Of a DNA stretch of 64,000 nt, positions 1-64,000 are shown one piece after another. The notes under the pieces are model-generated. The model worked only from the letters and a program-made list of their open reading frames with translations, was not told the DNA's origin and did no database searches. The stretch covers positions 1 to 64,000 of the forward strand of contig NZ_JAAHGH010000010.1 in the NCBI RefSeq assembly GCF_010672525.1, read 5' to 3'. This stretch comes from Okeania sp. SIO2B3. Lineage in GTDB: Bacteria; Cyanobacteriota; Cyanobacteriia; Cyanobacteriales; Microcoleaceae. The first letter of the stretch is position 1; each line of letters begins with the position of its first letter. A program made the position numbers and the translations under genes.

Positions 1-371
1 CATGACTTATTAATAAATATTAATTCTATCAAAGCAATTCAAAGATTTTACAAAGAACAAGAAACTGAAATTATTCAATTATTAGTTGATGAAAAATTTG
101 TAAACTCTGTTCGGGAATTTCCTGAGAGCTGATTTATAAACTGAGTTAAAACTCCTTTCTAGCATGGGTTTGCGGAAAATTATGCCCTAGGGGCTTAGAT
201 AGTGTCGAACCCTTACACTGTAAAGCATTTATCCTCTTAATATTTACTTTATAAATCAGCTCTGAGATGGGCTATGAATATGACTTAGAAAATAAAATTT
301 TAAAATTAAACTTTGAAACACGAACTCAAATTGGTAAAAGACTGGAATATCATTTTTTCAACAACATATAA
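1..371 (+). pseudogene. Hypothetical gene remnant split by a MITE-like insertion
   Basis: An open frame enters from the window edge and stops at 130-132 (last residues REFPES). A second open stretch, from Met-Gly-Tyr at 267 to a stop at 369-371, lies in another frame. Between them is a 135-bp inverted-repeat element (127-261) flanked by CTGAG on both sides. Removing the element and one CTGAG copy fuses the halves into one frame reading ...FPE-MGYEYD..., so this was one gene. The product is not recognised; it is charged and soluble-looking, with no membrane segment. Confidence 0.6.
127..261. mobile_element. Small MITE-like element with 14-bp terminal inverted repeats
   Basis: The ends are perfect inverted repeats (AGCTGATTTATAAA at the left, its reverse complement at the right), flanked by CTGAG at 122-126 and 262-266 as a 5-bp target duplication. 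It is 135 bp with no coding capacity. It interrupts the reading frame that runs off the left edge. Confidence 0.7.
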
Positions 372-428
372 ACCGCCTGATGACTAACTAATTGTTTGGG
401 CATTTTGCCAGGAACGGGTGAAATTGTC

Positions 429-486
429 TGGGTGAAATTCCCAAGAAACTTCCACGCCTGGAAGTTGCGGTAAGGGGTAGCTCCCC
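429..486. other. Three consecutive short hairpins
   Basis: Three stems follow one another: TGGG/CCCA at about 429-443, an 8-bp stem AACTTCCA/TGGAAGTT with a CGCC loop at 447-466, and GGGG/CCCC at 474-486. This could be the end of a decayed IS200/IS605-type element or a structured transcript remnant. Nothing around it decides. Confidence 0.35.
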
Positions 487-492
487 AAGTCG

Positions 493-711
493 CCTGGTCC
501 AGCACTTTTACAAATTAAGGCTGTTAAATTAGCCACAATCCAAAGCAAAGATGCTCTAATTTTGGCTGCTCAGTCTGGAGTTAATGTAGACTTACCAAGT
601 GCTGGAACATCTCAAAAAGCTCAAGGATTTAAAACTTTAATTGCCTTTAAAGTTATTTCTTTAGCCCTTAGAAGATTATGGCCAATGCTTAAAAAGGCCA
701 ATTGTGCTTAA
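493..711 (+). pseudogene. Unrecognised ORF remnant, 72 codons
   Basis: An open frame without a clear start ends at TAA 709-711. The translation (PALLQIKAVKLATIQSKD and so on) is not a family I recognise. The same frame continues after the stop into the aldo/keto reductase remnant, separated only by this stop, so the two may be joined debris. Confidence 0.3.
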
Positions 712-714
712 AAG

Positions 715-966
715 GCGATCGCTACAATTGACCCGGAAGGTTTAGGAGGTAAGTATAATTTTGTCTCCTTTTCTTCCCAGAGTGAAGATAATATTCAATG
801 TGTAGATGTGGAATTATCAGCAGCTCAAATTCAGCAACTTGAGAAAGTAAGTCAAATTGAACTCGGTTTTCCTCATGATTTCTTTAACGCAGATATGCCC
901 AGAAACTTTGTTTACAATGGTACATTTGACAAAATTGAAAATCATCGTTATTCACAATTAAAATAG
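715..966 (+). pseudogene. Aldo/keto reductase C-terminal remnant
   Basis: The 83-residue open stretch contains LSAAQIQQLEKVSQIELGFP followed by HDFF, the characteristic C-terminal segment of bacterial aldo/keto reductases. The TIM-barrel N-terminus with its Asp-Tyr-Lys-His catalytic set is absent, and no start codon or ribosome site is present. It is a 3' gene fragment beside other debris and is very unlikely to make a functional enzyme. Confidence 0.6.
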
Positions 967-1246
967 ATATTTTGGGAAAAGAGGGAGTAGGTAACAGGGA
1001 ACCCATATGGGATTTATTTAAAAATATAGGGGGAGTGTAGGGAGGATGGGGAGTAAAGGATATGGTCTGACCCTACGCTGCATTAATCACAAATCACGCA
1101 CTGATACATCCTCCTTTCGGGCCACACTTACTCCCCATGCTGAAAACTTAGGCAATGCCAGATTTTTCTTTCTGCTTTTCCTAGGTCATGCTGTGCCAAC
1201 AGTTCCCGCTGCCTTCTTCCTTCTGCGATAACAAGTTTTTGAGCGG

Positions 1247-1468
1247 TTAGCGATCGCCTTTTAATTCGGGTTTTTCGTTTTCTTCAAGAGTTAAAGAATT
1301 AAACGCACCACCATTATATTTACCACTGCCACTGACTCGCAGGTATGCTATAGGAAATGTTGCTAACATCAAAAGTAATAACCCGACACAAATTGAGACA
1401 TATTTGTGCAAATTTTGCCTTTGTCGTACAGTCAGAACTTTTTGTTTGTATTCACTAGCTTGTAACAT
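1247..1468 (-). CDS. Small single-pass membrane protein
   Basis: A 73-residue protein starting at MLQASEYKQK. This start is preferred because GGAGG lies 9 nt upstream; an in-frame ATG 24 bases further up lacks such a site. One hydrophobic segment at about residues 27-47 follows a basic N-terminus, and the tail is charged (ENEKPELKGDR). No family recognised. It is the last of three same-strand small membrane genes downstream of a two-component system. Confidence 0.55.
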   Translation of the reverse strand: MLQASEYKQKVLTVRQRQNLHKYVSICVGLLLLMLATFPIAYLRVSGSGKYNGGAFNSLTLEENEKPELKGDR

Positions 1469-1581
1469 TGTGTTGTACCTCCAAACAATCATTCAATTCA
1501 AAAGTCAAAATTCAAAAGTAATCTTTCTCGACATTCCCCTCCTGGGAGGGGTTAGGGGTGGGTTTCCATCTCCCCATCTCC

Positions 1582-2052
1582 CTATTTAGGCATTAATGGC
1601 AGATATGGAAATAGAGGATGCCAATTCATTACTGTTGCAGCAACAAGAAATGTAAACAGGAAGAAAAAGATAGTTGAAAACTGAACCTGTTCATGTTTCC
1701 AAAGTTGACTAAGGAGGAACCAGCTAAATAACCAAGCGATTAACATTACTGTTTCTTTCCCTGAGTAACTACCAATTTCACCGTATAAGGGGTCGGGGTT
1801 GTGACTACCAGGAATCCAATCACCTAAACTCCAAACTTTTGTTTCCCAAACTTTAAATAGACTGCAAAAATGCTGGTTAACCATTAATGCAAAACAACTG
1901 AAAGCTGCACTCACAAGTGCTGCTGCTGCGGGTCCGGATACAGTTGGATTAGATTTTGCTCCGGTTGCCAAACCTTGAGGAAATTGTTTTAGTTGATTCC
2001 AAAATTTGACGTAAAATGGTAAATCCTGAAATTCATGATCGAAAATTTGCAT
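1582..2052 (-). CDS. Conserved membrane protein, about three TM segments
   Basis: 156 residues; AGGAG lies 7 nt upstream of the ATG. Hydrophobic segments occur near residues 43-62, 100-118 and 124-145. The N-terminal half is aromatic-rich (FDHEFQDLPFYVKFW). It lies 143 bp from the next membrane gene, and probably forms one transcription unit with it and with the 73-residue gene downstream. The function is unknown to me; several His and Trp residues near membrane edges would allow cofactor binding, but no motif shows this. Confidence 0.6.
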   Translation of the reverse strand: MQIFDHEFQDLPFYVKFWNQLKQFPQGLATGAKSNPTVSGPAAAALVSAAFSCFALMVNQHFCSLFKVWETKVWSLGDWIPGSHNPDPLYGEIGSYSGKETVMLIAWLFSWFLLSQLWKHEQVQFSTIFFFLFTFLVAATVMNWHPLFPYLPLMPK

Positions 2053-2098
2053 TAGTGTTCTCCTAATTTGGATGAATATACTGCTACGGGCAAGCTAG

Positions 2099-2194
2099 AA
2101 GTCAAAAGTCAAAAGTCAAAAGTAATCTCTGACTTACTTTCAGCATTATGATTTTTTCTCCTCCTGTCTCCTGACTCCTGTCTCCTGACTCCTC
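2099..2194. repeat. Heptameric short tandem repeats (two runs)
   Basis: Two period-7 runs lie between the membrane genes. GTCAAAA is repeated about three times at 2099-2122, and CTCCTGT/CTCCTGA units alternate at 2159-2194. They match the style of cyanobacterial STRR sequences. Confidence 0.7.
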
Positions 2195-2195
2195 T

Positions 2196-2810
2196 TTACA
2201 AAGAGTGCATTCTGGCAACATTTAAACCACTTACCAAACCGCCAATACCAAAGAACATCATTGCCATCAATGCTAAACAAGTTCCGGTAAGAACAGGACG
2301 ATTTTGTGGCTCTAAAATTGAGTCGCCATATTTCCACAAAACCCAGGTACAGGCAGCACCTAAAGGAAGGGTAAACAGAACAGTGAATTCATGATATTCC
2401 ATAAATAGGTAATGTACTAAAGGGGTATTTTCCCGCAACCAAGCTCTTGCACCGTTGGCAGGAGCACGATAGCGCATATATACCCAATTTCCTGAAGCAA
2501 TAGCGAAAAATGACAAACAGGTTGACCAAAAGGTAAGGGTACGCATTTGAGGGAGAATTTTCCGAACTCCTCGTAATAGGGGAAATGCTAGATGTCCTGC
2601 ATAAGAGATAACAACTGTTGCTAATAGGGCGGCAAAACCATGTATTGCTCCCATATAACGTTGCCACGGACTCGGACTCAACAAGTTCACTAGAGGTAGA
2701 AACATAAATAACCCTGCTGAGAGGAAACTCAACCCATAAACACAGGTGGTGGCAATATCCATAGGTCGAGGAAGTGGTGATTCTTGAGAGTGTTGAGACT
2801 GTGTAATCAT
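2196..2810 (-). CDS. Conserved integral membrane protein, 4-5 TM segments
   Basis: 204 residues with hydrophobic segments near 24-45, 55-75, 92-110, 140-160 and 175-197. Histidines sit within or beside helices (AIHGFAALL, SYAGHLAFP, PLVHYLFMEYHEF), an arrangement seen in heme-binding membrane proteins, but no named family can be assigned. It is the first gene of the small membrane cluster. The two-component genes upstream on the same strand are the natural candidate regulators, an inference from position only. Confidence 0.6.
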   Translation of the reverse strand: MITQSQHSQESPLPRPMDIATTCVYGLSFLSAGLFMFLPLVNLLSPSPWQRYMGAIHGFAALLATVVISYAGHLAFPLLRGVRKILPQMRTLTFWSTCLSFFAIASGNWVYMRYRAPANGARAWLRENTPLVHYLFMEYHEFTVLFTLPLGAACTWVLWKYGDSILEPQNRPVLTGTCLALMAMMFFGIGGLVSGLNVARMHSL

Positions 2811-3254
2811 AGAATCTTTCTTGACGCTAATTTAGACTTGATTCTTAGATTAGTTATCAAAAGTAAAAAACTAGGGAAAATATCGTGTTATTATTATTTT
2901 TTTAAGGTTTGAGATTTTAAGTAAAAAACTGCAACAAAACTTATAATATCAAAACTTATAATATCAAAACTTATAATATCAAATCCGTTGGCTTTGGAGT
3001 AATATAATTCTGTCGATCTTCATACAATAGGTAAGGGCGAATGCCATTTGCGTTCCGCAAAGCTCCGCTTTATATGTCGCGGAGCGTTAACGGAGTTATG
3101 CGACAGCAAAACGCCCCTACATATGGTGTTTTCAAGGGTTTTGTATGCGTAAGTCCTGTAAATCTCAAAAGTGCTGTAGGATAGATATTTTAAGGGGCTA
3201 AAGCCCAACTACAAACAAAACTCTTGATTCCATCTTCTCCACTCCCTCACTCCC
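2811..3254. repeat. Intergenic region with a 15-bp tandem array and palindromes
   Basis: About 2936-2983 holds three copies of AAAACTTATAATATC. At 3035-3120 is a long imperfect palindrome that starts GTAAGGGCGAATG, ends GCCCCTAC and contains nested GCG-rich inverted repeats. A pyrimidine-rich CTCC/ACTCCC run sits at about 3236-3280, just downstream of the kinase stop. No gene seen. Confidence 0.6.
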
Positions 3255-4670
3255 CTACTCCCTTACTCCCCTACTCCTTAAAATTGGAAGTTTTACCCAA
3301 AAACAACTTCCTACACCAATTTTACTGGTTACTTCAATTTTGCCTCCATGAACCTGAATTAAGGTTTGAGCGATCGCCATGCCTAACCCTGTTCCTTCTT
3401 GTCGTTCAATTCTAGCACGATCGCTCCTCCACAAACGTTCAAATATTTGGGGTAACTCTTCTGGAGCAATGCCAATTCCTGTATCTTCTACTGCAATAAT
3501 TGCTGTTTCATGATCGGCAAACAAAGAAACTGTGACTTTCCCCTCTTTAGGGGTATATTGCATGGCATTGTCAATTAAATTAGAAAATACCCGTTGTAGT
3601 TGCTGTCCATCTCCCAAAACCCAGATATCTGAATCAAGATTTGAATTAAGCTCAATATCTTTTTGTTCTGCTTCACTACGAGCAAATTCAATAGTGTCTT
3701 CGAGAATTTCATCTAAGGGAAGGGGAATTTTTTCCAGACTCATCAACGCAACTGAACCATCTAGACGTGCTAATAACAATAAATCTTCTACCAAATGTGT
3801 CATGCGATAACTAGCATCAGCAATAGCATCTACTTTATTTTTATCTGCTGGATCGATACGTTCGGGATGGCTTTGTAATACAGAAATGGAACTTTTAATT
3901 ACCGTCAGCGGACTCCTTAATTCGTGAGACGCATCAGCGGTAAATTGTTTCAGTATCTCAAAACTTTGGGCAATGGGTTGTAAAGATTTGTTGGTTAACC
4001 AAATTGCACCCCATGCAGTTAAGCTGACTGCCACCACCCCACCAATTATTAATCCCCATCGCAGTCTTTCTAACTGAATATCCAACACTTCAGTAACATG
4101 ACTAGCGCGGATATAACCCGATAGTCTTTCACTCTCGCTTTTAGGGAGCGTGTAAAATACTGGCAGAACCAAACTACGAATTTTATTTCGTTCTAGAATA
4201 TTACCGGAACGCTCTAAATTATCTGATAGAGACCAGGTGACATCCAGATCGCCTTCTCGAATTATCAATTTTTGCTTTTCATCGAACCATTCTACCCCTT
4301 GAGCATAATAAAATAGACGGTGTTTGGAAACTGCAAGAGTTTCGTGGCGGTTGTATCCTGCCATTAGGTCGGCAAGCTTTGGATAAGTTTTTGGATAATT
4401 ACTTTGGTAATGTTCTTCTGGTAGTTGGTCTTTGTCATATTCTCCCTCTTCGTGTTCATTAGATTCATGTTTAACAATTTCCAAGGTTTGAGATGCTGCT
4501 TCTGCTAATTGGAGTAAGTAGTCATTAAATTGTTGGTTGAGGTCATAAGTTACCCAACGTTCCACGACTAAAAATGATATGCCTAAAGTTGTTATCATTA
4601 TCCCCAAATAGAAGCGCATCAGACGCCATCGCACCGTTCTTAACTGTTTAAAATTAGACATTTTTACCAT
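3255..4670 (-). CDS. rppB: Sensor histidine kinase, RppB/NrsS-like
   Basis: 471 residues. A TM segment at about 19-37 and another at about 206-227 enclose a roughly 165-residue extracytoplasmic sensor region rich in Glu and His. HisKA follows, with the H-box ASHELRSPLTVI at about residue 250, then HATPase_c with its N-box (NLIDNAMQYTP), G1 (DTGIGI) and G2 (GTGLGMAIA). Length and order fit the cyanobacterial RppB/NrsS family, reported to act in redox or nickel sensing. The response regulator gene lies 188 bp upstream on the same strand. The start could be Met1 or Met4. The kinase assignment is firm, the RppB name tentative. Confidence 0.85.
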   Translation of the reverse strand: MVKMSNFKQLRTVRWRLMRFYLGIMITTLGISFLVVERWVTYDLNQQFNDYLLQLAEAASQTLEIVKHESNEHEEGEYDKDQLPEEHYQSNYPKTYPKLADLMAGYNRHETLAVSKHRLFYYAQGVEWFDEKQKLIIREGDLDVTWSLSDNLERSGNILERNKIRSLVLPVFYTLPKSESERLSGYIRASHVTEVLDIQLERLRWGLIIGGVVAVSLTAWGAIWLTNKSLQPIAQSFEILKQFTADASHELRSPLTVIKSSISVLQSHPERIDPADKNKVDAIADASYRMTHLVEDLLLLARLDGSVALMSLEKIPLPLDEILEDTIEFARSEAEQKDIELNSNLDSDIWVLGDGQQLQRVFSNLIDNAMQYTPKEGKVTVSLFADHETAIIAVEDTGIGIAPEELPQIFERLWRSDRARIERQEGTGLGMAIAQTLIQVHGGKIEVTSKIGVGSCFWVKLPILRSRGVRE

Positions 4671-4783
4671 TTTGAAAAAAGAATGTTACGAATAATAAGC
4701 GCGATCTAAAGACTTTACAGGAGATGTCCCATTAACAAAAAAGAGAATTTCCTAGCTCAAAAATGGTCTTGAAGCCATTCATT

Positions 4784-4813
4784 CTGACTCCTGGCTCCTG
4801 ACTCCTGACTCCT
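4784..4813. repeat. Heptameric STRR between the two-component genes
   Basis: About four copies of a CTGACTC-type heptamer lie in the 188-bp gap between regulator and kinase, an unusual place for a repeat if the pair is one transcript. Confidence 0.65.
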
Positions 4814-4858
4814 AAGAAATATCCTAGCTATTTGTAGGAAAAATTTATCAATTTGGTA

Positions 4859-5536
4859 TTAGACATTAGGATTAAGTCGATAACCGACACCATAAATATT
4901 TTCAATAAAATTAGCAGGTGCCCCCGCATTTTTCAATTTTGAGCGCAACCCACGCACATGAGCTTTAATGGTTTCTTCTTCTGGCGGGTCTTCAAATTCC
5001 CAGAGGTTATCCAGAATAGCACGACGACTGAGAATGCGACTAGTACTGCGGAGTAATAATTCTAGCAAAGCATATTCTTTGGGAGTCAGTTGTAATAATT
5101 GGTGGTTATACTTGACTTCATAATGATTAGGGTCGAAACGGAGTCGTTCCCATTCTAAAATAGGAGGTAGTGTTGTTTCTTTACGTCGTAACAATGCTCG
5201 AATTCTGGCTAATAACTCTTTGAGGTCAAAGGGTTTGACAACATAATCATCCGCTCCTATATCTAATCCTAAAACTCGGTCATCCCTAGTATCTTTACCT
5301 GTCAGCATTAAAATTAACGTCCGGTCTCCCGAATTTCGTAACTGTTGGCAAAGAGTAATTCCATCTAATTTAGGTAAAATTAGGTCGAGGACAATTAAAT
5401 CGTAAGTAAAAGTTTTGGCCAGTTCTAAACCTTCTGTTCCATCTTGAGCAGTTTCCACAACATAATTGCGATCGCGCAATGCCTCCGATAGTGCATCGGC
5501 AACTTGTTTATCATCTTCAACTAAAAGAATTTTCAT
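4859..5536 (-). CDS. rppA: OmpR-family response regulator, RppA/NrsR-like
   Basis: 225 residues. The receiver domain (1-120) has the acidic pair Asp8-Asp9, phospho-acceptor Asp51 (VLDLILPKLDG), the conserved Thr/Ser (MLTGK) and Lys (VVKPF). The C-terminal winged helix (about 130-223) reads LTPKEYALLELLLR ... VRGLRSKL ... IYGVGYRL, typical of OmpR/PhoB. It sits upstream of its probable kinase partner and should bind promoter DNA, perhaps of this operon and of the membrane genes downstream. Confidence 0.87.
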   Translation of the reverse strand: MKILLVEDDKQVADALSEALRDRNYVVETAQDGTEGLELAKTFTYDLIVLDLILPKLDGITLCQQLRNSGDRTLILMLTGKDTRDDRVLGLDIGADDYVVKPFDLKELLARIRALLRRKETTLPPILEWERLRFDPNHYEVKYNHQLLQLTPKEYALLELLLRSTSRILSRRAILDNLWEFEDPPEEETIKAHVRGLRSKLKNAGAPANFIENIYGVGYRLNPNV

Positions 5537-5853
5537 ATTGGCGTTGCTGAATTAGTGTATGGTATTAATCTTAATTGTTTAGTGCTGTAGATTGCTGAAG
5601 CGCATTTAGATTATTGGTGCGGGGGCGGGTTCACCAGGTCCTGGGTAAAACCATTAACTTAACGCGGAACCCGCCCCTACTATTGCTATTGCACCATTTT
5701 AGATGTGCCACTCCACTACTGGACTAGAAATAATATCAAATCCGTTTGCTTGCTAGTGTTATAAGAAACCTGGTTTAAATGGGGTAGCAGAGGTACTGAT
5801 AACTGATAACTGATAACTGATAACTGAAAAGACCTACCACTATTTTTTTTAGT
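5537..5853. repeat. Intergenic region: element end, palindrome, STRR
   Basis: 5538-5585 (TTGGCGTTGCTGAATTAG and following) closely resembles the right terminus of the element at 21084-21663. At about 5617-5686 GGGGCGGGTTC and GAACCCGCCCC form a long inverted repeat. At 5796-5827 GATAACT is repeated four to five times. No gene seen. Confidence 0.6.
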
Positions 5854-6642
5854 TTAATTTTTTCGGTCAAAAACTTCATAAATTAACTGAATAAATTTAC
5901 CATCTTGATTATATTTAATTGTCATTCGTTTATACTTATTTTCTATCACCATCTTACCTACTACAAGTTCAAATTCTTCTCCTATGTTTACCTTTTCAGG
6001 AACATTAATAACTATACCATCAGGCAGAAAAAATGTTTGATTTTTACCTGCAGTTGGATCTAACTCAAGTTCTGTAAGTTCTGGTTCTTGAGAAATTTGT
6101 AAATCAGGAATCATAGACTGTTTTTGTCCCACCCAATTTCCCGATATATTCTTTAATTCTGCTCCTGGTTTTTGGTCTGGATAACTATTAAGATGTTCGC
6201 GAATTTGTGTAAATCCTGCTAGTTCTCCATTCTCTCCATACATAGAAGCAACGCTAGTCCGAAAATTTTGATGCTGGAAAAATAATTCACAACCAAAACG
6301 ATTCCCTATTTTTAATTGTAGACACATCCAAGTTTTGGCTTCTTTACTGAAAGATAATGTCCTCATTGATTCAAATGCTGGATGAATAATTCCATCTGGT
6401 TGATTAGCAATTTCTTTCTCAATTTGCCATTGTTTTTCTTCGGTACTACCATCAGCATAAGTGTAATTATTGTGGTGAGTAATTATTGTTTTATCCTGAT
6501 TAGCTGAGAATTTTCTGATACCTTGAAAAGATTTTATAACTTCTAAATCTGGAGAATATCTAGTCCAAATACCATACCAAGCTGTTCCTTCTGGGGTATG
6601 ATTTCCGAATAGGTTAGTCCAATTTTGTTCTTGTAGATTCAT
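5854..6642 (-). CDS. DUF3598 family protein
   Basis: 262 residues. The opening (QEQNWTNLFGNHTPEGTAWYGIWTRYSP) is characteristic of the cyanobacterial and algal DUF3598 family, with tryptophan-rich beta-strand segments through the first 150 residues. The fold is thought to be lipocalin-like, which suggests binding of a small hydrophobic ligand, but no biochemical role is established to my knowledge. There is no signal peptide or TM segment, so it is cytoplasmic or peripheral. It appears to be a single-gene unit with AT-rich flanks. Confidence 0.75.
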   Translation of the reverse strand: MNLQEQNWTNLFGNHTPEGTAWYGIWTRYSPDLEVIKSFQGIRKFSANQDKTIITHHNNYTYADGSTEEKQWQIEKEIANQPDGIIHPAFESMRTLSFSKEAKTWMCLQLKIGNRFGCELFFQHQNFRTSVASMYGENGELAGFTQIREHLNSYPDQKPGAELKNISGNWVGQKQSMIPDLQISQEPELTELELDPTAGKNQTFFLPDGIVINVPEKVNIGEEFELVVGKMVIENKYKRMTIKYNQDGKFIQLIYEVFDRKN

Positions 6643-7051
6643 TGCTAATTAATTGTTTTATTTGACTAGAAAAATTATATCAAATAGCAAATTACTTCTA
6701 GCAAATTACTTCCCTTGAAATAATTTTATTAATAAAGAATATTCAGTATTTAATCATTGATGAAGCTTCTCCAATGCAATTAAGCTGAAGTAGTGGGAGC
6801 AGTGCCATAAGTATCAGGAGCTAAGATTGCAATATCAACCCTCAACCATTACTATTCACCACTAATTAATACAGAAAAACCCATTTTCAAATATGGCAAT
6901 AAAAAAATGGGAGGCTTTAGACCACGATTTTTCGGTAAAGTTTTTTAACCAGCTAAATTATTCGTAGCATTCTTTTTTATATTTCATCTTCACTATCTCT
7001 CCATCTCCCCACATTCTCCTCCTGGGAGGGGTTAGGGGTGGGTCTCCACAC
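6643..7051. repeat. Intergenic region with a 34-bp esterase-gene snippet and a palindromic repeat
   Basis: 6874-6907 is identical over 34 bp to 8317-8350 inside the esterase gene, with no similarity on either side. At about 7012-7042 is the dispersed repeat CTCCTGGGAGGGGTTAGGGG followed by TGGGT. No gene seen. Confidence 0.65.
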
Positions 7052-7441
7052 TTAACTAATAACCTCAAATAACCAATTTCCCAGGGTGGAATGAATCAAA
7101 AAATTATAAATTTCTCCTGTTTTCCACAACTCTTGTAGTCGTGTTCCATGATAACCAAATAAAACTAGAAAACAAAAAATTTGAAAATGATGATTTTGAA
7201 TTAAAGGTACATAAAATGTTCGGATTTTCCGATTATTTATTAATTCTAAAACAATATGTAAAATTGCAATAACAAACGCAGCAAAAAATATAGGCCCAAA
7301 TAAATGATAAGCGATCGCCTGACTAAAATTTCCTCGTGCAACTGCCGTTAGGGAGCGGGTCAACCCCCATCCAGGGCAAGGAATACCTACATAACGTAAC
7401 AGTGGACATCCGATAAAAGGTATTTTCAGCCCAAAATTCAA
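7052..7441 (-). CDS. DUF2752 membrane protein (start uncertain)
   Basis: The motif CPLLRYVGIPCPGWGLTRSL followed by ARGNF is the DUF2752 signature; usually the second motif is CPGCG, and here Trp replaces the second Cys. Two hydrophobic segments follow at about 40-62 and 83-102. The only start in frame is TTG at 7441, but the frame stays open upstream and encodes a hydrophobic segment (YLAIALLPIIG), while an ATG-ATG at 7512 is in another frame. The true N-terminus is therefore longer with a non-ATG start, or there is a frameshift. Function unknown. Confidence 0.6.
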   Translation of the reverse strand: MNFGLKIPFIGCPLLRYVGIPCPGWGLTRSLTAVARGNFSQAIAYHLFGPIFFAAFVIAILHIVLELINNRKIRTFYVPLIQNHHFQIFCFLVLFGYHGTRLQELWKTGEIYNFLIHSTLGNWLFEVIS

Positions 7442-7736
7442 AAAGTAGCTGCCAATAATAGGAAGAAGAGCGATCGCCAGATAAACATATCGCTTAAAGT
7501 TGGTAACATCATACCAACTGCTGAATTAACTACTGAAAATTCACTCAGATATAACATTTGTTTTGATTGATTAAGGTTAACAACACTGCCTCAGTTTTTT
7601 CTGGTTTTTCCAGCCATTTTGGCAGTTAATTAGGTGGTAGTCGAAATTAATAGTAAAGAAATATTAATTGGGAATTGGGAGTTGTTAAAAACCCTCAATA
7701 TGGCCTTGATCAAGACTGTTCACTACCACCTAATTG

Positions 7737-8627
7737 TTAATCACCTAATAAATCATTTTTTATGAAAAAAGCTTCAATATTTTCATAAACTTTCAGATTT
7801 TGACTATAACTAAATTTTCCATGTCCACCCCCTGAAATAGTTAATAATTGATTCGGTACATTAGCTTGATTAAGTGCTTCGTGAAATTTCACGGCATGAT
7901 TATATGGCACACTTAAATCAGCATCGCCGTGAACAGTGAAAATTGGTGGGAGTTGAGAATGTACATAATTAATAGGAGAAATATTCTTGGCAATTTCCAA
8001 GCGATCGCTCTGGTTGCCCATCCATTCCAGAGCATAATCTCGAACATTAGGCCCCTCAAGTAAATCTTTAACATCTGTAATGCCATACCAATTGACGACT
8101 GCAGCTACTTTCAATTCCTGATCAGCAGAGGTAGGTAACATAGCAGTTGTCATAGCTAAATGGCCTCCAGCAGAAAAACCACTAACAATGATTTTTTCAG
8201 GATCGAAATTATACTTCTGGGCATTTTTTGTCGTCCAACCTAAAGCAGACTGACAGTCTGTTACTGCTGCGGGTGCTAAGGACTGTGCTGCCAAACGATA
8301 CCCCACATTCACAATGGAAAAACCCATTTTCAAATATGGCAATAAAAAAAGTAGTTCCACTTCTTTTGGACGGTCTACCCATCCTCCACCATGAATAAAA
8401 ATAACTACTGGGTGAGGTTTGTTTTTGAGAGACTGGTAAATATCTAATTTTAAATCGTAATTATTGACAGTCAAATATGTAATCTGTTTATGAATACGAT
8501 AGTTGTTAAAAAATGCCACGATTTCAGCAGCAGAATTTGACCATATTTTCCAAGTAATTCTTGGTAAAAAGTTATAGCCGAGAAATATTGCTTGATATGA
8601 TGTTTTAGATAGATAATTATTTAACAT
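7737..8627 (-). CDS. Alpha/beta hydrolase, carboxylesterase type
   Basis: 296 residues. The oxyanion motif HGGGW (about 80), nucleophile elbow GFSAG (about 151), acid in HGDADLSVP (about 235) and His in GGGHG (about 268) complete the catalytic triad, as in the HSL/BD-FAE esterase branch. It probably hydrolyses small esters; the substrate cannot be told. There is no convincing signal peptide. The start codon lies inside the terminal repeat of a MITE-like element (8622-8716), which must therefore carry its leader and any promoter up to 8716. Confidence 0.82.
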   Translation of the reverse strand: MLNNYLSKTSYQAIFLGYNFLPRITWKIWSNSAAEIVAFFNNYRIHKQITYLTVNNYDLKLDIYQSLKNKPHPVVIFIHGGGWVDRPKEVELLFLLPYLKMGFSIVNVGYRLAAQSLAPAAVTDCQSALGWTTKNAQKYNFDPEKIIVSGFSAGGHLAMTTAMLPTSADQELKVAAVVNWYGITDVKDLLEGPNVRDYALEWMGNQSDRLEIAKNISPINYVHSQLPPIFTVHGDADLSVPYNHAVKFHEALNQANVPNQLLTISGGGHGKFSYSQNLKVYENIEAFFIKNDLLGD

Positions 8628-8716
8628 CTCTGAAAAAGAGGGAGTAGGGAGTAGGGGGAAAATAATTGATAATTTCTGTACAATTGATTTTATTTTTGAT
8701 GATCACCAGATGTTTA
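8622..8716. mobile_element. MITE-like element, TAGACATCT family
   Basis: A 95-bp copy with degenerate terminal repeats (TAACATCTCT and CCAGATGTTTA) and the family core GAGGGAGTAGGGAGTAGGGG followed by ATAATTGATAATT. Other copies lie at 30608-30704, 47710-47806 and 53306-53403. This one covers the esterase start codon. Confidence 0.65.
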
Positions 8717-8899
8717 TTTAACATTAATCTGGCTGTGAATATTTAATTTTTCTAAGGGTAGATAGTAATCAAATATAGCATTGCTATTCAGAAATGGTTT
8801 AAATATAGCATTAATACTTATGAATTGGTATCATAAAACATAAGATTATTCCCTCTCTGCTAGATATAGCAACTGCCAGGTTGATATTTGACAATTAGT

Positions 8900-8916
8900 G
8901 CGAGCATCTTGCTCGC
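8900..8916. repeat. Solitary REP palindrome
   Basis: GCGAGCATCTTGCTCGC forms a 7-bp stem with a 3-nt loop and is identical to the core of the REP arrays around the RAYT gene at 37678-38148. The remaining 8717-9121 is AT-rich, with ATAG/CTAT short inverted repeats and no gene. Confidence 0.75.
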
Positions 8917-9121
8917 GTCATAAATCATCATAATTACCCGATGTCCTAACTATAGTGGCGACTGCTATAACTAATTGCCTAGATAATGAAACATCTTTTT
9001 CCTTCTTCCACCAAGTTTAATACCAATTCACTTTAGAGATGTGACAAATAGTTTTATCCTATAAGATTTGAAATAATCTCCTGAAATTACTGTAGTGTCA
9101 AAGTTTTGAGCCTGTAAAATC

Positions 9122-10156
9122 TTACTTTTGACTTTTGAATTCTGACTTTTGAATTCCCTGAAAGGGTCTAACTCCGGCAATTTTAAGAGTAATTCGATAG
9201 AGACTTTTACTAGCTGTTAAATAAAGAGTTTTATAATCATTATTTCCCCATGCTAAATTAGCAACTTTTTCTGGTACGGTAATAATTCCTAATAACTTTC
9301 CTGATGGAGTAAAAACCCAAACTCCTCCGGGCCCAGTGCTATAAACATTTCCTTGCAAATCTACTTTCATTCCATCAGGTACACCTCGTTTATTTGAGTC
9401 TTTTAATTCAGCAAAAATCATTCCATTTTCTAGAGTTCCATCGGACTTAATATCAAAAACACGAATATGACTTTTTTCAGAATCATTAACATAAAGTTTA
9501 GTTTCATCAGGTGATAAAGCAATACCATTAGGACGAGTAAAATCATCAACTAATAAAGTTAAATTACCATCTGGTGCAATCTTATAAACACCATAAAAAC
9601 CTAATTCTTCCTGTTCTGATTTAATTCCATAAGGAGGGTCTGTAAAATAAATACTGCCATCTGATTTAACAACTAAATCATTAGGACTATTCAGAAGTTT
9701 ACCGTTATATTCATCAGCAAGTGTAATTATTTTGCCATCTTTTTCAGTTCTCGATACCCGACGATTATTATGTTCGCCAGTAATTAATCTTCCTTGTAAA
9801 TCAAGTGTATTACCATTAGCCTTCCCAGAAGGACGACGAAATACTTTGACTTCTTGATTAGGTTGCCATTGATAAATTGTATTTTCTGGAATATCACTAA
9901 ATAGTAAAAAACCGTCAGGATGCCAGACAGGTCCCTCGATAAATTTGAAACCTTCTACTACTTTTTCTACTTGTGCATTTTCCCCAATAATATCCTGTAA
10001 ATTTTCTACTGAGTTAGCTTCAGCTAATTGGAAATAATTATTTTGATAGACAAGATTATTATTATTTTTAGCTTCAGATATACTATCATTAAATATAGTA
10101 ACTACTGTTGTTAATAAGAAGATTGACGTAATCATTAAAATTTTTATAATTGACAT
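9122..10156 (-). CDS. Secreted SMP-30/gluconolactonase/LRE-like protein
   Basis: 344 residues with an N-terminal signal peptide (basic MSIIK, then a hydrophobic stretch to about residue 21). The six-bladed beta-propeller signatures of SMP-30 enzymes are clear: EGPVWHPDG, LLFSDIPENTIYQW, LNSPNDLVVKSDGSIYFTDP (metal-site Asn/Asp) and VPDGMKVDLQGNVY. It is likely a periplasmic lactonase with an unknown substrate. The last residues (QKSEFKSQK) are encoded by a run of GTCAAAA-like short repeats, so the C-terminus has been extended or replaced by repeat DNA. Confidence 0.82.
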   Translation of the reverse strand: MSIIKILMITSIFLLTTVVTIFNDSISEAKNNNNLVYQNNYFQLAEANSVENLQDIIGENAQVEKVVEGFKFIEGPVWHPDGFLLFSDIPENTIYQWQPNQEVKVFRRPSGKANGNTLDLQGRLITGEHNNRRVSRTEKDGKIITLADEYNGKLLNSPNDLVVKSDGSIYFTDPPYGIKSEQEELGFYGVYKIAPDGNLTLLVDDFTRPNGIALSPDETKLYVNDSEKSHIRVFDIKSDGTLENGMIFAELKDSNKRGVPDGMKVDLQGNVYSTGPGGVWVFTPSGKLLGIITVPEKVANLAWGNNDYKTLYLTASKSLYRITLKIAGVRPFQGIQKSEFKSQK

Positions 10157-10775
10157 TTTTGATTTCTAGTTGATTTTGCTTTTTGCTGTATTGACTAGGG
10201 GGAAATATCAGAGAATTGACCTTTCCTAGTAATAATATAGTGGCGTGACACCCCTAAAAAGTAATAGTAGGGGCGGGTTCCGCGTTAAATTAATGGTGTT
10301 CAAATTATCTTATTAACCCGCCCCCACCCCAAGAATATAATGCTTGCTCAACATTAAATTTAGATAAACCCGCCCCATCCCCCTGTGTCAGTCCAGTAGT
10401 ATAGTAAATTTTTAACCTGCTACAATAGTAAATTAGATATTTTTTCAAATTATCTATCATTTGTGATACCCATCATCAAAAATCATACTTCAAAAAGGAA
10501 ATTAGAAAATTTTGCCAATAATTGACTTCTCTGACCTCCTAAAAACTATTTATTTATATCATTCTTGGCTTTCTCTTAATTTATTCTTCCTTCTTCCTTT
10601 TGAAGCTGGTACAATAGTAAATTTGAAGCTGGTACAATAGTAAATTAGAGATTTTTTCAAATTATCTATCATTTGTGATACCAATCATCAAAAATCATAC
10701 CGCAAAAAGGAAACTAGAAAATTTTGATTTATATCCTTCTTCCTTCTTCCTTCTTACTCTATATAAATAACTATC
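10157..10775. repeat. Intergenic region with tandem and long duplications upstream of pepP
   Basis: About 95 bp at 10418-10514 recurs, with few changes, at 10629-10726, directly upstream of the aminopeptidase start. In front of the second copy, TTGAAGCTGGTACAATAGTA followed by AAT is tandemly repeated (10600-10622, 10623-10645). A GGGGCGGGTT/AACCCGCCCC inverted repeat lies at about 10267-10345. Confidence 0.7.
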
Positions 10776-12155
10776 ATGCACATTCCTAACTTACAAACTT
10801 CTCTAGCAACAACACTTCGTAACCGAAGACAAAAATTAGCCAAATTAATCAATTTTCCCGTCATACTTTGGTCAGGAATTCCTAGTCCCCGCAACTTTCC
10901 AGCTAATACTTTTCCCTTCCGTCCTAGCAGTCATTTTCTCTATTTTGCCGGACTACCTATTGAAGATGCTGCTATACATTTAGATGGAGAAAAATTAGAA
11001 CTATTTATGGATAATGCACCACCTAGTAGTCAACTTTGGCATGGAGAAGTACCCACACGCGATCGCCTAGCTGAAATTATTGGTGCTGATGCAGCTTTTC
11101 CTATGCAAGAATTGAAATCTCGCGCCACAAATGCTGCAACTATTTATGTGCAAAATTATCCTACTCAAAACACACAATTTCAGACTCTAAATAGACATAT
11201 TTCTCCACCTAATAAACCCAAAGAAATTGACTTAGAATTAACAAAAGCTATTATCTCTTTAAGACTTAGTCACGATGCCACAGCTTTAACAGAAATCAAA
11301 CAAGCAGTAGCAGTAACTGTAGAAGCTCATAAAGCTGGAATGGCAAGCACCAAAAATGCTAAATTCGAGTCTAATATCCGAGCCGCAATGGAGAGTATTA
11401 TTATCTCCCATAATATGACTTGTGCTTATACAAGTATTGTGACTGTACATGGAGAAGTTTTGCACAATGGACAATATCATCACCCCCTACAAACAGGAGA
11501 TTTACTATTAGCAGATGTGGGAGCAGAAACAAATTTAGGTTGGGCAAGTGATGTGACTCGAACTTGGCCTGTTTATGGTAAATTTTCTCCCACCCAACGA
11601 GATATTTATGATGTAGTTTTAGCTGCCCATGATACTTGTATTACTCAAATAAAACCTGGTATTGAATATTTAGATATTCATCTATTAGCAGCTCAAATTA
11701 TTGCAGAAGGATTAGTCAATTTAGGAATTTTAAAAGGTCAAGCAGAAGACTTAGTAGAAATGGATGCTCATGCCTTATTTTTTCCTCATGGAATCGGTCA
11801 TATATTAGGTTTAGATGTTCACGATATGGAAGATTTAGGAGATTTAGCTGGATACGAAATAGGTAGGGAGCGTAGTAGTCGTTTTGGTTTAGGTTTTCTA
11901 CGATTAAATCGTCCATTAATTCCCGGAATGTTAGTCACAATTGAACCTGGTTTTTATCAAGTACCAGGCATTTTAAATGACAAAGAAATGCGTCAAAAAT
12001 ATCAAGATATTGTGAATTGGGAAAAGCTAGAAAAATTTGATGATGTTCGAGGTATTAGAATTGAGGATGATGTTTTAGTAACTCCAAATGGTGCTGATGT
12101 TTTGACTCAAGAATTGCCTAGCGATATTGATTCAATTGAAAGTTTGGTAAGATAA
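10776..12155 (+). CDS. pepP: Xaa-Pro aminopeptidase (M24B)
   Basis: 459 residues, close to the usual PepP length. The N-terminal AMP_N domain (about 1-130) is followed by the creatinase-fold catalytic domain with all metal-ligand motifs: Asp in LLADVGAET and SDVTRTWP, His in HGIGHILGLDVHD, Glu in TIEPGFY and Glu in GIRIEDDV. It removes N-terminal residues that precede proline, in the cytoplasm. Monocistronic, with duplicated sequence just upstream that may include its promoter. Confidence 0.92.
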   Translation: MHIPNLQTSLATTLRNRRQKLAKLINFPVILWSGIPSPRNFPANTFPFRPSSHFLYFAGLPIEDAAIHLDGEKLELFMDNAPPSSQLWHGEVPTRDRLAEIIGADAAFPMQELKSRATNAATIYVQNYPTQNTQFQTLNRHISPPNKPKEIDLELTKAIISLRLSHDATALTEIKQAVAVTVEAHKAGMASTKNAKFESNIRAAMESIIISHNMTCAYTSIVTVHGEVLHNGQYHHPLQTGDLLLADVGAETNLGWASDVTRTWPVYGKFSPTQRDIYDVVLAAHDTCITQIKPGIEYLDIHLLAAQIIAEGLVNLGILKGQAEDLVEMDAHALFFPHGIGHILGLDVHDMEDLGDLAGYEIGRERSSRFGLGFLRLNRPLIPGMLVTIEPGFYQVPGILNDKEMRQKYQDIVNWEKLEKFDDVRGIRIEDDVLVTPNGADVLTQELPSDIDSIESLVR

Positions 12156-12713
12156 TTGGATATTTTTGAGACTAATATAGAAATTCTTATAGAACCCCTG
12201 AGTGGTATCTTTGCACGAGATATGTGCTTTTGCTCCCAGTACTCAGTCCTGGTGAAGTCAGGAAATTCAGGAACGAGAATAGGGAAAACCTGTAGGGGCG
12301 AATGGCCATTCGCCCCCTACGAATCCTGAGGACTCCGTCATTTATTTATAAGTATTCAACCGGACATGATATCACATGACTAAAGTTCCAAGAGCGATCG
12401 CACTTTTTTGGACATTAAAAGTAAGAAGCGATCGCCTAGTTTTAATCTGGGCGATCGCTTTTCTAGTTGACTTTATTGTTTATCGTTTGTTCTAAATGTT
12501 ATCCATTGATTTTTGAGAAACAAGACACACCAGAGGTAAAAAGTAGTATAGCTATAAGCATTCAGCATTTCCTACGGAATGCTCCGCAAACATCATTCAG
12601 CTAGATTCAAAACTTTTAACTGTAATGTTTTGAAGTTTCTTAGCTTTCCTAATCTTAATACCTAGTGCATAAATTTATCCCAAAAAAAACTTGGGATAAA
12701 TAACACTCAAAAC
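12156..12713. repeat. Intergenic region: perfect palindrome, dispersed repeat, HIP1 cluster
   Basis: A 22-bp perfect palindrome (12295-12316) centres on GCGAATGGCCATTCGC. A dispersed repeat follows at 12326-12378 (CTGAGGACTCCGT, then TATAAGTATTCAACCGGACA); relatives lie at 30945-30990 and, inverted, at about 14860-14905. Three GATCGC-containing sites lie within 12395-12460. No gene seen. Confidence 0.65.
12673..12701. terminator. Hairpin between convergent genes
   Basis: ATTTATCCCAA and its complement TTGGGATAAAT form an 11-bp perfect stem around an A-rich 7-nt loop. It lies 12 bp beyond the stop of the minus-strand secreted protein, where convergent transcription from pepP also arrives, so it could terminate both. 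Confidence 0.6.
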
Positions 12714-14336
12714 CTAGTTCTCTAACAAACTCACTGCATCAATGTAAGTACCAGCAGCATCAGATATCTCATCAAGATTGTCAAAACTTAAGGTAGTGGT
12801 GGTGCTAGTAGCTTTGAGGTTATCATAGGTATAGGTTTGCCATTCGGTTTCCGTTGCTGTTTTATTTAGATTCGCAACTACAGTATCTCCCCAATACACA
12901 TTCAACTTGTTCTCAGAAGCATTAGGGTTAGCTTTGAATGCAAAGGAAAGTGTGTAGGTCTTACCCACCTCAGTAGTAATATCTTGAGCAATTTTGGTAG
13001 TTGAATAACTGTCAAGTTCTACAACTTGTGACCCATCTTTGGGAGCGGTTATACCTCTCTTATTAATTTCGATCGCATACCCCTGAACTTTTTCCCACCC
13101 TGGAATTGATTGTTCAAAACTATAGAAACCTTCTAATTCAGGTTCTTCAAAGCTGCCATTCTCTACCAAGTTTTCCTTCTCGACTTCTCCTCCATTACAA
13201 GTTGCTATTTTGCTTAAGCTAACTTGATTCAATATCGGACCATAAGTTGCATTTGGGCCGTAGTTAATGAATGACAACCAAGCATTAGTTTCCTTCTCGA
13301 CCTTAATTTGGCGCTTAACAGTTACAAATTCTTCCTTTTGGCCGTCTGCAATAAATTTCTCATCGAAAACATCTCCCAATTGGACTGTGTACCTACTTAA
13401 GTAGGATTTAGGAGTACCACCCATCTCAAAGGAGAGTTCATAGATCCCTGGAGTCAAGGTGAATTTCTCTTTGGTGGAGATAGTTGATATTCCACCTCCA
13501 CTTAAATCAATATAAGTTCCTGGCCCATAGTAATCGTACAAAGAAGTACTATCTTCTTTTTGGCCTAGGATATCGATAAAGCCTCCATTTGAACTCACCT
13601 TCAAGCTCCCTACTTTCCAATTTGCCAAATTATTGACCGTTAATTTCAAAGGTTCTTGGTCAAAGGTTTCCTTAAAAATAACTTCAGGTTCAACTGATGT
13701 AGTGTCGCAACAAAGGTTAGATTGATTAGGCGGAGGACAAATACTCGAATCAGGAAGTTTGTTGAAACTTACTTTATTCAATATCGGGCCGAAAGTTCCA
13801 TCTGGACCATAGTTAATGAATGACAACCAAGCATTAGTATCGGTATCAACCTTAATTTGGCGGCTAATAGTGCTAAATATTCTATCATCGCCGTCTACAA
13901 GAAAATCCTCATGGAAAATATTCCCTACTTCAACTGCGTACCTACTTATATAGCCAGGACTGCCACCGATCTCAAAGGAAAGTTGATAAGTACCAGGGGT
14001 CAAGATGAATGTTCTTTTAGTGTTAATTGTTGAAATTCCACCTCCACTCAAATCTAGATAATGGCCTAGTCCATAGTAACCATAGAGATTATAACCATTC
14101 TGATTTGCGTCTTTGGGTTCATCTTGACCTTGGATATCGGCGATCGCTTTTTCTACATCCCAGTTTGTCAAACTTGAATTTCCTAACTTGAGGGGGTCTT
14201 CATCAAAGCTATCCTCAAAAATAACTGTGCCGCTGCAATTAGTTGCAGCTATAGCAACAGATGTCACTGAAGGCATAAAGTTCCAGCAGGAAAATGTCAG
14301 TAGTGCTGACATCAACCACGATAGTATTTGTTTCAT
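12714..14336 (-). CDS. Secreted protein with a duplicated module and DUF642-like C-terminal domain
   Basis: 540 residues. The signal peptide ends near Ala-Ala at 31-32. Two homologous modules of about 165 residues follow: IFEDSFDEDPLKL...TNWDV at about 38-195 and IFKETFDQEPLKL...ANWKV at about 215-380. Each contains YYGxGxYxDLSGGGISTI and NAWLSFINYGP. The C-terminal domain (about 388-540: NLVENGSFEEPEL, IPGWE, GSQVVELD, YTLSFAF) resembles DUF642/galactose-binding-like domains. Probably exported and carbohydrate- or surface-binding. There are no catalytic motifs and no C-terminal sorting signal. Confidence 0.78.
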   Translation of the reverse strand: MKQILSWLMSALLTFSCWNFMPSVTSVAIAATNCSGTVIFEDSFDEDPLKLGNSSLTNWDVEKAIADIQGQDEPKDANQNGYNLYGYYGLGHYLDLSGGGISTINTKRTFILTPGTYQLSFEIGGSPGYISRYAVEVGNIFHEDFLVDGDDRIFSTISRQIKVDTDTNAWLSFINYGPDGTFGPILNKVSFNKLPDSSICPPPNQSNLCCDTTSVEPEVIFKETFDQEPLKLTVNNLANWKVGSLKVSSNGGFIDILGQKEDSTSLYDYYGPGTYIDLSGGGISTISTKEKFTLTPGIYELSFEMGGTPKSYLSRYTVQLGDVFDEKFIADGQKEEFVTVKRQIKVEKETNAWLSFINYGPNATYGPILNQVSLSKIATCNGGEVEKENLVENGSFEEPELEGFYSFEQSIPGWEKVQGYAIEINKRGITAPKDGSQVVELDSYSTTKIAQDITTEVGKTYTLSFAFKANPNASENKLNVYWGDTVVANLNKTATETEWQTYTYDNLKATSTTTTLSFDNLDEISDAAGTYIDAVSLLEN

Positions 14337-14449
14337 TCTTTAGTTGTTAGAATGTTTTCAATTGTTAGAATATCATCAAACAAACAAGCGGTCAATATTC
14401 AAAACATTTTTTTTATTGCTCTGTTGTCCATGTAATACCAAATCCGGTA

Positions 14450-14728
14450 TCAAAACCAGCTTTTTTGTTCTTCCTCTCTAACCTCCAAATAATATAGCGT
14501 CAAAATTATCTCTTCCGGCTTGCTTAAAGACTTTTTTCTTCCTCCTCCTGCCTTGATTAATCTTTTTTCTTGAGTGGCGATCGCCTGTCTTTGTTTTTCT
14601 TCAATTTTTTGAGCATTTTCTATTAACTTTATTAGTTGTTTATCTGTAATACCAATAATCCTTTTTGTTTCTTTTGGATGATTATAAATATATTCTAATA
14701 CATTATTAATTTGAGGACAGGATATATA
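14450..14728 (-). pseudogene. IS5-family-like transposase N-terminal fragment
   Basis: On the minus strand an open stretch reads YIYNHPKETKRIIGITDKQL ... AGGGRKKSLSKPEEIILTLY. This matches the N-terminal HTH part of DDE_Tnp_4/IS5-type transposases common in cyanobacteria. It ends at a TGA (14450-14452), and the DDE domain is absent. The start is also damaged. It is a dead relic between the secreted protein and the cyclase gene. Confidence 0.6.
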
Positions 14729-15013
14729 TAATTGGTCACTACAATTTTACCTAAATCCTTACTTTTGGAGAGGTCTGTTCCATGCTCCCAAAATTCAAAT
14801 ATATTTTTACCTGCAACTGAAATAAGATGGCTATAGTATAATACAAAATTATATCATGTCAGGTTGAACAGTTATAAATAAATAACGACGGAGTCCTCAG
14901 GAGTCAGGAGGGAATAAAGAAGAAGGAAGAGGAATAACTGGAGTTGAAGGAGAAAGTTTTTTTATCACTAATTATCCAGACATGATATTAGTTATTATTT
15001 AGGATTCTTTTCC
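14729..15013. repeat. Leader of the hybrid cyclase with an inverted dispersed repeat
   Basis: At about 14850-14905 the dispersed repeat seen at 12326 and 30945 occurs in inverted orientation (TATCATGTCAGGTTGAACAG ... ACGGAGTCCTCAGG), followed by GGAGTCAGGAGG and, at 14977, CAGACATGATAT. No gene seen. Confidence 0.5.
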
Positions 15014-18000
15014 ATGAAAATAAAACCTATCAAGCCATTAAATCAAAATACAAATTTTTTGAAAAAAACACCTTTAAGAATCATCCTAATTATTCCATTT
15101 TTCTTGGAGTTATTGATTGTATTTGGATTAACAGGATGGTTATCTTTTAGGAATGGACAGAGAGCTATTAATGACCTAGCTAGTAAGTTTCGTGAAGAAA
15201 TTTCTGCCCACATCGATCATGAAATAGAGGACTATTTAAAAATTCCTCATCTGATTAATCAATTAAATGCTTATGCTATCCAAGAAAACAATCTGAGTCT
15301 ATTTCCAGTACAAGGTCAAAGTCTTTTTTGGCAACAAATGAAATTATTTAAATCAGTTATCTGGATTTATTGTGGTAGTCCCCAAAAAGGTGAATTTGTA
15401 GGAGTAACAAGACTAGGAACAAATAATAAATTACGGTTAGCTATTAGTAATGAATTGACGGATTTTTTTCGTTATGAATATCCTTTAGATAGCCAAGGTA
15501 ACGTTCAAAATTTAGTTAAACAAAGTTCTAAAAAATATGATTCCCGGAGTCGTCCATGGTATAAGGCAGCTGTTAAAGCAGGTAAAGCTACATGGAGTGA
15601 AATATACCTAGACTTTAGCACCGAAGTCTCTATAATTACTGCTGCTTTACCAATATACGACCCGCAAAATAATCTTAAAGCAGTCTGTGGTGTTGATATT
15701 TACTTCTCTCAAGAATTAAGTCAATTCCTAAAAAGCATAGAAATTGGTGAAATTGGAGGAGCTTTTATTTTAGATACAGAAGGTATATTAATAGCAAGTT
15801 CCATGGAAACAGAAGCATCGCAAGAAACAGATGAACTGGGAATACAAAAGGCAGTAGATAGTAATAGTAATTTAATCAAATCAACAGCACAATATTTGAC
15901 AGAACAATACAGAGACTTGAGTAACATTGACACTACAAAACAACTTGAATTTATGCTCAATGGCGAGCGAATATTTATGCAAGTTTCACCTTATGCTGAT
16001 AATTATGGTCTCAATTGGTTGACAGTAGTAGTCATCCCAGAAAAACAATTTATGGGGCAAATAAACGCCAATACTCGTTCCACTATTCAACTATGTTTTT
16101 TAGCATTGGGAATAGCTGTAGGTTTGGGACTATTAATAGTACGTTGGATAACTAAACCAATCAAAAAATTATCAACAGCAGCTAGCGAAATTTCTCATGG
16201 AAAATTAGGTCAAAATGTGCCAATTAAAGGAGTGAAAGAGTTAGTTATGTTAGCTAAATCTTTTAATCAAATGACTGAACAATTAGAAGAGTCATTTAAT
16301 CATCTAGAAACAAAAAATCAGGAGTTGCAACACTTAGATCAACTCAAAGATGAATTTTTAGCAAATACATCCCACGAACTCCGTACACCTTTAAATGGAA
16401 TGATTGGTATAGCAGAATCTATGATTGATGGTGCTACTGGGTCTATTTCAGAACTGCAAAAAAACAATCTATTAATGGTTGTTGGAAGTGGATATCGTCT
16501 CACAAATTTAGTCAATGATATTCTGGATTTTTCCAAACTACGACACCATGATATTCAACTACAATTAGGTTCAGTAGGAATGCGAGAGATTACAGAAGTA
16601 GTTATCGCTTTTTGTCGTATTCTGGTGCAAGGCAAAGATTTGCAACTTATTAATGCCATTCCCCGAAACTTCCCACCTGCAACAGCAGATGAAAATCGCG
16701 TTCAGCAAATTTTGCATAATTTGGTGGGAAATGCAATCAAATTTACAGAGTGCGGTATTGTGAGAGTCTCAGCAGAATTAATTGATGTTGATAACCGCCA
16801 AAAAATAGCAGTCACTGTCTCTGACAATGGCATTGGTATTCCTGAAGATAAACAGAAGGCAATTTTTCAATCCTTTGAGCAAGGAGATGGATCTACAGAA
16901 CGTCAATATGGTGGTACAGGTTTAGGTTTACCAATTACTAAAAAATTAGTTGAATTACACGGTGGCACTATTTCAGTAAAATCAACTTCTGGTATTGGAT
17001 CTGATTTTACTTTTACTCTGGATATTTCTGAAAAACCAGCAGAAAGTAGTCAAGTTGAATCTTCTCTCAAAAGGCAAATGTCTTTTTTGGATGCTTCTCA
17101 TTTAGCAGCATCTGTTTCAGATGAAACCTATTCAGAATCAGAAATAAATCAAGTTCAAACATCTGATGTTACTCCACTAAATAACCAACAAAAAGAAGGT
17201 GAATTCCAAATTCTCATTGTTGATGATGAACCTGTGAATTTAATGGTATTAACTAATCAACTTTCTTTGCATAATTATGAAGTTATTCAAGCTAATAGTG
17301 GACAGAAAGCTTTAAACATTCTTGATGAAGGTTTTCTACCCGATCTAATTTTATTAGATGTAATGATGCCTGGTATGACTGGTTATGAAGTTACACAAAA
17401 AATTAGGAAAAAATGGCCACTTCATCAACTACCAATAATGATGTTAACTGCTAAAAATAGAATTTCAGATTTAGTAGTTGGATTAGAAGCAGGTGCTAAT
17501 GATTATTTATCTAAACCATTCCACAAAGAAGAATTACTAGCTCGAATTAAGACACATATTAATATTAAAAAACTCCGCACAGAAAAAGCACATATTCGCC
17601 AAACTTTTGGTCGTTATGTGACAGATGAAGTAGTTTCAAATCTTTTAGAAACACCAGAAGGTTTAAAACTAGGGGGTGAACGGAAAAAAATTACAATTCT
17701 CACTTCCGATATCCGGGGTTTTACCAGCACTTCTGAACGATTACCACCAGAAGAAGTTGTGACTATTATTAACTTTTATCTTTCTTCTATGGCAGATATT
17801 ATTACCTCTTTTCATGGTACTATTGATGAATTTATGGGTGATGGGATTTTAGTTTTATTTGGTGCTCCAACAACCAGAGAAAACGATCCAGAAAGAGCAG
17901 TTGCTTGTGCTTTAGCTATGCAGTTGGCAATGGAATCTGTGAATCAACAAATACAAGCTTGGGGTTTAGCTCCTTTAGAAATGGGAATTGGTATTAATAC

Positions 18001-18625
18001 TGGGGAGGTTGTAGTTGGAAATATTGGTTCCGAGAAACGCACAAAATATGGTGTAGTTGGAAATCAAGTTAATTTGACTTATCGGATTGAATCTTATTCT
18101 ACTGGTGGTGAAATTCTCATCTCTGAAACTACACTTCAAGAAGTAGGAGAATCACTTTTGAGAATTGATGGGCGAAAATTAGTGCAACCAAAAGGAGTCA
18201 AACAACCTATTAATATTTATAATATTACTGGGATTGCTGGAGAGTATAACTTATTCTTAAAAGAAGAGGAACAAATATTTTTAGACCTGACTGAAGAAAT
18301 ACCTACCCAATATACAATTTTGGAAGGTAAGCACGTTGCAGAAAATTTATTTTTAGGTAGTTTAGTTAAACTTTCTAGTAAAGGAGCATTGGTAAAATCT
18401 GCTTCACAAGAAACAAGTTCTATACCTTCTGTATTTACTAATATTAAACTCAATTTATTCCCTGCAACTAATTCAGAAACACTGACAGAAGATATTTATG
18501 CTAAAGTTTTGGATAAATCTGTAGAAAATGGTTATTTTTATATCCAATTTACTTCTAAACCACCAGAAGTAACAGCTTTACTAAATGCTCAATATCGTTG
18601 CTTGAGATTTTCATCAACTTCTTAA
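15014..18625 (+). CDS. Hybrid sensor: dCACHE-HAMP-HisKA-HATPase-REC-class III nucleotide cyclase
   Basis: 1203 residues. TM1 at about 22-45; periplasmic dCACHE domain about 50-340 (SRSRPWYKAAVKAG, AVCGVDIYFSQEL); TM2 about 355-378; HAMP to about 430. HisKA follows (HELRTPLNG, about 455), then HATPase (NLVGNAIKF, DNGIGIP, GGTGLGLPI). The receiver domain (about 733-850) has DDEP and phospho-acceptor DVMMPG. The cyclase domain (about 885-1070) has metal-binding Asp in LTSDIRGFT and FMGDG and transition-state Asn/Arg in NQVNLTYRIES. The last 120 residues may be PilZ-like. It resembles CyaC-type adenylate cyclases, where phosphorelay controls cAMP synthesis. ATP rather than GTP preference is inferred. 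Confidence 0.88.
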   Translation: MKIKPIKPLNQNTNFLKKTPLRIILIIPFFLELLIVFGLTGWLSFRNGQRAINDLASKFREEISAHIDHEIEDYLKIPHLINQLNAYAIQENNLSLFPVQGQSLFWQQMKLFKSVIWIYCGSPQKGEFVGVTRLGTNNKLRLAISNELTDFFRYEYPLDSQGNVQNLVKQSSKKYDSRSRPWYKAAVKAGKATWSEIYLDFSTEVSIITAALPIYDPQNNLKAVCGVDIYFSQELSQFLKSIEIGEIGGAFILDTEGILIASSMETEASQETDELGIQKAVDSNSNLIKSTAQYLTEQYRDLSNIDTTKQLEFMLNGERIFMQVSPYADNYGLNWLTVVVIPEKQFMGQINANTRSTIQLCFLALGIAVGLGLLIVRWITKPIKKLSTAASEISHGKLGQNVPIKGVKELVMLAKSFNQMTEQLEESFNHLETKNQELQHLDQLKDEFLANTSHELRTPLNGMIGIAESMIDGATGSISELQKNNLLMVVGSGYRLTNLVNDILDFSKLRHHDIQLQLGSVGMREITEVVIAFCRILVQGKDLQLINAIPRNFPPATADENRVQQILHNLVGNAIKFTECGIVRVSAELIDVDNRQKIAVTVSDNGIGIPEDKQKAIFQSFEQGDGSTERQYGGTGLGLPITKKLVELHGGTISVKSTSGIGSDFTFTLDISEKPAESSQVESSLKRQMSFLDASHLAASVSDETYSESEINQVQTSDVTPLNNQQKEGEFQILIVDDEPVNLMVLTNQLSLHNYEVIQANSGQKALNILDEGFLPDLILLDVMMPGMTGYEVTQKIRKKWPLHQLPIMMLTAKNRISDLVVGLEAGANDYLSKPFHKEELLARIKTHINIKKLRTEKAHIRQTFGRYVTDEVVSNLLETPEGLKLGGERKKITILTSDIRGFTSTSERLPPEEVVTIINFYLSSMADIITSFHGTIDEFMGDGILVLFGAPTTRENDPERAVACALAMQLAMESVNQQIQAWGLAPLEMGIGINTGEVVVGNIGSEKRTKYGVVGNQVNLTYRIESYSTGGEILISETTLQEVGESLLRIDGRKLVQPKGVKQPINIYNITGIAGEYNLFLKEEEQIFLDLTEEIPTQYTILEGKHVAENLFLGSLVKLSSKGALVKSASQETSSIPSVFTNIKLNLFPATNSETLTEDIYAKVLDKSVENGYFYIQFTSKPPEVTALLNAQYRCLRFSSTS

Positions 18626-18727
18626 TAATATAAAATCAGGATAATTCAGACTAATTAATCGAAAACTCATCCTCGTCTATACAGAAAAAATATCCCTATT
18701 ATTCCAACTAACTATTTGATTATAAGT

Positions 18728-19142
18728 AGAGCTTGCTGATTAAATATCAAAGCATTGACTGATATTGGTGTTAGCATTTTTTGGTCTAAAAAAATGCGCC
18801 TGTTTTCAGCTTTATGCAGCTCAAAAAACTAGTATTTTGGGATGATTATGGCAGAAAAATCACTCTTACAATTTTTCCGACTACTTCCTCTATAATTCCC
18901 CGTTCCTCCTGTCTTCCCCTCCCCTCCTGGGAGCAGGGCTAATTCTTTGTCGTAGCGAGAATATTTACAACCCTATATTTTTTTGAGTTCCTGTGCTTCC
19001 CCCTCTTCCCCCTCTCCCCCCTCTTCCTTTTTTCTAGGCGTGACAATAAATAGACCCTGCCTCCTAGGAGGGGTCCGCTGGTGGGTTGTCTCCAGTATAG
19101 CTGTCTCCTACCCCTACTAAAAGACTTTCCATACGCAAACCC
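18728..19142. mobile_element. AGGG-family MITE-like element, copy A
   Basis: 415 bp between TAAGT duplications (18723-18727 and 19143-19147). The left end is AGAGCTTGCTGATTAAAT; the right end is GCAAACCC. The interior carries a CTAAAAAAATGCGCC-type stem and several copies of the CCCTCCTGGGAG palindrome with TGGGTTG tails. It is followed at once by a partial copy B. Confidence 0.75.
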
Positions 19143-19147
19143 TAAGT

Positions 19148-19287
19148 AGAGCTTGCTGATTAAATCTAAAAGCATTTACAGATAAAGGTAAGTGCCTTTT
19201 TAGAACGAAAAAAAGTGCAACTTTTTAAGCTTGAGTGACCAAAAAGTTAGGATTAAAGACTCACTACGGCAACAAATAAAGGGATAA
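19148..19287. mobile_element. AGGG-family MITE-like element, truncated copy B
   Basis: It begins with AGAGCTTGCTGATTAAATCT directly after the TAAGT that ends copy A, then runs through the family's conserved left 110 bp. It is cut off where the next element starts (about 19288). A further TAAGT occurs at 19464-19468 beyond that element, which suggests the second element landed inside B. Confidence 0.6.
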
Positions 19288-19509
19288 AGGCGTTGGTGAA
19301 AACAAGTATGATATCTTGTCCGGATAAGAGCGCGAACAAAAAACTTCCTCCTTCTACTACTTTTTCTTCTTCTTTCTTCCCCTCCTGGGAGGGGCGCGCG
19401 GGTGGGTTGACTCCTGACTTCTGACTTCCCCTCCACGGTCGGGACCCGCGGGTGGGTTGACTCCTAAGTAATGCGCGATTAATATCATACCCGCGCTTCA
19501 CCAACACCT
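19288..19509. mobile_element. GGCGTTGGTGAA-family element
   Basis: The termini are inverted: AGGCGTTGGTGAA with TATGATATC at the left, and GATATtAATCGCGC-like sequence ending TTCACCAACACCT at the right. The centre is filled with CCCCTCCTGGGAGGGG and GGGTGGGTTGACTCC repeats. The last base triplet (CTA, 19508-19510) supplies the TAG stop of the adjoining minus-strand pentapeptide gene. A relative with the same ends is at 21084-21663. Confidence 0.6.
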
Positions 19510-20830
19510 AATATTTATCCTGAAAAATAGCTCCACGTTTAACTAACTCCTGCTTCATTTCTTCAGTAATTCCTAAATTTTCACCAAATATAGCACCTTT
19601 TAATTCTGCACCTTTTAGGTTAATTTCTCTTAAATCAGCTTTCAATAACTTGGTATTTTTTAAGTTAGCATCCATCAGATTTGCCATTTTCAATTTTGCA
19701 TTTGATAATTCTGCATCACACAGTTGGACTTTTAGCAATTTAGCTTCATTTAATAAAGCACCTGCCAAGATAGCATTAAATAATAAAGTGTTGCTCAAGT
19801 TAGCACCTTGCATATTAGAATTAGACAAATTGGCTTTGATCAAATTAACATCTGTCAGATTAGTATTAGTTAATTTACTATTGCTGAGATTAGTATTACT
19901 GAGGTTAGCATATCTGAAATTAGCATCTGCTAAATTAGCATCTGCTAAATTAGCATTTCCCATATTAGCGCCTTTAAGGTCAGCACCTTCAAGATCAACA
20001 CCATTTAAAGTTCTACCATAAGCGCCATGATTTACAATATCCCAAACAAGATACCACTTATCATCTAATTCTGTTTTATGATTAATTTTTACTCCCCTGA
20101 AATTAACATGATTTAAGTTAGCATTCATCAACTTTGCATAATTAAGATTAGCATCACTTAAATTAGCACCTTCTAGGTTAGCACCTTCTAGATTAGCACC
20201 TTCTAGATTAGCTCGATGTAATTGACCTCTGACAAGATTAATTTTAGATAAATTAGCACCTTTTAAATTAGAATCTTTAAGGTTAACATCTGTCAAATTA
20301 GCATAACTAAAATTAGCATCTGTGAGATTAGCTTCACTGATGTTTGCTTCATCAAGTTGAGCATGACTAAAATTAGCATCTGTGAGATTAGTATTTCTGA
20401 GATTAGTACGAATTAAATTAGCATTAGTTAAATTGGCTTGAATTAATTGTGCATCTGTAATCTCACTACGCCAGAGATTAGCACTCTCTAGGTTAGCACT
20501 GTTGAGGTTAGCACCTCTCAAACTTACCCCTCTAAGGTCTGCACTCTTTAAATTAATATTATTCAGGTTGGCAAACCACATTATTGCCCCACTCAGATTA
20601 GCATGACTCAGATCGCTATTACTAAAATTAGTTCTTTTCAGGTTTGCACAAAGTAGATAAGCATCCCTGAGAATAGCTTCAGTGAAATTAATATCATTTA
20701 GATCGCAAAGACTCAGGTCAGCAAACTCAAGATTTATACCAGTAAAATTGTTAGTCAATTTTTGATTGCTAGTTTGAGCTGTATCATTAATTAGTTTCTG
20801 CAGTTTATCAAGTGATTTTTGATTAGCCAT
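19508..20830 (-). CDS. Pentapeptide-repeat protein
   Basis: 440 residues, almost wholly A(N/D)Lxx pentapeptides from about residue 30 to 415, which should fold as a long right-handed quadrilateral beta-helix. One break (HKTELDDKWYLVWDIVNHGAYGRT order, about 255-275) carries Trp-rich non-repeat sequence and may be a loop. There is no signal peptide. The end (EEMKQELVKRGAIFQD) matches those of the other two pentapeptide genes nearby. Function unknown; scaffold or DNA-mimic roles are known for some relatives. The stop codon is provided by a repeat element. Confidence 0.85.
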   Translation of the reverse strand: MANQKSLDKLQKLINDTAQTSNQKLTNNFTGINLEFADLSLCDLNDINFTEAILRDAYLLCANLKRTNFSNSDLSHANLSGAIMWFANLNNINLKSADLRGVSLRGANLNSANLESANLWRSEITDAQLIQANLTNANLIRTNLRNTNLTDANFSHAQLDEANISEANLTDANFSYANLTDVNLKDSNLKGANLSKINLVRGQLHRANLEGANLEGANLEGANLSDANLNYAKLMNANLNHVNFRGVKINHKTELDDKWYLVWDIVNHGAYGRTLNGVDLEGADLKGANMGNANLADANLADANFRYANLSNTNLSNSKLTNTNLTDVNLIKANLSNSNMQGANLSNTLLFNAILAGALLNEAKLLKVQLCDAELSNAKLKMANLMDANLKNTKLLKADLREINLKGAELKGAIFGENLGITEEMKQELVKRGAIFQDKY

Positions 20831-21083
20831 ATAAAGTTATTCTTTAACAATATATAATAGGATGTTATTTAAAAGCGATCGCTGTAATTAATTTAGTCAA
20901 GTATAATTATGAATAATTACACTATGACTAATATAATTATAATCTAGCAAACTTTCTCATGGTTAATTTGTACCATTTCATCTGTACTCTCAAAAATTAC
21001 TAAAAAATCATCAGCTAGGATAAACAGAAGCATCTGAGAAAGAATACAAAATCAATAAGATTGATAATTATTAATTAGATGAT
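20831..21083. other. Spacer upstream of the first pentapeptide gene
   Basis: AT-rich with one HIP1 site (about 20875-20882). No gene or clear promoter recognised. Confidence 0.4.
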
Positions 21084-21663
21084 TTGGCGTTGGTGATTTG
21101 AGATATGATATCATGTTCGGATAAGAGCGCTATAGAACTCCATTCCGCACTCCGCGATGATGTTGATGCAACGCTTCGCGTTAACGTTTGCGATAGCATT
21201 CTGACAGGAAAGTTGTGCGCCAGCAAACAAAAAACTTTCTCCTTCTACTCGTGGTTTCTTCTTCTTTCTTCCCTCCTGACTCCTGACTCCTTTCTTCCCC
21301 TACTGGGAGGGGCGCGCGGGTGGGTTGACTCCTAAATAGGGCTTGCTGATTAAATCTAAAAGCATTGAAATTTCAAGACAAGTGCCTTTTTGGAGTCGAA
21401 TTGCAGTGCGCCTGTTTCAGTCTAAAACGCTCATGCATGGAGCGTATTTTAGGCGCATAGTTGGGCAGAAAAATCATTCTTACAATTCTTACTTCTACCT
21501 CCTCGTTCATTCCCATTCTCCTGTCTTCCCCTCCCCTCCACGGTCGGGCACCGCGGGTGGGTTGTCTCCAGTATAGCTGTCTCCCACCCCTACTAAAAGA
21601 CTAGTGAAGCGCAAACCCTAAATAATTAAGATTAATATCATACACGCGCTTCAGCAACGCCAA
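21084..21663. mobile_element. GGCGTTGGTGA-family element carrying a nested insertion
   Basis: The ends TTGGCGTTGGTGA and TCAGCAACGCCAA are inverted, with TGAT on both sides (21080-21083, 21664-21667) as a probable 4-bp duplication. TATGATAT motifs follow inside both ends. Within it lies the complete AGGG-family copy C (21338-21618) with its own TAAAT duplication, so the order of events is visible. Confidence 0.65.
21338..21618. mobile_element. AGGG-family MITE-like element, copy C
   Basis: 281 bp from AGGGCTTGCTGATTAAATCT to GCAAACCC, flanked by TAAAT (21333-21337 and 21619-21623). The interior includes an inverted repeat around ATGCATGG and the CTCCACGGTCGGG.. GGGTGGGTTG tail. Nested inside a larger element. 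Confidence 0.78.
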
Positions 21664-21680
21664 TGATTTTTTTTCTGATT

Positions 21681-22502
21681 CTAATTATCCTCAAAAAACG
21701 CTCCACGATTAATTAAATCTTGCTTCATTTCATCAGATAAACCAGAATCATGCCATAACCTAGCATTCTCTACTTTTGTATTCTGAAAATTAGCTCCTTT
21801 TAAATTTGTTAATGCTAATCCAGCTTGACTTAGATCGGCATTAGTTAAATTAGTATTACTCAAATCTGCATCACTTAAATTGGCATTACTCAAATTAGCT
21901 TCACTCAAATTTGCCCCACTCAAATTTGCCCCACTCAAATTAGCTAAAGCTAGACTAACACGACGCAAATTTGCCTCAGTTAGATCAGCATTACTTAACA
22001 ATGCTCCACTCAAATCTGCTCCACCTAAATTCACTTTTCCAAGATTAGCTTCACTCAAATCTGCATCACTTAAATCTGCACCCCGTAGATAAGCTTCATA
22101 CAAGTTTGCACCACTCAAGTCAACACCACATAAATTAACTCCTAATAACTTAGCTCCTGCAAAATCTAAGGCAGGGTTTATACCAGCGATATTTGCTAAC
22201 TCCAGTAAATTTTCTGTATCAGCTTCAACTACACTCTTGATTATTATTCTAAACTCTGAAAAATCACAACCTGCAGTAGTTGCAGACAATATCAAAGTTT
22301 GTAATTCCTCTGAAGATTTGTATTGCAACGACTCAGAAGTTAAATTAGAGTCAAATTTTTGCGATCGCAACCAAAGCACCAATTTTCTTTCTAGCACAGC
22401 GAGTCGATTGGGGCTAATATTATGAGGCCATAATCCTTCAATAGCAGTCATAGAATCAACAATTTTCTCAGCTATATTTTTAATTGTTATAGCAGTTTTC
22501 AC
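21681..22502 (-). CDS. Pentapeptide-repeat protein with helical N-terminal region
   Basis: 273 residues. The first 105 are non-repetitive and helical (KIVDSMTAIEGLWPHNISPN and following), perhaps an interaction domain. Residues about 115-250 are A(N/D)LSx pentapeptides, and the protein ends with the shared tail DEMKQDLINRGAFFED. No signal peptide or TM segment. Paralogous in its C-terminal half to the genes at 19508 and 23786; the three probably arose by duplication. Role unknown. Confidence 0.85.
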   Translation of the reverse strand: MKTAITIKNIAEKIVDSMTAIEGLWPHNISPNRLAVLERKLVLWLRSQKFDSNLTSESLQYKSSEELQTLILSATTAGCDFSEFRIIIKSVVEADTENLLELANIAGINPALDFAGAKLLGVNLCGVDLSGANLYEAYLRGADLSDADLSEANLGKVNLGGADLSGALLSNADLTEANLRRVSLALANLSGANLSGANLSEANLSNANLSDADLSNTNLTNADLSQAGLALTNLKGANFQNTKVENARLWHDSGLSDEMKQDLINRGAFFEDN

Positions 22503-22571
22503 TACCGGAAAATCATTTGAGAGTCAGGAGTCAGAACTCAGAAGTCAGGAGTCATAACTCAGGAGATAGAT

Positions 22572-22818
22572 AGGGCTTGCTGATTAAATCTAAGAGTTTT
22601 TATAGATAAAGGTTTTAGCCTTTTAAAGTGCGAGGTTTTATGTGGTAATGGTTCAATTTAGGAGCGGATTTTGGTCAAGATTTGGGCAGAAAAATTAAGG
22701 AACAAAACTTAGCTCCTACCTCCTCGCTCCCGAGCCATTTCTCCCCTCCTGGGAGGGGCCCGCGGGTGGGTTGTCTCCTGTCTCCTACCCCTACTAAAAG
22801 ACTTTTAAGCGCAAACCC
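22572..22818. mobile_element. AGGG-family MITE-like element, copy D
   Basis: 247 bp from AGGGCTTGCTGATTAAATCT to GCAAACCC, flanked by TAGAT at 22567-22571 and 22819-22823. The interior contains CCCCTCCTGGGAGGGGCCCG. It lies just upstream of the pentapeptide gene after a GAGTCAG heptamer run (22514-22565). Confidence 0.8.
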
Positions 22819-23214
22819 TAGATAAATAAGGCGTTGCATATTTGTGGGATAAATTAGAGTGTGAGGGGTGGAGGGCGTTATACCATTTCTCAAAAGCTTT
22901 TCTACATTTTATGACGGCGTTGCTGAATACTGGGATGATTGAGGCCGACACGGGGACACGAGGACAGGTCAACACGGGGATTATAGTTGATTCTCTCTGA
23001 TAAAATCATCCCGCAACTATGCAATGCCTTATTGACCATAGGAGTAGACGAGTAGGAAAGAAGTAAACATCAGCAACGCTTATTCTTTTATCTGAAATGG
23101 AGCGAGAGGACTTCCAGTATAATCACCGATTTACCAGGAGATGAATCACGACTAAACAAACAATAAGCACCCCATTGAGATAGAATTATGATACAATGTG
23201 GACATGATAATACT
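22819..23214. repeat. Intergenic region with GGCGTTGC-type inverted repeats
   Basis: AAGGCGTTGCATATTTGTGG (22829-22848) and GGCGTTGCTGAATACTGGGA (22917-22936) face an inverted relative (ATCATCCCGCAACTATGCAA, 23005 onward, then TGCCTT). This outlines a 100-120 bp MITE-like element. No gene seen. Confidence 0.5.
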
Positions 23215-23664
23215 AAGCTAGCTCATCATTTGTGTTACCAAGCTGGAATGATATTCGTTGAAGACCTAGACTTGAGAATCTGGGCCAAAGGAATGTTATA
23301 GTCATTCTGAATAAGACTGGAACACTTTTTCAGCTGAAACTCTTTCTAGGCAAGAAACCCTTGTCTCAATCTTAACTGGGATGACTATAGGTAAACATAC
23401 TTTAGATGCAGGGTTCGGTCAGTTTTTCAAGTCTCTTGGCTTGGGTATGCAGGAAACGAGGGGTTGATTTTGGCCAGGTAGACTACAGATATACCAGTTA
23501 AATTTGTCCGAACTGTGGAGCGCATACAGGTAAAAAAGACCTGTCTGAGCGCGGAACATAAATGCCCTGAATGTCACTACTCAATCAATCGTGATGTGGC
23601 AGCAGCAAAAGTGATTTGTCATCGAGGTGTCACTGCGACCAATGCATATGGTAGCAGAAATTGA
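23215..23664 (+). pseudogene. Decayed tnpB (IS200/IS605 OrfB) C-terminal half
   Basis: The 3' half of a TnpB gene remains. It has the RuvC-II Glu context (GMIFVEDLDL), then DAGFGQFFKSLG, the zinc-ribbon cysteines (ICPNCGAHTGKKDLSERG, HKCPECHY) and the RuvC-III Asp context (INRDVAAA). It is broken by a 91-bp MITE insertion, a TGA at about 23464, a TAA where Gln is expected before ICPNC, and a frameshift near 23560. The N-terminal half is missing. A right-end hairpin follows at 23749-23780 and a terminal GAATGTCAA at 23781-23789. Confidence 0.75.
23299..23387. mobile_element. MITE with TA duplication inside the tnpB relic
   Basis: The termini TAGTCAT and ATGACTA are inverted and flanked by TA dinucleotides (23297-23298, 23388-23389). 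Removing the 89 bp plus one TA restores the TnpB frame (KGML-GKHTLDAGFGQFF). TA duplication fits Tc1/mariner/IS630-type mobilisation. A degenerate relative lies at about 60005-60077. Confidence 0.75.
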
Positions 23665-23748
23665 CCCTCGTTGGCGTACTGTCGGTGGTTGCAAACAATC
23701 TAGATAAGTGCCACTCATGCAGTAACCCTAAATCGTGAGGTTTGGGTT

Positions 23749-23789
23749 TCTCCCATTATAATCTTTGATTTAACGGGAGAGAATGTCAA
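23749..23789 (+). ncRNA. TnpB right-end hairpin, probable reRNA/omega-RNA scaffold remnant
   Basis: TCTCCC and GGGAGA pair around the apical sequence ATAATCTTTGATTT, followed by GAATGTCAA, which resembles the ATGTCAA terminus of the other TnpB elements here. Similar hairpins occur at 43201-43233, 44893-44920 and 47843-47870. Being attached to a dead tnpB, this one would need a TnpB in trans. Confidence 0.45.
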
Positions 23790-24961
23790 TCTGAAATCTC
23801 AAACAATGCCCCTCGTTCTACCCATTCATGCTTTTGATGTTCAGAAATACCTATATTTTGAGCAAATATTGTCTTCTCTAAAATAGCATCTTTTAAATCT
23901 GTCCGTTTTAAATTAGCTCCGCGTAAATTGGCCCTACTTAAATTAACTCCACTGAGGTCAGCATTTTGTAAAGAAGCATTACTTAAATCCACATTGACTA
24001 ATTTAGCACTGGGCAGATAAGCACTACTCAAGTCAGCACCACTGAGGTTAGCATTGGTTAAATCAGCACGAGGTAATTTTGTCCGCAAATCTGCATCTTT
24101 GAGATAAGCTTCTACAAGTTTAGCATCTCGTAAATTAGCATTACAGAGATTAGCTTGGCTTAAATTCGCACCATTAAGATTAGCTCCACTTAAGTCAGCA
24201 AGGGTTAAGTTAGCGCCACTGAGATTAGTCTTTTGTAAGTCTGCGCCAACAAAATTAGTATATTGGAGGTCTATCTTACTTAGATCGCTACCTGCAAAAT
24301 CTGTGGTAGAGTTTAGAGCTACAGTTTGAGCAATTTCTGTAAAATTATTGCCCAGTTGCTTTGATAATAATTCTTTGGCGATCGCTATCTGTTGTTGTCT
24401 ACATTCTTCTGCCTTTCTAGCATCCTCCATTGATTGGTATACTAACCGGAGATTAAACAAGGCATCCCCTTGGCTAGTATAATTATCTATTTTCTTCGCA
24501 AAAGCTAACTGCTGTTGATAACATTCTTTGGCCTGGGCAAATTCTCCCGAACCATGATAAGCTATCCCTAAACTGGAGTAGGCTTGTTCACAACCAAATT
24601 CGTCTTGCATTTCTTGAGCGATCGTCAAACGTTTTTGTTGGTATACAACTGCTTGTGAATAATTCTCTAGAGCATAATAAGCATTTCCTAAATTACCTAA
24701 GGCTTTTCCTTCTCCTTCTCGGTCTTGAATTTCTCTAGCAATATTTAAGTGTCGCTGATAATATTCTATGGCTGAGTGATAATCTAATAATGCGTCATAA
24801 GCAACACCAATATTTCCTAGAACTGCGGCTTGTTTTCGGCGATCGGAAATTTCTTGGTAGATAGCTAATGCTTGTTGCCAAGATTCCAAAGCTGCTTCAA
24901 ATTTATGATTTTGATATTGATAAATCCCTTGTTTGAGCAGTTTGTCTGCTATTTCACTCAT
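23786..24961 (-). CDS. TPR plus pentapeptide-repeat fusion protein
   Basis: 391 residues. About 1-195 consists of five TPR-type helical repeats (YQYQNHKFEAALESWQQALA, LGNIGVAYDALLDYHSAIEY and similar), a protein-interaction array. About 205-370 is a pentapeptide beta-helix (ADLQKTNLSGANLTLADLSG). The tail HQKHEWVERGALFE matches the neighbouring pentapeptide proteins. Cytoplasmic, no catalytic motif; likely an adaptor or scaffold. Its stop (23786-23788) overlaps the right terminus of the tnpB relic, so the element inserted at the gene's 3' end. Confidence 0.87.
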   Translation of the reverse strand: MSEIADKLLKQGIYQYQNHKFEAALESWQQALAIYQEISDRRKQAAVLGNIGVAYDALLDYHSAIEYYQRHLNIAREIQDREGEGKALGNLGNAYYALENYSQAVVYQQKRLTIAQEMQDEFGCEQAYSSLGIAYHGSGEFAQAKECYQQQLAFAKKIDNYTSQGDALFNLRLVYQSMEDARKAEECRQQQIAIAKELLSKQLGNNFTEIAQTVALNSTTDFAGSDLSKIDLQYTNFVGADLQKTNLSGANLTLADLSGANLNGANLSQANLCNANLRDAKLVEAYLKDADLRTKLPRADLTNANLSGADLSSAYLPSAKLVNVDLSNASLQNADLSGVNLSRANLRGANLKRTDLKDAILEKTIFAQNIGISEHQKHEWVERGALFEISD

Positions 24962-25604
24962 ATTTTTACCGAATAATTAATAATTAATAATTAAATAATT
25001 CGCGCCTTGAAGCCTCCCCTTGATCGGGGAAAAAGCGGTCGAGGGATGGCGAGGTCTCGGAGCTGTCCGACCATCGACCAAGACAGCGGTCGTTTGCTTT
25101 TGCTTCGCAAAACTGGCGTAACGCAACGCTGACGCGAAACGCGACAGCGGAACGGAGTTCTATCTTCGCAGCTTCCCGTAGGGTGGGATGGCGAGGTCTC
25201 GGAGCTGTCCGACCATCGACCAAGAGAAGAAATAATATTTCCTTATATTCAATTCCGTAACGGTTTTAACCTTCTTGTAATTATCCATTATCCATTATCA
25301 ATTAATGAAAGTTTTTTTACAGTTCCTTAAAAACACTATATTACCTAGTTTAATTTCTTTTTTAGTTCTACAATTTCTACAATATAGTATGCGAAAGAGT
25401 TGATTACACTAAATCCTGTTATCAAAAATACTAGCTTGTCATCTCCTCCACACCTTATTTTCTCATCTATAGCAATCCTAAATGATTTGTGAGAATTTTT
25501 ATAATAGTTAAGATTGACGAAAAACTTTGAAAATTATGACTCCTAATTCCTGACTACCACAGAAATATTACAATTGGAATCGGATTGCTATATTACTGGT
25601 ATTA
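24962..25604. repeat. Palindrome-rich element and spacer
   Basis: 24965-25060 (ACCGAATAATTA ... CTCCCCTTGATCGGGG ... AGCGGTCGAGGGATGGC) is related to the inverted structure at 58168-58375. A 37-bp sequence beginning GATGGCGAGGTCTCGGAGCT is repeated exactly at about 25046-25082 and 25187-25223, with GCG-rich palindromes between. From 25240 to 25604 there is only AT-rich spacer. No credible gene. Confidence 0.6.
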
Positions 25605-26996
25605 TTAATGTTTATTCCAGTGAATACAATTGCCTTTTTTTACCCCACTAATTGCCTGTTTACGACTCTCAAATAATTCTAAAACTCCATCAATAATCAT
25701 TTTCACTAAATCTTGGTTACAGCCATCAATAAAATCTTCAGGAGAAATAATTTTTTGAAATAATTCCTTAATTCTTTCCCTTTGTTTTTTTACTTCTTCA
25801 AATCCTATATATCTAACTATAAATGTACTCAAGGGTGAGTTTCTCATATCATAAGCTGCATTTTGACATCGCCCATCTGCCAACAAAGTTAATACTTCAC
25901 GTTCTAAACTATTTTTAGGTTGATAAGGATTATGAATATCTGGTAAAAAACTCTCCAAATGAGCAGGGTCGAATCCTTGAGTTGGCAACTCTCCAATCAT
26001 TGTTGAAAGAGGTATATTCAAGCCTAATCGCATAGATAATGCCTCAATAAAACCTAGAGTGAAAATTTTACTTCCCAGATAAATTTTAGCAATTTCTAGA
26101 TTTTTCTTCGCCTGATTAACCAAACTTCTGTAAGTTTTTTCATTGGGTTCTCCATCGAATTTGCGAAAAATTAAATTGGGATTTAAAGATTTAATAAAAC
26201 CTTCAGTTTTTTCTAAGGCAATTCGGTACTCAGAAATAGTGTATGAATTACCATTAATGAGATTGTGGTTAGTTTCTGGCAATAAATTCCAGGTATTATC
26301 TAGAAAAATTGAACTAGGTGAACCAAAACCAATAACATCTCGATTAGAGAGTCTAACTGATTTTTTTATTGTTTGATATAGTTCAGCATCAGTTAAATTA
26401 AGATTCCACTTAATATTAGTTTCTCTAAGTCTTTGATAGAGACGTTCAGTAGCAGTTAAGTCATCTTCTGAAATAGGTTGAAATGGAATACTCGCTTCAA
26501 TACAAGCAGCGATTTTCAACAGATGTTTAGGTGTCAAAAATGTTTCCATTGCTTTGGTCGCAACAACAGCGCTCATAAATTCATTTTGCCCACCGAAAGG
26601 TAACAAAGCCTGACCACTAACAAAACCAAAAACAGATGTTATTATTTCAAAAGTTCGGTCTTTTGGTAATTCATTTTTTTCCCTGATTTTTAACTTTCCT
26701 TGTACCTCTTTAATATAAGGAGTAATATAATAACTGAGATTAAAATTCACACTATGATCTATTTGTAGATAGACTACATCATGGAATAAAGCAGCTAATA
26801 CTTCAATCGCATCTTGTGAACCTCCCACTTCAAATATATGATCTGGAGTATGAAAATAACGCCAGGGACTCATCATTGGTTGGACAACTAACTCGGCAAT
26901 TTCAGCAAGTTTTTCTGATTGAACTTCTACCTGTAATTTCCCAGTTGCCCATTTTAGTTTTTCTAAGCATCGTTGATATTCATATTCAAAATTCAT
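25605..26996 (-). CDS. HD-superfamily predicted metal-dependent phosphohydrolase
   Basis: 463 residues. The N-terminal part has the HD signature: His in RYFHTPDHIFEV (about 45-58), the His-Asp pair in VLAALFHDVVY (about 67-77), and further acidic/His candidates. This resembles the predicted HD phosphohydrolase family with the YHxxxH...HD pattern. The C-terminal 200 residues are helical and unrecognised. Cytoplasmic; substrate unknown, and signalling nucleotides are possible. Monocistronic. Confidence 0.65.
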   Translation of the reverse strand: MNFEYEYQRCLEKLKWATGKLQVEVQSEKLAEIAELVVQPMMSPWRYFHTPDHIFEVGGSQDAIEVLAALFHDVVYLQIDHSVNFNLSYYITPYIKEVQGKLKIREKNELPKDRTFEIITSVFGFVSGQALLPFGGQNEFMSAVVATKAMETFLTPKHLLKIAACIEASIPFQPISEDDLTATERLYQRLRETNIKWNLNLTDAELYQTIKKSVRLSNRDVIGFGSPSSIFLDNTWNLLPETNHNLINGNSYTISEYRIALEKTEGFIKSLNPNLIFRKFDGEPNEKTYRSLVNQAKKNLEIAKIYLGSKIFTLGFIEALSMRLGLNIPLSTMIGELPTQGFDPAHLESFLPDIHNPYQPKNSLEREVLTLLADGRCQNAAYDMRNSPLSTFIVRYIGFEEVKKQRERIKELFQKIISPEDFIDGCNQDLVKMIIDGVLELFESRKQAISGVKKGNCIHWNKH

Positions 26997-27698
26997 GATT
27001 TTTTTACTCCTAGTTGATGAATAAAATTTTGTACTTTACTAAGTTTTACTTCTTCAGAGCGATCGCTAGATTTTTTATATATGGCTGTTATATCACAGTT
27101 TTTTTATTTAGCTTTAGGAAATAGCATTATTGATACTAACTTCACCAAAATTATATGACATAAACTGTACAGTTTGTTTGATTTTTTTGCCTGCCTTTAC
27201 CTATCTAAATTTTTTATATGCTTTGCAGATAACTTACTACCAATTTTATGTAAGACTGCATAGAATGAAGTTTTAGGTTTTAGGTTTGATACCAATTTTA
27301 TGTGAGGCTCCACAGAATTATGAAATTTATTAACTTGTCTGTCTCAATTTACACTCAACTCTGATTAAAATATTATTCTATGCAACTTAGAAATGAATTT
27401 GGTATTAATTATTAAAAACTTGACCAATAAAGATCAAATACTTAAGGCTTCAGAATAGACAAAAATAACAACTAATTTTAATACCAAATACCCTCATCTC
27501 TTTTGCCTATTCTCTATTCCTCACTTTCTAAAATTGAGAAATTTGTACTTCATAAAAGTGATAAATTCCACAAAATTTCAATCAGACTTTCTTGCTCCTG
27601 ATGAAAATTATCCCTAGAAGTGAAAATTAATAGTTGACTTTTAACTACAAATTAGGTTAAATTATCAACTATAAATATTATCATGGCCTTAATCATTA
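26997..27698. repeat. Intergenic region with an ATACCAA inverted-repeat element
   Basis: 27289-27406 is bounded by GATACCAATTTTATGT and, inverted, GAATTTGGTATTA, giving a roughly 118-bp MITE-like structure. The same ACCAATTTTATGT motif also stands alone at about 27239-27251. One HIP1 site at 27059-27066. No gene seen. Confidence 0.5.
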
Positions 27699-28454
27699 CT
27701 AAAATTTCACGTCCATTAAAGTCTTCAAAGCAAAATGTGGTAAAGCCAACATTCGTCGCCAGCGCCAAGGTTCTTGATAAAGTCGATACAACCACTCCAA
27801 GGAATTGTCACAAAACCAAGCAGGCGCTCTTTCCTTCACTCCAGCCCATATATCCAAACTACCGCCAATACCAATCCAGACTGCTTGAGGACAAATATGT
27901 TTATGTTCTGCAATCCACAACTCCTGACGAGGTACTCCTAAACCTACAAATATTAGTTTCGGCTGCAATTGTGCTAAAGTATTGAGCAATTCTGTCTCTT
28001 CTGCCGGAGATAAATAACCATGCTGACAAGCGACCGCTAACTGTGACACTTTTTGTTGCCAAATGTCTGCAGCTTTCATAGCTACCCCTGGTTTTCCTCC
28101 ATAGAAAAATACCAAGTTGTCTGGATTCTGTCTTGGTACTTGCCACAAAAGACTCTCTGCTAATTCAATACCAGGACAACGCTGTACAGATTTACCCTTA
28201 AGCCTTAAGTATAGAACAACACCAGCCCCATCAGGAACTACCAATTCAGCTCGACTGATTATCTCAGCCAAGACGTGATTTTTCTCTCCCTGCATCACCA
28301 TTTCAGCATTGAGTGTCACTACATGAGTTCCCAGTCCCTTCTCTAATCGAGAAAGTAAATAACCAGAGTAGTCATCAATACAATGTATTGGTAAACCTAG
28401 GACAAAATTTTTTTTAGGTAGACTAAGTGCGGACTCAGAATTTTTTTCACTCAT
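27699..28454 (-). CDS. WecG/TagA/CpsF family glycosyltransferase
   Basis: 251 residues, the usual length. Family motifs: the early TLNAEMVMQGE stretch (Thr/Asn active-site region), VVPDGAGVVLYLRLKG with the conserved Asp, LVFFYGGKPGVA, LIFVGLGVPRQELWI, and IGIGGSLDIWAG near the end. Members transfer ManNAc-type sugars to lipid-linked intermediates at the membrane. It probably serves an extracellular or envelope polysaccharide, perhaps with the glycosyltransferases at 56-59.6 kb. Monocistronic here. Confidence 0.88.
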   Translation of the reverse strand: MSEKNSESALSLPKKNFVLGLPIHCIDDYSGYLLSRLEKGLGTHVVTLNAEMVMQGEKNHVLAEIISRAELVVPDGAGVVLYLRLKGKSVQRCPGIELAESLLWQVPRQNPDNLVFFYGGKPGVAMKAADIWQQKVSQLAVACQHGYLSPAEETELLNTLAQLQPKLIFVGLGVPRQELWIAEHKHICPQAVWIGIGGSLDIWAGVKERAPAWFCDNSLEWLYRLYQEPWRWRRMLALPHFALKTLMDVKF

Positions 28455-28675
28455 ATTTATATTGATTTATTTTCTTGTTTTACCATCCTCAAATACTTAC
28501 TAATTTAGATTAGCTAATTCCGCTCTTTCCGGCTAGTGCTTAACCACTTTCTTTCACCCCGATCCATATCAAGATTTTCCAATTTGAGAAACTTCATCTA
28601 TAATCAATCAAGCAGAATCAACTACAAAATATTGTTGTATTCTCATAAGTAACGCTTTTGTGAAAATTAGTGTTT

Positions 28676-30259
28676 ATGAATCTTAAACCAGGAGTTGTCC
28701 TTCAAAAAGGAAAATATACTATTGATAGTATCTTAGGCCAAGGAGGCTTTGGTATAACCTACCGAGCTATTCATCATCAACTCAATCAAATTGTTGTCCT
28801 GAAAACCCTGAATGAAAGTCTACGCCATCATCAAGATTTTGCTAAATTTCAGCATCAATTTATAGCTGAGGTTAATCTTCTAGCAAACTCGAGACATCCT
28901 AACATGGTTAGAGTGTGGGACTTTTTTGAGGAAGATCAGCTTTTCTTCATGGTAATGGACTATATTCCTGGTCAAAATTTGGCTGATTTAATACAGTCTG
29001 GCCATAAACTTCATCCCAACGAAGCTATTGATTATGTACATCAAATTGCTTCAGCTCTATCAGTAGTTCACAAAAATGGTTTTTTACATCGGGACATACA
29101 ACCTAAGAATATTATTAGGCAAGCAGGAACTAATACAGTGATACTCACTGATTTTGGCATTACCTGTGACTTAACTACTGGAATTAGGCAAACTTATGCT
29201 AATTTATTTTCTGTGGGATATGCACCACCTGAACAGTGCGATCTAGAACAAAAGTTAACCCCCGCAGCAGATATTTATGCTTTAACTGCTACATTATACT
29301 ATTTACTTACTGGTAAAGCTCCTACTCCTGCAGCTTTAAGGCTCAGTGATGAAGCTATTCCTCAAACACTTATAGTGTCTACAACTGAATTAAGATTACT
29401 TGAAACGAATCTTCCGAAAAATATTGAGAATGCGATTATCAAAGGATTGGAAATAGACCTTCAAAAACGACCTCAAACTTTGGAAAGTTGGTTTGCACTA
29501 CTGTTTGATAAGTCAGATATTTCAGAGGTAAATAAACAACAAGACCAGGCAAAAGAAAGATGTTGTGAAGTTAATAGTAATTATGGCTTAATAGATACTA
29601 ACTTTAAGTCAAAGATGAATAATCAAATGGCAAATAATCTGATCGATCAATCAAAAATTAAGAATAATTATAAAAATAATATAGCTCCAATTCATATTTT
29701 AAAAAATTGTTCTTTGGAAAATAATTTCAATTGGATTAATCAACTTTCTTTGCAATTGACGATTTTTTTAGTGTTTCTATTTACAGCAGCAACTTTTGGG
29801 TGGATAGGTTTTGAGATTACCCTTCGTTATAGTTATGCAAAAACTAACAAAAAAACAGTATCTTTGACGACAAGTAATTTACTAGAAACTCTGAAAAATG
29901 AGTACGACTATACTTTCAGAGACCGCGATCCATCTACTCCTCTTTTTGATTCTCCTTCGGTAAAAACTTACTCTACAACTCCACCAAAATTGAACAAATT
30001 ACCTAAACCTTATGTTGACCGAGATGCAGTTTTTCCTAATAGTTTGTCTGACTTTAATGGGGATAATTATGAGTCAAATCAGCCATATTATTCTTCTGAT
30101 TTAAAAACTCAAATACCTAGCCACAATTATTCTGTCAATGAAGAAATTGATTTTCTAGAAAAATTAGACTACCCTTCTGACTATCAATCTAAACCTCTTG
30201 AGTATAACTATCAAAAATATCAACAACAAAATCAATATCCTGATGACTACTACTATTAA
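28676..30259 (+). CDS. Membrane Ser/Thr protein kinase with altered catalytic loop
   Basis: 527 residues from the ATG at 28676; an in-frame GTG lies two codons upstream. Kinase domain about 10-275: glycine loop GQGGFGITY, Lys in VVLKTL, DFG (LTDFGIT), APE-like APPEQ. The catalytic loop is HRDIQPKN, with Gln where Lys is nearly invariant. A linker (280-355) rich in Asn and Lys, one TM segment at about 362-385 and an extracytoplasmic tail rich in Tyr, Asn and Gln follow. It is a PknB/Spk-type signalling protein; the substituted Lys may lower activity. Confidence 0.83.
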   Translation: MNLKPGVVLQKGKYTIDSILGQGGFGITYRAIHHQLNQIVVLKTLNESLRHHQDFAKFQHQFIAEVNLLANSRHPNMVRVWDFFEEDQLFFMVMDYIPGQNLADLIQSGHKLHPNEAIDYVHQIASALSVVHKNGFLHRDIQPKNIIRQAGTNTVILTDFGITCDLTTGIRQTYANLFSVGYAPPEQCDLEQKLTPAADIYALTATLYYLLTGKAPTPAALRLSDEAIPQTLIVSTTELRLLETNLPKNIENAIIKGLEIDLQKRPQTLESWFALLFDKSDISEVNKQQDQAKERCCEVNSNYGLIDTNFKSKMNNQMANNLIDQSKIKNNYKNNIAPIHILKNCSLENNFNWINQLSLQLTIFLVFLFTAATFGWIGFEITLRYSYAKTNKKTVSLTTSNLLETLKNEYDYTFRDRDPSTPLFDSPSVKTYSTTPPKLNKLPKPYVDRDAVFPNSLSDFNGDNYESNQPYYSSDLKTQIPSHNYSVNEEIDFLEKLDYPSDYQSKPLEYNYQKYQQQNQYPDDYYY

Positions 30260-31502
30260 TTTGATTTTTTACAGATAAATTAAATTTTTGCATAAATGTT
30301 TTGAGCATTCTTTTCTCACAATTATCTCACATTAATTGAGTCAAATTGAGTTAATACTAAAAATTATATACTACCTACCAGATATGATACTTGCTATAGT
30401 GAGCGATCGCTACTTTCAAATAAATATATAATATATAATAATTCAGCTAACAGCTAGTTATATCAATGATCAAAGATAATATTAAAAAAATCTGCATAGA
30501 AAGAGTTTCTCAAATCCTAGTTGCCATATATCTCTATCATTATTTCTGATTTTTTTCTTTCTTTATTTCTTCTTCATCCCTTCCTCTTCCCTACTGTTAC
30601 TATTAGATAGACATCTCAAAAAATTCAAAATCAAGTCAATTATTTATCCCTGTTCTCTGTTCTCTGTTCCCTGTTCCCTGTTCCCTCTTTTCTAGAAATT
30701 TCTATTCTGGTATTAGCTAAATAGAATTGGTCTTTAGAGTAGATAAATATACTTGGATTCTATAACACTTTAATCTGGGGAAGATTTTCATTAACTATTG
30801 GAAATGGCCTGTATGATCATTGTACTCATAATATCATGTCCGTTTAATTAATAATAAAAAACTTTCCTCTTCTCTTCCTTCTTCTTCCCTCCTGACTCAT
30901 TCCTTCCCCTATCCTCCCAGGAGGGGTTAGGGGTGGGTTGACTCCTGAGGACTCCGTAGTTATTTATAAGTATTCAACCGGACATAACATAACACATCTG
31001 TAAGTCCAGACTAGAAAAATCAAGCTAAGTAATATCTTGCTAACTGAAAGATTCGGATATTTATAAGATGATGTGATACAATACTTTACAATTATGAGAG
31101 TATTACAGCACTTTTCATATTGATGAACCACATCGTCACACACAATTATGAACCCTGTAGGGACTAACCATGGTTAGTCCCTCCTGTGGTCTACCGTGCA
31201 GGAAAAGCACTGCTGTAATCACCAACTGAGATAATTAGGTCTCAAAAATTGGAAAAGATTAACAAATAAAGTAAATAATTAGAAGGATTTTCAAAGGGTG
31301 GTGATTAAAATATTTTTATAGTAAATATATAGTAAATAAATCAAGCATAAAGTATTGAAATTTGCTTAACCATAAGTAGCATAATTGAAAAATTAATAGA
31401 AAACTTGTTAAGCAAATAAAAATAAAAACAGATTGGCCTTGCTTTTCCAGAAAATATCAATCAAAATTAATTAGTAAATTCTCAAGATAGACAACTTTAA
31501 TT
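30260..31502. repeat. Long intergenic region with several repeat families
   Basis: Contains a TAGACATCT-family element (30608-30704) with an internal TGTTCCC heptamer run, a dispersed repeat at about 30835-30990 (CATGTCCG ... CCCAGGAGGGGTTAGGGG ... CTGAGGACTCCGT ... CAACCGGACAT), a 22-bp perfect palindrome at 31160-31181 (core GACTAACCATGGTTAGTC) and AT-rich sequence up to the next gene. No ORF with coding character. Confidence 0.55.
30608..30704. mobile_element. MITE-like element, TAGACATCT family (inverted copy)
   Basis: It starts TAGACATCTC and ends TTTCTA. The interior carries the family's conserved AATCAAGTCAATTAT-like stretch in reverse orientation, plus a CCCTGTT heptamer run. It lies alone between the kinase and DUF6825 genes. 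Confidence 0.5.
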
Positions 31503-31820
31503 ATGAGTAAATCACCACTTCATGCATTTTTCGTTGGTAGAGCTATTGCAGAAGGAGTTTACGAACAACTAGAAAATGTTGTTACCAATTCTCTTAGTGC
31601 ACTAGGAAAATTTGATGCAGAGCAAAGAGAGAATTTACGAAGTTTCATTGAAGAAGCATTAGAAAGAGCAGACCGGGAAGCTCAAGCAGAAAATAATATC
31701 AGTAGCTCCAGCAACTTAAACGATCAACCCAAAGACCTACAAGCTATAATCGACGACTTAAGAGCTGAAGTAGCTCAAGTTAGATCGGAACTACAAAAAT
31801 ATCGTAGTGGTTCTGTCTAA
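31503..31820 (+). CDS. DUF6825-like small cyanobacterial protein
   Basis: 105 residues. Helical N-terminus (HAFFVGRAIAEGVYEQLENV), an acidic middle and a C-terminal coiled-coil segment (LQAIIDDLRAEVAQVRSELQ). It resembles the small DUF6825 proteins of cyanobacteria and plastids, of unknown function and suggested thylakoid association. It is followed after 147 bp by an ABC1/UbiB kinase on the same strand, so co-transcription is plausible. Confidence 0.65.
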   Translation: MSKSPLHAFFVGRAIAEGVYEQLENVVTNSLSALGKFDAEQRENLRSFIEEALERADREAQAENNISSSSNLNDQPKDLQAIIDDLRAEVAQVRSELQKYRSGSV

Positions 31821-31967
31821 AGACAATCCGACCACTAACTTTGTCCATTGCTATCAGCTAAACTTTAATCATATCATAAATTATTATATACTGCTACTGT
31901 GTCTGTTCTCCTTGATGACAACATCATTAACCGCAAGGGACAAGCTAACTATACAACTGGAGGCTCA

Positions 31968-33659
31968 ATGACCAAAGTCTCCACAAAATCCTATAGTAAT
32001 AAAGCTTATCGCTGGAATAGAGAAAATTATTCTCGCCAGCGTCGTTACATTGATATTTGGGCTTTTTTTCTCACCTGGCTAACCTGGCTATGGATAGACA
32101 AAAAAAATTGGAGCTACCGAGGAGGAGTAACAGAAGAAAAGAAAAATCTCAGACGCCGCAAACAAGCAATTTGGGTACGAGAGACAATGCTAGAATTAGG
32201 CCCCACCTTTATCAAGTTGGGACAACTATTCTCTACTCGTGCAGACTTATTTCCTGTTGAGTACGTCGAAGAACTTTCAAAACTCCAAGATAAAGTCCCC
32301 GCTTTCAACTACGAACAAGTAGAAACAATAATCTTAGAAGACCTGGGAAAAAAGACAGACGAACTATACCATAGCTTTGAACCAGTACCCCTAGCTGCGG
32401 CGAGTTTAGGTCAAGTTCATAGAGCGCAACTTCATTCTGGTGAAGATATAGTAGTCAAAATACAAAGACCAGGGCTGAAAAAACTATTCCAAATTGATTT
32501 AACTATTCTTAAAGGGGTAGCTCGTTATTTTCAAAGCCACCCCGAATGGGGTCGTGGCCGAGATTGGTTGGGTATCTATGAAGAATGTTGCCGAATTCTG
32601 TGGCTTGAGATAGATTATCTCAACGAAGGTCGCAATGCTGATACCTTTCGCCGTAACTTCCGAGAATGTAACTGGGTAAAAGTACCAAGAGTTTATTGGC
32701 GGTATTCAGCACCACGGGTACTTACATTAGAGTATGTTCCAGGTATCAAAATTAGTAATTATGAAGCTCTCGAAGCGTCAGGTCAAGACCGCAAAGCTTT
32801 GGCTAGAATGGGGGCTGAAGCTTACTTACGACAACTTTTGAATGATGGGTTTTTCCATGCCGATCCTCATCCGGGCAATATTGCTGTTAGTCCGGAAGGG
32901 GGATTAATTTTCTACGATTTTGGCATGATGGGGCAAATTAAGTCCAATATCCGGGAAAAACTTATGGGAACTCTTTATGGCATTGCTTCAAAAGATGCTG
33001 AAAGAGTGGTTGTCTCTCTCATAGACTTAGGAGCGTTAACTCCTACTGGAGATATGGGTCCTGTGAGGCGGTCGATCCAATATATGTTGGATAATTTTAT
33101 GGATAAGCCCTTTGAGGCTCAGTCAATCACAGCTATTAGTGATGATTTGTATGAGGTTGCTTATGACCAACCTTTCCGTTTTCCGGCAACTTTTACTTTT
33201 GTGATGCGAGCTTTCTCTACTTTGGAGGGGGTTGGTAAGGGTTTGGACCCAGAGTTTAATTTTATGGAGGTGGCACAACCGTTTGCCATGGAGCTGATGT
33301 CTGATGGAAATTCTCAAAATACTATTTTTAATGAACTAGGTCGTCAAGCGGCTCAGGTTAGTTCTACTGCTTTGGGTTTGCCTCGTCGTATTGAGGATGC
33401 GATTGATAAGTTGGAGCAGGGGGATATTAGGGTTCGGGTTCGAGCTACGGAAACAGATAGGTTGGTTCGGCGGGTTAGTAATGTGCAAATGGGTACTAAT
33501 TATGCCCTGCTTATTAGTGGTTTTACTTTGTCGGCGACTATTCTCTATGTTAATAATCAGCCTGGTCTAGCATTTGCTTTGATTTTAGTGGTTGTTGTGA
33601 TGGGGTTTGCTTTTATACGATTGTTGAAGCGTATTAATAGATTGGACAAGATGATGTAG
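31968..33659 (+). CDS. ABC1/AarF/UbiB family atypical kinase
   Basis: 563 residues from the ATG at 31968, preferred because GGAGG lies 4 nt upstream; a GTG at 31899 would add 23 residues. ABC1 hallmarks: the KxGQ motif (FIKLGQLFSTRADL), Ala-rich loop (AAASLGQVH), Lys in VVKIQRP, catalytic ADPHPGNI and the DFG equivalent YDFGMMG. Two C-terminal TM segments lie at about 510-528 and 533-553. Such proteins support quinone or lipid metabolism in thylakoid and plastoglobule membranes. The exact substrate is unknown. Confidence 0.9.
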   Translation: MTKVSTKSYSNKAYRWNRENYSRQRRYIDIWAFFLTWLTWLWIDKKNWSYRGGVTEEKKNLRRRKQAIWVRETMLELGPTFIKLGQLFSTRADLFPVEYVEELSKLQDKVPAFNYEQVETIILEDLGKKTDELYHSFEPVPLAAASLGQVHRAQLHSGEDIVVKIQRPGLKKLFQIDLTILKGVARYFQSHPEWGRGRDWLGIYEECCRILWLEIDYLNEGRNADTFRRNFRECNWVKVPRVYWRYSAPRVLTLEYVPGIKISNYEALEASGQDRKALARMGAEAYLRQLLNDGFFHADPHPGNIAVSPEGGLIFYDFGMMGQIKSNIREKLMGTLYGIASKDAERVVVSLIDLGALTPTGDMGPVRRSIQYMLDNFMDKPFEAQSITAISDDLYEVAYDQPFRFPATFTFVMRAFSTLEGVGKGLDPEFNFMEVAQPFAMELMSDGNSQNTIFNELGRQAAQVSSTALGLPRRIEDAIDKLEQGDIRVRVRATETDRLVRRVSNVQMGTNYALLISGFTLSATILYVNNQPGLAFALILVVVVMGFAFIRLLKRINRLDKMM

Positions 33660-33696
33660 TTCATTTTTTCTATCTTTAATTATTTTTGCCCACCTA

Positions 33697-33741
33697 TTGA
33701 CATACTCCCGGCGCTGAATTAAAAATTACAGCGCGGGATTC
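33697..33741 (-). ncRNA. TnpB right end with predicted reRNA 3' hairpin
   Basis: Just past the tnpB stop, read on the minus strand, CCCGCGCTG and CAGCGCCGGG form a stem (33707-33737) and the sequence ends GGGAGTATGTCAA at 33697. In TnpB systems the guide RNA scaffold covers this end and the guide is copied from the flank. The predicted guide here therefore begins TAGGTGGGCAAAAATA (33696 downward). Boundary inferred by analogy with known omega RNAs. Confidence 0.5.
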
Positions 33742-34998
33742 TCACACATCTGTGATTCTTGATTCACCGACACCACTTACTGCTTCAGGTTGCCCATCTA
33801 CAGCAGAGGTGGTAGTCTCCTCAAGCGTTCCCGAATAGTCGGAGGTTCCTGAATGCCCTTCAGTACCTTGATTCCACTCAATACCTATTATTTCTAATCC
33901 ACGCTTCAAGATGTTTCGTGCTGCGTTAGTATCACGACATATTTCAACATGACAGCTAGGGCAAACATGAGTACGAGTTGACAAAGTTTTCTTGACTCTA
34001 TGCCCACAATTAGAACAGTCTTGAGAAGTGAATTTGGGATTTACGGAGACAACCGCTTTGTCCCAAATTTTTCCATAATATTCTAGCCATTGAGTGAATT
34101 GATACCACGCTGCATCAGATATTGACTTTGCCAAATGATGGTTTTTGACCATGTTTTGTATCTTCAGGTCTTCATAGACGACAACATCGTTAGATGCCAC
34201 TACGCACCGGGCTTGCTTAATGCTCCAGTCTTTACGCTGTCTACTTACCTTCAAATGACATTTCCCCAGTCTTTTCCTAGCTTTATGGTAATTGTTTGAT
34301 TGAGGTTTCTTGCCCTTAACAAACTTTTTGCTTAATTGTCGTTGCCGACGTTTTAATTTTTTCTCTGACTTCCTTAAATATTGAGGATAAACAACTGCAT
34401 TATCATTTTGGTCTTTGTAGAAATATTTCAATCCTAAGTCAATACCGATAAAATTCCCAGTATAATTTCCTGGTTCTTTCCTATCAGCATCTATACAAAA
34501 TTGACAATAATAGCCATCTGCCCGTCTAACTATTCTCACCCGATTAATTTTTAATCTAAATAAATCTTCCCTTGTTTCTGAATCACAGTACAGAGAAAAC
34601 TTACCAGATTGAAACTTATCAGTAAAAGTTATAAACATACAATCATCTGATAATTTCCAGCCAGATTGTTTATATTCTACAGACCGACAATGCTTTTTGA
34701 ATTTAGGGTATCCCTTCTTTTTAACTCCTTCCTTACATCGACGATAAAAGTTACTAATCGAAGTCCAAGCTACTTCTACTGAGGCTTGTCTAGCTGATGA
34801 ATTTAATTTGTTTGCAAAAGCAAATTCACTAGCTAACTCTTTGCTCAGTTTGTATAAACGCGACTTATCTACTCCTTGGTTGTCTATCCAGTATCTAACA
34901 GCTTTATTTCTAATAAACTGTGCTGTCCGGATAGCTTCGTCCAAGGATTTATATTGATTTGAAGTCCCGTTTAATAGCTTGGCCTCTCTTACTAACAT
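33742..34998 (-). CDS. tnpB: RNA-guided endonuclease TnpB (IS200/IS605 OrfB)
   Basis: 418 residues, apparently intact. N-terminal helical HTH-like part (LDEAIRTAQFIRNKAVRYW), then RuvC motifs: Asp in IGIDLGLKY (about 190), Glu in VVVYEDLKIQNM (about 278) and Asp in EICRDTNAARN (about 360). The zinc ribbon is CSNCGH...CPSCH. A low-complexity tail (GTEGHSGTSDYSGTLEETT) extends past the usual end. No tnpA lies next to it, so any movement would need a transposase in trans. It sits between ubiB and the kinase-FGE gene. Confidence 0.92.
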   Translation of the reverse strand: MLVREAKLLNGTSNQYKSLDEAIRTAQFIRNKAVRYWIDNQGVDKSRLYKLSKELASEFAFANKLNSSARQASVEVAWTSISNFYRRCKEGVKKKGYPKFKKHCRSVEYKQSGWKLSDDCMFITFTDKFQSGKFSLYCDSETREDLFRLKINRVRIVRRADGYYCQFCIDADRKEPGNYTGNFIGIDLGLKYFYKDQNDNAVVYPQYLRKSEKKLKRRQRQLSKKFVKGKKPQSNNYHKARKRLGKCHLKVSRQRKDWSIKQARCVVASNDVVVYEDLKIQNMVKNHHLAKSISDAAWYQFTQWLEYYGKIWDKAVVSVNPKFTSQDCSNCGHRVKKTLSTRTHVCPSCHVEICRDTNAARNILKRGLEIIGIEWNQGTEGHSGTSDYSGTLEETTTSAVDGQPEAVSGVGESRITDV

Positions 34999-35186
34999 TT
35001 TTATCTTTTTTATTTTTATACTATCATTGCTTCACAAAATGATTTTCGCTATTTTTGGGGAGATGCAAGATATTTATATTTTTTTTGGAGCTTTCAAGAA
35101 TGATAAGGTAAAGATAGAAAATGGCATACAAGGATTCTGCCACGGATACACGGATGGATTGGACAAAGACAGAAAAGGGGAAGATC

Positions 35187-37094
35187 CTAGGAATGAAAGA
35201 CAGGCGAGATGACGCGAAAACCAAAATTTCTGAAGCAGAGGTCGATATTGCAGTTGTAGCGCTTGGCACTCCGGCAATCCCTAGAATAGCTCTCCCAGCT
35301 ACCGCCACGGAGAACTCTTTTATTAGTATCTCCTCCGGTTTCCCAAGCACCTCCATCCGTAGGCGCTCCATTATAATTACTATGCCAAATATCCTGACAC
35401 CATTCCCAGACATTGCCGTGCATATCATATAAACCAAGAGCATTAGGTGGAAAACTTCCCACATCAGTTGTTTGTTTTCGAGATTTACCTTTAGGAGCAT
35501 TGCCATAAGGGATAAAAGCATTGCAGTTAAGCAACTCAGGCATTACAGTTTCTCCAAAATAGAAAGGAGTAGTTGTACCTGAACGACAAGCATATTCCCA
35601 CTGACTTTCACTTGGCAAGGCGTAAGTTTTCCTAGTTTTCAGAGATAACTTTGTACAAAACTCTCTAACATTATGCCAGTTCACCTTTTGTACTGGTTGT
35701 ACTGGGCGGTTTCCTCCTCTTAAGCGAGAAGGATTTTCACCCATAATAGCTAAATATTGTTCTTGAGTAATAGAGTATTTGCTCATATAAAAAGGTTGGA
35801 GAGTAACTTGATGTTGCGGACTTTCATTAGAGTCTCTTTCAGCTTCATCTTCTGGCGAACCTATGAGAAAAATTCCCCCAGGAATATAAACCATTTCTAA
35901 TTTAATTCCATTACCTAAATCTTCTATTTTTTGCCTAGCACTTCCCTGGGTACGGTTAATAATATTGCCTGAGTTATCGACAGTAACAACATCAAAAGTA
36001 AATAGCTCTCCTTTGTCTGATTCTGCTGTTGATGGTTGAGATATTTGTGGTGGAGAAGTAAATTGTTGTTGTAGTTGAGTGGTAGGATCAATAATTGATG
36101 GTTGAGATATTTGCGATGGAAAAGTAGACTGTTTTTTTATTTGAGATTTAGGTAAAATAAGAAATAAAATTTCTCCTGTATTTTTCAACCTTTTGTTAGT
36201 TGCTCCAAGAATCATTTTATCCAAGATTTTTCCAACTTCATCACTCACACTCGACTTTAAATAATCTCGCCATATCCACTCACTTTCACTCACATCAAAT
36301 AAATTAAAAGGCTCTACTCCAGTTAATAAATGAATACAAGTTACACCCAAACTATAAATATCGCTAGAAAAAGTTGCTTTTCCTACTGCTTGTTCTGGTG
36401 CAACATATCCCGCAGAACCTATAACAGTTCCTGTTTTTCCTAAAGCAGTCATAGTGGCATATTTAGCTGCCCCGAAATCTACCAATATAATATTATTCTC
36501 TGGCGAGATAGAAGCTTGAACTGGATTAATTTTCTCTGGCGAGCTAGAAGCTCGCACTGGATAAAATTGATTATTATTCTTTCTCCTAATAATATTCTCT
36601 GGTTTAATATCTCGGTGAATTACCTGCTGAGAATGAATAAATTCCAACACGGGCAATAAACTTTTTAACAACTCCAAAATTTGACTTTCATCAAAAGCTC
36701 CCGATTCTTCTAATTCCTGTTGTAAATTTTGCCCGTCTATAAACTCTTGTACTAAATACTGTCGATTATCCTGAGTAAAATATGCCAAAAGTTCGGGAAT
36801 TTGTGGATGTCTACCTAAACCATCTAAACGTTCAGCTTCTTGAGCAAATAATTCAGCAGCTTTTTCTAAAGTTTTAGTTCCTTGTGCTTGAGGAAAAAAT
36901 TGTTTAATTACGCAAAAAGGTTTTGAAGGTTTGTATTCATCTACTGCTTGAAAAGTTCTGCCAAAACCTCCTTGCCCAATAATTTTTAGAGCGCGATAAC
37001 GTTCGGCTAAAACTAATTTTTCACCACAGCTTTGACAGAATTTTGTTTGTGGGGGGTTAGGTTTTAAACAGTCAGGATTTAAACATTGAGTCAT
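35187..37094 (-). CDS. Zinc ribbon-Ser/Thr kinase-formylglycine-generating-like fusion, probable DGR target
   Basis: 635 residues. A zinc ribbon (CLNPDC...CQSCG) at 4-24 leads into a kinase domain at about 32-310: GQGGFGRTF, Lys in CVIKQF, HRDIKPEN, DFG in LVDFGAAK, APE-like APEQ. An insertion between HRDIKPEN and DFG is encoded by two REP-like palindromes. After a Pro/Gln/Ser linker comes an FGE-sulfatase/C-type-lectin-like domain (about 395-635: MVYIPGGIFLIGS, WEYACRSG, HGNVWEW, RVLRGGSW). The final 35 residues use mostly NNC/NNT codons at surface positions, the mark of DGR variable regions. Confidence 0.88.
   Translation of the reverse strand: MTQCLNPDCLKPNPPQTKFCQSCGEKLVLAERYRALKIIGQGGFGRTFQAVDEYKPSKPFCVIKQFFPQAQGTKTLEKAAELFAQEAERLDGLGRHPQIPELLAYFTQDNRQYLVQEFIDGQNLQQELEESGAFDESQILELLKSLLPVLEFIHSQQVIHRDIKPENIIRRKNNNQFYPVRASSSPEKINPVQASISPENNIILVDFGAAKYATMTALGKTGTVIGSAGYVAPEQAVGKATFSSDIYSLGVTCIHLLTGVEPFNLFDVSESEWIWRDYLKSSVSDEVGKILDKMILGATNKRLKNTGEILFLILPKSQIKKQSTFPSQISQPSIIDPTTQLQQQFTSPPQISQPSTAESDKGELFTFDVVTVDNSGNIINRTQGSARQKIEDLGNGIKLEMVYIPGGIFLIGSPEDEAERDSNESPQHQVTLQPFYMSKYSITQEQYLAIMGENPSRLRGGNRPVQPVQKVNWHNVREFCTKLSLKTRKTYALPSESQWEYACRSGTTTPFYFGETVMPELLNCNAFIPYGNAPKGKSRKQTTDVGSFPPNALGLYDMHGNVWEWCQDIWHSNYNGAPTDGGAWETGGDTNKRVLRGGSWESYSRDCRSAKRYNCNIDLCFRNFGFRVISPVFHS
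35214..35310 (-). other. Candidate DGR variable region
   Basis: Between the conserved GGSW and GFRV codons, variable positions are filled by Ser, Tyr, Asp, Cys, Tyr, Asn, Ile, Leu and Phe. Most are encoded by NNC or NNT triplets (TAC, TGC, ATC, CTC, TTC), as expected when AAC/AAT codons of a template are mutagenised at adenine. The segment is clearly more GC-rich than the gene upstream of it. Template repeat and reverse transcriptase are not in the window. Confidence 0.6.
36497..36569. repeat. Two REP-like palindromes inside the kinase coding region
   Basis: CTCTGGCGAGCTAGAAGCTC plus GCACTGGAT (second copy; stem GCGAGCT/AGCTCGC at 36539-36555) and a degenerate copy exactly 36 bp away (from 36503) encode a 12-residue repeat, PVRASSSPEKIN and PVQASISPENNI, in frame. 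The same palindrome stands at 38881-38897 outside any gene. Confidence 0.7.
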
Positions 37095-37122
37095 ATCAGT
37101 TATCGGTTATCAGCTATCCAGT

Positions 37123-37649
37123 GCGAGCATCTTGCTCGCCTATTTAATAATAATACCAAACCTGTTAGGAATTGAATTATGTTCTGGGAATTGAAATTAT
37201 GTTCTGGAAAAATTGAATTATCTTCTGGGAAAATTGAAATTATATTCTGGAAATTGAAATTGTGTTCTGGAAATTGAAATTATATTCTGGAAATTGAAAT
37301 TATGTTCTGGAAATTGAAATTATCTTCTGGGAAATTGAAATTATGTTCTGGAAATTTGAATTATGTTCTGGGAATTGAAATTATCTTCTGGGAATTGAAA
37401 TTATTTTCTAGGAATTGAAATTATGTTCTGGGAAAATTGAATTATTTTCTAGGAATTGAAATTATGTTCTGGGAAATTGAATTATTTTCTAGGAATTGAA
37501 ATTATGTTCTGGGAAATTGAATTATTTTCTGGGGAATTGAATTATCTTCTGGGAAATTGAAATTATATTCTGGGAATTGAAATTATATTCTGGGAATTGA
37601 AATTATATTCTGGAAATTGAAATTATATTCTGGCGAGCAAGATGCTCGC
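37123..37649. repeat. REPIN-like inverted REP pair enclosing a 20-bp tandem array
   Basis: The REP core GCGAGCATCTTGCTCGC (37123-37139) and its inverse (37633-37649) bracket about 23 units of roughly 20 bp, consensus TTCTGGGAATTGAAATTATG, with single-base variation and 19-21 bp lengths (37182-37630). The array has no coding frame. It separates the kinase-FGE start from the RAYT stop. Confidence 0.85.
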
Positions 37650-37677
37650 CCTCGGTAGCTCGCCCTGGATAGGAATT

Positions 37678-38148
37678 TTAATTATTCTGAAAATATGGGG
37701 ATGAATTTCTGTCTAATTCCCAGAAAAAAGGATATTCTTCTGGTTTATTTACTAATTCAGCTTTAACCTGGTTTTGTCTGATGTATTTCCAGACATCTAT
37801 CATTTCTTTTTGACTTTTAATTAATCTCTCATGTCGGCCATCTTGCCAAACTTTACCAATGTGTTTCATAACTTTAGGAATTTCCTTGGCACTATAGCCT
37901 TTAATACTATGCAGAATACTTCCAATTGACCAATATTCTGATTCTTGTTTGGGAAAAGGTATGATTAAACAATGTACATGATCTGGCATAATTACGACGC
38001 TCAAAATTTGATATCTTTGTTTGTGAAAAAATAAGAATGAATTTAAAACAATTTCCCGTGCTTCTGGGGTTAATTCTGATCTTTCCCAGGTGACAAATGT
38101 GATGAAATAAGTAGGTTCTATAAATTGAAATTTAGGAGATTTTTTCAT
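37678..38148 (-). CDS. REP-associated tyrosine transposase (RAYT, Y1/HUH)
   Basis: 156 residues. The HUH motif is HVH at 57-59 within VVIMPDHVHCLI; a probable catalytic Tyr lies in SIKGYSAKEI or WKYIRQNQVKAELV, and the C-terminus has the family KPEEYPFFWE. RAYTs are single-domain relatives of IS200 TnpA that recognise REP palindromes. The gene is intact and sits between REP-bounded arrays on both sides, the usual context. It is likely the enzyme that spread the GCGAGCATCTTGCTCGC palindromes in this region. Confidence 0.88.
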   Translation of the reverse strand: MKKSPKFQFIEPTYFITFVTWERSELTPEAREIVLNSFLFFHKQRYQILSVVIMPDHVHCLIIPFPKQESEYWSIGSILHSIKGYSAKEIPKVMKHIGKVWQDGRHERLIKSQKEMIDVWKYIRQNQVKAELVNKPEEYPFFWELDRNSSPYFQNN

Positions 38149-38159
38149 AATTTTGATGA

Positions 38160-38760
38160 TGATTTTTTCTACCCAGTGCGAGCATCTTGCTCGCGTATTA
38201 ATAATACAAAATTGATATAAATTTAATTATATTCTGGGAATTTGATGGTGATTTTTGCCTCCCAGTGCGAGCATCTTACTCGCGTATTAATAATACAAAA
38301 TTGATATAAATTTAATTATATCCTGGGAATTTGATGGTGATTTTTTGCCACCCAACACGAGCATCTTGCTCGCGCGTTTAATAATACAAAATTGATATAA
38401 ATTTAATTATATTCTGGTAATTTAATGGTAATTTTTTGCCTCCCAGTGCGAGCATCTTGCTCGCGTATTAATAATACAAAATTGATATAAATTTAATTAT
38501 ATTCTGGGAATTTGATGGTGATTTTTTGCCTCCCATCACGAGCATCTTGCTCGCGTATTAATAATACAAAATCGGTAGAATTTTTAATTATATCCTGGGA
38601 ATTTGATGGTGATTTTTTCCACCCAGCACGAGCATCTTGCTCGCGTATTAATAATACAAAATCGGTAGAAATTTTAATTATATCCTGGGAATTTGATGGT
38701 GATTTTTTTGCCACCCAGTGCGAGCATCTTGCTCGCGTATTAATAATACAAAACCAGGCG
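38160..38760. repeat. Seven ~90-bp tandem units each with a REP palindrome
   Basis: REP cores start at 38178, 38267, 38357, 38448, 38538, 38628 and 38720, i.e. every 89-92 bp. Each is followed by GTATTAATAATACAAAA, a TTTAATTATATYCTGGGAAT stretch and a TTGATGGTGATTTTTTGCC block. Units 3, 5 and 6 have ACGAGC in place of GCGAGC on the left arm, so the stem is partly lost in some copies. All units are in the same orientation. Confidence 0.88.
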
Positions 38761-38767
38761 ACAATTT

Positions 38768-38897
38768 TGATAATGTTCTGACAATTTTAATAATATTCTG
38801 ACAATTTTAATAATGTTCTGACAATTTTAATAATGTTCTGACAATTTTAATAATGTTCTGACAATTTTAATAATATTCTGGCGAGCTAGAAGCTCGC
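38768..38897. repeat. 20-bp tandem array ending in a REP variant
   Basis: About six units of TTCTGACAATTTTAATAATG (with ATATTC/ATGTTC variants) lead directly into TTCTGGCGAGCTAGAAGCTC GCACTGGAT (palindrome 38881-38897). The units share TTCTG with the larger array upstream of the RAYT. The glgX start follows 90 bp later. Confidence 0.85.
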
Positions 38898-38987
38898 ACT
38901 GGATAGCTCACCCTGGATAGCTCCCCCCGTTTCCTGTTATAAAATATAAAAAAATACCTCTAATTCTGGAGAATTCTCAATTTATCT

Positions 38988-41111
38988 ATGTATGTACCAC
39001 TTTGGCCTGGAAAACCATATCCTCTAGGAGCATCCTGGGATGGTAAAGGCACTAACTTCGCTATATTCTCTGAAAATGCTACTAAGGTTGAACTTTGCCT
39101 ATTTGATAAGCAAAATAAAGAAACACGCTTCACTCTGACAGAAGTTAGTAACTTTGTCTGGCATAGCTATGTACCAGGTATAGGTCCAGGTCAAAGATAT
39201 GGATTTCGAGTACATGGCCCTTACGAACCATCCGAAGGTCATCGTTTTAATCCCAATAAACTACTAATTGACCCTTATGCAAAAGCAATTGATGGAGATA
39301 TACTCTATGGTCAAGAAATATTTGCCTATTCTTGGGATGACCCAGAAAAAGATTTAGCCTGCACCTTAGATGATGATGCTCATCTAATGCCAAAGGCTGT
39401 AGTAATTGATGAAAGTTTTGATTGGGGAAATGACCAATTATTAAATATTGCCAACCACGAAACAATAATTTATGAAATTCATCTCAGAGGGTTTACTAAA
39501 CTGCATCCTGACATTCCAGAAAATCTGAGGGGTACTTATGCAGGGTTAGCACATCCAACAGCGATCGCTTATCTCCAATCTCTAGGTATTACGGCAGTAG
39601 AGTTAATGCCTGTACATCATTTTCTCCGATACCCAGGACATTTAGTTGATAAGGAATTATCTAATTATTGGGGTTATGACTCTATTAATTATTTTGCTCC
39701 CTACAGTGGTTATAGTTCTAGTGGTAAAGCAGGGGAGCAAGTTCGAGAATTTAAACAAATGGTCAAGGCTTTACATAAAGCTGGTATTGAGGTGATATTG
39801 GATGTGGTTTATAACCATACTGGAGAAGGTAATCATTTCGGTCCGACTTTATCTTTCAAAGGTATTGATAATGCTGCTTATTATCGTCTAGTAGAAGATG
39901 ACCCCCGCTACTATATGGATTTTACTGGTTGTGGTAATTCTCTCAATGTTCGTCATCCCCAGGTATTGAAGTTAATTATGGATAGTCTGCGCTACTGGGT
40001 GACGGAAATGCACGTTGATGGTTTTAGATTCGATCTAGCTTCTGCTTTGGCGCGAGAATTATATGAAGTGGATAGTTTGGCAGCTTTCTTTGATATTGTG
40101 CATCAAGACCCAGTTATTTCCAATGTGAAATTAATTGCTGAACCTTGGGATGTTGGGGAAGGCGGTTATCAAGTTGGGAATTTTCCTCTATTGTGGTCGG
40201 AATGGAATGGTAAATATAGAGATGCAGTTAGAGATTTTTGGCGAGGAGAAGAGGAAACATTAGCTGAATTTGCTTATCGTTTTACGGGTAGTTCTGACTT
40301 ATATGCTTCTAATGGTAGGTTGCCTCATGCGAGTATTAATTTTGTAACTGCTCATGATGGTTTTACTCTGAATGATTTAGTTACTTATAACGAAAAACAT
40401 AACGAGGCAAATGGGGAAGATAATAATGATGGAGAAGAACATAATCGTTCTTGGAATTCTGGAGAGGAAGGGGAAACTGACGACCAAGAAGTGTTGGATT
40501 TAAGGAACCGTCAAAGGCGTAATTTTTTGGTGACTTTAATGTTGTCTCAGGGCGTACCAATGTTATTAGGAGGAGATGAATTTGGGCGGACGCAAAAAGG
40601 TAATAATAATGCCTATTGTCAGGATAATAAAATTTCTTGGTTGGATTGGAATTTACAGGTAGAAAATTCAGATTTATTAGATTTTACTCGACAGTTAATT
40701 TATTTCCGTTGTCAACATCCGGTATTTCATAGACGTAAGTGGTTTCAAGGTCGTGCTATTCATGGTTCGGATGTGAATGATATAGGTTGGTATAATCCTG
40801 ATGGTGGAGAAATGACTGAGGAACAATGGAATATTGATTTTGCTAAGGCTGTTGGTATCTTTTTAAATGGCGAAGAAATTCCTGCTAGTGGTGAGCGTGG
40901 GGAAAGGATTATTGATGATTGTTTTATGATATTTTTTAATGCTCATTATGAATTGATAGAATTTACAATTCCTCCTAAGTTTCAAGATAGAAGTTGGGTA
41001 GTTATTGTTGATACGAGTAAGTCTCGTTTTGTGGAAAATGGTAAGCAATATCAAGGTGAAGTTCCTATTCCTGTGATGGAACGTTCAATTGTTGTTTTAC
41101 GGCGTTTGTAA
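38988..41111 (+). CDS. glgX: Glycogen debranching enzyme GlgX (GH13)
   Basis: 707 residues, the standard length. An N-terminal CBM48-like domain ([20 protein letters not shown]) precedes the GH13 barrel with nucleophile Asp in DGFRFDLAS (about 350), acid/base Glu in LIAEPWDVG (about 385) and transition-state Asp in TAHDGFTL (about 455). [16 protein letters not shown]-type sequence confirms the GlgX/isoamylase branch. It removes alpha-1,6 branches from glycogen or limit dextrins and would supply linear maltodextrin for TreY/TreZ nearby on the same strand. Confidence 0.95.
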
Positions 41112-41573
41112 GTATTTAGGTATTAGCAGTCAGCTCTCAGATTTTTAAGGAATGAAAAATTATTTGTAAGCATTTAGGTATTAGCTATCATCTCTCAGTT
41201 CTTTAATAAATAGGGTGCATCTGAATATTTGTAAAAATACTTTTTTTCTATTGCCTGTTGCTTATTGCTTTTTCCTTGAAAACTATAAATTTTTGGCTTT
41301 ATTCAAAATTTAGATGCACCCAATGAATGAAAAAATAATTCGTTAAACTTCCTGTTAAAATTTGATTCATTATAGGTTATCTGGAATTGGTAATTTATCG
41401 AGTGATATATAAGTATTGCCATTAACAAATCAACAAAGTATGGCAGAACCAAGAATTCAAGCTTAGGTATTGTATATCTATGCTATTTCAGGACTAAAGG
41501 ATAAAGAGTAGACCTTTCTATTCGTGTTCAATAAAAGAAATTAAATAAAATAAATATCTGGTACTTCAATAAA
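41112..41573. repeat. Intergenic region with a direct repeat and a MITE
   Basis: GTAAGTATTTAGGTATTAGC (41109-41128, overlapping the glgX stop) recurs at about 41166-41185 with a similar TCTCAG tail. 41213-41321 is a 109-bp element with inverted ends GGGTGCATCT/AGATGCACCC. The rest is AT-rich leader of the vWA gene. Confidence 0.6.
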
Positions 41574-42203
41574 ATGGCAAGAAACTATTTACAAGCTTTA
41601 GCTAAAGCACTTTCTAAACTAGCTGGTCCTTTGGGAAGTCCCATTGAATTTTTCCTTAGTCTCTATCAAGATCAAGAAACACAAAAGCGCAAAGCTGAAT
41701 TAGATGAAATGATTCTTAAAGGACAAAATCTAAGTCGTGAAGTTCTTGAAGAGATATTTATAGCTAAAAGCGATATCAAGGAATTAAGGGAACAATTTAT
41801 CGTGGGAATGCAATTTTGTATTTCTCTTCTATCTAAAAATAAGGAATTATTGTCTAGTGGGGATTTAGAAGAAAATCTTCTTTTTCTAATAGATTCACAT
41901 AAGGAAAAGCTTGAAGCAAGCGGGTTTATTACAGATGAAGTTTTAGCTGATGAACTTTATAAATGTTATCAGGAAAATTCGCGACTTTTTTTAGCACATA
42001 TTTCTGCTGATTTTCCTGCGGGAGAACTTCCCAGTTATGATGAAGTTTTAGCTGATGAACTTTATAAATGTTATGAGAAAGATGCCAGACTTTTTTTAGC
42101 ACATATTTCTGCTGATTTTCCTGTGGGAGAACTTCGCAATTATGAAGCTGTACCAGTTATTATTTCTGATTTTTTAACAAGGTGTTCTGGTCAGGGATTA
42201 TAA
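41574..42203 (+). CDS. N-terminal part of a vWA protein gene cut by an in-frame TAA
   Basis: 209 residues. A helical region (1-115; QALAKALSKLAGPLGSPIEF, LDEMILKGQNLSREVLEEIF) is followed by a direct repeat of 35 residues (DEVLADELYKCY...LFLAHISADFP), encoded by a 105-bp tandem duplication starting at 41934 and 42039. The reading frame ends at TAA 42201-42203, but the same frame stays open from 42204 straight into the vWA half. The original was probably one protein of about 529 residues. Domain family unrecognised; an adaptor domain of a signalling or conflict system is possible. Confidence 0.65.
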   Translation: MARNYLQALAKALSKLAGPLGSPIEFFLSLYQDQETQKRKAELDEMILKGQNLSREVLEEIFIAKSDIKELREQFIVGMQFCISLLSKNKELLSSGDLEENLLFLIDSHKEKLEASGFITDEVLADELYKCYQENSRLFLAHISADFPAGELPSYDEVLADELYKCYEKDARLFLAHISADFPVGELRNYEAVPVIISDFLTRCSGQGL

Positions 42204-42275
42204 CAACAAGCTAAAATATTTAATGCTTTAAGTAAAAAAAATCCAGGTAGTCAACCTTTAAAAGTAAAAAGCTTG

Positions 42276-43163
42276 ATGCTTCAAGAACAAGTGATTTTTA
42301 AAGAGAAAATTGCTATTCTTAGTCCTGAAATTTATGTTCAACTAGAATCACAAAGAAAATGGGCTGATGCATTAGCTCAAATGAAAATTACTTCTCCTCA
42401 AACTATTATGACTGGTGGTAATAGTGATTCAGGAGACTCCGTGTCAAATTTATTTAACTTATTACAAATAGAACATTTAACTGGACTTCCAGACCGCCTT
42501 CAGCTTAACCAAGGAACATCCACACCATCACTTTCCACGGCATCAACAAAAACTTATCTTTCCCCAGACTCAGAAAAGAAAAGTTTACGAGCAAAATCTG
42601 CTGAACTTAAGATTCCAGTTGTCCTAGTAGTAGATACATCTACTTCCATGTCTGGTGAACGTATAGATTCCTTAAATGCTGGAATTTCTACTTTTAAACA
42701 ACAATTTGAACCGAGCAGCAAAATATCCCAATCTGTGAAATTAGCCATCATAACTTCTAATAGTAATGGGCGAGGAATTCAAGATTTTGTAAATATCGAT
42801 GAATTTGCCCCATCTCCCTTCAAAGCTGAAGGAGAAACTATGATGGGTAAGGGAATTAATTTAGCATTACAAGAAATAGAAAATTATCTGGCATCTCAAA
42901 AACCTTGGTTATTTTATATTATAGGCCCCGCAACGAACAACAATTGGCAACTAACGGATAAGGATTGGCAAAAATCCACGCAACGTGCTTGGAAAGCTGT
43001 AGAGGAAAATAAACTCAATTTTTTTGTAGTCAATGTTCAGGGAGTAGATAGCATTAACCTGATAAAATTTGGCTCTCCTAAAACATCTCCCAAGTTATTC
43101 AATGAATTTCAGGAATTGTTCCACTGGATTGCTGAAATTCTCAAAAAAAGTTTCCAGGAGTGA
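42276..43163 (+). CDS. von Willebrand factor A domain protein, TerY-like (C-terminal part of split gene)
   Basis: Residues about 110-275 form a vWA domain with an intact MIDAS: DTSTSMSG (DxSxS), the Thr in GETMMGKGINLA, and a later acidic/Asn position. The pattern (VVLVVDTSTSMSGERIDSLN...GETMMGKG) resembles TerY/YfbK proteins. Translation could restart at the ATG at 42276, but no good ribosome site is evident, and the open frame continues upstream to the TAA at 42201. So this is either a pseudogene half, a readthrough product or a re-initiated protein. Confidence 0.68.
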   Translation: MLQEQVIFKEKIAILSPEIYVQLESQRKWADALAQMKITSPQTIMTGGNSDSGDSVSNLFNLLQIEHLTGLPDRLQLNQGTSTPSLSTASTKTYLSPDSEKKSLRAKSAELKIPVVLVVDTSTSMSGERIDSLNAGISTFKQQFEPSSKISQSVKLAIITSNSNGRGIQDFVNIDEFAPSPFKAEGETMMGKGINLALQEIENYLASQKPWLFYIIGPATNNNWQLTDKDWQKSTQRAWKAVEENKLNFFVVNVQGVDSINLIKFGSPKTSPKLFNEFQELFHWIAEILKKSFQE

Positions 43164-43200
43164 AGAAGAAGGTGCTGCTACTTCAACTAGCTCGATAGGA

Positions 43201-43233
43201 GTCTCCCGCTATAATCTGCGATTTAACGGTGAG
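43201..43233 (+). other. Orphan TnpB-type right-end hairpin
   Basis: CTCCCGCTATAATCTGCGAT followed by TTAACGGTGAG matches the hairpin at 23749-23780 and lies 38 bp after the vWA stop without any tnpB attached. It is a remnant of an element that once inserted at the 3' end of the vWA gene. Confidence 0.5.
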
Positions 43234-43275
43234 AGGAATATCAGGACAATGAAAGTATGAAGTTGTCCAATAATT

Positions 43276-43509
<234 letters not shown>

Positions 43510-43581
43510 TAATTGTTATCGCATTCTTTTGTGCTAAAAGTTATTATTTGTTTCACCATTAAGCTAGAATTAAAGTAGTTA

Positions 43582-44910
43582 GTGAAAAAGCTAGTGAAGC
43601 AAGTAATAACGGCAAAACTGAAGTTACATTTATCCTCAGAGCAAAAAAAGCTTTTGAGGGAAGTTTCATTGGCTTATAGAGATGCGCTAAATGATTCTTC
43701 TGAAATAGCATTCACTAATGGAAAAGTATCAAGTGCAAATAAGCTGCAAAAGCTTGTTTATCAGGATATTAGAACTAAATTTGGTTTACCTTCTCAGATG
43801 AGTTGCAATGTCCCAAGACAAGTAGCTGCAACTTATAAAGGTTTGTGGACTAAAGTTAAACAAAATGCGAACCATATTCAATTGGGCCAGACTAAAAAGC
43901 GATATAAAGGGTTGGACAAACCACCTAAGTATGCATCCAGAACTTGCAATTTAAACTACAAACGAGATTACTCTTTTGTGAAGCAAGGGGTGAGTTTGAT
44001 TACCTTACAAGGTCGAATTAAAGTATTTTACTCTGGGTACAACAAGCACGTTGAACTAATCAAATCGGGTGAAGATGCAGTTAAGTTTGGAGGAGCAAAA
44101 ATTTATTACGCTCGTTCAAATAAGACTTACTACTTATTAGTTTCTTTAGAATTAAAAATACCAGACATTGAACCTGATGCAATTAATTGCGTAGTCGGTG
44201 TTGATGTAGGACAACGGTATCATGCAGTTACTACAGACACCGCAAATCAAGCTCATTTCTATCCAGGAAAACAGTGTAATCATAAAGCTACTCGTTATCA
44301 AAAAGTGAGAAAATCTTTACAGCAAAAAGGCACTCGTTCTGCTAAGAAACGTTTGGTTTCATTATCAGGAAAAGAAAGACGGTTTATTGCCGATAGAAAT
44401 CACTGTTTATCCAAACAAATTGCTACTCCTAACACACTAATCGGACTGGAAAACTTAACCAATATTCGGGAGCGGACTCAACCTCGTAAGATTGGAAAAA
44501 AAGCATCAACTAAACAACGAAAAGCTAATCATAAACAAGCGAAATGGTCCTTTGCAGAATTACACTTATTTATCGACTATAAGTCTGTTTTAAATAATTC
44601 CTTAGCTATTAAAGTTGATGCTGATTATACCTCCCAAGCTTGTCCTCATTGCGGGCATACCAGCAGAGGTAATCGTCCAAATAAAGGGCTAATTTTCCAC
44701 TGTGAATCTTGCGGTTTTGAACTCCATGCCGACTTAATTGGTGCAAGGAATATAGCAATGCGAGCGCTGCTTTTTCGGCAAGACTGGGAAAGTACGGGGC
44801 TTTTGTCAGCAGCCCCTGATGGTTCGTCGGCTGAAGCCAAAGCTGCACGCCTTTCGAGGTTTGCAGAAATGCGGTGGACGGCAGAATCAAGCCAACATCA
44901 TAATCTTTGA
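43582..44910 (+). CDS. tnpB: RNA-guided endonuclease TnpB, second lineage
   Basis: 442 residues from a GTG start (43582); no ATG is available. RuvC motifs: Asp in VVGVDVGQRYH (about 210), Glu in LIGLENLTN (about 294) and Asp in LHADLIGARN (about 392). Zinc ribbon CPHCGH...CESCGF. The N-terminus (KQVITAKLKLHLSSEQKKLL) is of the OrfB HTH type but clearly unlike the 33742 gene. A hairpin straddles the stop codon, as for the right end of this lineage. No tnpA nearby. Apparently complete. Confidence 0.9.
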   Translation: MKKLVKQVITAKLKLHLSSEQKKLLREVSLAYRDALNDSSEIAFTNGKVSSANKLQKLVYQDIRTKFGLPSQMSCNVPRQVAATYKGLWTKVKQNANHIQLGQTKKRYKGLDKPPKYASRTCNLNYKRDYSFVKQGVSLITLQGRIKVFYSGYNKHVELIKSGEDAVKFGGAKIYYARSNKTYYLLVSLELKIPDIEPDAINCVVGVDVGQRYHAVTTDTANQAHFYPGKQCNHKATRYQKVRKSLQQKGTRSAKKRLVSLSGKERRFIADRNHCLSKQIATPNTLIGLENLTNIRERTQPRKIGKKASTKQRKANHKQAKWSFAELHLFIDYKSVLNNSLAIKVDADYTSQACPHCGHTSRGNRPNKGLIFHCESCGFELHADLIGARNIAMRALLFRQDWESTGLLSAAPDGSSAEAKAARLSRFAEMRWTAESSQHHNL

Positions 44911-44920
44911 TTTGATGTTT
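44893..44920 (+). ncRNA. Hairpin straddling the tnpB stop, probable reRNA scaffold element
   Basis: AACATCA and TGATGTT pair around the ATAATCTTTGATTT apex. The stop codon TGA is inside the loop, so scaffold and coding sequence overlap. The same apex occurs at 23758, 43207 and 47851 in otherwise different stems. Confidence 0.45.
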
Positions 44921-45142
44921 GGTAGTTGACTTCTGCCTATTACAGAATTGGTAGAAAATGAAGATTGATTGTTAGACACTATTGTCTCAGGGCGAATAGC
45001 CATTCACCCCTACAGTGGTTTACCAAAATGAAAACCGTTGTAATATTTTTATCTTTCCTCAAGAGGATTTCTAGTTAAGGATGAGCGATCGCCACACCTT
45101 TCCCAAAATTCACCCAAAACCACTATATATAGTAGTCAAAAA

Positions 45143-45685
45143 CTATAACGTTGCAGATATACAGTGTTTAGCCTTTCGACTTTTTTGTTTTGCCCGCTGC
45201 TGAACCACTTCTGGAGGCGGACCATAATCTCCGTTACTGAAATATACTCGCTCTACTATATTTCCCGGTTCTACTTCAATCCACAGACGGGCACCTCCAG
45301 CTTGACTTGTATTAGGTTTATGAGGTTGATACACTACTTGGCAAGGTCCATGAATTTTCACAGCGTGGCAATAATCTTTTTTACCTCCTACTTTTACGGC
45401 GACTGCTGTATGAGAAGTTCCATGGTCTCGGTTATAGTCTATGGTCTTTCGCAAAACATGAATAAAAGTATTGGCTGTGCGTTGATTTTTGTTCCAAGTT
45501 GGTTCTGGACCTCGACGACCAGGTGTAATTTCTGGCATTCCCCTCTGATTTAGGGGAATCTGCCAAAGTCTTTTGACTTTACGCGCACCAATAACACGAC
45601 CAGTATTTAGTAGAAAACGCAATCTACCCGTAGAGATATTTAGAAGAAAAGCTGCTTCAGTTGTACTAACTAATGAGACAGTCAT
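45143..45685 (-). CDS. Small HTH DNA-binding protein, excisionase/MerR-like N-terminus
   Basis: 180 residues. Residues 1-48 (LVSTTEAAFLLNISTGRLRF, then GARKVKRLWQIPL) have the winged-HTH pattern of excisionase/MerR-type domains. The C-terminal 120 residues (HTAVAVKVGGKKDYCHAVKI, GARLWIEVEPG) are unrecognised and beta-rich. The start codon abuts a 16/18 palindrome, and a half copy of it overlaps the stop, which suggests autoregulation. It lies divergent to treZ, so it could also control that gene; this is an inference. Confidence 0.65.
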   Translation of the reverse strand: MTVSLVSTTEAAFLLNISTGRLRFLLNTGRVIGARKVKRLWQIPLNQRGMPEITPGRRGPEPTWNKNQRTANTFIHVLRKTIDYNRDHGTSHTAVAVKVGGKKDYCHAVKIHGPCQVVYQPHKPNTSQAGGARLWIEVEPGNIVERVYFSNGDYGPPPEVVQQRAKQKSRKAKHCISATL

Positions 45686-45703
45686 AACTATAACGTTGTA
45701 GTT
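45686..45703. promoter_or_regulatory. Palindromic operator-like site at the HTH gene start
   Basis: AACTATAACGTTGTAGTT is palindromic at 16 of 18 positions and lies directly before the ATG (45683-45685), where a ribosome site would normally be. Its first 13 bases recur exactly at 45141-45153, overlapping the stop codon of the same gene. Confidence 0.55.
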
Positions 45704-45855
45704 TTGAATAATTTACATGAAAAGGACAAATTAGAATTTTTTTTCAAAAAAGTAATTTTATTTTAAGAGGTTAATAAATTAACAGACGAAATTGTAGTCT
45801 AAAATTAGACAACATTAATTATAAAAAATTCAACGCCCTAAGAGTCTATAAATTT

Positions 45856-47712
45856 ATGAGAGTTGGTAGCTATTATTCAGCAGAAACAAATAAATGCCTA
45901 TTTACTATTTGGGCACCTCTTCGAGAAAAGTTAGCTGTACATATTGTACATCCCCAAGAAAAATTAATAGGTCTGCAAAAAGATGAATGGGGATATTGGC
46001 AAGGAGAAGCAAAAGACATTGACCAGGAAACTCTCTACTTTTATCAATTAGATGGAGAAACTGACCGACCAGACCCCGCCTCTAACTGGCAACCTCAAGG
46101 AGTACATGGTCCTTCAAAAATATTAGACCATCAACAATTTACCTGGAATGATACTTCTTGGCAAGGTATCCCTTTGGCAGAAATGATTATCTATGAACTT
46201 CATGTGGGCACTTTTACCCCCGAAGGAACTTTTGCAGCAATTATTCCTAAGTTGCCAGAATTAAAAGATTTAGGGATAAACGTTATAGAAATAATGCCCG
46301 TAGCCCAATTTCCAGGCGATCGCAACTGGGGCTATGATGGAGTTTATCTTTATGGTGTCCAAGATTCTTATGGTGGGCCGGATGGTCTAAAGCAACTTGT
46401 TAATGCTTGTCATCAGGCAGGCATTTCTGTAATTTTGGACGTTGTTTATAATCATTTTGGTCCAGAAGGAAATTATCTCTGGGATTATGGTCCCTATTTT
46501 ACGGATAAGTATCATACTCCTTGGGGAAATGCTGTTAATTTTGATGATGCATATAGTAATGAAGTCCGTAATTTCTTTATTGAAAATACTTTGTATTGGT
46601 TAGATAAATATCATATTGATGGTTTACGTTTAGATGCTGTTCATGCCATTTATGACATGAGTGCCGAACCTTTTTTACAACAGTTAGCTGACCGGGTAGA
46701 AGAGTTTAGTAAAAATGGTAGTTGGAAACGTTATTTAATTGCGGAAAGTGATTTGAATGATGTGCGAGTTTTACGTTCAAAAGAGAATGGAGGTTTTGGT
46801 CACGATGCTCAATGGTGTGATGATTTTCACCACTCTCTGCATAGTCTTTTAACTGGAGAAAGTTCTGGATATTATTCTGATTTTAAGAGTATAGAATCTC
46901 TGAAAAAGTCTTATAAAGAAGGATATGTTTATACAGGAGAATATTCACCTCATCGTCAGAGAAATCATGGTAATTCAACCCTGGGTTTTGCCGGAGAAAA
47001 ATTTGTAGTTTGTATTCAAAATCACGACCAAATAGGTAATAGATTAATTGGAGAAAGATTATCAGCTTTAGTAGATTTTGAAGGATTAAAATTAGCAGCA
47101 GGAGCAGTTTTAATTTCTCCATTTGTACCAATGTTATTTATGGGAGAAGAGTATGGAGAAGAAAATCCTTTTTTGTATTTTGTTAGTCATGGAGACCCTA
47201 ACTTAGTTGAAGCAGTGAGAAAAGGTAGGGCAGAAGAATTTAAGTCTTTTAACTGGTCTGGAGAAGTGCCAGATCCTCAAGGTGAGAAAGTATTTATGGA
47301 TTCTAAATTAAATTGGGAAAAGTCTAGGGAAGGTAAATATAGAGTTTTACGTTCTTTTTATCAACGGTTAATTGAGCTACGGAAAAAAATTCCAGTATTA
47401 GCTAAACTTGATACCTCCCAAATAGAAGTACAAAGTTTGGCAGATAAAAATGTCTTATTGCTTCACAGATGGGGAGAAAAAAGTAGTGTATTGAGTCTGA
47501 TGAATTTTGAAAAGCATTCTGTCACATTTGAACCTCAACTGCCCACAGGAAATTGGCAAAAGATGATTAATTCCTCAGATCGAGAATGGATGGGAGAAGG
47601 TGCTGTTTTACCTGAAAAATTATTATTATCTGGACAAACCGTGACAATTAATCCTTTAAGCTTTGCTCTTTATAAGACTCGATCAGAGTATTCCCCAGAG
47701 AATATACATTAG
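45856..47712 (+). CDS. treZ: Malto-oligosyltrehalose trehalohydrolase TreZ
   Basis: 618 residues. An N-terminal beta-sandwich (VGSYYSAETNKCLFTIWAPL) is followed by the GH13 barrel with nucleophile Asp in DGLRLDAVHAI (about 260), Glu in LIAESDLND (about 297) and Asp in QNHDQIGNRL (about 395). MPVAQFPGDRNWGYDGVYLY is diagnostic of TreZ. It hydrolyses maltooligosyl trehalose to free trehalose. The TAG stop (47710-47712) is formed by the end of a MITE-like element, so the native C-terminus may have been a little longer. Confidence 0.95.
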   Translation: MRVGSYYSAETNKCLFTIWAPLREKLAVHIVHPQEKLIGLQKDEWGYWQGEAKDIDQETLYFYQLDGETDRPDPASNWQPQGVHGPSKILDHQQFTWNDTSWQGIPLAEMIIYELHVGTFTPEGTFAAIIPKLPELKDLGINVIEIMPVAQFPGDRNWGYDGVYLYGVQDSYGGPDGLKQLVNACHQAGISVILDVVYNHFGPEGNYLWDYGPYFTDKYHTPWGNAVNFDDAYSNEVRNFFIENTLYWLDKYHIDGLRLDAVHAIYDMSAEPFLQQLADRVEEFSKNGSWKRYLIAESDLNDVRVLRSKENGGFGHDAQWCDDFHHSLHSLLTGESSGYYSDFKSIESLKKSYKEGYVYTGEYSPHRQRNHGNSTLGFAGEKFVVCIQNHDQIGNRLIGERLSALVDFEGLKLAAGAVLISPFVPMLFMGEEYGEENPFLYFVSHGDPNLVEAVRKGRAEEFKSFNWSGEVPDPQGEKVFMDSKLNWEKSREGKYRVLRSFYQRLIELRKKIPVLAKLDTSQIEVQSLADKNVLLLHRWGEKSSVLSLMNFEKHSVTFEPQLPTGNWQKMINSSDREWMGEGAVLPEKLLLSGQTVTINPLSFALYKTRSEYSPENIH

Positions 47713-47806
47713 ACTTCTCCGGAAAAGAGGGAGTAGGGAGTAGGGGGAAAGAATTGATGATTTTTGCGTGATAATTGATTTGATTTTTGATTATCGTAGA
47801 TGTCTA
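47710..47806. mobile_element. MITE-like element, TAGACATCT family, supplying the treZ stop
   Basis: The ends TAGACTTCTCC and GTAGATGTCTA are inverted; the core is GAGGGAGTAGGGAGTAGGGG followed by GATAATTGATTTGATTTTTG. The first three bases are the treZ stop codon. Confidence 0.75.
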
Positions 47807-47842
47807 TTTTTAATTCTCCATTTTAGCTAAATCCTCGAGAAG

Positions 47843-47912
47843 CCTCGCGCCATAATCTCTGATTTGGCGACCAGATGAATCGGCGGTAAATTAATGGGGT
47901 GAGTACGCCCCA
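47843..47912 (+). other. Hairpins of IS605-type element ends
   Basis: CGCGCCATAATCTCTGATTTGGCG contains the same ATAATCTxTGATTT apex as the other right-end hairpins. It is followed by a 10-bp perfect stem ATTAATGGGG/CCCCATTAAT (about 47892-47919), placed as a left-end structure just upstream of the tnpB fragment. Confidence 0.45.
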
Positions 47913-47993
47913 TTAATCTACAAATATTGCTTTTTGCTCAAGACTTCGATTGTTGATGTTATCATAACAATGATCGAATTAATGTTGATAGTA

Positions 47994-48200
47994 ATGCGGA
48001 CGGCTTATCAGTACAAATTAAAGCCTAATAATGAACTTGTGTCTACCATAGAACTATGGCTGGACTTGTTGCGTCGGCAGTACAACTATCGATTGGGTGA
48101 GCTGTTTTCGTGGTGGTCAGAAAATCGCTGTCCGGTTAATGCTTGCCCTTTAATAACGCCAATTCCTCAACTAAGAAATAACCCGGATTATTATTCGTAA
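47994..48200 (+). pseudogene. TnpB N-terminal fragment
   Basis: 68 residues (MRTAYQYKLKPNNELVSTIE ... FSWWSENRCPVNACPLITP) equal the N-terminus of a common cyanobacterial TnpB lineage, followed by a stop. The RuvC domain is absent. In-frame ATGs upstream at 47982 and earlier are less likely starts. The remainder was deleted, leaving AT-rich sequence before the methyltransferase-like gene. Confidence 0.72.
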
Positions 48201-48298
48201 GAATTAAGATTTAGTCAATACTAAAGATAAATTTCGGGAGTACAAACTAATTCATTGTCTATTGTTGAGTCTTAATTTAATATAATACTTAAAAACTA

Positions 48299-49234
48299 AT
48301 GATAAATTTCCCAAAAAACGTTTTTTCTGAGTCTTTTCCAATTTTTCAAAAATTACCTCCTTCCATGACTTCCATAAGGGAAAGAAAAGTTCTTAAGTAT
48401 TTCGCTCGTTGCCTTTACTCTGGTACGGGAGAAATAGTCGATCTTGGTTCAGGAGTAGCAGGAACAGTATATCCCTTTGCTTTGGGATTATCAAAAAATC
48501 AACAAGTATTAGAGAAAAATTCTAGAATTTATGCCTATGATGCTTTTACAACTCCAAAACAAAAAGTTGCAGCTAGAGGAGGACAAATTTATTTCCAAAA
48601 TACTAGAGGATCTCAAAAACAAGACTCCTACTTACACATATTTCAAAAAAACTGTAAGACTTTGATTGACTATGTTAATGTTTGTGATGGAGATATTACT
48701 GCATTGTCATGGCGACATAAACCCATTGAAATTATTCACATTGATATAGCAAAAAAATTAAAAGTATGGCAACACATTGTCAAAGAATTTTTTCCTGATT
48801 TTTGTGTCAATCAAACTATTGTTGTTAATCAAGATTTTTCTAGATCGAGACTTCCTTGGTTAATTTATTCTACTGGTATAATTCTGCCCTATATTGAACT
48901 TTTCGACCATGTGATTGATGGTGTTACATATTTTAAAATAGTTCAAGAAATACCATCAGTTCTTCTTAGTAAACTCGCAGAAGATGATTTTAGTATTGCT
49001 GAGAAGATAGATGCAGTTAATAAAATTACTGAGGTACTTGATGATTGTATTTTTGTAGGCAATGTTAACAAGGATTTAATGAAAGGACTTATGGATCTGG
49101 CAATTGCTTATATTTATTATTATTTTGGCAACAAACAAACATCTTGTACCTTGGCAGAATCACTAAAGAATAATCCTACTCTTGTCAGACATGCCTCGGG
49201 GTTCTTTCGGGAATTAGGCGTTTCTCTTAATTGA
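48299..49234 (+). CDS. Class I SAM-dependent methyltransferase-like protein
   Basis: 311 residues. GEIVDLGSGVAGTVYPFALG (about 41-60) fits the glycine-rich SAM-binding motif I, YAYDAF (about 79) an acidic motif II, and IIHIDIAKK (about 146) a post-motif strand. The C-terminal 90 residues are helical. The substrate is unknown; such proteins often modify sugars or small metabolites in polysaccharide clusters. It lies alone between element remnants, so it is not clearly linked to trehalose synthesis. Confidence 0.6.
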   Translation: MINFPKNVFSESFPIFQKLPPSMTSIRERKVLKYFARCLYSGTGEIVDLGSGVAGTVYPFALGLSKNQQVLEKNSRIYAYDAFTTPKQKVAARGGQIYFQNTRGSQKQDSYLHIFQKNCKTLIDYVNVCDGDITALSWRHKPIEIIHIDIAKKLKVWQHIVKEFFPDFCVNQTIVVNQDFSRSRLPWLIYSTGIILPYIELFDHVIDGVTYFKIVQEIPSVLLSKLAEDDFSIAEKIDAVNKITEVLDDCIFVGNVNKDLMKGLMDLAIAYIYYYFGNKQTSCTLAESLKNNPTLVRHASGFFRELGVSLN

Positions 49235-49261
49235 AGTTTAACTACGTATCAATTTTTAACT

Positions 49262-49545
49262 AGGGCTTGCTGAAAAAGTCTTTTTTTCAGATGAGGATCC
49301 AGAATTTCCTACGGAATGCTTCCCTACTGGATGTTACGCAAACGCAAATAGAATCGGTGAAGTCAGGAGGAATGGGAATTATAAAAGAGGTAATCAGAAA
49401 AATCTTGGGACGATTTTTCTTCCCCTATCTAGCTCAAAATGCGCTCCTTTTTGAGCTATTGGAGCTGAAAACCAGGTACTTTTTCTAGACCTAAAAAGGC
49501 TAAAACTTATATCAGTAAATGCTTTGAGATTTAATCAGCAAGCCC
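49262..49545. mobile_element. AGGG-family MITE-like element, copy F (inverted)
   Basis: 284 bp from AGGGCTTGCTGAAAAAGTCT to AATCAGCAAGCCC, flanked by TAACT at 49257-49261 and 49546-49550. The interior includes GGAATGCTTCCC and GTTACGCAAACGC palindromic debris. Confidence 0.8.
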
Positions 49546-49653
49546 TAACTATATTTGGACTACATGAAAAATAAATATACAGTTTAATATTTCAAAAAAA
49601 TTTATCTGTTAAACGTAAAATTTTGAACTTTTAAGAACTAATTAATCAACACT

Positions 49654-49749
49654 TATAGCAGTTTTCATGTTTCATACGAATACAGAAATTTTGGCTGAAA
49701 GGCAGCAGGGGCTGAAGTTTTGTAGTCAACATGAGTGAAAACTGCTATA
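49654..49749. mobile_element. MITE with perfect 14-bp TIRs in the treY relic
   Basis: TATAGCAGTTTTCA and TGAAAACTGCTATA are perfect inverted ends; the outermost TA on each side is probably the duplicated target. It is 96 bp and interrupts the sequence otherwise shared with the treY leader. Confidence 0.75.
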
Positions 49750-49809
49750 ATTATATCTATTTAACTATGGGAATTCCCATGACAACATCTATAGAATTTA
49801 ATCTACTTA

Positions 49810-49925
49810 CAGAAGTTTCCGAAGCTATGAGGTACAGTTATTTTTATTCTTTTCTGTTCCCTGTTCCCAGCTCCGGTGTTCCCTCAAACCTAAAATTTTG
49901 TACCTCATAACAACGGAAAACGCTG
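49810..49925. mobile_element. Inverted-repeat insertion in the treY relic
   Basis: TTTCCGAAGCTATGAGGTAC and, inverted, GTACCTCATAACAACGGAAA bound a roughly 115-bp insert that contains CTGTTCC heptamer-like sequence. Its exact ends are unclear because the surrounding relic is degenerate. Confidence 0.6.
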
Positions 49926-50099
49926 TATATTTTTGACTTTGGAAGTAGATTAAGTCGTAGTTTCATATTTAGCCAAACTAGGAAATTTTCATATTTATGC
50001 TTTTTTTTAATGTTTGAAAAACAGATAAATATCTGTTAAACGTGAAATTATGAACTTTTAATAGTCAATTAATCACCACTTAATTATCTCTATTTAACT

Positions 50100-52958
50100 A
50101 TGCGAATTCCCATAACGACATATAGAATTCAATTTACTCCTAATTTTGGCTTTGATGCAGCTAAAGTTATAGTTCCATACTTAGCTGAACTAGGAATTTC
50201 TGATCTTTATGCTTCTCCTATATTTAAAGCAAAAACAGGTAGTGAACATGGATATGACGTAGTCAATCCTAATATACTTAATCCTGAACTAGGAGGCCAA
50301 GAAAAATTTACCGAACTAGCAGCAGAAATCAAAAGTAATGAAATGGGATGGCTACAAGATATTGTGCCTAATCACATGGCATTTGGCAGTCAAAATCATA
50401 TTCTAGTAGATGTCTTAGAAAATGGTTTTGACTCTCAATATCGTGACTATTTTGATATTGATTGGAATCATCCTTATGAAGGTATTCGAGGCAGGGTTTT
50501 AGCACCTTTTTTGGGTAAATTTTATGGAGACTGTCTAGAAAATGGAGAGTTACAACTTCAGTATGGTCAAAATGGATTAACTGTTAACTATTACGACCAT
50601 AAGTTTCCCATTAGAATTGATTCTTATACTCAAGTTTTAACCTACAATATCGGCAAATTAAGAAATAAATTAGGCAGAAAAAATCAGGATTTTGTTAAAT
50701 TACAGGGAGTTCTCTATAGTTTAAAATATATTCCTTCTGGAGCGGAGGGGAGAGAAAGGTATGACCAAATTAGCTTCATCAAAGGGATGTTGTGGGAATT
50801 ATGGAATGAAAATCCACGTATTAAAGAATTCATTGAAGAAAATATAGAGACTTTTAACGGGGTTCCGGGAAAGCCAGAAAGTTTTGACTTATTAGATAAA
50901 TTATTATCCGAGCAATACTTTCGTTTATCTTTCTGGAAAGTGGGTAATGAAGAGTTAAACTACCGAAGATTTTTTACAGTAAATGATTTAATCTCAGTCA
51001 GAGTAGAAGATGAACAAGTATTTAATACTACCCATGCTCTAATCTTAGAAATGTTAAAAGAGGAAAAATTTACAGGTCTCAGAATCGATCATATTGATGG
51101 ACTGTACGATCCTGCTCAGTATTTAAACAGACTAAGAGAAAAAGCAAATGCTCCTTATATCGTTGTCGAAAAAATTCTTGAACCCAGGGAAGATTTACCT
51201 GTTAATTGGCCTGTTCAAGGAACTACAGGTTATGATTTTTTAAACTATGTTAATGGTATTTTTTGTGACCATTTTAACGAGGAAGAATTCGACCAGATTT
51301 ATTCTCGGTTTATTAAAGGTACTTCTAACTATGGGCAGCTAGCTGATGAAAATCAAAGGCTGATTATTAACAAACATTTAGCTGGAGATATTGATAATTT
51401 AGCTCACTTACTTAAAGATATTTCTAGTAAATATCGATATGCCAGCGATTTTACTATTTTTGGTTTGAAAGCTGCTTTAGTAGAAGTTATGTCAGTATTT
51501 CCAGTGTACCGAACTTATGTTAGTAAAGAAGGAGTTAGTAAGGCAGATCGAGAATGTATTCAGAGAGTAATTGCTAAAACGAAAGAGAAAATTCCTTTCT
51601 TTATCAATGAACTTTTAAATGAATTGAGTTTTATTGAAAAGTTTTTGTTATTAGAATTTGATGAGCATTTAAACCAGGAAGATAAAGATAAATGGCTACA
51701 CTTTGTGATGCGGTTACAACAATTTACCGGACCTTTGATGGCAAAGGGTGTAGAAGATACTGTTTTATATGTTTATAATCGACTTATTTCTCTCAATGAA
51801 GTTGGTTCAACTCCTAGTAAATTTGGAGTTTCAGTTGAAGATTTTCATGGATTTAATCAACATCGTATTGCCTATTGGCCTCATACTATGAGTGGAACTT
51901 CTACTCATGATACAAAACGTGGGGAAGATGTCAGAACGCGAATTAATGTACTCTCAGAAATTCCTGAAGAATGGGAAAGTTATTTACAGAAATGGCAGGA
52001 AATTAATGCTCCTAAAAAAGATTGTGTAGGAGGTTTAGATGTTCCTGCGCCTAATGATGAATACTTTTTATATCAGACTTTGTTAGGTGCTTTTCCTGTT
52101 GATGAAAGTGAATATTCAACTTTTGTCGAAAGGATTAAAGAATATATTATTAAAGCAATACGAGAGGCTAAAGTTAATACAGGTTGGTTAAGACCGGATG
52201 ATGATTACGAAAGCTCATTGATTAAGTTTGTAGAACATCTACTTAATAAATCAGAAGATAATGAATTTTTACCAGCTTTCCGACCTCTACAACGTAAGGT
52301 TCAATATTACGGTGTTTTTAATTCTTTATCTCAGGCTTTTTTGAAACTTACTTCTCCTGGAGTTCCTGATATTTATCAAGGTACAGAATTGTGGGATTTG
52401 AGTCTTGTTGACCCTGATAACCGTCGTTCAGTTGATTTTGAAAAAAGAGCAGAGTTTCTGAAGGAAATTAAGACAAAAATAGAGTCCGATATTTTAGGAT
52501 TGATTGAAGAACTTTTGCAAACTCCAGAAACTGGTAAGATTAAAATGTTTTTAATTTACCAAGCTTTGCAGGCACGCCGAGAGTATTTGGATTTATTTCA
52601 ACGAGGAGATTACCAAAAGTTAATTGTTATGGGTAGTTTGAAAAATCATATAGTTGCTTTCTCAAGAAAATGGGGAGATAGTACGGCGATTATTATAGCT
52701 CCCAGATTATTAACTAAATTGGTTAATGAAGGAGAAAATCCTTTAGGAGAACAAGTATGGCGTGAGACTCGAATTTGTTTACCTTCTGGTTCTTCTTTGG
52801 TTTGGAAAAATGTAATTACTCAACAAAAACTTAAAGAAGAGAAAGAGGATACTTTATGGATTAGAAATGTACTGAATCATTTCCCTGTAGCATTATTAAT
52901 TAATGAGCAAGGTGAAACAAATAATGATTCTGAACCAAAAGTAGATTCTCACAATTAA
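50100..52958 (+). CDS. treY: Malto-oligosyltrehalose synthase TreY
   Basis: 952 residues, the normal length. GH13 TreY motifs: TYRIQFTPNFGFDAA at the start, DIVPNHMAF, nucleophile Asp in GLRIDHIDGLYDP (about 328), Glu in IVVEKILEP (about 358), Asp in SGTSTHDTKRGEDVR (about 602) and the C-terminal VPDIYQGTEL and DPDNRR. It converts the terminal alpha-1,4 link of maltodextrins to the alpha,alpha-1,1 trehalosyl bond. Partner of TreZ 2.4 kb upstream; the two are separated by element debris, so probably transcribed apart. Confidence 0.95.
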   Translation: MRIPITTYRIQFTPNFGFDAAKVIVPYLAELGISDLYASPIFKAKTGSEHGYDVVNPNILNPELGGQEKFTELAAEIKSNEMGWLQDIVPNHMAFGSQNHILVDVLENGFDSQYRDYFDIDWNHPYEGIRGRVLAPFLGKFYGDCLENGELQLQYGQNGLTVNYYDHKFPIRIDSYTQVLTYNIGKLRNKLGRKNQDFVKLQGVLYSLKYIPSGAEGRERYDQISFIKGMLWELWNENPRIKEFIEENIETFNGVPGKPESFDLLDKLLSEQYFRLSFWKVGNEELNYRRFFTVNDLISVRVEDEQVFNTTHALILEMLKEEKFTGLRIDHIDGLYDPAQYLNRLREKANAPYIVVEKILEPREDLPVNWPVQGTTGYDFLNYVNGIFCDHFNEEEFDQIYSRFIKGTSNYGQLADENQRLIINKHLAGDIDNLAHLLKDISSKYRYASDFTIFGLKAALVEVMSVFPVYRTYVSKEGVSKADRECIQRVIAKTKEKIPFFINELLNELSFIEKFLLLEFDEHLNQEDKDKWLHFVMRLQQFTGPLMAKGVEDTVLYVYNRLISLNEVGSTPSKFGVSVEDFHGFNQHRIAYWPHTMSGTSTHDTKRGEDVRTRINVLSEIPEEWESYLQKWQEINAPKKDCVGGLDVPAPNDEYFLYQTLLGAFPVDESEYSTFVERIKEYIIKAIREAKVNTGWLRPDDDYESSLIKFVEHLLNKSEDNEFLPAFRPLQRKVQYYGVFNSLSQAFLKLTSPGVPDIYQGTELWDLSLVDPDNRRSVDFEKRAEFLKEIKTKIESDILGLIEELLQTPETGKIKMFLIYQALQARREYLDLFQRGDYQKLIVMGSLKNHIVAFSRKWGDSTAIIIAPRLLTKLVNEGENPLGEQVWRETRICLPSGSSLVWKNVITQQKLKEEKEDTLWIRNVLNHFPVALLINEQGETNNDSEPKVDSHN

Positions 52959-52987
52959 GTATACTTTGGTTTTCATTATAAAATTTA

Positions 52988-53020
52988 GCCCGCCAGAAAA
53001 CTTTCAGAAGGCGGGATTAT
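52988..53020 (+). terminator. Probable rho-independent terminator after treY
   Basis: CCCGCC and GGCGGG form the base of a stem around 15 nt, followed by ATTATTTTT, 30 bp after the treY stop. Confidence 0.55.
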
Positions 53021-53305
53021 TTTTCGCCAAAATACTTGCTCAAGATACTTTTCTTGGTGCGCTACCAGGTGCACCGTGAGACGACGCGGGGTCGCACCGC
53101 TATCTTGGTCTCATGGATATGGTTAGGAAACCCATCCATCCCACCCTTCGGGAAGCTCCGCTAACGACCGCTTTGTCAAAGGGACACCTCCTGTAAAGTA
53201 GGGGCGGACTGGGGAAGCTCTACATTAGCAAATGGCCAGAAAGCTCCTACTTCACTTATCATTTAAACACATTCTTTTTTCATGCATGGTATAAACTCCT
53301 TTGAT
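53021..53305. repeat. GC-rich palindromic repeats
   Basis: 53058-53110 (GGTGCGCTACCAGGTGCACC and ACGACGCGGGGTCGCACCGC) is related to the insert in the tnpB relic at 54901-54950. 53110-53175 carries the ATGGATATGGTTAGGAAACC.. CTTCGGGAAGCTCCGC type of repeat seen near 25150 and 58270. No gene. Confidence 0.5.
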
Positions 53306-53403
53306 TAGACATCTCCTCCAAAAGAGGGAATAGGCAGTAGAGAGAAATAATTAATAATTTATGGATAATAATTGATTTGATTTTTTATTATTGGAGATGT
53401 CTA
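53306..53403. mobile_element. MITE-like element, TAGACATCT family, supplying a stop codon
   Basis: 98 bp with perfect ends TAGACATCTCC and GGAGATGTCTA. The last three bases, read on the minus strand, are the TAG stop of the 53401-53847 gene. Confidence 0.78.
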
Positions 53404-53847
53404 TTTAGAATAGCGAGTATCGGCAGTAATATTTTCCTCTTTATTGAATAATCGCTCACAAATACCTAATAAATATGATTTATTATTGATGGGCGATCGC
53501 GGCAATGGCTTTTCATTATCAGGCCAACTAGGTAAATCGAAACATGGACAACAATCTGGGGGCATTCCTTTGACACGAGATGGGATAGGCATTAAACAAC
53601 GGGCACAATCACTAATGTCCCACTCTGGAGATAATAATTCTGCAATTGTTTGATGTGTCCCCTCTAAAAAACAATCTCCTGATTCAGAAGATAAAATTTG
53701 TTGCCAGCATGATTCAAAATCTTGACTGTAGCGATCGCCTAAAAGTACAGCTTGAGGTTTTATAGCTACTTTACCATTTCTGATTAATACTTTCTTGCCT
53801 AACTGAAACCAATAGGCAATATATTGTTTGACTTGATTGTGGGATGC
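53401..53847 (-). CDS. Conserved hypothetical cyanobacterial protein
   Basis: 148 residues from the ATG at 53847, preferred over one at 53880 because GGAG lies 9 nt upstream. The N-terminus (VKQYIAYWFQLGKKVLIRNG) is followed by LLGDRYSQDFESCW and a Cys-rich stretch (CARCLMP ... PPDCCPCFDLP) that may bind a metal. No named family recognised. Soluble. The stop codon lies in a MITE-like element, so the last residues (ADTRYSK) may not be ancestral. Confidence 0.6.
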   Translation of the reverse strand, partial: ASHNQVKQYIAYWFQLGKKVLIRNGKVAIKPQAVLLGDRYSQDFESCWQQILSSESGDCFLEGTHQTIAELLSPEWDISDCARCLMPIPSRVKGMPPDCCPCFDLPSWPDNEKPLPRSPINNKSYLLGICERLFNKEENITADTRYSK

Positions 53848-53991
53848 CATAATTTTTAGCTCCGATATTTTCCGTTTCATAGAACTTCAAAGCTAATAAA
53901 TAGCCTCGTTCATCTTCCTTGATTCTAACTTTTCCATTGTTAAAATTGGGGAGTGAACCTAATATTTTATTTCTTTAGAATAAATTAAGAA

Positions 53992-54555
53992 TTAAATGTT
54001 CAAAGGTGTGCCTAAAACACTAAGATTCAAAACATGACCTCCTGTAACCAGATAAACAGACTGAGAAATTACTCCAACTCGACGAATCAGATGACCAAGG
54101 CGATCGCGAAATAGCCGTCCGATCGGAAATGAAGGAACTATTCCCCAACCTGTTTCTTCACCCACTAAAATCACATCGCCACTAGCTTTTAATAAAGCTT
54201 CAATTAAAACTTCTAAAGTTTCATTCCAAGCTGTTTCATCTTGTGACAAAATATTAGCCAACCAAGTACCTAAAGAATCTACCAAAATACAGCAGTCTTC
54301 ATGTGCATAAGTAGTCAAAGTTTCTGATAGTTCCACGGGTATTTCTAAGGTAGTCCAATCACGAGGGCGACGGTTTTGATGTTGTTCAATTCGAGTTTGC
54401 CACTCTAGATCGTTACTATCAACTTGAGAGGTAGCGATATAAATTACTTGTTTGTGAGAACTAATAGCTAAATTTTCAGCCCACTCACTTTTACCAGAGC
54501 GAGCAGGACCTGTGACCAAAATTAGTTTCTTAGAAGTGACTTGAGGAGAATTCAT
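53992..54555 (-). CDS. cobU: Adenosylcobinamide kinase / phosphate guanylyltransferase CobU
   Basis: 187 residues from the ATG at 54555; a longer frame up to 54627 runs into element sequence and is rejected. P-loop GPARSGKSEWAE at about 13-24, RRPRDWTTLEIP (His/Arg guanylylation region, with EQHQNRRP just before), DSLGTWLAN and VGEETGWGIVP. It phosphorylates adenosylcobinamide and transfers GMP in cobamide nucleotide-loop assembly. An isolated cobalamin gene here; the upstream neighbour is a tnpB relic. Confidence 0.9.
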   Translation of the reverse strand: MNSPQVTSKKLILVTGPARSGKSEWAENLAISSHKQVIYIATSQVDSNDLEWQTRIEQHQNRRPRDWTTLEIPVELSETLTTYAHEDCCILVDSLGTWLANILSQDETAWNETLEVLIEALLKASGDVILVGEETGWGIVPSFPIGRLFRDRLGHLIRRVGVISQSVYLVTGGHVLNLSVLGTPLNI

Positions 54556-54600
54556 GGAGATGCAAAAAGATGATCCAGTGTAAACTGAAAATAAAGGATA

Positions 54601-54640
54601 TTGACATCCTCCCCGGCCTAAAGGCACAGAGATTCCTAGC
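54601..54640 (-). ncRNA. Right end of the tnpB pseudogene, reRNA-type terminus
   Basis: Read on the minus strand the element ends GGGGAGGATGTCAA, nearly the same as GGGAGTATGTCAA at 33697. CCTAAAGG and the surrounding CCCCGG..CACAGAG sequence form an imperfect stem. Any guide would start TATCCTTTATTTTCAG from the flank (54600 downward). Probably inactive in cis. Confidence 0.4.
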
Positions 54641-55887
54641 GAGCCGTAACTCCTGGGCGGGTTGACGTCTGACAGGCTGCTGCACCCACCCCTCTTGCTC
54701 CCCTCCCGGGAGGGGATGGGGGTGGGTTAAACTTGCCTCCACGTCCTTTGAATCCACAGCTAGAGCAAGTTTGAGATGTGGGTTCAAGGGCGACTAATTA
54801 CTCTGAAATCGCGACCATATTTTTCTGCTTTTCCTTCTAGGAATGTTCTGAAAGTTCTCCAGCCTAAATCTGAAATTGCTCTAGATAATTTACGGTCTCT
54901 TGGTGCGCGTTCCGCAAGGGAGCTGGCGTCGTCGCGGGGTCGCACCGCTTTTTTACCATACCAGAAACGTTTAAATCTTCTAAAACAACTGTTTGGTTTT
55001 CACGAATTATTTTAGTAGATAATTTATGTAGAAAATCTGTCAAGCGTATCTTTCAGCTTGGCATGGAATTTAGCTAATCTAACCCGTACTTTTTCATACC
55101 TTTTAGACCCCTTAGTTTTATGAGATAATGACTTACTTAACTTTCTTAACTTCTTAATTCGTTTCTTCAGTGGCTTAAGACCATCAACTTTTGTACCGTC
55201 GCTCAATGTAGCAAAGGTTTTGATACCTAAATCTATACCTACTGAATTATCAGTTTGAGGTAAGATTTCTGGTTGTATTTCTATTACAAAACTTAAGAAA
55301 TATCTAGTAGGGGCGATTTGCGTTTGCGCAGCATTCCGCAGGAAATCGCCCCTACAATCTTTAATTACTGTTGCTGATGATGGAGGAGCAGGCAACTCTC
55401 TTGATCGAACAATTTTCAGCTTTCCAATCTTGGCTAAATAGACTTTATGTTGACCAACTTTAAACCCTCATGCATGTAAACCTAGCAGTTTGCGCGTGAC
55501 TTTTTACTTTTAAATCTAGGAGGTTTAATAGGTCTACCTTTCTGTTGACCTTTAGTCGATTTAAAAAAGTTAGAGCAACGCCTGGTTTAAATCATTTAAA
55601 GATTGCTGCAATGGTATAGCAGAAACTTCTGATAGCCATTCTCTGTTTTCAGCCTTCTTAGCTTTAGTGATCAACTGTTTTTGCAGATCGGAATTAGTGG
55701 GTTTCTTTTCTCCTAATTTATGCTTTTGTTGGCAACAAGCTAGGCTATCATTCCAAACAACACGTTCGCGTTTGCGGTAGCATGACCATAGGAAAGCGTT
55801 GCGCCAGCAAACACAACCAAATAGCTTGGCTAATCGGTATTTTTGTCCCGGTGTTGGATAGATGCGATACTTAAATCTAGCTTTCAT
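54601..55887 (-). pseudogene. tnpB: tnpB pseudogene with palindromic insertions
   Basis: The N-terminal part from 55887 (MKARFKYRIYPTPGQKYRLA) runs to about 55570, a middle part (55024-55395) holds RuvC-I (SVGIDLGIKTFATLSDG), and further pieces hold RuvC-II (TVVLEDLNVSGMVKKR) near 54960 and the zinc-finger SQTCSSCGFKGRG near 54745. Stops and frameshifts separate them. GC-rich palindromic sequences sit in frame inside conserved segments. The right terminus TTGACATCCTCCCC is at 54601, and a left-end hairpin (TCGCCCT/AGGGCGA) is at 55948-55964. Confidence 0.75.
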
Positions 55888-55947
55888 AATTCCTATCTAA
55901 ACTAACAACATGATAACATATTTATCAAAGAAAAAACAATTTAAAAG

Positions 55948-55990
55948 TCGCCCTAGAAGGGCGAGGCTTTATACCCAATTTTATGGTAAA
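55948..55990. other. Left-end hairpin of the tnpB element
   Basis: TCGCCCT-AGA-AGGGCGA forms a 7-bp stem followed by GGCTTTATACCCAATTTTAT. A similar trailing motif (GGTTTTAAACCCAATTATTT) occurs at 62823-62842 upstream of fabG, perhaps a solo end. Confidence 0.5.
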
Positions 55991-56056
55991 TTAGTAAATA
56001 GTAAATTAGGCCAAAATCTGAGAAAACTCCAATAGTAAAAATAGTAACAATTAACT

Positions 56057-56974
56057 ATGGCCAAAATATCTGCTATTATCTGTACTCATAATCGGGACAA
56101 TTACTTAGGAGCTGCCATAGATAGCCTGCTTGGACAAGATTTTCCTGGTAGCTTTGAAGTAGTAGTAGTAGACAATGCTTCAACCGACCGCACCCGTGAA
56201 GTAGTAGAAGCAAGATATCCCAGTCCCAATCTGAAATATGTATATGAGCCAGTCACAGGATTATCTGTGGCCAGAAATACAGGGGCAAAAGCAGCCAGTG
56301 CGGAAATTTTAGCTTATCTTGATGATGATGCTGTTGCTAGTTCCCAATGGTTAAGGGTATTGCAAGAAGCTTTTCAAAGTAATGAAAAACTAGCGATCGC
56401 TGGTGGCAAAGTGACTTTAATTTGGCCAGAAGGAATTAGCCCCCCTAAATGGCTTTCTCCAGAATTATCAGGAAACCTGGGTTACTATGACCTTGGTGAT
56501 TCTGTAGTTTATATTAATCAGCCTGGTTTAACTCCTAGAGGTTTAAATTATTCCATTCGTCGTACATTTCTTGAACAAATTGATGGCTTTGATACTAATT
56601 TAGGTCGAGTGGGCAAAAAGCTATTATCTAATGAAGAATTACATACCACAGAATTAGCAATCAAGGAAGGTTGGCAAGTAGCTTATTTACCTGAAGCTTT
56701 GGTTGCTCATAATGTAGCTCCTGAAAGGGTTAGACCTGCCTGGTTTATTGAAAGAGGTTGGTGGCAAGGCATTAGCGAATGTTATCGTGAACAACTAGCT
56801 GGTCAGGCAGGTCTTAGACAACTAAGAAAGGGGGGCGATAGAATGATTAGGGGTGTGTACAAGTCTCTAAAAAATATAACAGACCCGGCCAAACGTTTTG
56901 ATAATTTTGTCTATGCTTATGCTCAAATAGGCTATCTAGGTGCAGCTATTCAAGGCATGATATCTATGAAGTAG
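56057..56974 (+). CDS. hpsE: GT2 glycosyltransferase, HpsE-like
   Basis: 305 residues. GT-A fold family 2: SAIICTHNRDNYL start, VVVDNASTDRT, the DxD-type AYLDDDAVAS (about 93) and the acceptor-region motif NEELHTTELAIKEGW. Sequence style and length match the hormogonium polysaccharide glycosyltransferase HpsE of filamentous cyanobacteria, which makes motility-associated slime. It is followed on the same strand by a second GT2 and an acetyltransferase, which supports a polysaccharide locus. The name is tentative. Confidence 0.8.
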   Translation: MAKISAIICTHNRDNYLGAAIDSLLGQDFPGSFEVVVVDNASTDRTREVVEARYPSPNLKYVYEPVTGLSVARNTGAKAASAEILAYLDDDAVASSQWLRVLQEAFQSNEKLAIAGGKVTLIWPEGISPPKWLSPELSGNLGYYDLGDSVVYINQPGLTPRGLNYSIRRTFLEQIDGFDTNLGRVGKKLLSNEELHTTELAIKEGWQVAYLPEALVAHNVAPERVRPAWFIERGWWQGISECYREQLAGQAGLRQLRKGGDRMIRGVYKSLKNITDPAKRFDNFVYAYAQIGYLGAAIQGMISMK

Positions 56975-57216
56975 GGGTAGGTTTTAGGTGGTAGGTGATA
57001 GGTTGTGGGTTGTAGGTTGTAGGTGGTAGGTTGTAGGTGGTAGGTTGTAGGTAAAAAAAGTTGCTCGCCCTGCCGAAATGCTAACCTAAGGCCACTCAAT
57101 ATCAAATCCTACCGACCTCAAGGTTAACCTAGGGCAACTCAATCCAAAACTCCTAGTGCCTTCAAAATATAGCGATAATAAAATTAAGGTAAATCCTGTT
57201 TATAAAATTCTTAACT
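56975..57216. repeat. GTAGGTT heptamer array
   Basis: 56983-57053 holds about nine units of GTAGGTT/GTAGGTG. Then ACCTAAGGCCACTCAATATC and ACCTAGGGCAACTCAATCC form an imperfect direct repeat (57081-57140). Confidence 0.7.
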
Positions 57217-58167
57217 ATGACATCATCTAAGGTACCAGTTTCAGTCCTCATCCCGGCTAAGAATGAAGAAAAAAATTTACCCGCTTGTCTAGATAGTGTT
57301 GCAAGAGCAGATGAGATATTTGTGGTAGATTCTCAAAGCAGCGATCGCTCTGGGGAAATTGTAGAAAGTTATGGAGCAAATTTAGTACAGTTCCATTTTA
57401 ATGGTCAATGGCCAAAAAAGAAAAATTGGTCTTTAGAAAATTTGCCATTTCGGAATGAGTGGGTACTTATTGTTGATTGTGACGAACGTATTACTCCTGA
57501 GCAATGGGATGAAATTGCTGTAGCGATTCAAGACCAAAATTACAATGGTTACTACCTTAATAGAAGGGTATTTTTTCTAGGTAAATGGATTCGTTATGGC
57601 GGTAAATATCCTGATTGGAATCTGCGTTTATTTAAGTATAAAGAAGGTCGCTACGAGAATTTAGGAACTGAGGGAGTGCCCAATACGGGGGATAATGAAG
57701 TACATGAACATGTTGTTTTGAATGGAAAGGTAGGCTATCTGAAAAATGATATGCTTCACGAAGATTTTCGTGATTTATTCCACTGGTTGGAAAGACACAA
57801 TCGTTATTCTAATTGGGAAGCGCGAGTACATTATAATATACTGACTGGTCAGGATGATGATGGAACTATTGGTGCAAGTTTATTTGGGGATGCGGTACAG
57901 CGTAAACGTTTTCTGAAGAAGATATGGGTAAGATTACCATTTAAACCTATGTTAAGGTTTATTTTATTTTACTTTATTCAGCTAGGGTTTTTAGATGGTA
58001 AAGCAGGATATATTTATGGTAGGTTACTGAGTCAATATGAGTATCAAATAGGTGTTAAACTGTATGAACTTAAAGATTGTGGTGGTCAGCTAAATACTGT
58101 TCAGAAAATAGAAAAAACTGCTACACCTCAGCCAGTTGCTCAGGTAGATTCAGCAAGTAGTAGTTAG
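57217..58167 (+). CDS. GT2 glycosyltransferase, WaaE/KdtX-like
   Basis: 316 residues. VSVLIPAKNEEKNLPACLDS start, EIFVVDSQSSDRS, WVLIVDCDERITP (DxD-like metal site, about 87), GKWIRYGGKYPDWNLRLFK (a WaaE-family hallmark) and an amphipathic or TM-like helix near 245-262. It probably adds a sugar to an envelope or extracellular polysaccharide. It lies 242 bp after the hpsE-like gene in the same direction, with a repeat array between. Confidence 0.85.
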   Translation: MTSSKVPVSVLIPAKNEEKNLPACLDSVARADEIFVVDSQSSDRSGEIVESYGANLVQFHFNGQWPKKKNWSLENLPFRNEWVLIVDCDERITPEQWDEIAVAIQDQNYNGYYLNRRVFFLGKWIRYGGKYPDWNLRLFKYKEGRYENLGTEGVPNTGDNEVHEHVVLNGKVGYLKNDMLHEDFRDLFHWLERHNRYSNWEARVHYNILTGQDDDGTIGASLFGDAVQRKRFLKKIWVRLPFKPMLRFILFYFIQLGFLDGKAGYIYGRLLSQYEYQIGVKLYELKDCGGQLNTVQKIEKTATPQPVAQVDSASSS

Positions 58168-59067
58168 GAGTAAGGCTAAGTTCAACAATTAATAATTAAT
58201 AATTAACAATTACCTCTCCTTGAAAAGAAGAGGCATTGAAGCGGTAGGGAAAATTTTTTTCTTTTCTCTTGGTTTGATGGATATGGCGCAGGTTTCGGAG
58301 CCATCCCTCCACCGCTTTTCTCCTTTAAAGGAGAGGCTTTAAGCCTTAATTATTCGGTAAGCAAAATATCTAAAATATTTACAGAGATGAAAACTGAGGG
58401 TCATTTCAGTTATCAGTTATTAGTAAAAGTATCAAAGAAACGGTCGGAAAAATTTACGAAAAACTTGATTTTGAGGTCGGAAAACTTGCCAAAATTCTCT
58501 CAACTTTTCCAAGTAACTATTTATCTACCCCACAACCAATGACTCGGCAAAAGCTATTTTTTGCATCAGAGAAACCGGAAGACTAATAACAGAAATAGAT
58601 GAAATTATTCCGAGCTTTCCCCTAGGATAGTCACACAGTCAAACCAAGGATGAAAAATTTATTTATCTATATATAGTTGTCATCCCATCTGCCTAGAAAT
58701 GAGGTCGGAAAATTTGCCAAAATTCTCTCAACTTTCCCAAGTAACTATTTACCTATCCCACAACCAATGACTCGGCAAAAGCTATTTTTGCCAACAGAGA
58801 AACCGGAAGACTAATGACAGAAATAGAGAAAATTATTCTCGATATTTGCTCTATTTCTGAATCAATTCATTAATCTATTCCACAGTCAAAATAAATTGAA
58901 TAAACCCTTCAAAATTAACTATTCTGTAGTAACATACCTATAAAGATATAATGGAATATTCTCATCAATTTTACGGTAGGAGTATAAAAAGTACTATTTA
59001 CCAATTCTAAATACCTCAATGCTATAAAATTGTCTAATCAAAGTCAAGGCAAAAAAATTAACTCCTA
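58168..59067. repeat. Intergenic region: inverted-repeat element and a 139-bp duplication
   Basis: 58185-58372 is an imperfect inverted structure (ACCTCTCCTT ... TTGAAGCGGTAGGG and CCCTCCACCGC ... AAAGGAGAGGCTTT ... TTATTCGGTAA) related to 24965-25060. 58472-58610 and 58700-58840 are about 90% identical direct copies (AGGTCGGAAAA ... CCAAAATTCTCTCAACTTT ... AATGACTCGGCAAAAGC ... GAAACCGGAAGACTAAT), separated by about 90 bp. I see no coding frame across them. Confidence 0.65.
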
Positions 59068-59646
59068 ATGACAAATAACCAACAAACAGAATCTTGGGTC
59101 GATCTTCGTAAATACGACCAATCTTGGTATGACCGAGGTAAACCGGGTTGGTTCGTATTACTGTGGTGGTTCGTACAAGCAATTACCTTTCCCTTAACTC
59201 CCCAACCTTTACACAGTTTGAGAAGATTAATATTAAATCTCTTTGGAGCCAAAATTGGTCAAGGAGTTTTAATTCGCCCCACTGCCAGATTTACCTATCC
59301 TTGGAAAATAGCGATCGGCGATTATAGTTGGATTGGAGACGACGTAGTTTTGTACAGTCTTGACCATATAGAAATAGGTCAACATTGCGTTATCTCTCAA
59401 AAAAGTTACCTCTGCACTGGAAGTCATAATATAGAAGACCCTACATTTGGTTTACAAACAGCAAGTATTAATATTGGTAATGGTGCGTGGGTTGCTACAG
59501 ATTGTTTCATTGCTCCAGGGGTTAATATTGGTGCTAATGCTGTTATTGGTGCTAGGAGTAGTGTTTTTAAAGATATGCCAGCAGGTCAGGTTTGTTTAGG
59601 AACTCCTTGTCAACCTCGTTACCCAAGACAAATTAAACATCATTAA
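59068..59646 (+). CDS. hpsU: WcaF-like acetyltransferase, HpsU-like
   Basis: 192 residues with left-handed beta-helix hexapeptides (IGQGVLIRPTARFTYPWKIA, IGDYSWIGDDVVLYSLDHIE, INIGNGAWVATDCFIAPGVN, IGANAVIGARSSVFKDMPAG). It belongs to the WcaF/colanic-acid acetyltransferase branch of acyl-CoA transferases; the N-terminal SWYDRGKPGWFVLLWWFVQ segment is typical. In filamentous cyanobacteria this branch is annotated HpsU in hormogonium polysaccharide synthesis. Same strand as the two GT2 genes. The gene name is tentative. Confidence 0.82.
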   Translation: MTNNQQTESWVDLRKYDQSWYDRGKPGWFVLLWWFVQAITFPLTPQPLHSLRRLILNLFGAKIGQGVLIRPTARFTYPWKIAIGDYSWIGDDVVLYSLDHIEIGQHCVISQKSYLCTGSHNIEDPTFGLQTASINIGNGAWVATDCFIAPGVNIGANAVIGARSSVFKDMPAGQVCLGTPCQPRYPRQIKHH

Positions 59647-60217
59647 GAAGGAAGAAGGGCGTTGGTCAATCAAGGTATGAAAATAAAAATTGAACAATCT
59701 CAAATATTTGTTATTCAATAGTTTAGCAATTACCAAAAATACAAATCATACCCTAATTTACCAAAGCCGGAAGAAGGTAGAAGGTAGAAGGTAGAAGGCA
59801 GAAGGTAGAAGGTAGAAGGCAGAAGGAAAGAGGTGTAATTGCTTATGGATAGTCAACTATCTGCCACTTCATGTCTTATCACCCCAAATAATTTTAAGGA
59901 CCATATAGACGGTTGGTATTAAACCCGCCACAGAAAAGATAAAAATGAATAAATTAAAATTAAATTATATTGTAATTATGATTATATTTATTTAACTTAA
60001 GAATAAAACACTTTTTCTGCTGAAACTCTTTCACAGAAAGAAACCCTTCTCTCAATCTAAACTAAAATGACTATAAGTAGTAAATTTTCACCCAAAACAA
60101 TAGTAGGAATTCTACCTATTTCTGACTCTAAAGTCACCGAAAAACTCTTTTCTACCTACTGAATCTTGACTTCCGTGAAATCATAAATTTATTCAGCAAG
60201 GCTGTTAATTGTCGAAT
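59647..60217. repeat. Intergenic region: AGAAGGT heptamers and a degenerate MITE
   Basis: 59767-59826 holds about eight units of AGAAGGT/AGAAGGC. 60005-60077 (ACACTTTTTCTGCTGAAACT ... GAAACCCTTCTCTCAATCTA ... ATGACTATA) is related to the MITE at 23299-23387 but lacks a clear left end. No gene seen. Confidence 0.6.
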
Positions 60218-61645
60218 CTATTCATTCATATTCTTATAAGTTGCCACTGCAGAAGGCGAACTACGGTTCAAATAACGGAATATCCAATACTTAAAAACAG
60301 CATCTAAAATCACTGGAAAAGTTGCAATAAACAAGAAGTTAAAATCTCTACTTTCTGCTAATCCAAAATGTTTAGCAACATTTTCCAAAATCACTTCCCA
60401 GCCATGAGGGGAGTGAAACCCCACAAACATATCTGTTAACAAAATCAGGATAAATGCCTTAGCACTATCGCTAAGACCATATATCACATCATCCATAAAA
60501 GATTTTAAAATCTCAACATCTCTTCTATTAGCAGAAATAATGCCAACAAAAGTAATCAAAGATATCAGGTCACAAAAAATATTTTTAACAGCATTATTAC
60601 TTCTATTTTTATATTCTGAGGCTATTTCTTGAGCTTTTTCTTCTACTTTATGCTCAATCAATTCTTCTCTTTCAAGTTTAGGTATTTCTGAAATTTCTTT
60701 TCCAGCTTCATATAATTCTGGGAATAATTCTGGTGCCTGACCTAAATACATTTGAAAATGAAGTTCTTCCTCATATTTACGCAACTCCATCAAGGCTTCT
60801 TCTTCCAAGTCGCGGTTAATAAAAATCTCTTCTTGTTGACTAGAAACTGGCAGAAAACGATCGACTAAGTAACCCACAAAAGTCATTTTTGATAACTGGT
60901 GAATTAGTAGAGGCACTAAAATCAATAACAAGATAAATCTAACTGAAGTAATAGTCTTAACTTTAGATTTTCTGAATTTTTTAATTACATCTTCTTCAGC
61001 TTCTGGGTCTAACTCTTTCTTGATTCTTTTGAAAGTACTTAATAACGAACGGGGTAAAAAGCTAGTTTCTGGTTGATCATTTTTCAGCACTTCTGTAGTA
61101 TTTATAGAAGAATTAGATGATATATTATCAGTAGAATTATTAATATTCTCTTGACTAGATATTATCGCTAGAGAGGATGAAGCATCAGGCACTTCTACAA
61201 TTGAATTAGATTTTTGAATTGGAGATGTTGTTTGTTTACTATATCGACTAGCTACTTCATCAATAAACTCTAATTTTTCCAAAATAATTGATGGTCGGTC
61301 CTGAAATTCTTGCTGATAATATTTATGGAATTTATCCTCGCTATCGCCAAGCTTCTTTTTCTCAAAAATACCTACAACTGAAATACTGGTATTAAACTCA
61401 GCTAATCTAGTTTGAATAACTTTTAAAGACCGCTTCAGTTCAGAATTAAAATAAGACTTAACACTATCACCATAACTAGCTGATGCTAAAGAAATCTTTT
61501 GACCTTCAAAATGTTGATCTTCAATCGCCTTAATATTGAGGGCAGCATTATAAGCCATATCCAAAGCTCTTTCAGGAGTTTCTCGGAACCACTCATTAGC
61601 ACTCAGAACAGAGAGTTTAAATTGCTTCCAGGAGTAAATAGCCAT
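60218..61645 (-). CDS. pxcA: Proton extrusion protein PxcA (CemA family)
   Basis: 475 residues. The N-terminal 230 are soluble with a Ser/Asn-rich linker. CemA-type TM helices lie at about 236-255, 358-377, 398-415 and 438-460. Diagnostic sequences: VGFHSPHGWEVILE, FLFIATFPVILDAVFKYWIF and RYLNRSSPSAVATYK at the C-terminus. PxcA is a cytoplasmic-membrane protein needed for light-induced proton release and pH homeostasis in cyanobacteria. Monocistronic; a repeat element lies 42 bp upstream of its start. Confidence 0.93.
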   Translation of the reverse strand: MAIYSWKQFKLSVLSANEWFRETPERALDMAYNAALNIKAIEDQHFEGQKISLASASYGDSVKSYFNSELKRSLKVIQTRLAEFNTSISVVGIFEKKKLGDSEDKFHKYYQQEFQDRPSIILEKLEFIDEVASRYSKQTTSPIQKSNSIVEVPDASSSLAIISSQENINNSTDNISSNSSINTTEVLKNDQPETSFLPRSLLSTFKRIKKELDPEAEEDVIKKFRKSKVKTITSVRFILLLILVPLLIHQLSKMTFVGYLVDRFLPVSSQQEEIFINRDLEEEALMELRKYEEELHFQMYLGQAPELFPELYEAGKEISEIPKLEREELIEHKVEEKAQEIASEYKNRSNNAVKNIFCDLISLITFVGIISANRRDVEILKSFMDDVIYGLSDSAKAFILILLTDMFVGFHSPHGWEVILENVAKHFGLAESRDFNFLFIATFPVILDAVFKYWIFRYLNRSSPSAVATYKNMNE

Positions 61646-61687
61646 ATCGATTATTTTCTGATAAGTTCAATCAGCTCGCCACTATTT

Positions 61688-61998
61688 AGGGTTTGCTGAA
61701 AAAGTCTTATGGGTGAGGGTAGGAGACAGGAGACAACCCACCCGCGGACCCCTCCCAACCCACCCCTAACCCCTCCCAACCCACCCCTAACCCCTCCCAG
61801 GAGGGGAGGGGAAGGCAGGAGAAATGGGTACGAGCGAGGAGGTAGGAGTAAGAATTGTAAGAATGATTTTTCTGCCCAACTATGAGCCTAAAATACTAAC
61901 TTTTTGAGGGTTTTAGACGTGATACCAGGCACTTTTTTAGACCCCAAAAAGGCTAAAACTTTTCTCTGTAAATACTTTTAGATTTAATCAGCAAGCTC
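61688..61998. mobile_element. AGGG-family MITE-like element, copy G (inverted)
   Basis: 311 bp from AGGGTTTGCTGAAAAAGTCT to AATCAGCAAGCTC, flanked by TATTT at 61683-61687 and 61999-62003. The interior has three near-identical CCTCCCAACCCACCCCTAAC-type units (about 61748-61800). It sits just upstream of pxcA. Confidence 0.8.
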
Positions 61999-62003
61999 TA
62001 TTT

Positions 62004-62227
62004 ATTTATTAAATTTAGAACTGGCAATCTCAAGTTAGTAGTTTAAAGAGCGAGTAATGAACATTTGTATATTTGATAATAAGCAATTTCAACTGAAAAA
62101 TAATATCTTTCTACCATTATCAACTTAGCTAGTATCTTAGCAGATTTTTGCTTTTTAATGTGAGCATAAATACGCTATTCACCTAAATCATAATTATGTC
62201 TATTTCTTCAAAAATATTTAATTAAAT
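62004..62227. other. Spacer between element G and trxA
   Basis: AT-rich; no gene, terminator or repeat recognised. Confidence 0.4.
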
Positions 62228-62545
62228 TTAGACAATATTCTCCAAGCGTTCAACTAACTGTTGTGCTTGTATAACCCCTTCTATCTGTTCTACTACCTGA
62301 CCATTTTTAAACAAGACCAAAGTTGGCAAAGCTTGAATGCCATACTTTGATGCTAACTGGGGATATTTATCTGTATCAATTTTAACTATCCGCAGTCGGT
62401 CTTTCATCTTTTGATTGACCTGTTCCAGAATAGGGGCCATCATTTGACAAGGGCCACACCAAGTAGCATAAAAATCCACCAGAACAGGCATTTCTGAATT
62501 AGCCAGTAATTCATCAAAACTATTAAACTGCTTTTTAATTGCCAT
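62228..62545 (-). CDS. trxA: Thioredoxin
   Basis: 105 residues, the standard thioredoxin size. Active site WCGPC at 29-33, cis-Pro in ALPTLVLFKNG (about 75-85), Asp24 in VDFYATW and the C-terminal IEGVIQAQQLVERL helix. It reduces disulfides in cytoplasmic targets, fed by ferredoxin- or NADPH-thioredoxin reductase. MAIKKQFNSFDELL at the start resembles the y/x-type thioredoxins of cyanobacteria. Single gene; GCAGAAG-type heptamers lie upstream. Confidence 0.95.
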   Translation of the reverse strand: MAIKKQFNSFDELLANSEMPVLVDFYATWCGPCQMMAPILEQVNQKMKDRLRIVKIDTDKYPQLASKYGIQALPTLVLFKNGQVVEQIEGVIQAQQLVERLENIV

Positions 62546-62881
62546 CTTAAGAAAATATATATACTTATCAGGAAAGGCAGAAGGCAGGAGGCAGAAGGGA
62601 ATTTTAACTCCTGCCCTCTGCTCCCGCTGCCTTCGTTCATCTATTAATTATTAGCTTAACTCAATAAGCCATAATCCCCTAAGTTAACGAAGTCAGAAGT
62701 CTGAAGTCTGAAGTCAGAAGTCAGATAGGGGGGGGGGAGCCGTCGAATTGGCGACGTACAGAAGTTGTTTTTGTAACAGAGATTTGAGCAAGCCTCCAAA
62801 AACATTTTGCCAATCAAGGTGGGGTTTTAAACCCAATTATTTTGATAAATTAGTTTAAATCATATAGCAAAGGATTTGATT
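62546..62881. repeat. Intergenic region with heptamers, a poly-G tract and a possible solo TnpB-type end
   Basis: 62571-62600 and 62690-62725 hold GGCAGAA and GAAGTCA/GAAGTCT heptamers. A run of ten G lies at 62728-62737. 62800-62850 (AACATTTTGCCAATCAAGGT ... TTTAAACCCAATTATTTTGA) resembles the left end at 55948-55990. The fabG ribosome site AAAGGA is at 62869-62874. Confidence 0.55.
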
Positions 62882-63649
62882 ATGGAGGCATTACCCGAAA
62901 CATTACAGCGTTTGAAGGGACAAGTAGCAATAATCACAGGTGCATCTAGAGGAATTGGTCGGGCAGCAGCTTTAGCATTAGCAATGGAAGGGGCAAATGT
63001 AGTTGTTAACTATGCTAACTCTAGTGGAGCGGCAGTGGAAGTCGTGGCAGAAATAGTTGCTGCGGGTGGCAATGGAATGGCACTTCAAGCAGATGTTTCT
63101 AAAGCTGAGGAGGTTGATACCCTTGTCAAAGAAGTGATGGAAAAATGGAGTCGCATTGATATTTTGGTTAATAATGCTGGTATTACCCGTGATACTTTGC
63201 TTTTGCGGATGAAACCCAATGACTGGCAGTCAGTAATAGACCTAAATTTGACGGGGGTTTTTCTCTGTACCCGTGCGGTTAGCAAAATTATGCTCAAACA
63301 AAAGAGTGGTCGTATTATTAATATTGCTTCTGTAACTGGGCAAATGGGTAATCCTGGTCAAGCTAATTATAGCGCGGCTAAAGCAGGGGTTATTGGTTTT
63401 ACTAAAAGTGTAGCAAAAGAACTTGCTAATCGTGGTATTACAGCAAATGCGGTGGCCCCTGGGTTTATAGAGACTGATATGACTAAGGATTTGAAAAATT
63501 CTGAGGAAATTATTAAGTTTATTCCTCTGGGTCGTTATGGTACGCCAGAAGAAGTAGCGGGTATGATTAAGTTTTTAGCTGCTGATAGTGCGGCTAATTA
63601 TATTACGGGTCAGGTGTTTAATGTGGATGGGGGAATGGTTATGGCTTAA
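62882..63649 (+). CDS. fabG: 3-oxoacyl-[ACP] reductase FabG
   Basis: 255 residues from the ATG at 62882; AAAGGA lies 7 nt upstream, and an in-frame TTG two codons earlier is less likely. SDR motifs: TGASRGIGRA (NADPH binding), DILVNNAGITRD, catalytic Ser in INIASVTGQ, the YSAAK Tyr/Lys pair, then NAVAPGFIETDMT and the C-terminal NVDGGMVM. It reduces beta-ketoacyl-ACP in fatty-acid elongation in the cytoplasm. The last codons (ATG GCT TAA) are the first of three tandem 16-bp units. Confidence 0.94.
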   Translation: MEALPETLQRLKGQVAIITGASRGIGRAAALALAMEGANVVVNYANSSGAAVEVVAEIVAAGGNGMALQADVSKAEEVDTLVKEVMEKWSRIDILVNNAGITRDTLLLRMKPNDWQSVIDLNLTGVFLCTRAVSKIMLKQKSGRIINIASVTGQMGNPGQANYSAAKAGVIGFTKSVAKELANRGITANAVAPGFIETDMTKDLKNSEEIIKFIPLGRYGTPEEVAGMIKFLAADSAANYITGQVFNVDGGMVMA

Positions 63650-63694
63650 TTAGGAGATGGCTTAATTAGGAGATGGCTTAATTAGGAGATGGGG
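63642..63694. repeat. 16-bp tandem repeat starting in the fabG stop region
   Basis: ATGGCTTAATTAGGAG is repeated three times, then degenerates to GATGGGGAGATGGGGAG. The first unit contains the final codons of fabG. Confidence 0.85.
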
Positions 63695-64000
63695 AGATGG
63701 GGAGAGCAGGAGTGGAAAAAACTGTGAGTAGGGAATAAAGCTAAATACATCCTCTTTCTTTTAATCGGAGCTGAGGTAATTTGTCCCAAGTTTAATCAAT
63801 ACCATTACGGTTACAGGACTGCCTAATAATTGTCTGAGATTTTTGCCTCTAGGTTTGCTATAAATGTGAGAATTTTTAGCATTTTCTGGTCAGTTTAGAT
63901 TGATACTAATACCGAGAGAGATGCTATTTCAAAGGGAGTTTTAACTATTGTTAAATTATCCGGTTTGTATAAACTTATGATTTCAACTAAAGCTGTTAGT
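63695..64000. other. Right-end spacer
   Basis: AT-rich sequence with no complete ORF and no repeat family recognised. A short open stretch near the edge (TTTGTATAAACTTATGATTT region) is too short to assign. Confidence 0.4.

Follow-up and report, generated by a model that had tools for sequence, protein, structure and literature searches.

Diversity-generating retroelements (DGRs) act through an established pathway, in which an adenine-misreading cDNA of a template replaces the variable region (VR) of a target gene (PMC8867640). Targets in trans and roles of DGRs in conflict systems are described in PMC10907252. For cyanobacteria, Vallota-Eastman et al. 2020 (PMC7517822) reports kinase-CLec variable proteins that are remote DGR targets, IS200/IS605 transposases near nine kinase-CLec genes of six species, a remnant VR without a nearby reverse transcriptase (RT) in all3226 of Nostoc PCC 7120, and the proposal of an autoinhibitory or substrate-choosing role. 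Leftover DGR targets are also known from Treponema denticola strains without RT and template (TR), from which the loss of the DGR was inferred (PMC4891356). Our literature search found no paper joining Okeania and DGRs.

Here we analyzed a stretch of 64,000 nucleotides of Okeania sp. SIO2B3 (hereafter, the window) and found a gene that is likely to be a remote DGR target, orphaned by the loss of its retroelement. The gene lies on the minus strand (35187-37094) and, on the basis of its open reading frame (ORF) and of domain profiles, encodes a protein of 635 aa with a 4-Cys prefix, a Ser/Thr kinase and an FGE domain. The zinc-ribbon-like kinase prefix covers residues 3-27 (37014-37088, minus strand; NF045510, 36.4 bits, cut-off 24), and the protein kinase domain covers residues 33-303 (36186-36998, minus strand; Pkinase, 127.3 bits). 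The latter includes the protein kinase motifs HRD (residue 160 region) and DFG (residue 205 region). The FGE-sulfatase domain, of the C-type-lectin type, spans residues 400-629 (35208-35897, minus strand; 175.6 bits); by sequence, it is related to FGE enzymes and to the Treponema variable protein 1 (E 5.5e-23). The gene combines a C-type-lectin/FGE fold with a VR at its 3′ end, as a DGR target does. Modeling this domain with AlphaFold gave too low a confidence for the structure to be used (mean pLDDT 48, pTM 0.52), and the model was set aside.

Copies of a palindromic repeat form an in-frame insertion between HRD and DFG (36498-36564, minus strand), with 0 aligned bases in five relatives; the repeat has eight matches within the window, with none expected. 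Upstream of the gene there are two tandem arrays, one at 37166-37633 (20-bp unit, 23 copies) and the other at 38152-38753 (90-bp unit, 6.7 copies), which flank a gene for a REP-associated tyrosine transposase (37678-38148; NF047646, 98.7 bits).

The VR consists of 33 codons running from RGGSW to GFRV (99 nt, 35211-35309, minus strand), with RGGSW starting at residue 596, i.e., at window position 35309. The first-pass annotation had pointed to NNC/NNT-rich codons at the end of an otherwise AT-biased gene. Indeed, third-position C reaches 48% across the 33 VR codons vs 8% across the preceding 595, and among sliding 30-codon windows of the gene, which contain 2.9 NNC codons on average, the top five (15-16) all overlap the VR. 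The interval proposed there (35187-35310) was right; the 24 stop-proximal bases within it, which separate the end of the VR from the end of the ORF, correspond to a conserved 3′ anchor and are not variable. This anchor (35187-35208, minus strand) extends to the stop codon and shares 19 of 22 bases with the 3′ end of TR1, a template of the sister species Okeania sp. SIO2C9 presented below. Judging from sequence, it is placed like an IMH and could have an anchor function. No inverted repeat or hairpin following the VR was found in 35100-35330.

The first-pass annotation expected an RT and a template elsewhere in the genome. In the SIO2B3 assembly (10 Mb, 249 contigs, 99.85% complete), we detected neither a DGR RT nor a template. 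Using BPP-1 Brt as query, the best match in the assembly had an E value of 1.4e-13 and no DGR RT was retrieved; the best match to the Anabaena DGR RT was a 714-aa ORF, with 30% identity and an E value of 7.7e-28; the RT of SIO2C9 gave nothing at E 1e-50. The 714-aa ORF (G000:C216:13220-14050; L003 / L077), which is the best match of SIO2B3 to DGR RTs, appears by eye to join an RT to a Cas1-like part. A total of 16 RVT_1 matches are present in SIO2B3 and were considered as DGR candidates; those inspected resembled, by eye, group II intron RTs, an RT with a Cas1-like part and others. Since the inspection covered part of the 16, the absence of a DGR RT rests on the direct DGR-RT queries. As regards the template, the window VR, searched against SIO2B3, matched homologous 3′ termini in other FGE genes and no template, and TR1 with its leader gave nine weak matches, seven inside FGE genes and two of 17 bases, none of them a template. 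A template guessed from two SIO2B3 VRs retrieved only those VRs and weak matches, and was abandoned. The five PF05635 matches of SIO2B3 were rejected as Avd, none of their loci matching the SIO2C9 Avd at 1e-4.

The search was extended to the genus, on five Okeania genomes (G000, the window's own SIO2B3, to G004, with G002 being Okeania sp. SIO2C9). A close relative of a cyanobacterial DGR RT was found in one of the five, SIO2C9, with 66% identity to the Anabaena sp. 90 DGR RT (E 9e-165). It lies on contig NZ_JAAHGO010000010.1, of which 14 kb were examined (L103), and belongs to a complete DGR, ordered as target with VR, TR1, Avd, RT, and TR2. TR1 is placed at L103:7199, Avd at L103:8014-8370 (NF033474, 137 bits, cut-off 80), the RT at L103:8358-9452, and the second template, TR2, at L103:9481. 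The target of this DGR consists of TPR repeats and an FGE domain, with no kinase. In its VR, 10 of the 30 TR1 adenines are changed, and none of the 69 other sites.

We compared the window VR to these templates. Relative to TR2, 14 of 30 template adenines are changed, vs 13 of 69 other sites (p = 0.005, uncorrected, for the better of two templates, both of another species). Over 105 nt, the uncorrected p values for the adenine excess were 0.0043 with TR2 and 0.015 with TR1. As a control, the rest of the window FGE domain was compared to the SIO2C9 target gene, where 31 of 216 adenines and 81 of 447 other sites differ (p 0.91), and in none of 63 windows of 99 nt did the p value fall below 0.21. 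At the adenine rate of the FGE body, 14 or more changed adenines out of 30 have a probability of 2e-5, and the change at non-adenine VR sites equals the rate of the FGE body. Thus, the adenine excess is confined to the VR and sits on top of ordinary drift. We conclude that 35211-35309 is a DGR variable region, and that the first-pass annotation was right to see one here, in a filamentous cyanobacterium and in a kinase-FGE protein. With p values of only 0.005 (TR2) or 0.015 (TR1, over 105 nt), it is among the more decayed VRs.

Orthologues of the gene are found in a conserved neighborhood: both sides match at 91-96% in G002:C256 and G004:C5, and G003:C88 carries two tandem copies of the gene, with the downstream side matching at 97%. 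In comparison to the four orthologue copies, the window VR differs at 13/29, 17/29, 17/29, and 15/29 template-adenine sites (45-59%) vs 12/68, 11/68, 13/68, and 10/68 other sites (15-19%), with p values for the adenine-site excess from 5e-5 to 0.006. The aligned orthologue segments of G002, G003, and G004 each contain one in-frame stop, which suggests that not all the copies are intact. Two findings had been named in advance as speaking jointly against a DGR: the absence of an RT or template holds for the assembly, while the absence of adenine-derived differences to related copies does not, such differences being present relative to TR2 and to the orthologues.

The DGR origin is suggested by a VR length, a codon layout and a 3′ anchor like those of the SIO2C9 templates, by the template-adenine excess, and by the similar behavior of the orthologues. 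On this reading, a DGR present in the genus Okeania, now or formerly, would have acted in trans on the window gene as a remote target. The template RNA would be copied by the DGR RT, which would misread adenines, and the cDNA would overwrite the 3′ portion of the FGE-coding sequence, altering surface residues of the kinase-joined sensor. The FGE fold would display the varied residues on a face that binds a ligand, and this binding would make the kinase signal.

The first-pass annotation placed a tnpB element 188 bp downstream of the variable region; its ORF lies 188 bases beyond the end of the target gene, and the family model identifies an IS200/IS605-type TnpB (33742-34998, minus strand; NF040570, 243.6 bits, cut-off 100). 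Two relatives have nothing at the orthologous site that corresponds to the interval containing it (33695-35032); the tnpB downstream of the target gene is a lineage-specific insertion. The adjacent flank (35033-35147) is common to the orthologous loci of two relatives, at 95-96% identity, and is possibly an insertion hot spot. Between this flank and the gene, two relatives have 0.8-0.9 kb that are missing from the window. In G002 and G004, a 218-aa ORF separates the kinase gene from this flank; it is missing in the window (35147-35187). At the flank of the window's tnpB, G004:C5 (L185 6400-8870) has a different TnpB-like ORF, of 402 aa by eye, and G002 has no TnpB-like ORF over 75 aa.

We compiled VR-like regions from the five genomes (RGGSW...GFR-type pattern, no stops, at least 99 nt), obtaining 52 regions plus the two templates. 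SIO2B3 has 27 FGE-domain matches, of which 17 appear in this table. An adenine excess at p < 0.01 was found in 28 of the 52 regions and in 5 of the 17 of SIO2B3, namely C82, C157, C169, C35, and the window VR; C157 and C169 encode kinase-FGE proteins, and C35 a trypsin-like peptidase joined to an FGE domain. C82 is an orphan, truncated FGE gene of SIO2B3 (L010:641-739 / L067): compared to SIO2C9 TR1, its VR is changed at 13 of 30 adenines and at none of the 69 other positions, although the gene body differs from the SIO2C9 target at 45 of 206 other sites. At the body rate, the chance of 0/69 is 4e-8. The end of C82 was thus rewritten by a TR1-like template at a time when the gene had already diverged.

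It could be argued that no retroelement is needed, and that diversifying selection on contact residues, together with recombination among many FGE paralogues, produced these regions. The 27 FGE-domain matches of SIO2B3 would provide the material, and exchange of domains is itself likely: in 60-nt blocks, the window gene matches its orthologues at 86-100% in the kinase start vs about 60-96% in the FGE domain (mostly 70-92%), and at 46-73% in the VR. Of the 52 VR-like regions, 24 have no adenine excess at p < 0.01. However, the changes follow template adenines rather than codons, as in the 13 adenine and zero other changes of C82; a fitting RT, together with Avd and two templates, is present in the sister species SIO2C9; and FGE paralogues in kinase-FGE arrays have VRs that are nearly unchanged between species (adenines 13/435, other sites 48/1020, in 15 between-species pairs), a comparison that is partly circular because the pairs, some of which overlap, had been chosen for their similar motifs. 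We regard an origin without a retroelement as very improbable.

These arrays (C112, C24, C66, and C212; L069, L170, L164, L166) combine a kinase with at least three tandem FGE domains. A further protein, of 2377 aa with five FGE domains (G000:C228:404700-413700; L070:4742-13679), adjoins an AAA ATPase-like ORF, and by eye this pair resembles the MoxR/vWA ternary systems that PMC10907252 mentions.

The neighborhood of the SIO2C9 DGR was detected in all five genomes. In SIO2B3 (C228), the match stops at L103:6515, within the FGE-coding part of the target gene, and starts again at 12184; the cassette is missing. Its place (L210:6109-8052, about 212600-214550) is occupied by a 450-aa TnpB-like ORF, which scores 39 bits with NF040570, below the cut-off of 100, and 33.7 bits with TIGR01766 (cut-off 32). 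G003 lacks L103:7117-9854 and G001 lacks L103:6983-9854. G004 retains the template leader, the first template bases, and the pieces L103:7510-7682 and 7939-7992, with no avd or RT.

The right-hand boundary common to G001 and G003 (L103:9855) led us to drop the idea of an independent loss in each of the four genomes; it would agree as well with SIO2C9 having gained avd-RT-TR2. According to such a scenario, SIO2B3, G001, G003, and G004 never had a cassette at this locus, and the window gene came in from elsewhere in a diversified state; the presence of the RT in only one of the five genomes agrees with it. The remains in G004, and the template leader in particular, speak instead for loss in that genome, DGR-type VRs are found in all five genomes, and the orthologues of the window gene sit in a shared neighborhood, so that we consider the gain scenario improbable. 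Loss of the SIO2C9-type RT also looks common more broadly: among 61 genomes of the family, it was found at 1e-50 in 14, eight near full length without stops and six partial or with stops.

A DGR could still be active in SIO2B3, with RT and template on a plasmid or small contig outside the assembly and the VR occasionally rewritten. Indeed, DGRs on cyanobacterial plasmids exist, the contigs that carry the DGR RTs of Okeania SIO2F4 and of two Trichodesmium MAGs measure 4.3-5.3 kb, such that a contig could be missed, and the unchanged non-adenine sites of C82 indicate that a TR1-like template acted recently, in the lineage or on that gene. Nevertheless, an assembly of this completeness yielded neither the RT nor a template, the homologous locus lacks the cassette, and the non-adenine sites of the window VR have changed at background level. 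On balance, continued activity seems unlikely. Orphaning by loss of the retroelement therefore stays our preferred explanation: with no RT or template, and a cassette-less homologous locus, the VR in SIO2B3 is probably no longer rewritten. Most likely, the window gene now preserves a single version of its sensor, fixed apart from slow drift, and the sensor that had been annotated as hypervariable seems to be an ageing remnant.

Tentatively, the genus might contain two tiers of sensors, some, like the window gene and its orthologues, with VRs that differ between species at template adenines, and others, in the arrays, with VRs that were diversified once and have since hardly changed from species to species, outliving a retroelement lost from most of the genomes searched; we hold this as possible, with some doubt. 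If true, a DGR would be a transient inventor of fixed binding specificities. A single genus offers an intact DGR, cassette-less loci, and targets that are freshly rewritten, decayed, or frozen, such that rewriting can be read backwards. This allows one to ask what becomes of hypervariable signaling proteins after the loss of their mutator, and whether selected versions persist. For annotation, it is a warning that a DGR-type VR does not imply an active DGR in its genome.

Among the described systems, the kinase-CLec proteins of PMC7517822 resemble the window gene in having a Ser/Thr kinase, a C-terminal CLec/FGE domain, and a 3′-end VR remote from the RT. They differ in that the SIO2B3 assembly yields no RT or template anywhere, and in that a cassette-less locus can here be set against its intact counterpart in SIO2C9. 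The Treponema denticola leftovers of PMC4891356 are alike in that their VRs differ from the templates of other strains mostly at adenines; the window case concerns a different phylum, a comparison between species and not strains, and a kinase-FGE protein. The Treponema denticola variable protein 1 (PDB 2y3c), compared by sequence only, shares the FGE-type fold, with an alignment that reaches the C-terminal GFR motif, and its aligned chain has no kinase domain. The DGR of SIO2C9 belongs to the same genus and has templates and targets that match the window VR; it differs in its complete cassette and in its own target, which joins TPR repeats, and not a kinase, to FGE. Since both kinase-FGE targets and leftover targets are already in print, the window gene adds an instance of a known phenomenon.
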